From Sulfurimonas sp. (GTDB taxonomy: Bacteria > Campylobacterota > Campylobacteria > Campylobacterales > Sulfurimonadaceae), in assembly GCA_013791885.1 (NCBI GenBank), contig VMSZ01000062.1:1-45414 (forward strand): a stretch of 45,414 nt of DNA, given 5' to 3'. A program made the translations under genes and the position numbers. Shown piece after piece: positions 1 through 45,414 of the stretch; positions within the stretch are counted from its first letter, which is position 1, and each line of letters opens with the position of its first letter. Below the pieces are notes generated by a model, which saw only the letters and a program-made list of their open reading frames with translations, was not told where the DNA came from and did no database searches.

Positions 1-423
1 AACTTGTTAAAACCTATCCTTTTTCGTGCTATTGAACGATTGCGCATACATACCATTGTAGTGTCAAATAAAAAAATTGATATTGGAAAGTCACAATTCA
101 TTAAATATATCATAGTTGAAGCAGGTGCCGATGAGGCTGACCATAAAATCGTAGAAATGCTGCAAAAAGGCGATTTGGTAATCACTGCGGACATTCCTCT
201 TGCAGACAGAGTTATCAACAAAGAAGCACATGCAATTGACCATAGGGGAGAACTTTATAGTGTTGACAACATTAAACAATATCTTGCGATGCGAAATCTA
301 ATGGATAAAATAAGAGAGAGCGGTGAAATAACCAAAGGTCCAAAGCCATACACTCAAAAAGATGCGCAAGGATTTGCAAATCAACTCAACTCATTTCTGA
401 CAAAACATATAAAAAATTCGTAA
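1..423 (+). CDS. UPF0178 (YaiI/DUF188) family protein, 5' end missing
   Basis: The reading frame is open from base 1 and enters mid-gene. The first visible residues (N-L-L-K-P-I-L-F-R-A) match the region just after the conserved N-terminal D-x-D-A segment of UPF0178 proteins, so roughly the first ten residues lie outside the window. The visible part shows family hallmarks: a G-A-D-E-A-D segment, the D-L-V-I-T-A-D-I-P-L-A stretch and a C-terminal G-P-K-P-Y/F-N-type segment. The family is small, cytosolic and PIN-like in fold; its biochemical role is not established. The TTG at base 4 is unlikely to be the real start because homology runs through it. Confident family call, no functional claim. 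Confidence 0.85.
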   Translation, partial: NLLKPILFRAIERLRIHTIVVSNKKIDIGKSQFIKYIIVEAGADEADHKIVEMLQKGDLVITADIPLADRVINKEAHAIDHRGELYSVDNIKQYLAMRNLMDKIRESGEITKGPKPYTQKDAQGFANQLNSFLTKHIKNS

Positions 424-597
424 ATTCCTACAAAACTCACACGACACGAAAAAATAAAAAAAGTCTTGCCTTTAAAAACCAATTATCTTTTCCCCGTAAA
501 TTTAAATTTCTATTTGTATAATCATTGCACAACTTATATCCGTACTGTTGCTATGGCTATATAAATTGACATGAATATTTATTGTTTAGGAGGGAAT

Positions 598-1521
598 ATG
601 AAAACGATTTTAATGTACCTAGGTGTAATTATTTTAACCTTCAATGCAAACGCAAACGAGTTAAAAAGTTTAAATCTCAACCCTTTAAGTAAAGAAGAGA
701 GTAAAGTAATCGTAAATAAAGGGACAGAGAGACCTTTTAGCGGCAAATACTATAAGCACAACGAAGATGGCACCTACTTGTGTAAACGATGTGATGCTCA
801 ACTTTATAAATCCAATTCAAAGTTCGACAGCTCTTGTGGCTGGCCAAGTTTTGATGATGCAATACAAGGGGCCGTTAAGAGAATTCCTGATGCAGACGGC
901 AGACGCACTGAAATAGTTTGTGAAAATTGCGGCGCTCATCTTGGGCATGTTTTTGAGGGTGAAGGTCTTACGGATAAAAATACAAGATATTGCGTAAATT
1001 CTATCTCTCTGAACTTTAAGGAAAAAAATTTACTTTTGGAAAACAAAAAAGCCTATTTTGCAGGCGGTTGCTTTTGGGGAGTTGAGTATCACTTAGAAAA
1101 ACTTGATGGCGTTTTATCAGTCGACTCCGGATATATTGGCGGAAAAGTTCAAAATCCAACATATAAAGATGTTTCAAAGGGAACAAGTGGACACTTTGAA
1201 GCGGTCGAAATAATTTACGACCCAACCAAAGTAAGCTACGAAACTCTTGCGAAACTCTTTTTCGAAATACATGACCCGACGCAAAAAGATGGACAAGGAC
1301 CAGATAGAGGTTCACAATATCTCTCTGCAATTTTCACATCGGATAAAAGTGAACAAGAGACAGTAAATAAACTAATAATGCAGCTAAAAGCAAAAGGTTT
1401 GCAAGTAAGTACAAAAATTTTTGATGCCGATACTTTTTATAAAGCAGAAAATTATCATCAGGATTATTATAAGAAAAATGGCAAAGCACCCTATTGTCAT
1501 GCCTACGTGAAACGATTTTAG
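598..1521 (+). CDS. msrBA: Secreted bifunctional methionine sulfoxide reductase, MsrB-MsrA order
   Basis: A 307-residue protein that reduces both epimers of methionine sulfoxide. I chose the ATG at 598, not the in-frame ATG at 571, because a strong AGGAGG lies at 589-594 and the protein then begins with a Sec-type signal sequence (MKTILMYLGVIILTFNANA). MsrB occupies about residues 30-140: zinc ligands C62/C65 and C108/C111, the C-G-W-P-S-F segment, and the catalytic Cys in R-Y-C-V-N (C132). MsrA follows from about 150 to the end with G-C-F-W-G (C158 catalytic), the G-H-x-E-A-V segment and a resolving Cys near the C-terminus. The signal sequence suggests repair of oxidised periplasmic proteins. 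Fusions are commonly A then B (for example PilB); here the order is B then A. It stands alone, with no neighbour in the same pathway. Confidence 0.93.
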   Translation: MKTILMYLGVIILTFNANANELKSLNLNPLSKEESKVIVNKGTERPFSGKYYKHNEDGTYLCKRCDAQLYKSNSKFDSSCGWPSFDDAIQGAVKRIPDADGRRTEIVCENCGAHLGHVFEGEGLTDKNTRYCVNSISLNFKEKNLLLENKKAYFAGGCFWGVEYHLEKLDGVLSVDSGYIGGKVQNPTYKDVSKGTSGHFEAVEIIYDPTKVSYETLAKLFFEIHDPTQKDGQGPDRGSQYLSAIFTSDKSEQETVNKLIMQLKAKGLQVSTKIFDADTFYKAENYHQDYYKKNGKAPYCHAYVKRF

Positions 1522-1582
1522 GCCCTCAAATAGCTGAATTTATGCAAAAGTCATAAAATCTAGAATATTATGACTTTAAAAC

Positions 1583-1611
1583 TTGACATATAAAATCTAT
1601 TTGCCTATAAT
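1583..1611 (+). promoter_or_regulatory. Sigma70-type promoter of the tRNA-Lys/tRNA-Glu pair
   Basis: A perfect TTGACA (1583-1588) and TATAAT (1606-1611) are separated by 17 bp. The predicted start of transcription falls about 20-25 bp before tRNA-Lys. It is notable because most promoters in this group lack a clear -35 hexamer. The tRNA-Asn gene later in the window has the same arrangement. Confidence 0.85.
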
Positions 1612-1641
1612 TCCCGTCCACAAACAGAAATGTTTGTTTTT

Positions 1642-1717
1642 GTCTTGTTAGCTCAGCTGGTAGAGCACGTCACTTTTAATGATGTGGCCGATGGTTCGAA
1701 TCCATCACAGGACACCA
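1642..1717 (+). tRNA. tRNA-Lys (UUU)
   Basis: A complete cloverleaf can be drawn. The acceptor stem GTCTTGT pairs with ACAGGAC, followed by discriminator A and an encoded CCA (1715-1717). The D arm starts GCTCAG. The anticodon stem CGTCA/TGATG encloses loop CTTTTAA, giving anticodon TTT. The T arm contains GGTTCGAATCC. The gene is 76 nt and is co-transcribed with tRNA-Glu 21 bp downstream. Confidence 0.97.
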
Positions 1718-1738
1718 TTTCTACCCAATATAAAAAGT

Positions 1739-1813
1739 GGCCCCGTCGTCTAGCGGTCAGGATCCATGGTTTTCATCCATGTCACAGGAGTTCGATTCTC
1801 CTCGGGGTCACCA
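1739..1813 (+). tRNA. tRNA-Glu (UUC)
   Basis: The acceptor stem GGCCCCG pairs with CGGGGTC (one G-U pair), followed by discriminator A and encoded CCA. The anticodon stem CATGG/CCATG encloses loop TTTTCAT, giving anticodon TTC. The T loop is GTTCGATTC. Short inverted sequences (AAAAAGTGG before, CCACTTTTT after) flank the gene and overlap its ends; they could extend the acceptor stem of the precursor or, with the T-run, help termination before the convergent tonB-like gene. Confidence 0.96.
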
Positions 1814-1829
1814 CTTTTTAAACTCCCTT

Positions 1830-2561
1830 TTAATTACTCAATTTATACGAAATCGGAACTTCAAGTATTAAATCTTTTTTAGGTTTTGGAAATTTTGCAG
1901 AGACATTTTCAATCGTTTGAACAGCACCTCTACTCAATACTTCACTCGGGGACTTCATAACATTAATGTATGCTACAGTAGCATCAGTCATCAATTTAAA
2001 TTTCACAACTACATCTCCTGTAATCGCTCTTTTTCGAGCACTTCTTGGATAGTAAAGATTCTCTTCCAATAACTTTGTAATAAGAGCTAGGTGTTCTTGC
2101 AAATATTCATCTTCTTCTTTAACTTCTTGTAATATAACTTCATTTTGCACTGCGTTTTGTGTGCTAGTTACAGCATGCGTGGCTTCAACTGTATCTTTTT
2201 TTGAAATATCTGTATCATTTTGAACTGTCGTATTTACCTGTTCAATCACTTTTTCTTGTTTTTCTTTTTTCTCAAGCGCCACTTTTTTTGGTTCAATTTT
2301 TGTAGGCGCTGGAACAGGTTTTGGTATTTCTTTTTTTATCTCTATTTTTGGCTCAATTTTTTCTTCTATTGGAATCTCTTGGGGTGTAAGTTTCTTTGTT
2401 TGCACTTCTTGTTTTGTTTGCTGCAGTGAACAAAGTTTAATGCAGACCTTTTCTTCTTTTACTGTCAGTTTGGAAACATTTGTAAAACTGTAAAAAACTG
2501 CTATAAAAATAGTGAAATGAATAAATAAAGAAATAAGCATGGAGTTTGTATGTCTAATCAT
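1830..2561 (-). CDS. tonB: TonB family energy-transducing protein
   Basis: A 243-residue protein of TonB architecture: one N-terminal membrane segment (about residues 7-27), a long Pro/Lys/Glu-rich periplasmic linker full of P-K/E-P-type repeats (about 45-110), and a C-terminal TonB domain with Y-P-x-x-A-R-K-R, G-x-V-V-V-K-F and a terminal P-I-S-Y-K-L. TonB couples the ExbB/ExbD proton motor to outer-membrane receptors for iron chelates, cobalamin and similar ligands. No exbB, exbD or receptor gene is visible nearby, so it is an orphan copy here. The ATG at 2561 is preferred over an in-frame TTG two codons upstream; neither has a good ribosome-binding site. It converges on tRNA-Glu. Confidence 0.88.
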   Translation of the reverse strand: MIRHTNSMLISLFIHFTIFIAVFYSFTNVSKLTVKEEKVCIKLCSLQQTKQEVQTKKLTPQEIPIEEKIEPKIEIKKEIPKPVPAPTKIEPKKVALEKKEKQEKVIEQVNTTVQNDTDISKKDTVEATHAVTSTQNAVQNEVILQEVKEEDEYLQEHLALITKLLEENLYYPRSARKRAITGDVVVKFKLMTDATVAYINVMKSPSEVLSRGAVQTIENVSAKFPKPKKDLILEVPISYKLSN

Positions 2562-2616
2562 AAGCAAGATGATAGCAAAACCAGTGTTACATAAGAATTA
2601 AAACATGAATATGCGC

Positions 2617-2642
2617 TTGTGTGAGTTGTATAACTCACACAA
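2617..2642 (-). terminator. Hairpin following the second ammonium transporter gene
   Basis: An 11-bp perfect stem (2617-2627 with 2632-2642) has a 4-nt loop and lies 5 bp past the amt stop. No strong U-tract follows on the minus strand, so efficient intrinsic termination is uncertain; it may also act as a 3' stabilising stem. Confidence 0.5.
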
Positions 2643-2647
2643 AAGGC

Positions 2648-3823
2648 TTAAATAGCTCTTCTAAATTCCGGGTACGCTTCAACGCCGCACTCGCTGACGT
2701 CCATTCCCTGTTGCTGATCATCATTTGAAGCTCTGAGTTTAACAAATTTATTAATAATAAATAAAATCACAAAAGAGACAACAAAAGTAAAAACACCAAT
2801 CACTACAACTCCTTTAAGCTGTGCAAAGAATGAAATACCATCTACAAAAATGCCAACAGCCAAAGTTCCCCAAACGCCGTTAACAAGATGCACTGAAAGT
2901 GCTCCAACAGGATCATCAAGCTCAAATTTGTCAAAAATCGGAACAGCTAAAACAACTAAAGCACCGCCAATGGCACCTATGAGAATTGGTATATACATAT
3001 TGTACAAATCAGGTCCCGCAGTAATAGCAACCAATCCACCCAATGCACCGTTTAAAATCATCGTGATATCAAAAAGCTTATATCTAAAGTACATAAAAGC
3101 ACCGGCTACTATAGCACCGGCAAGACCCGCCGTATTTGTGTTCATAATAGTTTTAGCAACTGTATTCGCATTTTCTATACTCGAGATACTCCCGACACTC
3201 CCTCCGTTAAATCCAAACCAGCCAATCCAGAGTAAAAATGCACCAAGTGTTACAAGGGGAATATTTGAAGCAGGAATAACGCGTACTTTTCCTTCTACAT
3301 AACGGCCTTTACGTGCACCTACAATCATAATAGCTGCCAAAAGTGCCCAGCCTCCCGTTGAATGGATAACCGTTGAACCGGCTAAATCATGCATATCTAT
3401 ATCCAAAAAAGTTCCGGCAATAAAATCCGCTCCCCAGCTGATATTAACAATAGCCGGATAAATAAATGCGCCCATGATAACCGCAAAAATAGCTAAAGGA
3501 ATGATGCGAACTCTCTCACTCACACCTCCACTCATGATATTGATAGTCTTTCCAACAAAAGCCATCTGAAATAAAAACGCAGCCCAAATACTCATATTGC
3601 TGTTTTCCCAAGAGCCAAACGCAACACTGTAGCCGACAAGTAAAAACGCAATGGAGGCTACTGCGTAAATCATTACATTAATAGTGAGAACAGAAGTTAC
3701 GTTTTTTGTGCGGACAAGCCCTGCTTCAAGCATTGCGAAACCAGGAACCATGAAGATTATAAGAACCATTGAAAACAGTGCGAAGAATGTGTCTATTATA
3801 TATTTAAAGTCAGCTTCTAGCAT
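2648..3823 (-). CDS. amt: Ammonium transporter, Amt family (second copy)
   Basis: A 391-residue inner-membrane protein with about eleven transmembrane helices that conducts ammonium. Family features: the opening F-x-M-V-P-G-F-A-M-L-E-A-G-L-V-R-x-K-N segment of helix 1, the conserved D-L-A-G-S-x-V-I-H (first pore His) and H-L-V-N-G-V-W-G (second pore His) motifs. Unlike the upstream copy it has no cleavable signal peptide and starts directly with helix 1. The ribosome-binding site AAAGGGG lies just upstream. It is the last gene of an amtB-glnB-amt block, but it has a probable promoter of its own. The two copies are clearly divergent in sequence, suggesting different affinity or regulation. Confidence 0.95.
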   Translation of the reverse strand: MLEADFKYIIDTFFALFSMVLIIFMVPGFAMLEAGLVRTKNVTSVLTINVMIYAVASIAFLLVGYSVAFGSWENSNMSIWAAFLFQMAFVGKTINIMSGGVSERVRIIPLAIFAVIMGAFIYPAIVNISWGADFIAGTFLDIDMHDLAGSTVIHSTGGWALLAAIMIVGARKGRYVEGKVRVIPASNIPLVTLGAFLLWIGWFGFNGGSVGSISSIENANTVAKTIMNTNTAGLAGAIVAGAFMYFRYKLFDITMILNGALGGLVAITAGPDLYNMYIPILIGAIGGALVVLAVPIFDKFELDDPVGALSVHLVNGVWGTLAVGIFVDGISFFAQLKGVVVIGVFTFVVSFVILFIINKFVKLRASNDDQQQGMDVSECGVEAYPEFRRAI

Positions 3824-3895
3824 AGAAGATATCCCCTTTGAAATTTAGTCAAAGTGAAGATTTTATCAAAAAAAAAAAGATTTGCAAGAAAAAAA

Positions 3896-3912
3896 TGATT
3901 AAAATTTAATCA
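3896..3912. promoter_or_regulatory. 17-bp inverted repeat TGATTAA-N3-TTAATCA before amt (candidate operator)
   Basis: A perfect palindrome with 7-bp half sites, centred about 81 bp before the amt start codon. On the minus strand it is followed by about 30 nt, including a T11 run (3878-3868), and then a -10-like GATAAAAT (3867-3860). The same palindrome with the same spacer length occurs before amtB (5783-5799) at a similar distance from a -10 element. The repeated placement argues for a shared transcription-factor site; the factor is unknown. Confidence 0.55.
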
Positions 3913-3919
3913 TTTGAGG

Positions 3920-3947
3920 AATTGCATGGTATAAAAACCATGCAATT
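3920..3947 (-). terminator. Inverted repeat after glnB, possible terminator
   Basis: An 11-bp perfect stem (3920-3930 with 3937-3947) with a 6-nt loop begins 4 bp past the glnB stop on the minus strand. It lacks a good downstream U-tract, so it may only attenuate read-through into amt. Confidence 0.45.
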
Positions 3948-3950
3948 TAA

Positions 3951-4292
<342 letters not shown>

Positions 4293-4311
4293 TTATACTC
4301 CATATGTATGC

Positions 4312-4331
4312 AAAGAGGCTTAAGCCTCTTT
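4312..4331 (-). terminator. 20-bp perfect palindrome between amtB and glnB
   Basis: AAAGAGGCTT is followed at once by its reverse complement (4312-4321 and 4322-4331). In the minus-strand transcript it forms a stem ending in UUU, 44 bp after amtB and 23 bp before glnB. It could attenuate or process the message so that glnB and amtB are made in different amounts. Inference only. Confidence 0.4.
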
Positions 4332-4374
4332 ATGTTTTTCAAATTGTAACCATATTTACAGTGAAAATCAACTT

Positions 4375-5685
4375 TTATATATTAAGACCTCTTTCACCGT
4401 GTACGCCTTCATCAAGTCCTACACTTTCAGTCTCTTCATCTACTCTACCGCCACCTGTTAATGCTGAAGCAATGTAGTATACGATTACTGTGCCCACTAA
4501 AGTAAATACACCTACCACTAAAACTGATTCAAGTTGAACCATAAATTGTCCCATTCTATCACCAGACTCTTTAAGTGGACCGTCCCATAAAAGGTCTTGA
4601 TCCGCCAAAGCAAAGATACCTGTTGCCAATGCACCCCATAAACCAGCTAGGAAGTGAATACCAAAAGCATCTAAAGAATCATCATATCCAAGTTTTTTCT
4701 TTAATACCGCAACACCAAAGAAAGCAACAGCTGAACCAACTGCACCAATAATCATAGCCCCGCCGACATCAACAAAACCAGCAGCTGGAGTAATTGCGAC
4801 TAGACCGGCAACAACACCTGAAGCAGCACCAAGAAGTGTAGGTTTTTTGAACATCATCCATTCAATAACTAACCATGTAATTGCAGCTACAGCAGTTGCT
4901 AATGTAGTTGTTAAGTACGCTAAACCAGCGATAGAGTTTGCACCAAATGCAGATCCACCGTTAAATCCATACCAACCGAACCATAATAAAGCAGCACCAA
5001 GAGCCGTTAGCATTACACTCATAGGTTTCATAGCAACTTTATTGTAACCAGTACGCTTACCGACTAGGAAAGCCAATACTAAACCAGCAAGACCACCATT
5101 CATGTGTACAACAGTACCACCCGCAAAGTCTAGAGCACCAGCATCAAAAAGGTAAGCACCTGCACCACCCCAAACCATGTGTGTAATAGGAGCATAAACA
5201 ACGATTGTCCAAATAGCTACGAAAACTATCCAAGTAGAGAATTTAATTCTCTCAATAACCGAACCACTCGCGATTGCAACCGTAATAGCGGCAAAAGTAC
5301 CCTGGAACACAACAAATACGTAAGTAGGATATGTCCCGCTTAAGTCATTCCATTTAATTCCGTCAAGGAACATATTGCCAAATCCACCCATAAACATTTG
5401 CAAAGTTTCTGAACTTGCAGTTCCGAATGCAACTGAATAACCCGCAGCTATCCATGCGACAAAGGCAACAACAAATGCAGATAAAACCATTGCATATGTA
5501 TTAAGAACATTTTTTGAGCGAGTCATACCCGCATAAAAAAGTGCAAGACCAGCTGGAGTCATAAGTAATACTAATGCTGCAGACATCATCATCCATGCAG
5601 TATCACCACTATCAAGCGTAGGTGTATCTTCAGCTAGTGCCAAAGAAGGTAAAAGCGTTAACGCTAAGAGTAACCATTTTTTCAT
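4375..5685 (-). CDS. amtB: Ammonium transporter AmtB
   Basis: A 436-residue channel with a cleavable signal peptide (M-K-K-W-L-L-L-A-L... ending L-A-L-A-E), as in proteobacterial AmtB, followed by about eleven helices. Motifs: L-A-L-F-Y-A-G-M-T-R-S-K-N-V-L, D-F-A-G-G-T-V-V-H-M-N-G-G (first pore His), and F-G-I-H-F-L-A-G-L-W-G (second pore His). The Gly-rich, acidic C-terminal tail after the last helix would contact PII. It is first in the block with glnB and the second amt, which fits coordinate control by nitrogen status. A ribosome-binding site AAAGGAAG lies about 5 bp before the ATG. Confidence 0.96.
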   Translation of the reverse strand: MKKWLLLALTLLPSLALAEDTPTLDSGDTAWMMMSAALVLLMTPAGLALFYAGMTRSKNVLNTYAMVLSAFVVAFVAWIAAGYSVAFGTASSETLQMFMGGFGNMFLDGIKWNDLSGTYPTYVFVVFQGTFAAITVAIASGSVIERIKFSTWIVFVAIWTIVVYAPITHMVWGGAGAYLFDAGALDFAGGTVVHMNGGLAGLVLAFLVGKRTGYNKVAMKPMSVMLTALGAALLWFGWYGFNGGSAFGANSIAGLAYLTTTLATAVAAITWLVIEWMMFKKPTLLGAASGVVAGLVAITPAAGFVDVGGAMIIGAVGSAVAFFGVAVLKKKLGYDDSLDAFGIHFLAGLWGALATGIFALADQDLLWDGPLKESGDRMGQFMVQLESVLVVGVFTLVGTVIVYYIASALTGGGRVDEETESVGLDEGVHGERGLNI

Positions 5686-5744
5686 CGTAACTTCCTTTGA
5701 ATTTCCCGATTTTTTAATTTCGGATTTGATTTATTTCGAGGAAA

Positions 5745-5799
5745 AGTATAACATCAAGCTGTATTCATTCTATGCATTTAACTGATTAATTTTTAATCA
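5745..5799 (-). promoter_or_regulatory. amtB promoter region with inverted repeat TGATTAA-N3-TTAATCA
   Basis: The palindrome is at 5783-5799. On the minus strand it is followed by 32 nt and a -10-like TATACT (5750-5745). It is the same palindrome as the one before the second amt gene, and the spacing to the -10 differs by only about 2 nt. Centre-to-start distances near -50 would suit an activator; repression is also possible. The remainder of the 260-bp interval up to gyrA is AT-rich, with no gene seen. Confidence 0.55.
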
Positions 5800-5945
5800 T
5801 ATATTTTCAATCTACAATATGTCATATTATTCTCGTCACATCTTCCCATATATAAATTAAGTAAGCATAAACTCTCCCTATTTCTATATTCCTTAAGGGA
5901 TTGTTAGATATTATAAAACAATTTTTTTTACATAGGGCGTTTTAT

Positions 5946-8429
5946 ATGGGTGACTTGTTAAACAATGATGAAATTCAAACTGTAAAGATTGAAGAAACTC
6001 TACAAAGTAGCTACCTAGATTACTCAATGAGTGTAATCGTTGGTCGTGCACTTCCAGATGTTAGAGACGGACTGAAGCCAGTTCACAGAAGAATTCTTTA
6101 TGCTATGGATAAACTAAGTTTATCTCACGGAGCAAAATTCAAAAAATCTGCACGTATCGTCGGTGACGTTATCGGTCAGTATCACCCGCATGGTGATACA
6201 GCAGTATATGATGCTCTTGTTCGTATGGCGCAAGACTTCTCTATGAGAATGCAACTTGTTGACGGTCAGGGGAACTTCGGTTCTGTAGACGGCGACTCTG
6301 CGGCTGCAATGCGTTATACCGAAGCACGTATGACTAAATATGCGGGAGAACTTCTCAAAGATTTAGATAAAAACACAGTAAATATGATAGACAACTATGA
6401 CGGGACGACTAAAGAGCCTGATGTTATGCCTACGCGTGTACCGAATCTTCTTATTAACGGTTCTTCGGGTATTGCTGTTGGTATGGCTACAAATATTCCA
6501 CCGCACAATCCTACTGAAATCATGAATGGATTAAAAGCCCTTTTAGCAAATCCGGACATTACTCTTATTGAAATCATGGAACATATTAAAGCTCCGGATT
6601 TCCCGACAGGGGGAACGATATTTGGTAAAAAAGGCATTATGGATGCCTATGAGACAGGTCGTGGCCGCATTAAAGTTCGTGCAAAAACACATATAGAGCA
6701 AAAATCTAAAAAAGAAGTTATCGTCATTGATGAACTTCCTTATCAGGTAAACAAAGCCCGTTTAATTGAGAATATCGCAAACCTTGTAAAAGATAAAGCT
6801 ATTGACGGTGTTTCAGAGATTCGTGACGAGTCAGACCGCGACGGTATGAGAGTTGTCATTGAGCTAAAACGCGACGCTATGAGCGAAATAGTTCTCAATA
6901 ATCTTTTTAAACAAACAAGCATGCAAACTACTTTTGGTATTATCATGCTATCTATATTAAATCAAGAACCTAGAATTTTTGGTATTATAGATATACTCAA
7001 ATATTTTATCAACCACCGCAAAACAATCATTATTCGCAGAACAATTTTTGACCTTGAAAAAGCAAAAGCACGTGCGCATATATTAGAGGGTCTTAAAAAA
7101 GCTCTTGATATTATTGATGAAATCATCCGTGTAATCAAAGCAAGTAAAAGTATTGACGAAGCTAGAGATAATCTCGTAAGCGAGTTTGACTTCTCACCAA
7201 TTCAGGCACAAAGCATTGTGGATATGCGTCTTGGTAGATTAACAGGTTTAGAACGTGAAAAAATCGAAAACGAACTTCGTGAAATTCTTGCTCTTATCGA
7301 ATACTTGGAATCAATACTCAGAAGTGAAGAAGTTCTTCACGGAATTATCGCTCAAGAATTTGACGAAGTTTCTGCTATTTACACAGATGAAAGACGTACA
7401 GACATTGAAGATGATTATGATGACATTGATATAGAAGACCTTATTCCTAATGAACCAATGGTTGTGACTATCACTCACAGAGGTTACATTAAACGTGTTC
7501 CTTTAGCCTCTTATGAAAAACAAAAACGCGGTGGAAAAGGCAAAACTGCCGTCACTACATACGAGGATGATTTTATTGAAAGATTCTTTACATGTAACAC
7601 ACATGACACTCTACTTTTTGTAACCGACCGAGGACAGCTCCACTGGCTAAAAGTTTACCGTATTCCTGAGGGAAGCAGAATTGCCAAAGGTAAAGCAGTG
7701 GTAAATCTCTTAAATCTTGTGGCTGATGAAAAAATTCGTTCTATAATCCCAACAACAGACTTCAGCGATGAAAAATCTTTAGTTTTCTTTACACAAAACG
7801 GTATTGTAAAACGTACAAACTTGAGTGAATACTCAAATATCAGAAGCAATGGTGTTAGAGCAATTATTCTTGATGATGATGACGCACTTATTACTGCAAA
7901 AATTGCCGATCAAGACATTAAATACCTCTTTATAGTCACAAAACTTGCTCAGTGTATTAAATTTGAAATAGAAAAAACTCGTGACCAGGGAAGAAGTACT
8001 CGCGGTGTAAGAGGTATTAAGTTCAAACATGAAGGTGATGAAGTTGTCGATGCAAATATCATTGCAAATGATGAGCAAGAAATTCTCATCGTAAGTGAAA
8101 AAGGTATCGGAAAACGAACTGATGCCGGAGAATATAGACTTACTAACCGTGGCGGTTCCGGTGTTATCGCTATGAAAATGACGGCAAAAACTGGAAAACA
8201 TGTTGTTGGCGTCCTTATGGTTGATGAAACTATGGACATGATGGCACTTACCAAAGCTGGAAAAATGATCCGTGTGGATATGCAGAGTATCTCTAAATCA
8301 AGCAGAAACACTTCTGGCGTTTATATAGTAAAAGGTGACGATGTAGCAAGCATTTCACGCTGTATTAAAGAGGAAGAGGATGAAGATGATGATATCGAAG
8401 GTGAAACTTCGTTATTAGATTTGGAATAG
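5946..8429 (+). CDS. gyrA: DNA gyrase subunit A
   Basis: The A subunit of DNA gyrase, which introduces negative supercoils. I chose the ATG at 5946 (M-G-D-L-L-N) over the upstream in-frame TTG at 5901: it gives 827 residues, close to the epsilonproteobacterial length, and has an AGGG 9 bp upstream. Catalytic Tyr is Y124 in R-Y-T-E. The quinolone-determining region reads [10 protein letters not shown], so the usual resistance positions are wild type (T85, D89). The GyrA box Q-K-R-G-G-K-G opens the C-terminal beta-pinwheel domain. The protein ends in an acidic tail. The order gyrA then flgP, flgQ, flgR, asd matches Campylobacter jejuni. Confidence 0.97.
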
Positions 8430-8437
8430 TTGTTGCT
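8421..8437 (+). promoter_or_regulatory. Sigma54-like promoter before flgP, overlapping the gyrA stop
   Basis: TTGGAA and TTGCTT are placed so that the invariant GG (8423-8424) and GC (8435-8436) are separated by exactly 10 nt, the -24/-12 spacing of RpoN promoters, and the hexamers match the form typical of flagellar sigma54 promoters in this group. The -24 element overlaps the gyrA stop codon (8427-8429). Transcription would start near 8448 and read flgP, flgQ and flgR, the last of which encodes a sigma54 activator. Confidence 0.6.
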
Positions 8438-8461
8438 TATTTAACAACAAGATAACCCATG

Positions 8462-8477
8462 AGCACCGTACGGTGCT
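8462..8477 (+). promoter_or_regulatory. 16-bp perfect palindrome in the flgP leader
   Basis: AGCACCGT and its reverse complement form a GC-rich stem, followed by TCTTT and then the flgP ribosome-binding site (AAGGA, about 8483-8487). It could be the gyrA terminator, an RNA stem limiting flgP translation, or a protein-binding palindrome. The short T-run makes a modest intrinsic terminator for gyrA plausible. Confidence 0.5.
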
Positions 8478-8493
8478 TCTTTAAGGAAAATTT

Positions 8494-9003
8494 ATGAAAT
8501 ACTCTTTGCTTTTAATCGCATTTTTAAGTGCGACTTCAGTGATTGCAGATGAAACTCCAACGAGTAATATCATCATCAACTGTGAAAATCCAGAAAAAGG
8601 TACAGCATGCCAAGAAGCTCAAGCTAAAATCAATCCGATGAATGCTGACATGAGCGCTGAAAATGAACCAAAGGAAGATTTTCTGGCAAAGGGTTCGGTT
8701 GCACGTATCAGTGTTATAGGACAAGGTGTTGCACCTATGAATACATCTTCACCGGCACAGGCTTATGCACTTGCAAAACGTGCAGCAACGGCAGATGCTT
8801 ACAGACTTTTAGCTGAAAAAGTTAAAGGCGTAAGAATTGACGGTCAAGATTTAGTGAAAAATATGATGGTTCAACGTTCAACTGTTCGTACGACTGTTCA
8901 GGCAATGGTTAAAAATGCAAATGTTGTTGAAACAACTTTTAAAGAGGGTTTATGCGAAGTAGAGATGGAAATCGTACTAGCACACTCTCAATTTTCAAAT
9001 TAA
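8494..9003 (+). CDS. flgP: Flagellar motility protein FlgP, LPP20 domain
   Basis: A 169-residue exported protein with an N-terminal signal peptide (M-K-Y-S-L-L-L-I-A-F... cleaved near S-V-I-A/D-E) and a C-terminal LPP20-type domain (about residues 70-165: V-I-G-Q-G-V-A-P, A-K-R-A-A-T-A-D-A-Y-R-L-L-A-E, and the final C-E-V-E-M-E-I-V-L). In Campylobacter FlgP forms the outer-membrane-associated basal disk of the flagellar motor and is required for motility. The assignment rests on the domain plus position: gyrA, then this gene, then a flgQ-like gene, then flgR. There is no lipobox Cys at the end of the signal peptide, unlike LPP20 lipoproteins. The ribosome-binding site AAGGAAAA precedes the ATG. 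Confidence 0.85.
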   Translation: MKYSLLLIAFLSATSVIADETPTSNIIINCENPEKGTACQEAQAKINPMNADMSAENEPKEDFLAKGSVARISVIGQGVAPMNTSSPAQAYALAKRAATADAYRLLAEKVKGVRIDGQDLVKNMMVQRSTVRTTVQAMVKNANVVETTFKEGLCEVEMEIVLAHSQFSN

Positions 9004-9365
9004 TTCTTTTTTTTTATTCACTTACACTCAGTGCAAGTGAATACCTCATTTCTTATCGTTATGTTGTAAAAGACGCTATTCTTTTCAACGAAAAACTTGA
9101 CATCTCAAAATCTATGCATAAATGTCTTGGAAACCCGCTAACACCGCTTATATTAGAAAATGACGGGAACCATAATCTTATAGAGATAATTTCTCAAAAC
9201 GAAGAAGAATTTTCATCCTATCTGCATCAACTCGGACTCAATGTAAAACACTCAGAATTCAACTTGAACAATCAAAACAGTTCAACTACTGTACTAACAC
9301 TCAAAACAACCTGTTTCAAAGTCGATTTTAATGATAATTTTGTTAGAATTGCACCTTTAAAATAA
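8952..9365 (+). CDS. flgQ: Flagellar motility protein FlgQ-like
   Basis: A 137-residue protein with an N-terminal positively charged stretch and a hydrophobic segment (about residues 13-30), then a periplasmic-looking domain with two Cys. I see no named domain. The FlgQ assignment comes from position and size: it overlaps flgP by 52 nt in another frame and sits directly before flgR, exactly as flgQ does in Campylobacter jejuni, where it is needed for FlgP stability and motility. A GAGGG site (8944-8948) lies 3 bp before the ATG inside flgP, indicating translational coupling. A T9 run (9007-9015) lies early in the gene and could slip. Confidence 0.7.
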   Translation: MRSRDGNRTSTLSIFKLILFFYSLTLSASEYLISYRYVVKDAILFNEKLDISKSMHKCLGNPLTPLILENDGNHNLIEIISQNEEEFSSYLHQLGLNVKHSEFNLNNQNSSTTVLTLKTTCFKVDFNDNFVRIAPLK

Positions 9366-9377
9366 GGTTGTTGCGTA

Positions 9378-10517
9378 GTGAAAATTGCTATAGTTGAAGA
9401 CGATATCAACATGAGAAAATCTCTTGAAATAGCCATGAGCGATTATCAAGAGTTCGAAGTCAAAACATTTAAGAATGCCAAAGATGCACTTAAAAGTCTT
9501 GATGAGAGCTTTGATTTAGTTATAACAGATATAAATATGCCGGGTATGGACGGGTTAGAATTTGTAAAAACTCTTGCTGGTCGTTTTGAAGTCATAATAA
9601 TGACGGGAAATGCAACACTTAGCCGTGCAATAGAATCCATACAGCTTGGGGTAAAAGATTTTCTTCTCAAGCCATTTGATGTGGATGCCTTAATAGATGC
9701 TATCAGACGTGAAGACAAAATTCAAAAAGTTAAAAAAACAGTTGTAAATGAAGATAAAAAAGCAACTGGATTTTTGGGAACTTCACAAGTGCTTGAAGCT
9801 ATTTTAAAAATTACGGATAGAGCTTCACGAACAGATGCAAGTATACTTTTGCTTGGAGAGAGCGGTGTTGGGAAAGAGGTTTTCGCTTCTTATATTCATA
9901 ACAACTCCCTAAGAGCAAAGAAACCGTTTGTAGCTATTAATATGGCTGCGATTCCTGAAAACCTTATTGAAAGTGAACTTTTTGGTTTTGAAAAAGGTGC
10001 GTTTACAGATGCGAGCGAAGCAAAAGCCGGGCAATTTGAACTGGCAAACGGCGGTACTCTGTTTTTAGATGAAATTGGTGAAATGCCTTATGGTGTTCAG
10101 GCAAAACTTCTTCGTGCCCTTCAGGAGAAAGAAATTCGCCGTCTCGGGTCATCGAAGTCAATTAAAATTGACATCCGTGTCGTATCAGCAACAAATGCAA
10201 ATCTAGAAACAAAAATAAAAAACAGTGAATTTAGAGAAGATTTATACTATAGACTCAACACTATTCCTGTTCACATCCCAGCTTTACGAGAAAGAAAAGA
10301 AGAAATACTGCAAATAGCAAACGCTATGTGCGAACAAAACTCAAAAAAGTACGGATTTGAGGAAAAAAGTTTTTCACAAGAGGCACAAGAACAACTCTTG
10401 GCTTATCAATGGCCAGGAAATATACGAGAGTTACTCTCTGTAGTTGAACGAGCAGTTATTTTAAGTGAAACAAATGAGATAAAAGCCCAAGAGCTTTTTT
10501 TACAAAATAAAATCTAG
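9378..10517 (+). CDS. flgR: Sigma54-dependent flagellar response regulator FlgR
   Basis: A 379-residue NtrC-family activator starting at GTG. Receiver domain residues 1-117 with phospho-acceptor D51 (V-I-T-D-I-N-M-P-G) and K98; AAA+ domain about 130-370 with Walker A G-E-S-G-V-G-K (160-166), sigma54 loop G-A-F-T-D-A (207-212), Walker B L-F-L-D-E-I-G-E (228-235) and arginine-finger region F-R-E-D-L-Y-Y-R-L. The protein stops right after the AAA+ lid, so the usual Fis-type DNA-binding domain is absent, as reported for Helicobacter pylori FlgR. The sigma54 loop has Asp where GAFTGA has Gly. The partner kinase FlgS is not in the window. Likely role: switch on rod/hook genes with RpoN. Confidence 0.9.
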
Positions 10518-10525
10518 GAGATGGA

Positions 10526-11557
10526 ATGAAGAAATATAATGTAGCGGTTGTCGGAGCAAATGGAGCAGTTGGAGAAGAGATTTTAGCAGTTCTCTCAGAA
10601 ATAGATTTTCCACTTGGTAAATTGGTGCCACTGGCTAGTGCAAGAAGTTTAGGCAAAAATGTTGAATTCAACGGTCAAAATCTGCCAATCATAGAACTAA
10701 CACATGATGTTTTTGAAAAAGAAGAAATAGATATAGCTCTTTTTAGTGCCGGAGGAAGTGTCAGTGCCGAATTCGCACCTTCTGCAGTTGCAGCTGGAGC
10801 TGTCGTAATTGACAACACTTCACACTTTAGAATGCAAGACAATGTTCCTTTGGTAGTACCTGAAGTAAATCCTGAAGATATTGTGAAATGGAAAGATACA
10901 GGAATCATTGCTAACCCGAACTGTTCAACTATCCAAATGGTTCAGGCCCTCAAACCTCTTGACCTCGCTTATGATTTAATACGTGTAGATGTATCGACCT
11001 ATCAGGCAACTTCTGGAGCTGGAAAATCAGCTATGGAAGAGTTGGTAACACAAATGCAAGATTTCTTTGCGTTTAAACTTGACGAATCGGAACACAAATC
11101 ATTTAAACATCAAATCGCTTTAAATGTCATTCCTCAAATAGATGTATTTACAGATAACGGGTACACAAAAGAAGAGATGAAGATGGTAAATGAAACAACA
11201 AAAATTATGCATAAAAAGATTCCTTTGAGTGCTACATGTGTTCGTGTTCCGACACTTCGCGGACATGCAGAAGCTCTTACGCTTACATTTAAAAATGATG
11301 TAAGTGCGGATGCTGCCAGAGATATTCTAAGCAAAGCTCCAAATATCATAATACTGGACAAACCATCAGAATCACTCTATCCTATGCCTGCAATTTGTAT
11401 GGATATGAACGAAACATTTGTAGGGCGTATCAGAAATGACACTTTCGCAAAAAACATCATTCATATGTTTGTGGTTGCAGATAATCTCAGAGTGGGTGCT
11501 GCTACAAATGCAGTAAGAATCGCTCAAAAATGGGTTGAAATGGAAGGGGAAAAATAA
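10526..11557 (+). CDS. asd: Aspartate-semialdehyde dehydrogenase
   Basis: A 343-residue enzyme that reduces aspartyl phosphate to aspartate semialdehyde with NADPH, the branch point to lysine/diaminopimelate, threonine and methionine. Visible: nucleotide-binding G-A-N-G-A-V-G (10-16), catalytic Cys C133 in N-P-N-C-S-T-I-Q, and the later R-V-P-T-L-R-G-H-A-E segment carrying the active-site His. The gene follows flgR by 8 bp with GGAG as ribosome-binding site, the same neighbour as in Campylobacter. It overlaps the next gene by one base (TAATG), so the two are translationally coupled. Confidence 0.96.
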   Translation: MKKYNVAVVGANGAVGEEILAVLSEIDFPLGKLVPLASARSLGKNVEFNGQNLPIIELTHDVFEKEEIDIALFSAGGSVSAEFAPSAVAAGAVVIDNTSHFRMQDNVPLVVPEVNPEDIVKWKDTGIIANPNCSTIQMVQALKPLDLAYDLIRVDVSTYQATSGAGKSAMEELVTQMQDFFAFKLDESEHKSFKHQIALNVIPQIDVFTDNGYTKEEMKMVNETTKIMHKKIPLSATCVRVPTLRGHAEALTLTFKNDVSADAARDILSKAPNIIILDKPSESLYPMPAICMDMNETFVGRIRNDTFAKNIIHMFVVADNLRVGAATNAVRIAQKWVEMEGEK

Positions 11558-12075
11558 TGATAGAAAAAATCTTTGAAAACGGTCTCTGGAGTTCAAGATT
11601 TATAGTTGTCCTTGCCGTTGTATTTGGTCTTATCGGTGCCGTAATACTCTTTGCAGTTGCTAGTATAGATATATTTGTAACGGCAAAATATGTCTTTACT
11701 ACTTATGTGACCGGCGCCCATCCTGACCGCTTTCATGAAGATGTAGTCGGTGGGATTATCGGTGCGGTCGATTTATATCTTATTGGTGTCGTTATGCTTC
11801 TTTTCTCTTTTGGTCTCTATGAGCTTTTCATATCTGATATTGATGTAGCAAAAAATGAAGATGGTGCAGAAAATCAACTTTTAGCTATTCACTCTCTGGA
11901 TCAGCTCAAAGATAAAATTTCTAAAGTAATCGTCATGGTTTTGGTAGTTGGATTTTTTCAAAAAGTTGGACATACAGAATATACTAGTGCTTTAGAATTG
12001 CTCTATCTGGCACTTTCTATCACTGCTGTTGCTGTGGGTTTATATTTTCTCGGTAAAGTTGGTAAAAGTCATTAA
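11557..12075 (+). CDS. UPF0114 (YqhA) family inner-membrane protein
   Basis: A 172-residue protein with about four transmembrane segments (near residues 15-38, 65-90, 120-137, 145-165). The UPF0114 pattern is seen in the F-E-x-G-L-W-x-S-R-F opening, the central D-L-Y-L-I-G-V-V-M-L-L-F-S-F-G-L-Y-E-L-F-I-S segment, and the L-D-Q-L-K-D-K-I motif. The family has no established function. Its start codon overlaps the asd stop, and it sits in the same position after asd as in related genomes. It is followed by the structured repeat and hemE. Confidence 0.85.
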   Translation: MIEKIFENGLWSSRFIVVLAVVFGLIGAVILFAVASIDIFVTAKYVFTTYVTGAHPDRFHEDVVGGIIGAVDLYLIGVVMLLFSFGLYELFISDIDVAKNEDGAENQLLAIHSLDQLKDKISKVIVMVLVVGFFQKVGHTEYTSALELLYLALSITAVAVGLYFLGKVGKSH

Positions 12076-12094
12076 TTAGTCCGTAAAAGGAATA

Positions 12095-12174
12095 CTTCGC
12101 TATCGCCGTTAAGGCGACCTAAGGGCTATAGCGCCCAATGCGAAAATTCACTCAATGATTTTTCGTGAAAGCTT
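12095..12174 (+). repeat. Structured intergenic repeat, copy A (before hemE)
   Basis: An 80-bp element begins CTTCGCT and ends TGAAAGCTT. Three successive hairpins: TCGCC/GGCGA (12103-12107 with 12113-12117), GGGC/GCCC (12123-12126 with 12133-12136), and a 10-bp stem (12141-12150 with 12156-12165, one mismatch) with loop CTCAA. Copy B at 25537-25614 has the same order, spacing and flanks but different stem bases that still pair, so structure is conserved over sequence. It lies 41 bp before the hemE ATG. Unknown class: sRNA, cis element or REP-like repeat. Confidence 0.75.
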
Positions 12175-12215
12175 GGCTTTTTTAAAGTCAGATATATTAG
12201 TAAATAAGGTTTAAG

Positions 12216-13256
12216 ATGAGTAAAATATTTGTAGACGCATGTTTTGGTAAAGAAACACCATACACTCCTGTATGGATGATGAGACAGGCTGGGCGCTATC
12301 TTCCTGAGTATATGGAAGTGAGAAAACAGGCTGGAAACTTCTTAAATCTTTGTCATGACCCTAAAAAAGCTGCTGAAGTTACACTGCAACCACTTGACAT
12401 TGTTGGCGTTGATGCTGCTATCTTATTTAGTGATATTCTTGTTATTCCGGATGAAATGGGAATGGATTTAGAGTTTATTAAAGGATTTGGACCGAAATTC
12501 AATGATCCATTAGAATCTCAAGCAGATTTAGACAGACTCATCGGCGGGGAAGAAGCCGCAAATAAACTTACTTATGTTTATGAGACTATTGAACTTCTAA
12601 GAAAACAGCTCGATGAACGTGGCGACAACAAAGCCCTTATCGGTTTTACAGGTGCTCCGTGGACGCTTGCAACATACATGATAGAAGGACAAGGAACAAA
12701 AACGTATAACATTTGTAAAAAAATGATGTACTCAAACCCTGAACTTCTTCACAATATTTTGAAAAAGGTGACAGAAGTTGTAAAACTTTACATGGAAAAA
12801 CAAATCTTGGCCGGTATTGACGTTGTGCAAATTTTTGACTCATGGGCTGCTGCTATTGAACCAGGTAAATATGATGAATTTTCTTGGAGCTATATGGTTG
12901 AAATTGCAGAGTATTTGAAAGAAAAATACCCTCATATTCCTGTAATTATGTTTCCAAAAGGTATTCCTGCGTTTTTAGACAAAGTGTATGGAAATTTTGA
13001 TGTATTTGGTGTTGACTGGTCAACTCCAATGGCATTGGCAAAAGAAAAACTTGGGGACAAATATGTTCTTCAAGGAAATATGGAACCTTGCCGCTTGTAC
13101 TCTAAAGAGGCCACTACAAAATGTGTAGAAGTTATTCAAGAAACTATGGGCGGCAAACGCCACATCTTTAACTTGGGACATGGAATTCTTCCGGACGTTC
13201 CTGTAGAAAACGCAATTCACTTCGTGAATGAATGCCACCGTGTCAGCGGAAAATAA
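12216..13256 (+). CDS. hemE: Uroporphyrinogen decarboxylase
   Basis: A 346-residue cytosolic enzyme of tetrapyrrole synthesis that removes four carboxyl groups from uroporphyrinogen III to give coproporphyrinogen III. Signatures: [15 protein letters not shown] with the catalytic arginines R23 and R27, F-S-D-I-L-V carrying the essential Asp, the [12 protein letters not shown] segment, and [11 protein letters not shown] near the end. The product feeds HemN, encoded about 11 kb away in this window. It overlaps the following radical SAM gene by 29 nt. Confidence 0.97.
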
Positions 13257-14184
13257 CATTATTTTCGGCCCCATAAATTCTCGCCGCTTTGGCTTGAGTT
13301 TGGGTGTCGACCTCTCTTCGTTCGCAAAACAATGTAACTTTGACTGCCTTTACTGTGAGCTGGCTCCGGCTGCGACAGTTTCTGCTCAAACGCAGACTAT
13401 TCCTGTTTTTACAATCATAGAAGAACTAAAAAAACATCTCCATGAAAAAGTAGATGTCATTACACTTACAGCCAACGGTGAGCCTACCCTTTACCCTTAT
13501 CTTGATGAACTCATAGATGAAATCGACAAAATAAAAGGCAATACACAAACACTGATTCTTACAAACAGTGCGACTCTCGTGGATGAAAAAGTTTTCACTT
13601 CGCTTTTAAAACTCGACCAGGTCAAACTTTCCCTCGATGCTGTGAGCCCTGATATTTTTAAAAAGATAGACAGACCGCATAGCACTATCAAGATAGATGA
13701 AGTCGTTTCTAAAGTTATAGAGTTTAGTAAAGTCTATAAAGGCAAACTTTTCATAGAAATACTCTTTGTTTATGAACTAAACGACACAAAAGAGGAAGTA
13801 CAAAAACTAAACGATGTAATGCTTCAGTTAAACGCAAGCAGAATTGACCTTGGTACCATAGACAGACCGCCAGCCTACCCTGTTATGGGCATTAGCTATA
13901 AAGAGCTGCATGAGATAGCTTTACAGTTCGACAACTCTCTGCCTATACATATTGCCTCACGTGTGCACGCTGAGCCAAATAATGGTTCCTATAGTAATGA
14001 AGAGATTATTAACACCTTAGATAAACGGCCTCTGACCAAGGAAGACATTGATTTACTCTTTGATGATGCAAGCAAACACAGGCTTCAAACACTGGTGAAC
14101 AGCCATGAAATTGTCAAAAAAACTGTAGGAAATTTGGAATTTTTCTTGCCGGCGCAGAACATTACAAGAAAACGCAAAAAATAG
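13228..14184 (+). CDS. Radical SAM protein (COG0731-like) coupled to hemE
   Basis: A 318-residue protein with a radical SAM [4Fe-4S] motif C-N-F-D-C-L-Y-C (C36, C40, C43), a G-E-P-T SAM-contact motif (A-N-G-E-P-T, about 83-88), then the TIM-barrel strands, and a C-terminal winged-helix-like part ending in a basic tail. The substrate is not known to me. The gene starts inside hemE (29-nt overlap) without a clear ribosome-binding site; an in-frame GTG at 13240 is an alternative start. A radical SAM gene next to hemE is a known epsilonproteobacterial arrangement, so a link to tetrapyrroles or to tRNA modification is possible but unproven. Confidence 0.85.
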
Positions 14185-14194
14185 CCGAATTTGC

Positions 14195-14223
14195 TTGACA
14201 TTTCAAAGGTCATAAAGTATAAT
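14195..14223 (+). promoter_or_regulatory. Sigma70-type promoter of tRNA-Asn
   Basis: TTGACA (14195-14200) and TATAAT (14218-14223) are separated by 17 bp, ending 18 bp before the tRNA gene. It begins 10 bp after the stop of the radical SAM gene. Confidence 0.85.
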
Positions 14224-14241
14224 TTCGACCTCTTAAAACAT

Positions 14242-14316
14242 TCCGGATTAGCTCAGCGGTAGAGTAGGTGACTGTTAATCACTTGGTCACTGGTTCGAAT
14301 CCAGTATCCGGAGCCA
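14242..14316 (+). tRNA. tRNA-Asn (GUU)
   Basis: The acceptor stem TCCGGAT pairs with ATCCGGA, followed by discriminator G and encoded CCA. The anticodon loop CTGTTAA gives anticodon GTT. The D arm GCTCAGCGGTAGAGT and T arm TGGTTCGAATCCA are typical. It is 75 nt long. I see no convincing gene in the about 190 bp between this tRNA and the next CDS. Confidence 0.97.
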
Positions 14317-14503
14317 CAACTTTTTAAACCCCTAAAACATTGACTTTCAACAAACTTTTTTAACATTCGGTGTTATTTCGGTGTCATTCTGTACATTTTT
14401 ATTATCTAAAAATGAAGCCCTATTTTTATCATTCCGTTTTATATATCTTGCATATCTGCTAAGTGTTATTGTTGAATTCTTTTTAATAATGCCGCCATTA
14501 TGC

Positions 14504-15379
14504 TTAAATACTTTTTTCAGGGCTATTAAGCATAGCAGTGACTTTCTCATTATCAAATTCAACTCTAAATATATACCTAACAGAAGTTAAAAACAGCCAT
14601 AAAAACAGCAAAGGCATAATTATGCTCTGAACCACAAAGATAGTAATGAGATTAATGATTTTTCTGGATGCGTCTTCTATATGTTTTTGCAGTGACTCAA
14701 GTTTGGCCGAGATATTAAAAGTCTCTGTGAGTGCGTCATATTTGGAACTTACTCCATTAAAAAATCCGCTCTCTTTTTTAGAATTCACCAAACTTCTATT
14801 CTCTTTTTGCAGATTTTCCAGTTCAACTTTTGTCTTCTCTATCACTGCACTCGATTGTTGAAATTCACTTTGTAAAACAGAATTGTAGAAATATTCTGAC
14901 GAATAGACAAAAAGCACAGCAGCAAATCTCAATATAAGAAGTAAAAACACCATCTTCATGGAAAATACAAAGAACGAAGTGTTCTGTGCTTTTTTAATCC
15001 ATAACCCTAAGAGTGATGTGACGATACTTAAAGCCAACACTACTTGCAAAAACATCTTTGTACTCAAAATTAAAAGCAGTTTTTGGATGCCAAGGGAGAT
15101 GGAAGCAAAAAGCATAACCAGTGAAAACCTCTCAACCATGTCATTCAAAGGATCAAGCACTTCACCTATACTGAAGTTAAATCCAACTCCGACAGGCGTA
15201 AAAGTAAATTCTGTTCCCTGAAGCAGAGAGATGACACTATTGAGTCCTTTAGCAAGCCCAAACGCAACCATAGCTCTCTCAAACGATGCATCATGTATTT
15301 TCATCGCTTCTTCATCAAGTCCGACACTTAAACTAGCTAGCAACACACCAGCCAATAAAATAGAAATAAATAGTTTCAC
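14504..15379 (-). CDS. Membrane protein of unknown function with signal peptide and coiled coil
   Basis: I do not recognise this gene. I place the start at GTG 15379, where an AGGGGAA site stands about 5 bp upstream and the protein opens with a clean signal peptide (M-K-L-F-I-S-I-L-L-A-G-V-L-L-A-S-L-S). The in-frame upstream GTG at 15478 would bury that signal 33 residues in. The 291-residue product then has hydrophobic segments near residues 55-75, 80-105, 108-125, 135-160 and 250-272, with a long Glu/Lys/Gln-rich coiled coil (about 165-200) between the last two. It is transcribed away from the lpxR-like gene across a 204-bp gap and may share regulation with it. Confidence 0.7.
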   Translation of the reverse strand: MKLFISILLAGVLLASLSVGLDEEAMKIHDASFERAMVAFGLAKGLNSVISLLQGTEFTFTPVGVGFNFSIGEVLDPLNDMVERFSLVMLFASISLGIQKLLLILSTKMFLQVVLALSIVTSLLGLWIKKAQNTSFFVFSMKMVFLLLILRFAAVLFVYSSEYFYNSVLQSEFQQSSAVIEKTKVELENLQKENRSLVNSKKESGFFNGVSSKYDALTETFNISAKLESLQKHIEDASRKIINLITIFVVQSIIMPLLFLWLFLTSVRYIFRVEFDNEKVTAMLNSPEKSI

Positions 15380-15583
15380 ATGTTTCCCCTGTATCTCATT
15401 TGAGACTAGTATTGCTATTATATCTTCTACTTCTGGAAGTATCTCTTTTAGAGATTTAGAAATCCGGTACCTGCTCACATAATAAAAACTGTCTGTAATG
15501 ATGGAGTCAGTCTAATTATTTACATTCATATAATAAAAAAATAAACACGAAATGGTACAATTCTCAAACAAGGAAATTAATAA

Positions 15584-16585
15584 ATGAAGATTATGCTTAA
15601 ATTGAAACTTCTCCTGATGATATTTACAATTTCACTAAACGCAGACCAGTTTTCGTTCTTGTTTTACAATGATTATTTCGCTGGAACAGATAAGCATTTT
15701 ACGAATGGAATCAGCCTGAGTTGGCTCGACAGTTCATACGAGAGTACAGAGATGAACACTTCAGATACGACCAAAAGTTTCACATCTATCCTCATCAGCA
15801 AGCTTCCTTCTAATCTTATAGATACTTCGAAAAAATATAATGCCGGACTTAGTGTAAATCAAATTATCTTTACTCCTGTAAAAACTACCCTTTCAACGCC
15901 ACAATACAACGATATGCCTTATGTCGGATACTTAAATCTCTCCTTTTATCTGTTTGAATGGAATGAAACAAGTTTTCGTGAATACAGGATGGAATTGGGT
16001 GTTGTAGGTGAAGAGTCTGGAGCAGAGTTTTTTCAAAACACTTTTCATGCACTTATTAAAAATCCCAAACTCCAGGGATGGGATACACAACTAGGAACAA
16101 AATACACAGCAAACGCTCTTTTTCGCTATGGAGAAAACAGTTGGCAAGGAAAAACGCAAAGCGGTTTAAACATGGACTGGTTTAATCATTGTGGTTTTGA
16201 GGCAGGCAATTTTTTAACAAATGCTTTTACGGGCACTATGTTTAGAGTGGGTGAAAATTACATTCAAAATTTTAATACACATTACCCTTACTTAAAAGAA
16301 GAGGCTTCTTTACTGCGTTTGACTACCAAACACCGCGGTTACGGCTGGTCTTTCTCCGCCGGGATTAATGGAGAGTTACTGGCATACTCCTACATTTTAG
16401 ATGAAGCAAAAAAAGAAGGCTATGCAGTGGAGAGTTACCTCGTAAATGCTTCGCTCTATGCCGGCACAGATCTTTATTATAACTCCAGTAAATTCACATT
16501 TTTCTATCAATTGCAGTCACCATACAATGTCCGTTATAATAAAGAAAGCATAACAGGCGGTTTTATGTATGCATATGAGTTCTAA
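15584..16585 (+). CDS. lpxR: Lipid A 3'-O-deacylase LpxR family (DUF2219) outer-membrane protein
   Basis: A 333-residue predicted outer-membrane beta-barrel with signal peptide (cleaved near L-N-A-D-Q). LpxR removes the 3'-acyloxyacyl chain of lipid A. Family active-site elements are visible: N29-D30 in F-Y-N-D-Y-F, T40-N41-G42 (H-F-T-N-G), and S145, Q151 and H155 in the G-x-x-S-G-x-x-x-x-Q-x-x-x-H pattern. The protein ends in an aromatic residue after a Y-A-Y-E strand, as outer-membrane barrels do. Ribosome-binding site AAGGA 9 bp before the ATG. The gene end overlaps convergent truC by 4 bp. Lipid A remodelling would fit the envelope genes further right. Confidence 0.85.
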   Translation: MKIMLKLKLLLMIFTISLNADQFSFLFYNDYFAGTDKHFTNGISLSWLDSSYESTEMNTSDTTKSFTSILISKLPSNLIDTSKKYNAGLSVNQIIFTPVKTTLSTPQYNDMPYVGYLNLSFYLFEWNETSFREYRMELGVVGEESGAEFFQNTFHALIKNPKLQGWDTQLGTKYTANALFRYGENSWQGKTQSGLNMDWFNHCGFEAGNFLTNAFTGTMFRVGENYIQNFNTHYPYLKEEASLLRLTTKHRGYGWSFSAGINGELLAYSYILDEAKKEGYAVESYLVNASLYAGTDLYYNSSKFTFFYQLQSPYNVRYNKESITGGFMYAYEF

Positions 16586-17337
16586 AACGCAAGTTTCTCC
16601 CCTATTGTTCCACTCCATGAGAACTCCTGAAAAATATTCTCAAAAGTAGCATCAAAATCCGCTTGAAGCACTAACTCTTCATTTGTATAGGGATGTTTTA
16701 TAGAGAGTGAATTTGAATGCAGCAAGAGTCTATGACATCCATATTTTTCCCGTATCAGTTTATTGTGCTCGCCTCTTCCATAATTTGTATCGCCTAAAAT
16801 ATGATGTGAGATATGTTTCATATGACGTCTGAGTTGATGTTTTCTTCCAGTTTTTGGAAAAAGCTGTACTAGTGAATAGCGTGTTTTTTCATACCTTCCA
16901 AGAGGCAGATCGAGTTCTACATGAGCAAGCGTTCTGTAAGCCGTAACTGCTTCTTCAGGTTCTTTGTCCTGCACTGCGTTTTTGTCTGTCATCTTGTCGA
17001 GTTTGACACTCAGAGCATAATCAATAAGACCGCTTTCTTCGGTATATCCTCGCACCACTGCAAGGTAAGATTTTTTAATCGTGTGCGCAAAGAACTGCTC
17101 GCCCAAAAGCTTTGCAGTATGGCTGTCAAGGGCAAAAAGAAGTACTCCGGAAGTTGGTTTGTCAAGTCTGTGTACAGGATAGACCCACTGCCCTATCTGA
17201 TCGCGCAGCATGGCCATCGCAAAATAAATCTCATCTTTATCTATCATCGATTTATGAACCAAAAGCCCGCTTGGCTTGTTGATTGCAACGAGATATTCGT
17301 CTTGGTATAAAATTTCTAGTTTATAATTATTCCACAT
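16582..17337 (-). CDS. truC: tRNA pseudouridine synthase, RluA family, TruC-like
   Basis: A 251-residue pseudouridine synthase without an S4 domain. Catalytic D59 lies in H-R-L-D-K-P-T-S-G-V-L-L. The C-terminal part has T-G-R-K-H-Q-L-R-R-H-M-K-H and H-H-I-L-G-D-T-N-Y-G-R-G-x-H-N, which is diagnostic of TruC (tRNA uridine 65) rather than RluA/C/D. The start at 17337 lies only 24 bp from the divergent cupin gene start, so the promoters overlap. Confidence 0.88.
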   Translation of the reverse strand: MWNNYKLEILYQDEYLVAINKPSGLLVHKSMIDKDEIYFAMAMLRDQIGQWVYPVHRLDKPTSGVLLFALDSHTAKLLGEQFFAHTIKKSYLAVVRGYTEESGLIDYALSVKLDKMTDKNAVQDKEPEEAVTAYRTLAHVELDLPLGRYEKTRYSLVQLFPKTGRKHQLRRHMKHISHHILGDTNYGRGEHNKLIREKYGCHRLLLHSNSLSIKHPYTNEELVLQADFDATFENIFQEFSWSGTIGEKLAF

Positions 17338-17361
17338 CAGAAATTTTACTATAATACCCTT

Positions 17362-17676
17362 ATGAAAAAAGCCAATTTATTTGAAAACATTCCAACTAAT
17401 CTTAAAGAAGAACTCTTTGAAGAGATACTCAGTTCAAAAAATGTAACAATAGAGAGAATAGTCTCCAAAGGACACAGCTCACCAAAAAGCGGCTGGTACG
17501 ACCAAAAAAGTAATGAATGGGTTATGGTTTTACAAGGAGAAGCGATTATTGCATTTGAGAGTGAAGAAGTGCACCTAAACGCAGGAGATTACTGCAACAT
17601 TCCGGCTCACACAAAACATAAAGTTACGTGGACATTGCCTGAATGTGAAACTGTCTGGTTAGCGGTGCACTACTAA
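17362..17676 (+). CDS. Small cupin-domain protein
   Basis: A 104-residue single-domain cupin. The second half shows the barrel signature: E-W-V-M-V-L-Q-G-E-A-I-I-A-F (strand and turn), L-N-A-G-D-Y-C-N-I-P-A-H-T-K-H (metal-ligand region with His residues). The first cupin motif is degenerate (G-W-Y-D-Q-x-x-x-E-W), so metal binding is uncertain. Proteins of this kind are often stand-alone and of unknown substrate. It is divergent from truC and its stop codon lies inside a terminator stem. Confidence 0.8.
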   Translation: MKKANLFENIPTNLKEELFEEILSSKNVTIERIVSKGHSSPKSGWYDQKSNEWVMVLQGEAIIAFESEEVHLNAGDYCNIPAHTKHKVTWTLPECETVWLAVHY

Positions 17677-17712
17677 ACGCGGCTTATTTTGCGTCGCGTT
17701 TAGTAGTTTTTC
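17670..17712 (+). terminator. Intrinsic terminator of the cupin gene, embedded in two gene ends
   Basis: A 12-bp perfect stem (CTACTAAACGCG 17670-17681 with its complement 17695-17706) with a 13-nt loop, followed by a T-rich run on the + strand. The 5' arm includes the cupin stop region, and the 3' arm is coding sequence for the last residues of the convergent helicase gene. On the minus strand no T-run follows, so it should terminate mainly rightward transcription. Confidence 0.75.
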
Positions 17713-19012
17713 TTTTCTTTTTGGTTACCGGTTTTGCAAAGGACTTTGTCGGTGTTTTAGACTCTTGTTTTGGACGCGCATTCGATGAAGGTTTTTTTGC
17801 ATTCTTTCTCTGAAATTTTACTTCAGGTTTTTTATGCTCACTTTTGAGTTTAAGCTCGTCTTGGTCTTTACGTCTAATGGTTGGATCAGGCTCAAACCCT
17901 TCCACAACTTCTTGAGGAATTTTCATTCCTATAACTCTTTCAATGTCTCTAATATCAAATTTTTCATAGATATCTAAAAGTGAAATAGCCTCTCCATGAC
18001 GTCCTGCACGGCCAGTTCGCCCTACTCTATGCACATAATCTTCAGGTACTGAAGGAAGCTCGTAATTGATTACATAAGGGAGTTCTTCTATATCAAGTCC
18101 GCGTGATGCGATGTCTGTTGCAACCAACACCCGCAGTTCGCCTGCTTTAAACTGTTCAAGTGTTTTAAGTCTGTTTGCAAGTGTTTTGTCCCCATGAATA
18201 ACACCACATTTCAAACCGTCTTTTTTAAGTTCAAGAGCAAGCTCATCTGCACTTACTTTTGTTCTTGTAAAAACTAAAACCTGAGGAAAGTTACGTGAGC
18301 CTATGAGGTAAGCCAGAAGTGCCGCTTTTTTGTCAGTATCTACCATATATGCTACTTGGTTTATAGCATCTACGGTTGAATTTTTCTTTGATGTTTCAAT
18401 AAACGCAGGCTTTGTTAACACAAGTTTAGAAAGCTTTCTTACCTTATCACTGTATGTCGCTGCAAAAAGGAGTGTCTGGTGGCGTTTTGGAAGCAGTGTA
18501 TGCACTTTTCGTATATCTTTTGCAAAACCCATATCAAGCATTCTGTCTGCTTCATCGAGAACAAACATTTCAATTCCTGAAATATTGAGACCTTTTTCAG
18601 TAAGTTCCAAAAATCTGCCAGGTGTAGCGATGATAATATCCGTACCTTTTTTGAGAGCACGTTGTTGAGCTTCTAAATCTTTACCGCCGACTAAAATCTC
18701 ACACTGCACATGCATATGCTTAGAATAGTTTTTGATATCTTCAAATATTTGAATAGAAAGCTCACGCGTTGGGGAGAGAATAACCGCTTTGATGGCTCTA
18801 TCTTCCGAACTCTCTGAATTTCTTAGTCTCTGTAAGATAGGAAGTGCAAACGCAGCTGTTTTACCTGTTCCTGTTTGTGCAGTTGCAAAAATATCGCTTT
18901 TGGCCAATACCAAAGGAATAGCTCTCGCTTGTATAGCTGTAGGATGTTCATAACCCAATTCTTGAATAGCTTTTAGAAGTGGTTTGATTAACCCTAATTT
19001 TTCAAATGACAT
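17684..19012 (-). CDS. rhlE: DEAD-box RNA helicase, RhlE type
   Basis: A 442-residue ATP-dependent RNA helicase. Motifs in order: Q motif (P-T-A-I-Q, about 24-28), Walker A A-Q-T-G-T-G-K-T (45-52), P-T-R-E-L (81-85), D-E-A-D (153-156), motif III, then in the second RecA domain V-L-V-F-T-R-T, T-D-I-A-S-R-G-L-D and H-R-V-G-R-T-G-R. The last about 65 residues are a basic Lys/Arg/Ser/Pro-rich tail for RNA binding. Motif III, normally S-A-T, reads A-A-T (184-186), a change that in some family members affects coupling of ATP hydrolysis to unwinding. The likely role is rRNA or mRNA remodelling. Confidence 0.92.
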   Translation of the reverse strand: MSFEKLGLIKPLLKAIQELGYEHPTAIQARAIPLVLAKSDIFATAQTGTGKTAAFALPILQRLRNSESSEDRAIKAVILSPTRELSIQIFEDIKNYSKHMHVQCEILVGGKDLEAQQRALKKGTDIIIATPGRFLELTEKGLNISGIEMFVLDEADRMLDMGFAKDIRKVHTLLPKRHQTLLFAATYSDKVRKLSKLVLTKPAFIETSKKNSTVDAINQVAYMVDTDKKAALLAYLIGSRNFPQVLVFTRTKVSADELALELKKDGLKCGVIHGDKTLANRLKTLEQFKAGELRVLVATDIASRGLDIEELPYVINYELPSVPEDYVHRVGRTGRAGRHGEAISLLDIYEKFDIRDIERVIGMKIPQEVVEGFEPDPTIRRKDQDELKLKSEHKKPEVKFQRKNAKKPSSNARPKQESKTPTKSFAKPVTKKKRKTTKRDAK

Positions 19013-19151
19013 AATTGCTCTTTTTTAAATAATATGTGTAATTTTAGCATATAATTAGGGCATCTGCTTATTTATTTAGAGGGCAGCAAGTGCATTGAAC
19101 ACTTATTTGCTAAGATATAAGACTATGTAACTGATTTAAAAAAAATTAGAA

Positions 19152-19176
19152 TTATGTGATACTTATGTGATATAAT
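19152..19176 (+). promoter_or_regulatory. Promoter with tandem 11-bp repeat before the cyclic-di-GMP gene
   Basis: TTATGTGATA occurs at 19152-19161 and again at 19163-19172, an 11-bp period that puts both copies on one face of the helix. The second copy runs into TATAAT (19171-19176), a good extended -10 element. Transcription would start about 19183, giving a leader of about 35 nt before the TTG start. The repeat is a candidate operator. The rest of the 205-bp gap holds an imperfect hairpin near 19085-19111 and no gene. Confidence 0.55.
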
Positions 19177-19217
19177 TCCAGACTAAATTTTTTGGGTGAA
19201 AGAAAGGAGCTGTATAA

Positions 19218-21461
19218 TTGCTAGAACTACTAAAAACATATATACAGAAACTTCTTCTCATAGGCGTTACTAAAAACGACAGTGAGGCACTGAAATTACA
19301 GAAAATGTCTATAACCATCCTCCCGCTCATTATAGGTCCAGCCGGATTTATTTGGGGTTTAATCTACTTCTCGCTCGGTCATTATCAGGCAGGATTTATT
19401 CCTATGATACACACATTTGTATCTTTGCTTGGATTATTGCATTTTTACAAAACAAAAAATATCGTTTTCATTCAAAAATCACAGATGTTACTTACTCTTA
19501 TACTTCCTTTTGTACTTATGTGGTCTTTGGGCGGGTTCACACAAGGAAGCTTTGTTATGATTTGGGCATTTTTTGCCCCAATTGCTGCAATGATGCTAGA
19601 TAAAAGCTCAAAATCTTTTTGCTGGTTTTACTCATTCTTGGCACTTACAGTTTTTTCTACTCTTATAGACAAATGGCTTATTTTATACAATACAAATCCT
19701 GTTTCACAAGATGTTGTCGAAATATTCTTTTTACTCAATATCTCAGCTGCACTTTCGGGTGTGTATTTTTTAATAAAACACTTCATCAATGAAAATGACA
19801 AAAACTCAAACGAAAAACTTAATCTAAAAAATGAAGTCCTTAAAAACAGCACAAAACAACTTTTTGATAATCTCTCGTATTTGCAAAGCTATAAAGATAA
19901 TATAAACAAAAATCTTATCGTAACAAAAACAGATATAGACGGGAAAATAACTTTTGCAAATGAAAATTTTTATAAAATTTCGGGCTACACAGAAGAAGAA
20001 GTTCTAGGAAAAACGCACAATATAATAAGACATCCAAACAACAAAGATTCTCTTTACAAAAAACTATGGCAGACTATCTCTTCGAAAAAAACATGGCAGG
20101 GACGTATGCAAAACAGAGCAAAAGACGGCTCTACATATTGGATAGAAAGCACTATCTCCCCAATTTTAAATAGAGATGAAGAGATTGTGGAGTATGTCGC
20201 TATACGACACGACATTACAAAACTCATTCAGCATCAAGATGAGCTTACTAAAATGCTCTATTCAGACCAATTAACAGGATTGCCAAATAGAAATGCTCTT
20301 TTAAGAAAGCTTGAGGGCGATGAAAAATTTTCACTTATTCTTATCAATATAGACAGATTCAGTCATATCAACGACTTATATGGCGTTATATTTGGGAATG
20401 AAGTCTTATTTCACTTTAGCCGTATGCTGCAAGAAAAAACTATAGGCAATTTTAAATGTGAACTTTTCAGATTAAACGGTGATGAATTTGTTGTATTGCT
20501 TCATAATATAAGTCAGCCCGAACTCATTGAATATGCGAATAAACTTAAAGAAAAAATTTCAGCCCAGGCTCTCACAATAGATGCAGAAGAAATTTCACTG
20601 AACTTTTCCGTAGGGGTTTCATCTGAAGAAAACAGTACTCTTTTATCTACAGCAAATATGGCAATTAAAATAGCACGACGCGAATCAAAAGATATTGTTT
20701 TTTACAACAATGCTCTCTCTCTAAATAAAGAGTATGAAAACAATATTTTATGGATTAAAAAAATAAAAGATGCTATCAAGAATGATAGAATTGTTATGTT
20801 TTACCAAGAAATTGTAGATAATAAAAATGGCCCAACTAAAAAATATGAAACACTCATAAGGCTTGTAGATGAAGACGGGAAGATAATAAGTCCTTATTTC
20901 TTTTTAGAGATTGCTAAAAAAGCCAAGCTTTACAATGAGCTCACAAAGATAGTTATCAGAAAAAGTTTTGCAGCATTTGAAAACAATGCGCATGAGTTTT
21001 CAGTAAATATCACCATAGATGATATTATAAATGAAGATACAAGAGACTTTATATATTCATATATTCAAAATAATTCAGTGGCGAACAGAGTCACGTTTGA
21101 AATTGTCGAGAGTGAAAACATAGAAAACTTTGAAACAATAGAGCGATTTATAAATGTCGTAAAATCATTTGGATGCAAGATAGCTATTGATGATTTTGGT
21201 ACAGGATATTCTAACTTTGAGTACCTAATGAGGCTTCAGGCAGATTTCATTAAAATAGACGGAAGTATTATAAAAGAAATTTTACATGACAAAAAATCAG
21301 AACTCATCACTTCTGTTATAGTTGCGTTCGCCAAAGAAATGCACATCCAGGTAATCGGAGAGTTTGTCGAAAATAAAGAAATAAATGACAAACTGATACA
21401 GCTGGGTGTAAATAAATCCCAAGGGTACTATTTTCATAAACCTAGCGCAACACTCGACTAA
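19218..21461 (+). CDS. Membrane PAS-GGDEF-EAL cyclic-di-GMP protein
   Basis: A 747-residue sensor starting at TTG, with AAGGAG (19204-19209) 8 bp upstream. N-terminal membrane region with about five helices (30-190), short coiled coil, PAS domain (about 230-335, with N-x-x-F-x-x-I-S-G-Y and the H-P-N-N-K segment), GGDEF domain (about 340-500) and EAL domain (about 505-745). The GGDEF signature reads N-G-D-E-F (420-424) and there is no RxxD inhibitory site. The EAL domain keeps its key residues: E544 in E-T-L, N597, D658-D659 in D-D-F-G-T-G, K679 and the final Q-G-Y-Y-F. Phosphodiesterase activity is therefore likely; cyclase activity is doubtful. It may control motility or attachment. Confidence 0.9.
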   Translation: MLELLKTYIQKLLLIGVTKNDSEALKLQKMSITILPLIIGPAGFIWGLIYFSLGHYQAGFIPMIHTFVSLLGLLHFYKTKNIVFIQKSQMLLTLILPFVLMWSLGGFTQGSFVMIWAFFAPIAAMMLDKSSKSFCWFYSFLALTVFSTLIDKWLILYNTNPVSQDVVEIFFLLNISAALSGVYFLIKHFINENDKNSNEKLNLKNEVLKNSTKQLFDNLSYLQSYKDNINKNLIVTKTDIDGKITFANENFYKISGYTEEEVLGKTHNIIRHPNNKDSLYKKLWQTISSKKTWQGRMQNRAKDGSTYWIESTISPILNRDEEIVEYVAIRHDITKLIQHQDELTKMLYSDQLTGLPNRNALLRKLEGDEKFSLILINIDRFSHINDLYGVIFGNEVLFHFSRMLQEKTIGNFKCELFRLNGDEFVVLLHNISQPELIEYANKLKEKISAQALTIDAEEISLNFSVGVSSEENSTLLSTANMAIKIARRESKDIVFYNNALSLNKEYENNILWIKKIKDAIKNDRIVMFYQEIVDNKNGPTKKYETLIRLVDEDGKIISPYFFLEIAKKAKLYNELTKIVIRKSFAAFENNAHEFSVNITIDDIINEDTRDFIYSYIQNNSVANRVTFEIVESENIENFETIERFINVVKSFGCKIAIDDFGTGYSNFEYLMRLQADFIKIDGSIIKEILHDKKSELITSVIVAFAKEMHIQVIGEFVENKEINDKLIQLGVNKSQGYYFHKPSATLD

Positions 21462-21525
21462 CAAAACTTAATTATAAGTTCTTGCAAGATATAATCACAT
21501 TAGATTAACTAAGAGTATTGAAACG

Positions 21526-22011
21526 ATGAGAAAGACTTTAAAAAATACAAGTAACCACCCAAAGCTTAAAGCACTTATAGAGAAGTACAAGATACCGCCT
21601 GAGTACCTCTCTACAAATAGAAAGATGATCTCTCGCGCTGTTTTGCTTGGTCTGTTTATAGCTTTTATTCCTATGCCGTTTCAAATGCTAGCAGTTTTAG
21701 CATTTATACCATTTTTCAAATTCAATGTTCCTCTAGGACTGGCTATGTGTTGGCTGAGCAATCCGCTTACAATGCCGCCTATGTATTATGTAGAGTACTT
21801 AACTGGTAGTTTTGTTCTGGGGATGAAACCGGAGCCTGTAGAGATGACTCTGGACTGGTTTAGCCATAATCTAGACAATATCTTCATACCGCTCTATGTA
21901 GGTGCATCTCTCTACTCTATTTTTGGCTCACTGCTCGCTTACTGGGCAGTCAACCATTTTTGGAGATCATCTGTTCATAGAGATAAAAAACTCCATAGAG
22001 ACGATAGATAA
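21526..22011 (+). CDS. DUF2062 membrane protein
   Basis: A 161-residue protein with three hydrophobic segments (about 35-62, 70-90, 118-145). The DUF2062 pattern is visible: a G-L-F-I-A-F-I-P-M-P-F-Q-M segment, then N-V-P-L-G-L-A-x-x-W-L-S-N-P-L-T-M-P-P-M-Y-Y. The family is found in bacterial inner membranes, often near envelope genes, with no defined function. A TATAAT at 21490-21495 is a likely -10. It converges on lgt, with one base between the genes. Confidence 0.85.
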   Translation: MRKTLKNTSNHPKLKALIEKYKIPPEYLSTNRKMISRAVLLGLFIAFIPMPFQMLAVLAFIPFFKFNVPLGLAMCWLSNPLTMPPMYYVEYLTGSFVLGMKPEPVEMTLDWFSHNLDNIFIPLYVGASLYSIFGSLLAYWAVNHFWRSSVHRDKKLHRDDR

Positions 22012-22012
22012 T

Positions 22013-22837
22013 CTAAATTTTTACTTTTCTGCTTTTGGCATAAAAATAGACCCAAAGAATAACGCCAAGCAGACTCATACCTAAACTCATAACCTGTCCT
22101 TGCGTTATCATGTCACAGCAGACATAGCCTATTTGAGTATCTGGAGCACGGTAAATCTCTGCAATGGCTCTGAAAAGTCCATAACTTATTCCATAAATAA
22201 GTGCTAACTCTCCCGAGAATTTTTTATAGTTTCTGTAAATATATACAACTATAAAAACTCCAAACCCCTCAAGCATTGCTTCATACAGCTGAGAAGGATG
22301 TCTCAAAATTCCATCAACATAAATCCCCCAAGAAACGTCTGTCTCACGGCCAATCAGTTCCTGATTTAAAAAGTTTCCTATTCGCCCGAAAATAAACGCA
22401 AGAGGAATACTTATAGAAACTAAGTCCATAAGCACTCCAAAACTCTCTTTATAGCGTTTAGCGTAAAAATAAGTCCCAAGGACAAAACCGACAACTGCTC
22501 CATGATAGCTCATACCGCGGATTCCCACAAACTCACCATCTTTAAAAGGGTTAAATATCTGCCAAGGATGTGAGAGATAAAAAAGTGTATCTGTGTCATA
22601 GAACAGAATATAGCCGAGTCTTGCACCCAAAATAACGCCGATTTCTACATAAAAAAAGTAGATGTCCAGGTCAGGCTTGACCAAGGCTATCTTGTCGCGT
22701 TTAATAAAATATTTTCCAAGATACAGAGCACTTAAAAGTGCCAAAACATACATAATCCCATACCAATGTACGGGAATAGAAAAAACATGAAACGCTACAG
22801 GGTTAAAATGCTCATAAATATGATTCCAAAGCTCCAT
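22013..22837 (-). CDS. lgt: Prolipoprotein diacylglyceryl transferase
   Basis: A 274-residue polytopic inner-membrane enzyme, about seven helices, that attaches diacylglycerol to the lipobox Cys of prolipoproteins. Signatures: R-G-M-S-Y-H-G-A-V-V-G with the essential His, G-R-I-G-N-F-L-N-Q-E-L-I-G-R (the Lgt signature with its key Arg), and H-P-S-Q-L-Y-E-A. It is the third gene of a tight minus-strand operon, starting 6 bp after the Fe-S oxidoreductase stop. Confidence 0.96.
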   Translation of the reverse strand: MELWNHIYEHFNPVAFHVFSIPVHWYGIMYVLALLSALYLGKYFIKRDKIALVKPDLDIYFFYVEIGVILGARLGYILFYDTDTLFYLSHPWQIFNPFKDGEFVGIRGMSYHGAVVGFVLGTYFYAKRYKESFGVLMDLVSISIPLAFIFGRIGNFLNQELIGRETDVSWGIYVDGILRHPSQLYEAMLEGFGVFIVVYIYRNYKKFSGELALIYGISYGLFRAIAEIYRAPDTQIGYVCCDMITQGQVMSLGMSLLGVILWVYFYAKSRKVKI

Positions 22838-22843
22838 TAGCGT

Positions 22844-24127
22844 TTACTTTCTCAGAGCTTCGGCAATAAGCTCAATCGGGTTTTTGAATACCGTTTGAAC
22901 TCCCGCACCGTGCATAGAGTTATTTATCTGCATACGACACGCCGAACACTCCGCAGTTACAATGTCCGCACCCGTTTTTTCTATCATGGCAGCTTTTGGA
23001 ACACCTGCGGCTTTAGCAAAATGGTATTTTTCCGTCTGCATAGTTATTCCGCCAAATCCGCAACATGCGTTTGGATCGCTCATCTCCACTATCTTATAGT
23101 TTTGACGTACCAAATTTCTCGGTTCTTGGTAAATTCCCTGCATTTTTCTTGCATGACACGGGTCATGATAAGTGACAATTTTGGTATCTTTTTTCTTTGA
23201 AGCCAAAAGATGTTCCAAATGTGTGTGATTTTGCAGCCACTCTGTAGCCATAAAAATTTTGTTTTTAATTTTGAGTGCGCGCTCTTTCCATTCTGGCTGG
23301 TCATGAAAGAAGTGCTCATAATCAATCTTGAGCATTGCAGAACAGGTTGCTTCTGGAACAATAATGGCCTCAATCTCATCACCGAAACTCTCAAAGTATT
23401 TGATGTTGTGCTTTGCGTTTGCATCAACCGTGTCAAAATCACCGGTAAAATAGGCAGGTGCCGAGCAACACTTTTGGTCTTTTGCCAAAAATGCATCAAT
23501 CTCAAGCGCTTCTAAAATTTCTAGAAGTCCCTCTCCAATATCTTTATAGTTATAGTTCGCTAAACAGCCGATAAAAATCGCAACTTTTCTTTTGCCGCCA
23601 TTATTTATATTCTCTTGGTGAGAGTTCAAAAATGATGTTTTTCTTAAACTTGGAAGCAATCTGTCTGTTTTAATCATTGGAAGATTAAAACGCGAGTTCA
23701 TAGAATCTATTTCCGCTTTTATTTTAAAGCCGCAAGTCTGGAATGTATAGCCGAGTTTAAACGCAAGGTCATTGAGCCATCTGTGACGAAGCAACATAAA
23801 AAAGAGACGCTTATACCAGGCAATTCCAAATTTCTTGGCAATGTCTGAGCGGACCTGTTCTATAATCATATCTGTCGGAAGCGCTTTTGGGCAAACATCT
23901 ACACAGTTTGTGCATAAAAAACAGCTCTCGAAAATGTCTTTGGCGTTTTTATCTAATTCTAAATTACCCTTGTGGTATGCACCTAAAAGGTCAATAAATC
24001 CACGAGGAGAAGTTACCTCATCTGCGTTTACGTTGTGAATCGTACAGACAGGAATACATTTTCCGCACTTTACACAGGCATCACTTGTTTCACTGAAATT
24101 AAAAATTTCTTCTGGTTTTTTACTCAT
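22844..24127 (-). CDS. GlpC/GlcF/HdrD-like (Fe-S)-binding oxidoreductase subunit
   Basis: A 427-residue protein with two N-terminal [4Fe-4S] ferredoxin-type clusters (C18, C21, C24, C28 and C69, C72, C75, C79) and two CCG domains (K-C-C-S-A-P-A-Y-F-T-G and N-A-C-C-G-F-G-G, each preceded by its own Cys) as in GlpC, GlcF and HdrD. These subunits pass electrons between a dehydrogenase and quinone or other carriers. No flavin subunit is adjacent, so the electron donor is unknown. It starts 2 bp after the hemN stop; a hemN-glpC pairing is also seen in Helicobacter pylori, which suggests a role linked to HemN or a conserved operon only. Confidence 0.85.
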   Translation of the reverse strand: MSKKPEEIFNFSETSDACVKCGKCIPVCTIHNVNADEVTSPRGFIDLLGAYHKGNLELDKNAKDIFESCFLCTNCVDVCPKALPTDMIIEQVRSDIAKKFGIAWYKRLFFMLLRHRWLNDLAFKLGYTFQTCGFKIKAEIDSMNSRFNLPMIKTDRLLPSLRKTSFLNSHQENINNGGKRKVAIFIGCLANYNYKDIGEGLLEILEALEIDAFLAKDQKCCSAPAYFTGDFDTVDANAKHNIKYFESFGDEIEAIIVPEATCSAMLKIDYEHFFHDQPEWKERALKIKNKIFMATEWLQNHTHLEHLLASKKKDTKIVTYHDPCHARKMQGIYQEPRNLVRQNYKIVEMSDPNACCGFGGITMQTEKYHFAKAAGVPKAAMIEKTGADIVTAECSACRMQINNSMHGAGVQTVFKNPIELIAEALRK

Positions 24128-24129
24128 TG

Positions 24130-25497
24130 CTACACCGTTTTTGAAAATGTTTTAGAACTTGCCGCATGGCGTTTCATATAAGCGTCAAAAGGCATGGCGA
24201 TATTACGAATTAAAAGTGTCCCTGTCTCAGAACACGCTATGTGATTCTCATCCATAGTTAAAAGTTCTTCCGCCGCAAATGGTTTCAAAGCTTCAATTGC
24301 GTCTGCAAAATAAGTTTTAAAATCAATGTTGTAGAGCTTTTCAAATCTTTTTATATCAAGCTTGAAGTTGCTCATAAGTTCCATAATGACATATTGACGA
24401 ATCTGGTCATCTGCGTTTAGAACGACACCGCGTTCAAACGGAAGTTTTCCGGCATCAATGGCCGCTTCATACTCACTCATCTCTTTAAAATTTTGATTAT
24501 AACTGTCAACACCCTCGCCTATGGAAGTAAGGCCCACACCGATTAAATCGGCGCCGCCTTTTGTTGTGTAACCTTGAAAATTTCTATGCAGTTCACCTTT
24601 TTCGATGGCTTTAAAAAGTTCATCTTCAGGTTTTGCAAAGTGATCCATTCCTATCATTTTGTAGCCATGTGAAGTTAAAAAATCTATGGTGTACTGCATA
24701 ATATGAAGTTTTTCATCAGGAAGAGGCAGAGTCGTCTCATCAATTTTACGCATAGTTTTTTTCAGCCAAGGAACATGCGCGTAATTAAAGACTGCAAATC
24801 TGTCAGGGTTTAACGTAAGTGCTAGTGCCAAAGTCTCTTTAAAAGTCTCTAATGTTTGAAACGGGAGACCGTAAATAAGGTCAACATTCACAGAGTGCAT
24901 ATTGTATTTTCTTGCCAAATCCATCGCTGCTTTTGTCATCTCATAGGGCTGAACACGGTGCACGGCAATCTGAACTTTTTCGTTAAAATCCTGAATCCCG
25001 AAACTTACACGGTTAAAGCCGGCTTCGCTCATAACCTTCATCTGATCTTCGTCAATGTGGCGTGGGTCTATTTCACAACTTATCTCGGCATCTTTTACAA
25101 AATTCGGGAAGTAAGATTTAATCTCTTCAATAATTTCTTTGAGCTGAGGAGCAGAGAAAAAAGTCGGTGTTCCCCCGCCAAAGTGCATCTGTATCACTTC
25201 ACGTTTACAGTCTAAAAGTTTTGAAAGTATTTGTAATTCGCGTTTGAGATACTCCATATAACGCAGCATTTTGTCCTCTTTGGATGTAAATACGACATTG
25301 CATCCGCAAAAATAACAGGCATTGCGACAAAAAGGAAGATGGAAATAAAGGCTCAAAGGACGCTTGGCATCTTGATTTTGAAGTTTGTTGATGTAAGTGT
25401 CGTAGGCATACGAGTCACTAAATTCGAGAGCTGTCGGGTAACTTGTGTAACGCGGCCCCGGTTTGGAATACTTTGTAAATTTTGCAAAATCGAGCAT
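24130..25497 (-). CDS. hemN: Oxygen-independent coproporphyrinogen III oxidase
   Basis: A 455-residue radical SAM enzyme that decarboxylates coproporphyrinogen III to protoporphyrinogen IX without oxygen. The cluster motif C-R-N-A-C-Y-F-C-G-C gives C57, C61, C64 and the HemN-specific fourth Cys C66. The opening K-Y-x-x-P-G-P-R-Y-T-S-Y-P-T and the G-G-G-T-P-T-F motif are HemN-specific and separate it from HemW. Ribosome-binding site AAAGGA 6 bp before the ATG. It leads the operon hemN-Fe-S protein-lgt. The structured repeat copy B sits just upstream. Confidence 0.96.
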   Translation of the reverse strand: MLDFAKFTKYSKPGPRYTSYPTALEFSDSYAYDTYINKLQNQDAKRPLSLYFHLPFCRNACYFCGCNVVFTSKEDKMLRYMEYLKRELQILSKLLDCKREVIQMHFGGGTPTFFSAPQLKEIIEEIKSYFPNFVKDAEISCEIDPRHIDEDQMKVMSEAGFNRVSFGIQDFNEKVQIAVHRVQPYEMTKAAMDLARKYNMHSVNVDLIYGLPFQTLETFKETLALALTLNPDRFAVFNYAHVPWLKKTMRKIDETTLPLPDEKLHIMQYTIDFLTSHGYKMIGMDHFAKPEDELFKAIEKGELHRNFQGYTTKGGADLIGVGLTSIGEGVDSYNQNFKEMSEYEAAIDAGKLPFERGVVLNADDQIRQYVIMELMSNFKLDIKRFEKLYNIDFKTYFADAIEALKPFAAEELLTMDENHIACSETGTLLIRNIAMPFDAYMKRHAASSKTFSKTV

Positions 25498-25536
25498 TTT
25501 AATCCTTTATACCTTACAGAAAAGAACTTTCTAAGG

Positions 25537-25614
25537 CTTCGCTTTGACCGCTATGGTCACTACTGTGCTAAAGCACGATGCAGAAAATCACTAAATGATT
25601 TTCTGTGAAAGCTT
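25537..25614 (+). repeat. Structured intergenic repeat, copy B (beside hemN)
   Basis: A 78-bp element aligned with copy A: CTTCGCT at the start, TGAAAGCTT at the end. Hairpins: TGACC/GGTCA (25545-25549 with 25555-25559), GTGC/GCAC (25565-25568 with 25573-25576), and a perfect 10-bp stem (25581-25590 with 25596-25605) around loop CTAAA. In the first two stems most bases differ from copy A but still pair. It lies 40 bp from the hemN start, in the orientation opposite to hemN. A further small hairpin (25615-25628) follows. Confidence 0.75.
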
Positions 25615-25696
25615 ACCTCTTCAGAGGTGAAAATTTTATAATTTCATATATGTTTGACGCGATTATCCCTAAACTTTACTAATAAACGAATAAATT

Positions 25697-27406
25697 TTAC
25701 TCAGCAAATGTTCCGGCTAATCTTTGATACACTTCGCTGCTTTCCAGCAACTCTTGGTGCGAACCGCTTGCAACAATCTTGCCTTTTTGGAGTACAAGAA
25801 TTTTATCTGCATGTTCAATCGTACTGAGTCTATGTGCAATTGTAATAGTGATTTTATCTTTTGTGTAACTATCAAGCGCTGCGTGAATACGTTTTTCACT
25901 CTCATTGTCGAGCGCTGATGTTGCTTCATCAAAGAGTATGAGCGAGGAGTGTTTATAGATTGCTCTTGCAATTGCTAAACGCTGTCTTTGACCTCCGGAG
26001 AGATTCACACCGAACTCTTCCATTAGCGTATGAATTCCATCTTTGAGTGAGGCAACAAACTCGCTCGCATCTGCAAGTTTCAGGGCTTCATCGACTCTTT
26101 TTTCATCTATTTCCTGTCCATACGCAACATTCGCGGCAAGCGTATCCTGAAAAATATAAATACGCTGAGAAACTAGCGAAATATGATGTTTAAGTGAACT
26201 GTTTTCATACTCTTTAATGTTCGTTCCGTTGATAAGTACACTTCCGCTGTCTGGGTCATAAAAACGCAGAATCATATTAATAAAAGTAGATTTTCCGCCT
26301 CCGCTGTCACCGACGAGAGCAATGTTCTCTCCTTTTTTAATGGAGAGTGAAATATCGTCTAATAGGTTGTATCCGCTGTATTTGAGCACGACATTTTTGT
26401 ACTCTATACTCGTAATATCTTCATTTAGAACTTTTGTGCCATTTGTAATACGGTTTTTGGTATCTAGCACTTCAAAAACTCTCTCACTCGCAGCTACCGC
26501 ATCTTGAACTTTTGAGTAAATAGAACCAATGCGTCGTACCGGCTGAAATACAAGTCCCACAGCCGTTAAAAACGCAGTAAATTCCCCAACACTCATACGC
26601 CCTTCATAAACCTCTTTCCCTCCGACAAAAATAACCGCTGCAAGTCCTGCCGCACCGATGATTTCCATGAGAGGAGAAACTATCTCACCGACATAAACTG
26701 TTTTCATGTTTATTTTAAAAAACTGCCAGTTTTGCAGACTAAAACGCTTTGTTTCATACTTTTCAGTTGCGTTTGCTTTGATGATTTCTGAGTTGTTAAA
26801 AACTTCAGTTAAGCGAGTAACAACATCTGCATTTTTTGCCTGAGAGCGGTGTGAATATTTTTTGAGTTTTTTGGCAATAAGAATTAAAGGATAAATCACT
26901 AAAGGCACTACAATAAGCGAATAAAACGCAAGCGTAGAGTTTAGATAAATAACATAAGCCATAAGCCCAACAACCGTCAGTGTCTCACGAAAAAGCTCAG
27001 GAAGCATATTTGAAACAAAATACTGAATGCGCCCAATATCGTTTGTCACCCGTGAGATAAGCTCTCCACTTCTGTTTTTATACAAAAACTCCATATCCAG
27101 ACTGATGATTTTTCCAAGCAAAAGTTCTCTAAAACGTGTCACTATATGCTGACCTATGTAACTCATATAAACCGACTGAATGTAGCGTCCGACTGCTTTG
27201 ACAAAATAGATTCCGACCAAACCAAAAGGAATCAAGTAGAGCATCTCCTCTTTTTTAGCAATGAACATATCGTCCATAAGCGGCTTCATTATGTGTGCTG
27301 TTGCGGTTGTTGCGGAAACCGTTAAAATAATGCCAAAAAGAACAAAAATATATTGTAATTTATACTCTTTTATATAGGGCCAATAGCGTTTAAAAATTTG
27401 TTTCAA
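25697..27406 (-). CDS. msbA: MsbA-type lipid/lipopolysaccharide ABC transporter
   Basis: A 569-residue half transporter: six transmembrane helices (about 1-310) fused to an ATPase domain. Walker A G-D-S-G-G-G-K-S-T (366-374), signature L-S-G-G-Q (469-473), Walker B L-I-L-F-D-E-A (489-495) and switch His (525). Length and domain order match MsbA, which flips core-lipid A across the inner membrane. Neighbouring envelope polysaccharide genes support a lipid-linked saccharide substrate. The following (upstream) gene in the operon is the LTA-synthase-like enzyme, 16 bp away. A peptide or drug exporter cannot be fully excluded from sequence. Confidence 0.85.
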   Translation of the reverse strand: MKQIFKRYWPYIKEYKLQYIFVLFGIILTVSATTATAHIMKPLMDDMFIAKKEEMLYLIPFGLVGIYFVKAVGRYIQSVYMSYIGQHIVTRFRELLLGKIISLDMEFLYKNRSGELISRVTNDIGRIQYFVSNMLPELFRETLTVVGLMAYVIYLNSTLAFYSLIVVPLVIYPLILIAKKLKKYSHRSQAKNADVVTRLTEVFNNSEIIKANATEKYETKRFSLQNWQFFKINMKTVYVGEIVSPLMEIIGAAGLAAVIFVGGKEVYEGRMSVGEFTAFLTAVGLVFQPVRRIGSIYSKVQDAVAASERVFEVLDTKNRITNGTKVLNEDITSIEYKNVVLKYSGYNLLDDISLSIKKGENIALVGDSGGGKSTFINMILRFYDPDSGSVLINGTNIKEYENSSLKHHISLVSQRIYIFQDTLAANVAYGQEIDEKRVDEALKLADASEFVASLKDGIHTLMEEFGVNLSGGQRQRLAIARAIYKHSSLILFDEATSALDNESEKRIHAALDSYTKDKITITIAHRLSTIEHADKILVLQKGKIVASGSHQELLESSEVYQRLAGTFAE

Positions 27407-27422
27407 ATATTTTCCTAATTGT

Positions 27423-29405
27423 TTACTTGTGTGATTGTATCAAGTATTCTGTAACCGCCAAAGAAGCTTTGTAGTATTCTTGGCATTTTTGCTGGCTCGG
27501 AGTTGTTGCTTTTCCCATTTCAAAGCCGCCGTCATTGCTCATTATAACACCGGCATCATTAAACCCGCAATGTAGAACACTTTCATCAAGAAGATTTGTG
27601 CCTACGCATGTGTAGTTCGCATCACTTAAGGTAAGGTTGTAAAGCGTCGGGAAGATGTCTTTATGCGACGAAGCCAAAGAGGTATTGATTGCGCTTTTTG
27701 GCTTCAAATATTCCGGAAGATAGAGATAAAAAGGAACTTTTTTTGTTTGCGTAAAGTGATTTTCATAACGCATATTTCCCTCTATAGTGTTGTTGTCGGC
27801 TGTAAACGCAACCACTGTATTTTTGGCAAGCGCCGAACCTTTGATCTTGTCTAAAAATTCCCCTGCCATATCTACGGCATACGCATAATCTTTAAATCGC
27901 TGCTCTATTAAAGAAATATCGCTTGTAATATGTGCCCGTAAATCATCCGAGACTTCAAGTCTGTTAGACTTGTAATCTGCGGGGATTTTGTACGGAGGAT
28001 GGTTGTTTGTGGTGAGAACAAAAATCAACTGCGGTTTGCTTGCGTTTTGGAGTTTTTGCTCAATGTATTTGTAAAGATAACCATCAAATACGCCCCAATC
28101 ATGGGAAATATCTGCAATATTTTCACCTAAAGCATTGGCAATTGTTCCCTTCCCTGCCACAGAATCAAAGCCCTGCTTAAGAGCAAAACTGCCAATATTT
28201 CTCCAAGAGAGATCTCCGCCATACACAAATGTAGTTTCATATCCTGCGTTTTTGTAGACTTTGGCACTCGCTTGTCTAAAAGATGTATTTATATATTCAC
28301 TTTGTGCAAATGAAGTCGATTCAGGGCGTGCAGCTATGTTTAAAAGTACGGGTTCCAATGAGACAATTGTCCCGTTTGAAGCAGAGATGAAATTCGTAAA
28401 AAGCGTATCTTCTTTAAAGTGCTTATTAAGCCTTCCCAAGATGTTAAAACTTTCACTCTGGTAATCCAAAAGCGGCATCCCAAAACTCTCAACCATCACA
28501 ACGACAACATGAGGCTGTTTCTCTTGTAATAGCTTGTTTGGCTGCGTTTTATGATTGAGATTGCCAAGAAGGTCGCTTCGGTTAATCTCCTGCGTTTGCA
28601 TATAAACTTCAAATGCTCTGTCTATTTTACCGTTATAGCCAACTTTTTTTATAAGGTCATAATTGCCCGACTTGCTCTTAGAATACTGCTCGTAAGAGTT
28701 GATGATGGCATAAGCAGAAGTCTGAGGAAGTCTGTTAATAAAAGGATTGGCACTGACGTCCTGAATGTTGTAAGCAAGAGGAAACATGCTCACAGAGCCG
28801 CGTCCCAAAAGAGCAGTTAAAACAATAAGTAAAAGAAAAAAACCGAGTTGCTTGTAGATGTTCCAAGACGGCTTCAATGCCTGCTTTTCCTTAATAATAT
28901 TAAAGACTAAAAAGCTTAAAAACGCAAAATAGACAAGCAGTAAAAAAGCAAAAAGCGGCACATTATAGTTCGCAAACGCAGTGTTTATAAGCGCCTGCGT
29001 GTCATCATCGAATACACCAAATATCATAAGCGTTGCATGCTCGCCGAAGTAAGAGAGATAGACTAAATCCATGAGTGTTATAAGCGTCAAAACAGTGAGA
29101 AAAAAGAGAAAATAAACCCTAAAAAAAGTGTACAAATATTTATGTAAAAACTTAAGATTTAAAAGCCAAACAATAAAAACAAGGAGAATTGCACCTGCGT
29201 TTATATACGCCACTATGCTCGCATCGAGCCGTACACCGAGCCAAAACGCAGCTAAAGTCTCTGCCACATCGTACGAAAAAGTGTTGCTGTACGCCACAAA
29301 AATGTAGAGCCGAACCAATGACATGAGCCCTAAAACGACCAAAGAAAGCTTCAAAAACGAATAAAGAAGATTGATTAAAAATGAGAAATAATTATTTTTT
29401 TGCAT
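27423..29405 (-). CDS. LTA synthase-like alkaline-phosphatase-superfamily phosphotransferase
   Basis: A 660-residue protein: five N-terminal transmembrane helices (to about residue 215) and a large periplasmic sulfatase-type domain. The family is LtaS/OpgB/EptA-like and transfers phospho-groups from phospholipid headgroups to glycans. Visible: V-V-V-M-V-E-S-F-G (metal Glu), S-N-G-T-I-V-S-L-E-P (nucleophile Thr), N-N-H-P-P-Y-K-I-P and S-S-H-K-D-I-F-P-T-L. At the usual Asp-His metal pair the protein has D537-N538. In a Gram-negative the product is likely phosphoethanolamine- or phosphoglycerol-decorated polysaccharide rather than lipoteichoic acid. Same operon as msbA. Confidence 0.82.
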   Translation of the reverse strand: MQKNNYFSFLINLLYSFLKLSLVVLGLMSLVRLYIFVAYSNTFSYDVAETLAAFWLGVRLDASIVAYINAGAILLVFIVWLLNLKFLHKYLYTFFRVYFLFFLTVLTLITLMDLVYLSYFGEHATLMIFGVFDDDTQALINTAFANYNVPLFAFLLLVYFAFLSFLVFNIIKEKQALKPSWNIYKQLGFFLLLIVLTALLGRGSVSMFPLAYNIQDVSANPFINRLPQTSAYAIINSYEQYSKSKSGNYDLIKKVGYNGKIDRAFEVYMQTQEINRSDLLGNLNHKTQPNKLLQEKQPHVVVVMVESFGMPLLDYQSESFNILGRLNKHFKEDTLFTNFISASNGTIVSLEPVLLNIAARPESTSFAQSEYINTSFRQASAKVYKNAGYETTFVYGGDLSWRNIGSFALKQGFDSVAGKGTIANALGENIADISHDWGVFDGYLYKYIEQKLQNASKPQLIFVLTTNNHPPYKIPADYKSNRLEVSDDLRAHITSDISLIEQRFKDYAYAVDMAGEFLDKIKGSALAKNTVVAFTADNNTIEGNMRYENHFTQTKKVPFYLYLPEYLKPKSAINTSLASSHKDIFPTLYNLTLSDANYTCVGTNLLDESVLHCGFNDAGVIMSNDGGFEMGKATTPSQQKCQEYYKASLAVTEYLIQSHK

Positions 29406-29468
29406 GCGAAATTATACCTTTTTAATGATACTTTTTGTAGAATGACATACTTTCAAAAAAGGCAAAAA

Positions 29469-30335
29469 ATGAAAAAACGTATATTGGTTACCGGTGGAGC
29501 CGGTTTTGTAGGTTCACATCTCTGTGAGAGATTGGCTCAGGACCCAAATTATGAAGTTTTTTCACTAGACAACTACTTTACAGGAAGCAAAAATAACCAT
29601 GTTCCCAATGTTACATACATTGAGGGTCTTACGGCAGATATTGATAAATTAGTGACATTTGTGCCAGACATGGTCTATCACCTTGGCGAATACTCAAGAG
29701 TTGAGCAGAGTTTTGATGACATTGAAAAAGTGTGGAAATTCAACAAAGACGGGATTTTCGCTGTTTTAGAATTTGTCCGCAAAGCCGGCTGTAAAATACT
29801 CTACGCTGGAAGCTCTACAAAATTTGGAGACGGCGGACTTGGACGCAGTGCAAGCCCCTACGCCTGGACCAAAGCAACAAACACAGAACTTGTCATGAAC
29901 TACGGAACATGGTTTAACGTTCCTTATGCAATTACCTACTTTTACAATGTTTACGGGCCAAGAGAAATCCAAACAGGGAAATATGCAACACTCATCGCCC
30001 TCTTTAAAGAGAAGATGAAAAATAATGAACCGCTCACCATTGTAAGCCCAGGCGCACAAAAAAGAAACTTTACGCACATAGATGACATCATCAACGGTCT
30101 TATTCTTGTCGGCGAAAACGGCTACGGCGACGAATTTGGCATAGGAAGTCCTGAAGCCTACAGCATTAAAGAGATAGCAGAGATGTTCGGTGGTAAAATA
30201 GAAATGTTACCTGAGAGAAAAGGCAACCGTATGACAGCTGATGTAATGACATCAAAGACCGAAGCACTTGGGTGGAAGCCGACGAAAACGATTAGAGAAT
30301 ATATAGAAGAGCAGAGAATCAAGGCTTGGAAGTAG
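29469..30335 (+). CDS. NAD-dependent sugar epimerase/dehydratase (extended SDR)
   Basis: A 288-residue enzyme. I chose the ATG at 29469, which has AAAAAAGG 6 bp upstream and starts M-K-K-R-I-L-V-T-G-G-A-G-F-V-G-S-H; a longer frame from 29400 would overlap the divergent gene. NAD site T-G-G-A-G-F-V-G, catalytic Y-A-W-T-K, and F-Y-N-V-Y-G-P-R-E are standard for UDP-glucose 4-epimerase-type SDRs. It is shorter than GalE (about 338) and the usual D-L-x-D loop reads unusually, so the substrate is uncertain. It opens the rightward polysaccharide gene run, divergent from the LTA-synthase-like gene by about 60 bp. Confidence 0.85.
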   Translation: MKKRILVTGGAGFVGSHLCERLAQDPNYEVFSLDNYFTGSKNNHVPNVTYIEGLTADIDKLVTFVPDMVYHLGEYSRVEQSFDDIEKVWKFNKDGIFAVLEFVRKAGCKILYAGSSTKFGDGGLGRSASPYAWTKATNTELVMNYGTWFNVPYAITYFYNVYGPREIQTGKYATLIALFKEKMKNNEPLTIVSPGAQKRNFTHIDDIINGLILVGENGYGDEFGIGSPEAYSIKEIAEMFGGKIEMLPERKGNRMTADVMTSKTEALGWKPTKTIREYIEEQRIKAWK

Positions 30336-30374
30336 CGTTTTTATAGTAATGTTACAAAAAATTGGAGAGGCACG

Positions 30375-30443
30375 ATGAGACTTTATAGAGAACAGATTGA
30401 AGCGTTAAACAATAAACTAATGACACTCTCTGGAGAAGTATAA
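30375..30443 (+). CDS. Possible 22-residue small ORF before the glycosyltransferase gene
   Basis: An ATG frame encodes MRLYREQIEALNNKLMTLSG plus E-V. It has a strong ribosome-binding site (GGAGAGG, 30364-30370) five bases upstream, and its last codons contain the ribosome-binding site (GGAGAA) of the next gene, whose ATG lies 3 bp after the stop. That suits a translationally coupled leader peptide, or the remnant start of a deleted gene. I do not recognise the sequence. Confidence 0.4.
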   Translation: MRLYREQIEALNNKLMTLSGEV

Positions 30444-30446
30444 AAT

Positions 30447-31268
30447 ATGAAGATTACAATCATTATCTCAGTATATAAAGATGTTCCTGCACTAGACTTG
30501 ATTATTCACTCTCTGCTCAATCAAACACATGAAGTTGATGAGATCATTATCTCCGAAGATGGTAACAGCCAAGAGATGAGCGAATACTCTGCATCGCTCA
30601 AAAATGCCAAAATCAAACATCTTTCTCAAGAAGATAAAGGCTGGCAAAAAAACAGAGCACTCAATCGTGCCATTGCTGCGAGCACAGGAGATTATCTCAT
30701 CTTTATAGATGGCGATTGCATACCTTATCCTACTTTTATCGAGTCACATAAACTACTGGCACAAAAAAATGCTGTGCTATGTGGAAGAAGAAGTGAACCT
30801 GGAGAAAAGTTTTCACATCTCCTTCGAACAAAAGAACTTTCTGTAAAAGATTTTGTTTCAAACTACATCTCAAACTATTTTCAATTGAAAAATGACGGCA
30901 TAAGACATTATGACGATGGAATCTATCTTCACCCTAGTTCATCTCTTTTAAAACTAATCAAAAAATTTCGTAAAAAAGAAAATCACATCGTCGGATGTAA
31001 CTTTTCATGCTGGAAAAGTGATATGGAAAAAATCAACGGTTTTGATGAAGATTTTTTGATGCCAACAACTGGAGAAGATACAGATATAGAGCGACGAATG
31101 CGACATTTTGGCATAAAAATGAATTCATGCAGATACAGCGCAAATGTAATTCATCTATATCATAAAAAGATTTTTAACAACGAAATATCAACACAAACAA
31201 AAGCACTCATGGAAAATAAAAAAGATATTTTTGTTTGTAAAAATGGACTCAAAAAGGAAGAAATTTGA
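30447..31268 (+). CDS. Glycosyltransferase family 2, with galactosyltransferase-type C-terminus
   Basis: A 273-residue GT-A enzyme. N-terminal I-I-I-S-V-Y-K-D, acceptor-side S-E-D-G-N, metal-binding D-G-D-C (about residues 92-95) and a C-terminal segment V-G-C-N-F-S-C-W-K-S-D-x-x-x-I-N-G-F-D-E-D-F with G-E-D-T-D-I-E-R-R, as in chondroitin-polymerase-like and many polysaccharide transferases. It is cytosolic and adds one sugar to the growing lipid-linked glycan. Donor and linkage cannot be read from sequence. It is followed 24 bp later by the pyruvyltransferase-like gene. Confidence 0.88.
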   Translation: MKITIIISVYKDVPALDLIIHSLLNQTHEVDEIIISEDGNSQEMSEYSASLKNAKIKHLSQEDKGWQKNRALNRAIAASTGDYLIFIDGDCIPYPTFIESHKLLAQKNAVLCGRRSEPGEKFSHLLRTKELSVKDFVSNYISNYFQLKNDGIRHYDDGIYLHPSSSLLKLIKKFRKKENHIVGCNFSCWKSDMEKINGFDEDFLMPTTGEDTDIERRMRHFGIKMNSCRYSANVIHLYHKKIFNNEISTQTKALMENKKDIFVCKNGLKKEEI

Positions 31269-31292
31269 AAAAATATGCGAGGAATACTTTAA

Positions 31293-32147
31293 ATGTCAAT
31301 GAAAAAAATTAAAATAAAAATCAAAGCATTTACAAATAAAATTCTTGATTTTTATTTTAATGATGAAGATTATATAAAACTGTTTTGGTTCAACGGGACA
31401 AAAAACTTTGGGGATTTGTTGAACCCTGTACTACTGAAAGAACTCACAGGAAAAAAAATAAAATTTGTTAAACCTAAATACTACCATCATACAAACTTTC
31501 TAGCTGTTGGTTCAATTTTGGATGTAGCTTCCAAAGACAGTATAGTATGGGGTTCTGGGTTTATTAACGATGAAAAAAAATGTTATCAAACCCCTAAAAA
31601 AATATGTGCGGTAAGAGGCCCAAAAACAAGAGAAGTGCTTCTATCTCAAGGAATAGATTGTCCGGAAGTATATGGTGATCCCGGTTTACTTTTACCAATG
31701 ATTTATAATCCTAAAAAAGAGAAAAAATATAAATTAGGTATTATTCCTCATTATGTAGATAAAAACAATCCTTGGCTATCTCAATTTGAGTCTGATGAAA
31801 ACATCAAAATTATAGATATTCAAAATGAAAATGTATTCGCATTTATTGATGAAGTACTAAGCTGTGAAAAAATCGCTTCAAGCTCGCTTCATGGGATAAT
31901 CACTGCCGATGCGTACAGTATCCCTTCTCTTTGGTTGGAATTTTCAGATAGAGTTGTTGGAAATGGATTTAAATTTTTAGACTATTTTCTTTCCGTAAAT
32001 CGCATCGATTCAAAACCACTAATAATAAAAGATGACACGGACATAAGTAAGTTGTATTCATCTTTTTATGACTATAAAATCGATATTGACTTAAATAAAC
32101 TTTTAAAAGCGGCACCCTTTACAATTAAAAATACATTTAAATTCTGA
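31293..32147 (+). CDS. Polysaccharide pyruvyl transferase family protein
   Basis: A 284-residue protein with family marks: N-F-G-D-L-L-N-P near the start, I-V-W-G-S-G-F-I, A-V-R-G-P-K-T-R-E-V-L, V-Y-G-D-P-G-L-L-L-P and A-S-S-S-L-H-G-I-I-T-A-D-A-Y. Members either add ketal pyruvate from phosphoenolpyruvate to a sugar of a surface polysaccharide or act as related GT-B transferases. GAGGA precedes the ATG at 31293 by 9 bp; an alternative in-frame ATG lies two codons later. It would add negative charge to the glycan made by this locus. Confidence 0.85.
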   Translation: MSMKKIKIKIKAFTNKILDFYFNDEDYIKLFWFNGTKNFGDLLNPVLLKELTGKKIKFVKPKYYHHTNFLAVGSILDVASKDSIVWGSGFINDEKKCYQTPKKICAVRGPKTREVLLSQGIDCPEVYGDPGLLLPMIYNPKKEKKYKLGIIPHYVDKNNPWLSQFESDENIKIIDIQNENVFAFIDEVLSCEKIASSSLHGIITADAYSIPSLWLEFSDRVVGNGFKFLDYFLSVNRIDSKPLIIKDDTDISKLYSSFYDYKIDIDLNKLLKAAPFTIKNTFKF

Positions 32148-32195
32148 AACTATAGATAACTCTTAGATACAAATTTTATTTACAAAGGAAAATAA

Positions 32196-32969
32196 TTGAA
32201 AGTACTACTATTAGCCGGTGGCTTGGGGACAAGACTTAGCGAAGAGACAGATATTAGACCAAAGCCGATGGTCGAAATCGGTGGTAAGCCGATACTCTGG
32301 CATATTATGAAATGCTATTCACAATATGGTTTTAATGATTTTGTCATTTTACTCGGATATAAAGGTTATTTTATAAAAGAGTATTTTGCTAATTATTTTC
32401 TTCACCAAAGTGATGTGACTATCGATATGCGAGATGGGAAGATGGAAGTTTTAAACAACTCCAGTGAGCCTTGGAAAGTTACATTGCTTGATACCGGACT
32501 TAATAGTATGACAGGTGGAAGGGTAAAAAGAGCACAAGAGTTTGTGGGAAATGAACCATTTATGCTTACATACGGAGATGGGGTCAGTGATGTAAATATA
32601 GAAGAATTAGTTAAATTTCACAAATCTCATGGAAAAGCAATGACTATGACATCTGCTCAGCCAGAAGGAAGATTCGGTGCTCTTAATATCGAAGAGAACA
32701 ATTAGGTAACGCATTTCCTCGAAAAACCAAAAGGAGATGGTGGTTGGATAAACGCAGGGTTCTTTATCTGTGAACCTAAAGTTTTTGATTATATCACGGA
32801 TGGTGACAGTACGATTTTTGAACAAGCACCACTTCAGAACCTGGCACAAGATGGTGAAATATTTACTTTTAAGCATGACGGTTTTTGGAAACCTATGGAT
32901 TCTTTAAAAGATAAAAATGATTTAAATAAACTCTGGGACACAAATAAAGCCCCATGGAAAACTTGGTAA
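32196..32969 (+). pseudogene. rfbF: Glucose-1-phosphate cytidylyltransferase with in-frame TAG
   Basis: The enzyme makes CDP-glucose, the first step to CDP-3,6-dideoxyhexoses. TTG start with AAAGGA upstream. The N-terminal half is intact (L-L-L-A-G-G-L-G-T-R-L-S-E-E-T, R-P-K-P-M-V-E-I-G-G-K-P-I). A TAG occupies codon 170 (32703-32705). The same frame then continues without a break: V-T-H-F-L-E-K-P-K-G-D-G-G-W-I-N-A-G-F-F to a TAA at 32967-32969, giving 257 codons in total, the normal RfbF length. One base change (for example CAG or AAG to TAG) explains it. The truncated 169-residue product lacks the sugar-binding E-K-P and G-W-I-N-A-G-F-F parts. True nonsense mutation, strain mixture or sequencing error are all possible. 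Neighbouring rfbG and rfbH are intact. Confidence 0.85.
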
Positions 32970-34069
32970 TGCAAAGTTTATTTTCTGGAATCTATAAAGA
33001 TAAAACAGTATTGGTTACAGGGCATACTGGATTTAAGGGTTCATGGCTTGTTTACTGGCTAAAGCAAATGGGTGCCAAAGTTGTAGGTTATTCACTTGAA
33101 GCACCAACTACACCAAACCACATAGAACTCTTAAAACTTGATATTGTTTCTGTTATTGGAGACATCAGAGATTTAGAGAAATTAAATGAAACATTTAAAA
33201 CTTACAAACCAGATATAGTTTTTCATCTAGCTGCTCAACCATTAGTGAGACTCTCTTACGAAAACCCGATAGAAACATACGAAACAAATGTAATAGGAAC
33301 GCTTAAAGTATTCGAAGCTTGCAGAAAAAACAATGTAAAAGCTATAGTAAATATCACAAGTGATAAAGCTTATGAAAACAAAGAGTGGATTTGGGGATAT
33401 AGAGAAAATGACCCTATGGGTGGGTATGACCCGTATAGCTCAAGTAAAGGGTGTGCAGATTTATTAGCCAACTCTTACAGAAACTCTTATTTTAATCCAA
33501 AAGAGTACAAAAAATCTCACAATACTTTACTTGCATCTTGCAGAGCCGGTAATGTCATCGGCGGTGGTGACTGGGCAAAAGACAGGCTCATAACAGATAT
33601 TATGCTTTCAGTATCTCAAGGGAAAAAAGTAAGCATTCGCAATCCAAACGCAACGCGCCCTTGGCAGCATGTACTTGAGCCACTTAGCGGGTATTTACAT
33701 ATTGGTCAAAAACTTCTTGAAGAAAAGCAGGAGTTCGGTGAAGCTTGGAACTTTGGACCAAGTGATGAGGGAAGCATTACGGTTGAAGTTGTAGTGAAAA
33801 ATGTAAAAAAACATTGGGACAAGATAGACTATGAAATCAATAGAGACCCACACCAACTTCATGAAGCGAATCTTCTAAAACTAGATTGTTCCAAAGCGCA
33901 TATTTTATTAAAATGGAAAGATGTGTGGGATAGTGAAACGACTTTTGAAAAAACAGTTAAATGGTATAAATCTTATTATGAAAGTGATAAAGTATTTTTA
34001 ACTTTAGAGGATTTAGAAAGTTATGTGCATGATGCAAAAGCTAAAAACATAGAGTGGGCGATTAGCTAA
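32969..34069 (+). CDS. rfbG: CDP-glucose 4,6-dehydratase
   Basis: A 366-residue extended SDR that converts CDP-glucose to CDP-4-keto-6-deoxyglucose. N-terminal V-L-V-T-G-H-T-G-F-K-G-S-W-L is specific to RfbG, as are the catalytic Y-S-S-S-K within D-P-Y-S-S-S-K-G-C-A-D and the A-G-N-V-I-G-G-G-D-W-A-K-D-R segment. I use the ATG at 32969, which overlaps the rfbF stop as TAATG; an in-frame ATG at 32954 lies inside rfbF. It is followed with no gap by the next reductase gene. Confidence 0.93.
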   Translation: MQSLFSGIYKDKTVLVTGHTGFKGSWLVYWLKQMGAKVVGYSLEAPTTPNHIELLKLDIVSVIGDIRDLEKLNETFKTYKPDIVFHLAAQPLVRLSYENPIETYETNVIGTLKVFEACRKNNVKAIVNITSDKAYENKEWIWGYRENDPMGGYDPYSSSKGCADLLANSYRNSYFNPKEYKKSHNTLLASCRAGNVIGGGDWAKDRLITDIMLSVSQGKKVSIRNPNATRPWQHVLEPLSGYLHIGQKLLEEKQEFGEAWNFGPSDEGSITVEVVVKNVKKHWDKIDYEINRDPHQLHEANLLKLDCSKAHILLKWKDVWDSETTFEKTVKWYKSYYESDKVFLTLEDLESYVHDAKAKNIEWAIS

Positions 34070-34945
34070 ATGACTATTTTAGTAACAGGTGCTACAGGAT
34101 TTTTAGGAAGTTATCTTTTAAAATCATTTATAAAAAGTGGTTACGAAGTAATTGCATTAAAAAGAACTACATCTGATATTTATAGGATAAATGATTATTT
34201 AAATCAGGTAACTTTATATGACATTGACAAAACTGAACTATCAGATATTTTTCAAAATCATACAATAGATTTAGTTGTAAATACAGTTACAAACTATGGG
34301 AGAAAAGATTCTAAAATATCTTCAATAGTTGATGCCAATCTGATCTTTGGACTTAAACTTTTAGAAGAATCAGTAAATAATAATGTAAAAGCATTTATAA
34401 ACACAGATACCTTTCTCACTAGAAATATGAATGCCTATGCCCTTTCAAAAGCTCAACTTGTTGACTGGATGCATTTTTTATCTACTCAAAACACGAAGAT
34501 GATAAATGTCAAAATAGAACACATGTATGGACTAAAAGATGATGAAAACAAATTTATCTATTGGCTCATAAATCAACTCAAACAAAATGTTGAAAAAGTA
34601 GATTTAACTTCGGGTATCCAAAAAAGAGATTTTATCTACATCGATGATATTGTGAATGCTTATGAAACCATCATTCACAATATCAACACTCTTTCAAACT
34701 TTGAAGAGTTTGAATTAGGCACAGGTGAATCTGTAGAAGTGAAGACTTTTATAGAAAAAATATATCGAGAACTTTCAAACACGCAAGAGTTAAATACAAA
34801 GTTAAACTTTGGAGCCATTGCTTATAGAGCAAATGAAAATATGAATATGCAAGCAAATATAACAAAACTTAGAACTTTAGGCTGGAAACCAATGGTTTCT
34901 TTAGAAAATGGAATTCAATTAATAATAAAGGAAACTGCAAAATGA
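34070..34945 (+). CDS. NAD(P)-dependent SDR, probable CDP-4-keto-3,6-dideoxyhexose reductase
   Basis: A 291-residue extended SDR: T-G-A-T-G-F-L-G at the N-terminus and Y-A-L-S-K as the catalytic pair. It lies between rfbG and rfbH, the position occupied by abe or prt type 4-ketoreductases in enterobacterial dideoxyhexose clusters, so a role in making CDP-abequose or CDP-paratose is the best inference. Sequence alone does not tell which epimer. The gene starts directly after the rfbG stop and overlaps rfbH by 4 bp (ATGA), so it is part of a coupled unit. Confidence 0.75.
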   Translation: MTILVTGATGFLGSYLLKSFIKSGYEVIALKRTTSDIYRINDYLNQVTLYDIDKTELSDIFQNHTIDLVVNTVTNYGRKDSKISSIVDANLIFGLKLLEESVNNNVKAFINTDTFLTRNMNAYALSKAQLVDWMHFLSTQNTKMINVKIEHMYGLKDDENKFIYWLINQLKQNVEKVDLTSGIQKRDFIYIDDIVNAYETIIHNINTLSNFEEFELGTGESVEVKTFIEKIYRELSNTQELNTKLNFGAIAYRANENMNMQANITKLRTLGWKPMVSLENGIQLIIKETAK

Positions 34946-36270
34946 CACAAGCACAGCTACTAAAACAAGAGATATTAGATAAAACAAAAGAGTATTATGA
35001 ATTAGTCCACAAACCACAACAAACAAAAGAATTCGTAGCAGGTAAAAGTAGAGTAAACTATGCAGGAAGAGTTTTCGATGAAACAGAGATGCAATATCTT
35101 GTAGACAGCTCTTTAGACTTTTGGCTTACTTATGGTGACTATTCTAAAAAGTTTGAAAAACAGTTAGCAGATTTTTTAAATGTTCGATGGGCATTTTTAG
35201 TAAACTCTGGAAGTTCTGCTAACCTTCTTGCGTTTTATGCTTTAACTTCGCCGCTTCTTAAAGAGAGACAAATTAAACGTGGCGATGAAGTCATCACAGT
35301 AGCTGCCGGATTTCCTACAACTGTTGCTCCAATAGTGCAATATGGCGCCGTGCCTGTGTTTGTGGATATGGAACTCACGTATGCCAATATAGATGTAACG
35401 AAGCTTGAGCTTGCCCTTAGCCCTAAAACAAAGGCCATCATGATTGCTCATACTTTAGGAAATCCATTTAACCTTAGAGCCGTAAAAGAGTTTTGCGACA
35501 AACACAATCTTTGGCTTATAGAAGATAACTGCGATGCTTTAGGTTCTACTTATGAGGGCAAACCTACAGGAACTTGGGGTGACATTGGAACATCTAGCTT
35601 TTACCCTCCACACCACATGACGATGGGTGAAGGTGGCGCTACTTATACTGACAATCCACTTCTTAAAAAAATCATGCTCAGTATGAGAGACTGGGGAAGA
35701 GACTGTTGGTGCGAAAGTGGAATAGATAATACTTGTGGATGCAGATTTTCACAAAGTTTTGGAACTTTGCCAAAAGGCTATGACCACAAATATGTTTACT
35801 CTCACTTTGGATTTAACCTCAAAGTAAGTGATATGCAAGCAGCAGTTGGTGTAGCTCAACTTGAAAAGTTTCCTGGCTTTGTAGTCAAAAGAAAAGAAAA
35901 TCAAAAGAAACTCTATGATGGACTTAAAGACATAGAAGAGTTACAACTTGTACAAACGCAACCAAACGCAGACCCCAGCTGGTTTGGGTTTATGATGACA
36001 CTCACTGAAAAAGCAAAATTTAGTAGAAACGAGATAGTTGAATATTTAGAAAACAACAACATCCAAACAAGAAATCTCTTTGCCGGAAATATGACACGAC
36101 ACCCGATGTTTGATAGCATGGTATTAGATACTGATTATAGAATAGTGGGAGAGTTAACGGTCACAGATACTATTATGACAAATAGTTTTTGGATAGGATT
36201 GTATCCTGGTATGGGTGATGAGGCTATCAATTATATGATTAGTAAAATTAGAGAGTTTATTTGCAAATAA
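34942..36270 (+). CDS. rfbH: CDP-4-keto-6-deoxyglucose-3-dehydrase (E1)
   Basis: A 442-residue PMP-dependent enzyme with an iron-sulfur centre that removes the C3 hydroxyl. It has the aminotransferase fold, but the Schiff-base Lys is replaced by His (S-F-Y-P-P-H-H-M-T-M-G-E-G-G, H224/H225), the mark of RfbH/E1. The [2Fe-2S] Cys set is present as C255, C257, C265 and C267. D195 contacts the cofactor nitrogen. The reaction needs a ferredoxin-type reductase (E3, RfbI/AscD); none is in the window. It forms one unit with rfbF, rfbG and the reductase. Confidence 0.94.
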   Translation: MTQAQLLKQEILDKTKEYYELVHKPQQTKEFVAGKSRVNYAGRVFDETEMQYLVDSSLDFWLTYGDYSKKFEKQLADFLNVRWAFLVNSGSSANLLAFYALTSPLLKERQIKRGDEVITVAAGFPTTVAPIVQYGAVPVFVDMELTYANIDVTKLELALSPKTKAIMIAHTLGNPFNLRAVKEFCDKHNLWLIEDNCDALGSTYEGKPTGTWGDIGTSSFYPPHHMTMGEGGATYTDNPLLKKIMLSMRDWGRDCWCESGIDNTCGCRFSQSFGTLPKGYDHKYVYSHFGFNLKVSDMQAAVGVAQLEKFPGFVVKRKENQKKLYDGLKDIEELQLVQTQPNADPSWFGFMMTLTEKAKFSRNEIVEYLENNNIQTRNLFAGNMTRHPMFDSMVLDTDYRIVGELTVTDTIMTNSFWIGLYPGMGDEAINYMISKIREFICK

Positions 36271-36285
36271 TACAAAGAGGTATTT

Positions 36286-36987
36286 ATGAGATTATTTAAC
36301 GGTTACATAAAACAGATTAAAAAGAAAATTTACACATTTCTAGGCTTTAATCTTCTTAAACAAGAAGCAATGTTAAGGCTTGCGCTTAAAGAAGAAGGTC
36401 TTGACTACAAAGATTTCGATATTGAGATTGACCACATAAATGGAATAAACTACATAAACGGAATCGAGCTGCCAATCATATATCCAAAATCTTTTTTTAA
36501 CAAAGCAAAAAAAATGCATACAGTAAAAAAGATTTTAACCTATTATTTTAATGGGAACATGTCTGATGGTGGCGGAAGAAAAGAGATGCTACTAAAATTC
36601 TCTACTCCAAATTCTAAGTTAATTGAGTCAGATTATGGCAGATCAAAATTTACAAAAAACAAATTCAACAATGTTTATTATTCAGAATTAGCAACCGCAA
36701 AATTTGGTCTATGCCCTCACCAAAAAGATTTTAAGGGCAATCAGGAAACCATGTGGACATATAGGTTTATAGAGTGCTGTATGGTTCTCACAATACCTGT
36801 AGTATTTAAAGAAACTCCTCTTGGCAGCAAATTTACCAACGGATTCTATTACATTGACGATGATGAAGCATTGGAAAACAAGAACTTATACGATACTGAA
36901 AAAGCACTGAAAAACTTTGAGTTATCTCTAGAAAAGTTTACTCTTTCACACAATCTCATACAAAAATTGAAGCAAGATTTGAAGTAG
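36286..36987 (+). CDS. Hypothetical protein, exostosin-like (GT47-type) segment
   Basis: A 233-residue protein I cannot name firmly. Its C-terminal half reads Y-Y-S-E-L-A-T-A-K-F-G-L-C-P-H-Q-K-D, then R-F-I-E-C-C-M-V-L-T-I-P-V-V-F, which resembles the conserved core of exostosin-type GT47 transferases (skF-x-L-x-P ... R-x-x-E-a ... G-x-I-P-V). It is shorter than most. A charged N-terminus with a K-K-K-I-Y-T-F-L-G-F segment may touch the membrane. It lies 15 bp after rfbH on the same strand and ends convergently with a glycosyltransferase gene, 5 bp apart. Confidence 0.55.
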   Translation: MRLFNGYIKQIKKKIYTFLGFNLLKQEAMLRLALKEEGLDYKDFDIEIDHINGINYINGIELPIIYPKSFFNKAKKMHTVKKILTYYFNGNMSDGGGRKEMLLKFSTPNSKLIESDYGRSKFTKNKFNNVYYSELATAKFGLCPHQKDFKGNQETMWTYRFIECCMVLTIPVVFKETPLGSKFTNGFYYIDDDEALENKNLYDTEKALKNFELSLEKFTLSHNLIQKLKQDLK

Positions 36988-36992
36988 TTACA

Positions 36993-38132
36993 TTATACTT
37001 TTTCAATACTCTCTTCAAGCTTTTGTACGATTTTTTTCCAGTTATATCTTTCATTCGCGTATCTTGCGATTTCATCTGATTTTTTTCCGTACTCAAAATC
37101 ATTTGTAATACAAGTATTTACAGTATCTATTAGTTCTGACTGATTATCCACTACTGCTCCATATTTTTGATTATTGGTTATCTCTTTGGCACTCGAAACA
37201 TTTGTTGTAACTATATAATTCCCATAACACATAGCCTCAATAAGCACAAATCCAAAACTCTCTTCAATAGAAGTCAAACAAAATATTTTACTTTTTGCAT
37301 AGTAAGACAGAAGTTCTTTTCTATCATAAATTGCTCCGGTGAAAATAACTTTACTTTTTAAACTTGGATTTTTACTATAAAATTTATCTATTTCCGATTG
37401 AAAAGAGTCCTCAATTGGGCCAATAAACAGTACCTTCCAATCTTCTAAGATCAATGACGGGATGGCGTTTAAGAGCATAGCGTTATTTTTTTCTCTTGCT
37501 CCTATGCGGCCAACGGTGATAATCAGATTTTCTTTGTCTTTATATTCCACAAACGGAGCTTGTTCGTAAAATCTGTCAATATCCAATCCATTTGTAAGAA
37601 ACAAAAACTTCTCTTTGTATTGTGGATATTTTTCTATCAAAAACTCATAACCATTTGTTGATTCTATTGATAAAGTATCAATATACTTAATCGCAATATC
37701 AAAAAGTTTTGATCTAAATTTGTGGCGTAACTTCTCATTGGCAAAAAGTCCATTATTCTTAATTAAGCCACGATAACCTTTGTCAGACTTCAAATATAAA
37801 TGCCCTTTTGGATTTATTAATTTATATATTATTGAGTAGATATAGCTAGGTTCTCTATGATGGAACAGATGAAGCACATCGATTTTTTTTGCGTTTTTTA
37901 GTAAATACCAAATAACAGCCAATGACACACGACCAAATTTAATTTTTGGTATAAATTTTAACTTTAAACCTTTTACTTCACTATCCAAATATTTATAATC
38001 AGTTTCATTTTTTAAAGTGACTATAGTAGAGTCATAAGCAAAAGTTTTATGCATGAAATAGGGTATCTGACCAACATCTTTTATTAAATGAATATTTTCA
38101 CATTTTTCAAATATAGTTACAAAAGTCTTCAT
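36993..38132 (-). CDS. Glycosyltransferase family 4 (GT-B)
   Basis: A 379-residue transferase. The C-terminal donor domain has V-G-R-I-G-A-R-E-K-N, V-I-F-T-G-A-I-Y-D-R-K-E, and the E-x7-E motif in C-L-T-S-I-E-E-S-F-G-F-V-L-I-E-A-M-C-Y-G. The N-terminal acceptor domain has H-L-F-H-H-R-E-P-S. The donor sugar is unknown. It is the last of three glycosyltransferase genes that run leftward within an otherwise rightward locus; its start is directly adjacent to the next gene's end. Confidence 0.88.
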   Translation of the reverse strand: MKTFVTIFEKCENIHLIKDVGQIPYFMHKTFAYDSTIVTLKNETDYKYLDSEVKGLKLKFIPKIKFGRVSLAVIWYLLKNAKKIDVLHLFHHREPSYIYSIIYKLINPKGHLYLKSDKGYRGLIKNNGLFANEKLRHKFRSKLFDIAIKYIDTLSIESTNGYEFLIEKYPQYKEKFLFLTNGLDIDRFYEQAPFVEYKDKENLIITVGRIGAREKNNAMLLNAIPSLILEDWKVLFIGPIEDSFQSEIDKFYSKNPSLKSKVIFTGAIYDRKELLSYYAKSKIFCLTSIEESFGFVLIEAMCYGNYIVTTNVSSAKEITNNQKYGAVVDNQSELIDTVNTCITNDFEYGKKSDEIARYANERYNWKKIVQKLEESIEKV

Positions 38133-39239
38133 TTAATTTATTCTCGTATTTAATATTTCAGCGAGCTTTTCAAACTGCACGACATTAGAAAACTTCTCTT
38201 GACACTTTTGCTGACCTGCGTTTGCAACACTCTCAAGCAGCTGCGGATTTTTTACAAGTTTTTCAATAGCTGCTGCCAAACTCTCTGCATTTTGGCTCTC
38301 AAACAAAAAGCCCGTTTTTTCGTCGTCGATTATTTCAACTACTCCGCCGCTGTTTGCCCCTATGACGGCAGTTCCGACCTGCATTGCTTCTATGAGCACC
38401 AAACCAAACGTTTCACGTTTTGAAGCAAGCACTATCGCGTCACATGCCTGGTAAAAATGGTGCGGATTTTTCATAAAACCTAAAAAGTGTACCTGATTTT
38501 CTACGCCTAACTCATGACTAAGTTTTTTCAGCTCTTGCGTATATCCTTTGCGCATTTCATGTCCCACAAAATATACATGAACATTCATATCTTGCAGATG
38601 AGCTAGAGCGCGAATAAGAAGATGCTGCCCTTTTGCTTCGTTGATGCGTCCGACCATGCCTAGATTAAACGCAGAAGAACTGAGGCCAAGTTCGTCTTTT
38701 AGCACTTGAACCTCAGCATCATTCAAAAGTTCCGGTTTATCTGAACCCATATACAGAACCTCAACTTTTGGGCGAATCTCTGCAGGGATAAATTGCTCCA
38801 GCTGCTCTTTTACCTGATATGTTACAGGAAGCAACAAATCCATATTTTTATATAAAAATCTATGATAAAAATCATCTTTGAAACGTGTCATTGTCATATT
38901 GCGTGTTTGCGCAATTTTTGGTTTTTTCTTTGAAAGTAGCTTTGCCAAAACAACAAAAGGAATATCCTTCGTCCAGTGCATGTGAATGATATCCACATCA
39001 TGTTCATCAATGACATTTGCCAATTTTTTCGCTGCACCGAACATAAAAAGATTACTCGTTTTTTTGATTTTTATATATGTGTTGTCTTCATCGTAATATT
39101 GTTCAAGTTTAGAGTTTTCATTAATGATGCTGATGACGTTAAAATCATCTCGAAGCGCTTTTGCCGCCCGAACCATATACAATTCCAAACCGCCCAAATC
39201 CGGGGACATACATAATTCTAAAAGTGTTTTTTTAGTCAT
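38133..39239 (-). CDS. Glycosyltransferase family 4 (GT-B), LPS core type
   Basis: A 368-residue GT4 enzyme. The N-terminus has S-P-D-L-G-G-L-E-L-Y-M-V-R-A-A-K, the glycine-rich acceptor loop. The C-terminus has G-M-V-G-R-I-N-E-A-K-G-Q-H, F-L-G-F-M-K-N-P and the E-T-F-G-L-V-L-I-E-A-M donor motif. Such proteins extend the inner core or O-chain. It overlaps the upstream GT2 gene by 8 bp, so the two are co-translated. Confidence 0.9.
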   Translation of the reverse strand: MTKKTLLELCMSPDLGGLELYMVRAAKALRDDFNVISIINENSKLEQYYDEDNTYIKIKKTSNLFMFGAAKKLANVIDEHDVDIIHMHWTKDIPFVVLAKLLSKKKPKIAQTRNMTMTRFKDDFYHRFLYKNMDLLLPVTYQVKEQLEQFIPAEIRPKVEVLYMGSDKPELLNDAEVQVLKDELGLSSSAFNLGMVGRINEAKGQHLLIRALAHLQDMNVHVYFVGHEMRKGYTQELKKLSHELGVENQVHFLGFMKNPHHFYQACDAIVLASKRETFGLVLIEAMQVGTAVIGANSGGVVEIIDDEKTGFLFESQNAESLAAAIEKLVKNPQLLESVANAGQQKCQEKFSNVVQFEKLAEILNTRIN

Positions 39240-39978
39240 TTTCTTGCATCTCCAACATCAAAGCATATTTCATATACGAGCTAAACGCAGAGATAACCGC
39301 GACATTCCAGCCGTTAACCCCGTGAAACGCACCGCCTTTTAAAATAAGTGCTTTAAATAAAGCCCCGACTCCGTGTAAAAACGGATCAAACGCAGAAGCG
39401 CGTTTTCCCTCTTCGTGAGCTATTTTTGCACCACGTGTTATAAATTTATGAGAAGTTTTTACCATCTGTGCATAATCTTCGTACGAATAGTGCAGCATGT
39501 CGGCATCGAGGTCTTTTACCTTCTGCGTTTGTACTCTTGCATGCCCGCCGGCAGTTGAAAACCCACACTTGCTTTTGTTGTAAAGCCTCGTCACCCTGTC
39601 TGGATACCAAAGTTTTATAAAGGCTTTGCCGACATAAGTTTTTCTTGCAAAAGAAAAAGCTTCGTAGGACGTTGCGTTTAAGTCAAGATTTTTAATCGCT
39701 TCTATTGCGTTTGCATCAAGTCTTTCATCTGCGTCAATGCTTAAAATCCACTCATTTTTTGCAAACGGCGCGCCAAACGCTTTTTGAGGTCCGTCACCAA
39801 GGTAAGCCTGCTTGATGACTTTTGCACCCAAAGATTCAGCAATCTCACAAGTTCTGTCACTGCTAAGAGAGTCTATCACAAGAACTTCATCACAAACTTC
39901 CTGCACTGATTTTATAACTGCTTCAATGTTCTTTTCTTCATTAAGTGTTATAATATTGGCTGTTATATTTTTTTTCAT
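39232..39978 (-). CDS. Glycosyltransferase family 2, WaaE/LgtF type
   Basis: A 248-residue GT2 of the WaaE/KdtX/LgtF group: opening A-N-I-I-T-L-N-E-E-K-N-I, V-I-D-S-L-S-S-D-R-T, metal site D-A-D-E-R (S-I-D-A-D-E-R-L), W-Y-P-D-R-V-T-R-L-Y and a C-terminal hydrophobic amphipathic part. Characterised members add glucose to heptose in the LPS inner core. It starts the leftward three-gene unit and is divergent from the kinase-like gene (66 bp apart). Confidence 0.88.
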   Translation of the reverse strand: MKKNITANIITLNEEKNIEAVIKSVQEVCDEVLVIDSLSSDRTCEIAESLGAKVIKQAYLGDGPQKAFGAPFAKNEWILSIDADERLDANAIEAIKNLDLNATSYEAFSFARKTYVGKAFIKLWYPDRVTRLYNKSKCGFSTAGGHARVQTQKVKDLDADMLHYSYEDYAQMVKTSHKFITRGAKIAHEEGKRASAFDPFLHGVGALFKALILKGGAFHGVNGWNVAVISAFSSYMKYALMLEMQEND

Positions 39979-40044
39979 ATAAATCCTAAAATAATTAGCA
40001 AAATTCTATCCAAATAACAGTTACACACAAATAAAGGCTTTTCT

Positions 40045-40791
40045 TTGTCATACAAATTTACACTCAATCCAAAGTACAAAAACTTTGAAAAAAATTTACT
40101 CAATATAAAAGAGATATTTCATAACTCTAAAGAAAGTATTCATAAAGCTAGGAATGAGTTAAAGATAGTTGAATTAAACGGCATAAAATGTGTGGTCAAA
40201 TCTTTTAAAGTGCCTCATTTTATCAACAAATTAGCCTATACATTTTTTCGTGAAGGAAAAGCAAAAAAATCCTATCAGAATGCAGTCAAACTTATGGAAC
40301 TAGGAGTAAACACACCTGAACCCATCGGCATTATAGAATTTTTTGAAGGGGGACTTTTATCTGAGAGTTATTTCATCTCTGTTTATGAGCCTTATGAATT
40401 TACCATACGCGAAGTTTTTCACCATAAAGTAAATACTTATGAAGAAATACTCAAAGAGTTTACTGCGTTTACTTATGATATTCATCAAAAAGGTGTTTGG
40501 CATACCGATTATTCACTCGGAAACATATTAGTCACCATTCAAAACGATAAATTTAAATTTTCACTCGTAGACATAAACAGAATGCAATTCAAAACAATCC
40601 CGGGATATGAAGGACTTACAAATTTCAATAAGTTCTGGGCAAAAGATGATAATGACCTTGTTATTATTGCAAAAGAATATGCAAGACTGGCAAATTTAGA
40701 CGAGAAAAAAGCCATTAAAATTGTTATAAATGAAGCGAAATTTTTAGAAGCGAAGGTGAATCTTAAACGCAAGATAAAAGGGCAAAAATAA
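40045..40791 (+). CDS. WaaP/KdkA-like lipopolysaccharide sugar kinase
   Basis: A 248-residue protein with a minimal protein-kinase-like fold. ATP Lys K52 in V-V-K-S-F-K, catalytic loop H153-T-D155-Y-S-L-G-N160, and metal Asp D176 in L-V-D-I-N. WaaP and KdkA phosphorylate heptose or Kdo in the inner core using ATP. TTG start at 40045 with AAAGG 7 bp upstream. It is divergent from the WaaE-like gene, matching a core-modifying role, and lies 3 bp before the MBOAT gene. Confidence 0.82.
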   Translation: MSYKFTLNPKYKNFEKNLLNIKEIFHNSKESIHKARNELKIVELNGIKCVVKSFKVPHFINKLAYTFFREGKAKKSYQNAVKLMELGVNTPEPIGIIEFFEGGLLSESYFISVYEPYEFTIREVFHHKVNTYEEILKEFTAFTYDIHQKGVWHTDYSLGNILVTIQNDKFKFSLVDINRMQFKTIPGYEGLTNFNKFWAKDDNDLVIIAKEYARLANLDEKKAIKIVINEAKFLEAKVNLKRKIKGQK

Positions 40792-40794
40792 TTA

Positions 40795-42240
40795 ATGCTC
40801 TTTAACTCCTACGAATTTATATTTTTCTTCCTGCCTTTTACTTTCTTCATATATTTTTATCTTTTAAACCAAAGGCTTGTCACGGGTGCTAAAGGCTTTT
40901 TGGTTTTTGCATCTCTGTTTTTTTACTCTTGGTGGAATATAGTTTATCTTCCACTTATCCTTTCCTCAATGTTATTTAACTATGTAATCGGCAACAGCTT
41001 AAACGAGAACTTTACAAAAGTAAAAGTAAGTAAGAGAACGCTTCTTATTTTTGGAATAATTGCCAATATCTCTTTACTCGGATATTTTAAATACAGTGAT
41101 TTTTTTATAGAGAACTTTAATCTTGCGTTTGACGGCTCTGTTCCATTGCTTCATTTAGCACTGCCTTTAGCTATCAGTTTTTTTACCTTTCAACAAATAG
41201 CGTATTTGGTTGACAGCTACAGAGGCGAGACAAGCGAGTATGACTTTTTAAACTATGCACTCTTTGTAACATTCTTTCCTCAGCTCATTGCCGGCCCGAT
41301 TGTCCATCACGCTGAAATGATGCCTCAGTTTGCCAACAAATGGAATCTGGCAAAAAATTACAAAAATATTGCCACAGGACTTTTTATATTTTCCATAGGA
41401 CTCTTTAAAAAAGTTGTTATTGCGGATACTTTTGCCGTCTGGGCAACAAACGGGTTTGACAAGGCGGAGACTTTAAATTTGCTAGAAGCCTGGGCAACAA
41501 GCCTCAGCTATACCTTTCAGCTCTATTTTGATTTTAGCGGATATACGGATATGGCCATAGGTGCAGCACTTCTTTTTAACATCAAACTGCCTATTAACTT
41601 CAATTCTCCCTATAAAGCCACCTCTATTCAAGATTTTTGGAGAAGATGGCATATAACACTTTCAAGATTTTTAAAAGATTATATTTATATTCCTCTGGGA
41701 GGAAACAGACAAGGCACTTTTAGAACTTCTACAAATTTAATGGCAACTTTTATACTTGGCGGTATTTGGCATGGAGCCGGATGGACATTTGTTTTTTGGG
41801 GCTTTTTGCATGGTGTTGCTCTTGTTGTCAATCACATTTGGAAGTCTCTTGGATTTAAACTGCCAACCATCCTCGCTTGGTTTATCACATTTAATTTTGT
41901 CAATATTGCCTGGATTTTCTTTCGGGCTAAGGAGTGGGATGATGCTATCAAAGTCTTGCATGGAATGTTTTTTGGAAAAATTCTCATTGACTCTCATTGG
42001 CAAAACAAACTTGATTTTTTAAATATAAATTTTGGCCCGTGGCTGCAAAATATCAATGCAAAAAATGAAATTTTCATCTGGCTGCTTGCTGCATTTATAC
42101 TTATATACCTCAAAAATACTACTCAGCTTTCAAAACAATTTACTTTAAATCTAAATTATTTGCTTGTTACTCTGCTGCTATTTATTGTCGCATATGGAGG
42201 GTTAAATGAATTTTCTGAATTCTTATATTTCAATTTTTAA
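40795..42240 (+). CDS. MBOAT family O-acyltransferase (AlgI-like)
   Basis: A 481-residue polytopic inner-membrane protein with about eleven helices. MBOAT hallmarks: D-F-W-R-R-W-H-I-T-L-S-R-F-L-K-D-Y (H286), Y-I-P-L-G-G-N-R, and the catalytic His in L-G-G-I-W-H-G-A-G-W (H326). AlgI-type proteins carry acyl groups, usually acetyl, across the membrane for polysaccharide O-acetylation. The next gene, overlapping by 35 nt, supplies an SGNH-type partner, which is the normal two-component arrangement. Confidence 0.93.
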   Translation: MLFNSYEFIFFFLPFTFFIYFYLLNQRLVTGAKGFLVFASLFFYSWWNIVYLPLILSSMLFNYVIGNSLNENFTKVKVSKRTLLIFGIIANISLLGYFKYSDFFIENFNLAFDGSVPLLHLALPLAISFFTFQQIAYLVDSYRGETSEYDFLNYALFVTFFPQLIAGPIVHHAEMMPQFANKWNLAKNYKNIATGLFIFSIGLFKKVVIADTFAVWATNGFDKAETLNLLEAWATSLSYTFQLYFDFSGYTDMAIGAALLFNIKLPINFNSPYKATSIQDFWRRWHITLSRFLKDYIYIPLGGNRQGTFRTSTNLMATFILGGIWHGAGWTFVFWGFLHGVALVVNHIWKSLGFKLPTILAWFITFNFVNIAWIFFRAKEWDDAIKVLHGMFFGKILIDSHWQNKLDFLNINFGPWLQNINAKNEIFIWLLAAFILIYLKNTTQLSKQFTLNLNYLLVTLLLFIVAYGGLNEFSEFLYFNF

Positions 42241-43168
42241 AAAAGAGATACATTCAAAAAAATTTGTCATAATTTTTTTGATACTGCTCACCGGGATTTT
42301 TATTATTTCTTTTTTGTTAAATAGAAGTGATTTTTCTTTAAATGGTAACGATATCCTCAGACAATATCAACTATCCAAAATAGAAAGTGATGCCTTCGAA
42401 AATATATCAACAATTATTATAGGTGATTCATCCGGTGGAAACGCAATAGATGCAAACTATTTTACAGAACTTTCAAACTCACAGACTACAAATCTCTGCT
42501 TAACAGGAAGTTGGGGGATTATAGGCAGTTTAGGAATCTTGAAAAAATCACTAGAACATAATCATAAAATTAAAAATGTAATAATTATACAGACACTGGA
42601 TATTTGGGGAAGAAGTTATCCAAAGGAAGCGGTATTAGAACTTTTCAACTTAAAAGATGCATTGCAAGAGTTAAATCTAAAAACATTGGTAGAGTATTAT
42701 ATAAATCCAAAAGAAATTTTATGGCATTTGAAACACTTAAATAAAAAAATGTTTTCTTTAAAAGTTAGTTCTGAGATAGATTACAAAAATGACTATGTAA
42801 TTCAAAAAAAGAAAAAATATTCCAACAATACACAGCAATTAAGCGCTATATCTTTTGACAATATAAAACTTCATAACGACAAACTCAAAGAGTTAGAATT
42901 ACTTCAAAATTTTTGTAATACGCATAGCTTAAACTGCGTATTTACGCATGGCCCTATTCATGCTTCAATTGCAAATAACTCAGGACAATATCTTAGCTAT
43001 CTCAATCAAGAACTCAATAAACATTTCAAAATCAAACATAGCGACAAAGTTTTCAAATATCCTAATGGATATCTTGGTGACAGTCTTGATCATATTGATA
43101 TAAGGTATAAAAAAGAAGTTACATCTGATTATTTTGATGTATTGAAACAATATTTAATTCTACCTTAA
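42206..43168 (+). CDS. SGNH-hydrolase-like partner of the MBOAT protein
   Basis: A 320-residue protein with one N-terminal membrane helix (about 19-38) and a periplasmic domain. I-I-I-G-D-S-S-G-G-N (S75) resembles block I of SGNH hydrolases, and G-D-S-L-D-H-I-D near the end (D295, H296) supplies the Asp-His. This layout is that of AlgJ/AlgX/DltD-type acetyl transfer partners. It starts inside the MBOAT gene at an ATG with GGAGGG just upstream, so the two proteins are made in a coupled way. Overall similarity to a named family is weak, so the function rests on motif and context. Confidence 0.68.
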   Translation: MNFLNSYISIFKKEIHSKKFVIIFLILLTGIFIISFLLNRSDFSLNGNDILRQYQLSKIESDAFENISTIIIGDSSGGNAIDANYFTELSNSQTTNLCLTGSWGIIGSLGILKKSLEHNHKIKNVIIIQTLDIWGRSYPKEAVLELFNLKDALQELNLKTLVEYYINPKEILWHLKHLNKKMFSLKVSSEIDYKNDYVIQKKKKYSNNTQQLSAISFDNIKLHNDKLKELELLQNFCNTHSLNCVFTHGPIHASIANNSGQYLSYLNQELNKHFKIKHSDKVFKYPNGYLGDSLDHIDIRYKKEVTSDYFDVLKQYLILP

Positions 43169-43263
43169 TGCATAAAATACATTTTAAGTCTTAGTGTTGT
43201 ATTATTTGAGTCTTATTGTATTTCAATATCACTTCTTGGTCAAAATTAAAACAAAGGTAATCA

Positions 43264-44328
43264 ATGAAAATTTTAGTAACCGGAAGTGCTGGTTTTATTG
43301 GCTTTTTTCTCGCAAAAAGATTACTCCAGAGGGGGGATGAAGTTGTTGGAATTGATAATTTAAACGATTACTATGATGTAAATCTCAAGCTGGGTCGTCT
43401 GAATGAATTGGGCGTTCATTATCTTGAAACACATTCAGAAGAAACTCAGAAATCATCTATATACCCTTCTTTCACATTCAAGAAACTTGATATTTCCGAC
43501 ACTGAAAAAATTGATGCACTTTTTAAAACAGAAAAATTTGATGCTGTTTGTAATCTCGCTGCCCAGGCTGGAGTCAGATACTCTCTTGAAAATCCTTATG
43601 CATATGTGCAAAGTAATGTTTTAGGTTTTCTTAATATTCTCGAAGGCTGCCGTAATCACAATGTAAAAAATTTATGTTTTGCTTCAAGTTCTTCCGTGTA
43701 CGGATTAAATAAATCTCAACCATTCAAGACTACCGACCATACAGACCATCCCGTCAGTTTATATGCAGCAACAAAAAAATCTAATGAGATGATGGCACAT
43801 TCCTATGCTCACCTTTACGGCATTAAAACAACGGGAGTCAGATTTTTTACCGTATACGGGCCATGGGGAAGACCGGACATGGCACCTATGCTCTTTACAG
43901 ATGCCATATTAAATAATCGTCCAATCAAAGTATTTAACAATGGAAATATGAGTAGGGATTTTACCTATATTGAAGATATCGTCGATGGTCTTATTAAAAT
44001 AATCGACAATCCTTCTTCAGCGAGTAACAATTGGAATGCCTCAACTCCGCTTCCTAATATTTCATCGGCACCATACAGAATTTACAATATAGGAAACAAT
44101 AAACCTATCAAACTTATGGATTTTATTGAATCACTAGAAGATAATCTTCACATAAATGCAAAAAAAGAGATGCTGCCTATGCAACCCGGTGACGTAGAGT
44201 CGACTTTTGCAGATGTCTCAGATTTAATAAAAGATTTTAATTACAAACCATCCACGAATCTTGACACTGGAATCAAGGCCTTTGTTGACTGGTATAAAAA
44301 ATTTTACGCAAAAGAAGGGTCTAAATGA
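43264..44328 (+). CDS. UDP-glucuronate 4-epimerase-type SDR
   Basis: A 354-residue extended SDR: V-T-G-S-A-G-F-I-G-F-F-L at the NAD site, then I-D-N-L-N-D-Y-Y-D-V-N-L-K, which is typical of UDP-GlcA 4-epimerases (LpsL/Cap1J group). Catalytic S-S-S-S-V-Y-G and Y-A-A-T-K, then R-F-F-T-V-Y-G-P-W-G-R-P-D-M-A. The product would be UDP-galacturonate for an acidic polysaccharide. Ribosome-binding site AAAGG; a 95-bp AT-rich gap upstream may hold its promoter. It overlaps the next gene by ATGA. Confidence 0.92.
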   Translation: MKILVTGSAGFIGFFLAKRLLQRGDEVVGIDNLNDYYDVNLKLGRLNELGVHYLETHSEETQKSSIYPSFTFKKLDISDTEKIDALFKTEKFDAVCNLAAQAGVRYSLENPYAYVQSNVLGFLNILEGCRNHNVKNLCFASSSSVYGLNKSQPFKTTDHTDHPVSLYAATKKSNEMMAHSYAHLYGIKTTGVRFFTVYGPWGRPDMAPMLFTDAILNNRPIKVFNNGNMSRDFTYIEDIVDGLIKIIDNPSSASNNWNASTPLPNISSAPYRIYNIGNNKPIKLMDFIESLEDNLHINAKKEMLPMQPGDVESTFADVSDLIKDFNYKPSTNLDTGIKAFVDWYKKFYAKEGSK

Positions 44329-45287
44329 GAGTTGCGGTCATAGTAAAAAACCTCACAATGGGAGGGATGCAAAGAGCCGCAGTAAACCTGAGTGAAACAT
44401 TTGCCAATGAAGGGCATGAAGCTCATCTTATTTATTTTAAATCTAAAAATGCTGTTTTAAAACCAAATAATACAGTAAACCTACATCTTTTTGATTTAGA
44501 AAAAAGTTTAAAAAAAACTGTTATTGGAGTGTTTTTAAATATCCTAGCAAAATTTTTAAACGGTTTAATAAGATATAGCTATTTTTTATGGCAAGGTATT
44601 TTACTTACTCCTATCTTTAAATATAAACTTAAAAAACTAGAAAAGCAATACGGAAAATTTGACCTGATTATAATCAGAGGACAAGGAACTTTCGAAATGT
44701 TATGGCCTTTACATGATGAGAGGCTTGTTATACAACAGGTCAATATATTAAGACACTACAAAACAATTCTACATAATTTTTATATGCAAAAACTATTTGA
44801 TAAAAAAAATGTAATGTGTAATGCTCAAAGTATTTATGAAGAAATTTTAACAGGATTTGAAAAAAATAATATTGTGCCAAAAAGTTTAAATGTTATTCCA
44901 AGTCCAATAAACTCTAAACTTATACAGGAAAAAGCGCTAGAATATTCACCTCAATATACTCAAAAATATCTCGTAAATGTTGGAAGATTTTCAAACGCAA
45001 AAAACATATCTTTACTTATAGAAGCATTTGCTTATGCAAAAAAACATTTACATCTTGAACATAATCTAGTCCTTATAGGCAACGGTGAGTTAAAAAATGA
45101 TTATGAGAAGCAAATCAAAGAGCTTGATATTGTTGATAGTGTTCACTTTACAGGTTCTCTCACAAACCCTTATCCTTGGGTAAAAAAAGCCGATCTTTTC
45201 GTATTCACATCTCTATTTGAAGGTTTGCCAAATGTATTACTCGAATCATTAGAATGCAAGACAAATGGGCTCGATTGGTTAAGTTGA
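44325..45287 (+). CDS. Glycosyltransferase family 4, C-terminus lost at a junction
   Basis: A GT4 transferase: N-terminal K-N-L-T-M-G-G-M-Q-R-A-A-V-N acceptor loop, then V-N-V-G-R-F-S-N-A-K-N, H-F-T-G-S-L-T-N-P-Y-P-W and F-T-S-L-F-E-G-L-P-N-V-L-L-E-S-L-E-C. Homologues continue G-T-P-V-V-x-x-D after that Cys; here the frame reads K-T-N-G-L-D-W-L-S and stops at residue 320. The last 40-60 residues are missing. The break coincides with the start of an unrelated open frame, so this is either a real fusion/deletion or a contig-end misjoin. Confidence 0.8.
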   Translation: MRVAVIVKNLTMGGMQRAAVNLSETFANEGHEAHLIYFKSKNAVLKPNNTVNLHLFDLEKSLKKTVIGVFLNILAKFLNGLIRYSYFLWQGILLTPIFKYKLKKLEKQYGKFDLIIIRGQGTFEMLWPLHDERLVIQQVNILRHYKTILHNFYMQKLFDKKNVMCNAQSIYEEILTGFEKNNIVPKSLNVIPSPINSKLIQEKALEYSPQYTQKYLVNVGRFSNAKNISLLIEAFAYAKKHLHLEHNLVLIGNGELKNDYEKQIKELDIVDSVHFTGSLTNPYPWVKKADLFVFTSLFEGLPNVLLESLECKTNGLDWLS

Positions 45288-45414
45288 TGAAGAAAGAAAT
45301 GGTGGGAAAAGAAGCAGAAGTAAAAGATGAAAAGATCGATGATACAGCAATGGATTTGAGCATATATTGTCAGTTGTTTCGGATTCTTAGAAATGAACAA
45401 ATTGACATTCTCAT
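45254..45414 (+). CDS. Partial ORF running off the window, DUF1599-like or MazG-like fragment
   Basis: An open frame, +1 relative to the glycosyltransferase, continues to the last base. It reads M-Q-D-K-W-A-R-L-V-K-L and ends with I-D-D-T-A-M-D-L-S-I-Y-C. A K-x-x-R-L-x-x-L segment followed by E-x-I-x-D-T-x-x-D-L-A-x-Y is typical of the nucleotide-modification-associated DUF1599 domain of phages and related small proteins. No ribosome-binding site is seen. It probably is the C-terminal half of a foreign gene joined to the glycosyltransferase at about 45255. Low confidence. Confidence 0.4.
   Translation, partial: MQDKWARLVKLMKKEMVGKEAEVKDEKIDDTAMDLSIYCQLFRILRNEQIDIL

Follow-up and report, generated by a model that had tools for sequence, protein, structure and literature searches.

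The hairpin elements that lie upstream of hemE and hemN in a 45,414-nucleotide stretch of Sulfurimonas sp. DNA (contig VMSZ01000062.1; hereafter, the window) very probably belong to a non-autonomous mobile palindromic repeat of the Campylobacterota, whose unit is a two-hairpin core of about 46 nt; in the window that core forms part of a larger palindrome of five hairpins, inserted upstream of each of the two genes. With less assurance, but still on the favorable side, we propose that this 46-bp mobile element carries a portable translation start—an SD-like site, an ATG, and three codons—with which it can become established within the opening codons of essential genes, making a short leader ORF that overlaps the new start (M-P-S-R-K...); the window hairpins would then represent the intergenic branch of the family. 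In the sequences as they stand, the core is dispersed beside unrelated genes, has both empty and filled sites, is nested in other cores, covaries in both stems, and displays in-frame ATGs in its loop at gene starts. The term mobile rests here on the empty and filled sites and on the dispersal, since no target-site duplication was seen and no jump was observed.

A preliminary description of the window had placed a three-hairpin element at 12095–12174 (copy A) and a second copy of it at 25537–25614 (copy B), and both are indeed found there, with CTTCGCT, ATGC, and TGAAAGCTT in common. The three hairpins named form in both copies, with a minimum free energy (MFE) as RNA far below that of shuffled sequence: −25.4 kcal/mol in copy A (z −3.4) and −26.0 kcal/mol in copy B (z −5.0), none of 200 shuffles being as stable in either instance. 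The compensatory changes reported between the copies are likewise real, TCGCC/GGCGA becoming TGACC/GGTCA in the first hairpin (H1) and GGGC/GCCC becoming GTGC/GCAC in the second (H2). The hairpins therefore stand, but not the view that three of them make up the whole element, which has five: a fourth follows AAGCTT in both window copies, and a fifth, truncated in copy A, precedes CTNCGCT in the aligned copies outside the window. Read from that alignment, the window copies are cores nested inside a larger five-hairpin palindrome (...GGCAC^...^AAAGCTT). A closing stem GCT/AGC round the three hairpins appeared in the MFE folds of both copies, but by eye looked inconsistent among the copies compared and was rejected.

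The features of the window are collected in Table 1. Two covariance models were used in the searches, R1, built from 10 sequences, and R2, a model of the core built from 50 sequences.

Table 1. Positions of the two palindromic elements and their parts in the window.
Feature	Position	Strand	Basis
Copy A, palindromic element between a UPF0114 gene and hemE, first hairpin truncated	12078..12195	+	Alignment with other genomic copies; short element-free spacer in congeners G006, G004, G012
Hairpin H1, copy A (TCGCC/GGCGA)	12103..12117	+	Fold
Two-hairpin core, copy A (H2, ATGC linker, H3, GTGAAA), the unit that recurs elsewhere	12118..12172	+	Model R2, 52.1 bits (copy is a training row)
Hairpin H2, copy A (GGGC/GCCC)	12123..12136	+	Fold
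Hairpin H3, copy A	12140..12166	+	Fold
Hairpin H4, copy A, after AAGCTT	12173..12191	+	Fold
hemE start ATGAGTAAAATATTT, the empty site; core between ATGRRN and AAA here in six other records	12216..12245	+	Sequence comparison
Copy B, palindromic element antisense to hemN and upstream of that gene, perhaps within its leader	25515..25632	+	Alignment; shorter element-free spacer in G005, G006, G012
Hairpin H1, copy B (TGACC/GGTCA)	25545..25559	+	Fold
Two-hairpin core, copy B	25560..25612	+	Model R2, 70.8 bits (copy is a training row)
Hairpin H2, copy B (GTGC/GCAC)	25564..25577	+	Fold
Hairpin H3, copy B	25580..25606	+	Fold
Hairpin H4, copy B	25613..25630	+	Fold

Both neighbors were confirmed through Pfam, hemE (12216–13256, + strand) by URO-D and hemN (24130–25497, − strand) by Radical_SAM and HemN_C; and the distance of some 40 bp to a haem gene was also correct (41 bp from copy A to hemE, 39 bp from copy B to hemN), as was the opposite orientation of the two copies relative to those genes. 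By its position, copy B could affect the expression of hemN. A spaced pattern matched twice in the genome, its reversed control not at all. A covariance model with A and B among its 10 training sequences scored copy B at 97.7 bits and copy A at 85.4 bits; on the reverse strand the model gave weak matches inside B (18.7 bits) and A (10.6 bits) themselves, and in the rest of the window its best score was 9.8 bits. At the gathering score, the matches of Rfam in the window were three tRNAs only.

The source genome (2.52 Mb, 75 contigs) contains seven copies, six longer and one core-only, whose neighbors are hemE; hemN; an FbpA-like gene plus a possible flagellar gene; fliD/fliS; leuC; rpe; and a coaD-like gene, which names are readings of the translations except for the Pfam-based hemE, hemN, and coaD-like gene (CTP_transf_like). 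The seventh copy (G000:C5:41197–41249; L204:1501–1553) lies in the start of the coaD-like gene, with its loop ATG in frame (MSTGKKIALYPGTFDPITNGH). The preliminary description had regarded the element as tied to haem biosynthesis, with the proviso that many copies near unrelated genes would indicate a REP-like repeat instead. Such was the finding: five of the seven copies adjoin non-haem genes, many copies occur in relatives, and the hemE and hemN spacers of congeners lack the element, so that the haem link was not sustained. Its opinion that a simple riboswitch was unlikely does hold; the orientation of the copies relative to the genes varies within the genome. Because the neighbors are mostly non-haem and the orientation varies, a haem-specific role is excluded; and the idea of a cis-regulatory or protein-binding RNA that coordinates the haem biosynthesis genes, which both window copies by their proximity to such genes and the cores in the hemE or hemH start of other species might suggest, is scarcely credible, as against it stand the five copies beside non-haem genes, the inconstant orientation, the hemN loci of 12 congeners, in which model R2 did not find the core, and the gene families with a copy at the start, 20 of 22 of which are non-haem.

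Empty sites are visible at both window loci. The UPF0114–hemE spacer measures about 20–35 bp and lacks the element in the congeners G006, G004, and G012 (21 of 28 loci being readable at the motif used), and the spacer between the ABC transporter gene and hemN is shorter and element-free in G005, G006, and G012 (8 of 13 loci readable, the source genome's own included). When model R2 was run on 22 further hemE loci, 21 of them from the genus, the one match (G020) was elsewhere, inside the hemE start, which copy together with the two of the window amounts to 3 cores in 36 hemE/hemN loci. At that start, six filled records differ from the empty site of the window by a 46-nt insertion between ATGRRN and AAA, which length comes from a separate reading of the junctions, the automatic alignment placing the gap poorly. 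As to the marks of a MITE, the ends of the core do not read, by eye, as inverted repeats, and hemE shows no target-site duplication; one core, in G250, lies within an element that does have terminal inverted repeats (see below). The repeat thus has many copies next to unrelated genes and both empty and filled sites, as a dispersed mobile repeat would. Two side observations concern the same gene: in some congeners (L234, L239, L240, L249, L255) the spacer upstream of hemE contains, by eye, different palindrome-like insertions, and looks like an insertion hot spot; and the hemE start of L251 (G011), ATGGGAATAAAAAATAAAATATTTG, may be the scar of a lost start copy.

The core reads approximately ATAAG-nn-CTAAAG-nn-CWATGCAG-[stem]-ACTAAAT-[stem]-CGT, and is positioned before A-rich sequence (CGT^AAA). 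The covariation proposed from two copies was checked on an alignment of 50 distinct core sequences, and lay far above that of shuffles: 173 cells change on both sides versus 53.4 after shuffling, with 0 of 500 shuffles reaching 173; 87.1% of the cells pair versus 66.1%; two-sided changes occur at 12 of the 15 pairs; and the score for covariation, 0.585, compares with 0.198 when shuffled and at most 0.151 when slid, in which comparisons the rows are not independent because copies from the same genome and orthologous loci are included, the slid control preserving that relatedness. The helix is not perfect, one pair failing in 32 of the 50 rows and another in 22.

Nesting is recurrent. In L138, L140, L143, L148, and L186, a core can be read in the H3 loop of another core; the copies of G102 share composite repeats of up to about 320 bp, in which no autonomous element was recognized, the ORFs there having been left out. 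In G250 (L058:3862–4190), a core lies inside an element of some 320 bp with terminal inverted repeats of about 35 bp or more and a fold of −155.8 kcal/mol. In G229 (L053–L055) the core occupies the 16S–23S spacer beside a tRNA gene, as determined by Rfam on L053, to which L054 and L055 are near-identical round the core; the long identical flanks of these three loci were considered as a transposon, and rejected as being rRNA operons with a core in that spacer. Among five further loci submitted to Rfam at the gathering score, the only matches were rRNA and tRNA, all in L053.

The search with a covariance model for further copies, both in the genome and across the Campylobacterota, returned many. 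Model R1, at an E-value of 1e-3, detected the element in at least 70 of 228 genomes of the family and in at least 7 of 18 genera, the filters being stricter there and the counts lower bounds, while model R2, at 1e-4, did so in 26 of 397 genomes of the phylum and in 6 of 68 genera. The matches L016, L017, and L019 were judged by eye to be chance occurrences in what looks like coding sequence, and were discarded. One exact core pattern was found in 60 contig stretches of genome_contigs (one genome per species, 84,980 species, contigs of at least 3 kb), of which 58 are titled Campylobacterota; 13 of the 60 come from one MAG, so that the genomes are fewer than the stretches. The other two, from a Patescibacteria MAG and a Fluviicola MAG, contain the core in genes whose identity to core-bearing Campylobacterota homologs is 73% and 81%, respectively, for which reason we consider those occurrences as likely misbinning. 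A phage origin was set aside, there being 0 exact matches of that one pattern in viral contigs. This distribution bears on whether the core might be a structured RNA useful to the host, such as a small RNA or a signal for mRNA processing or stability, copied round the genome: the strong covariation would suit such a role, as would the copy at the 3′ end of the same gene in seven records; but the presence is patchy with both models, the copies face either way relative to the genes, and the pairing decays at what appears, by eye from the flanks, to be one shared locus (L068, L071, and L102, at 66.8, 32.5, and 33.6 bits), and we consider that explanation improbable.

As to how a mobile core would move, we infer a trans-acting enzyme that recognizes the hairpins on single-stranded DNA, which recognition would be the reason for the stems being kept paired. 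A family search, the examination of 31 of the many loci of Y1_Tnp (the IS200/RAYT type), and genome co-occurrence identified no mobilizing gene. A known arrangement to be considered is a REP or REPIN moved by a RAYT, as a member of the GTAG or CGTC REP superfamilies. A small palindrome nested in larger ones is described for some REPs (PMC3733652, in its accessible text), and the source genome does have one Y1_Tnp (RAYT) gene (L015:1210–2270; G000:C73), but a different palindromic repeat flanks that gene, GGAAGCGATGGCTTGCCTTCGGC plus its complement. A core beside the RAYT gene, by analogy with the repeat flanking it in GTAG REPs, was likewise lacking at the 31 Y1_Tnp loci, where model R1 gave one weak match only (E 0.18); and the co-occurrence of Y1_Tnp with the element is not significant (Y1_Tnp in 41 of the 70 genomes with the element and in 76 of the 158 without it; Fisher p 0.15). 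Nor, in most copies, is the hairpin base marked by an unpaired tag, GTAG or CGTC. In 142 non-redundant copies (from 69 + 75 core matches in 64 + 69 scanned sources, which originated in earlier searches with the same motif and are not a random sample), GTAG is near the stem bases in 5, and anywhere in 8 forward and 11 reverse; CGTC occurs anywhere in 2 forward and 8 reverse. A REP of those superfamilies is accordingly unlikely, though the least so among the rivals to the repeat that we propose.

The same 142 copies reveal the habit of the core at gene starts. An ATG is present in the loop of 109, the loop region of the other 33 having none, and from that codon a frame of at least 100 codons is open in 34 of the 109 in the frame of the ATG, the corresponding numbers for the two remaining frames being 1 and 0. 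In 35 copies the ATG frame is open for at least 80 codons; of these start ORFs, 24 were scanned against protein families, 23 matching one and 22 being taken as genuine start insertions, and the remaining 11 represent genes already among those 24, with five of hemE (by translation) and one each of rimO, an SDR gene, an epimerase gene, lpxA, adk, and a 2-hydroxyacid dehydrogenase gene, the members of which six pairs are 73–96% identical. Two of the 35 were removed, L079, with the real purA start downstream, and L215, with no family. This leaves 33 start insertions among the 142 copies, distributed over what appear to be 22 gene families (the two SDR genes were told apart by eye, as were the two epimerase genes), with hemE, adk, fabD, lpxA, rimO, carA, and hemH as examples. 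Seven are nested forms, and 26 solo; 25 of the solo copies are followed by AAA or AAG, a lysine codon, and the typical new N-terminus is M-P-S-R-K and then the gene's own next codons. The empty site was compared for hemE, and in the other genes the insertion was read from the protein N-terminus. The same locus is occupied in different species in the six hemE records and in the pairs for adk, lpxA, rimO, the SDR, the epimerase, and the 2-hydroxyacid dehydrogenase, and the start copies belong largely to one subfamily. They also pair more weakly, the 91-nt starts of hemE and the coaD-like gene folding no better than shuffles (z +0.96 and −0.02).

A GAGG or GGAG motif is located 5–14 nt before the loop ATG in 23 of the 35 start copies—12 have none—versus 9 of 74 others (Fisher p 2.6e-8, orthologs counted separately), which p value, like the start counts above, overstates independence because loci are shared among species and the copies are largely of one subfamily. 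Judged from these features, the core seems to bring to gene starts a replacement translation start, complete with start codon and ribosome-binding site. The insertions that survive would mainly be those placed immediately ahead of an in-phase lysine codon, through selection for phase, since translation of the gene from the loop ATG is then in frame; the new start would lie behind the purine-rich ribosome site that the core carries, and with translation from the loop ATG the old start would be left driving a short leader as far as the stop at the junction. An upstream in-phase ATG, GTG, or TTG exists in 27 of the 35 start copies, the phase being no independent evidence, as the gene frame dictates it; for 23 of the 27, the leader, usually of 16–20 codons, closes at the junction with TAA or TAG. 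The same upstream starts would be expected if the 46 nt were skipped, by programmed ribosomal bypassing or RNA excision, with the old start in use, and removal of the insertion would restore the ancestral hemE start; but an in-frame ATG and the enriched SD-like site would be needless under skipping, and the upstream start is a TTG or GTG in 6 of the 27, so that we consider this alternative very improbable.

The core may meet genes at their other end as well. In 10 copies, 7 of them one gene, an upstream frame of at least 80 codons terminates at a TAA of the H2 loop (one frame counted, with no control frame). In those seven (L041, L042, L049, L050, L101, L220, L225), the TAA is the stop codon of a conserved gene, which we take to be that of fumarate hydratase.

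Several known repeats resemble the core in part; the comparison is with the accessible text of each report. The BOX element of Streptococcus pneumoniae is a dispersed modular repeat of several hairpins and variable make-up that provides some genes with their stop codon, the overlap being at the 3′ end in 36 of the 58 CDSs concerned, and whose boxC encodes the start codon at three loci (PMC3049150). The likeness thus lies in a dispersed multi-hairpin repeat giving stop codons and sometimes start codons; but the core belongs to another phylum, the separation being made on the description of BOX and not on its sequence, and is nested in other palindromes, whereas BOX is a string of modules. Furthermore, the BOX-started ORFs match only hypothetical proteins and are without good Shine-Dalgarno sites (PMC3049150), whereas the core-started genes that were scanned mostly fall in conserved families and often have an SD-like site. 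The Rickettsia palindromic elements (RPE), about 105–150 bp long and translated as an in-frame part of the protein, are similarly selfish palindromic repeats that settle in protein genes without destroying them (PMC10969869, PMC2229807). The core differs in that its 46 nt are not a multiple of three, so that insertion shifts the old start out of frame, and a new one is offered, with the in-frame ATG near its end and the leader frame mostly stopping at the junction, as given above. The GTAG and CGTC REPs share with the core the small hairpins, the nesting of some in longer palindromes, and the overlap of some with ORF N-termini, and the CGTC REPs, with no dedicated transposase, occur in Sulfurovum (PMC3733652); the core, mostly without their tag at the stem, has two unlike hairpins per unit, and a carried ribosome site and start codon are not described for REPs in the accessible text of that report. 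Finally, the enterobacterial RU repeats are small mobile repeats which, like the core, are fused to open reading frames, but as read-through peptides (PMC2759123), in the main text of which article, so far as accessible, the terms start codon, initiation, Shine, and ribosome binding are absent. In the accessible open-licence PMC literature we found neither a description of this Campylobacterota repeat nor a bacterial repeat carrying both a ribosome site and a start codon into conserved genes. In kind, the core belongs with the small palindromic mobile repeats (REP, BOX, RPE, RU), among which its way of occupying gene starts is unusual and was not expected.

The common view of mobile DNA in bacteria is that it spares genes by inserting between them. 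The strong covariation of the stems provides a handle for finding the enzyme that would move the core. If the proposal is true, by entering a gene start and supplying a substitute for what is lost there, such a repeat would have a compact means of living alongside essential genes; the N-termini and the annotation of starts in the Campylobacterota would change; and each invaded gene would gain an overlapping leader ORF that could become regulation.
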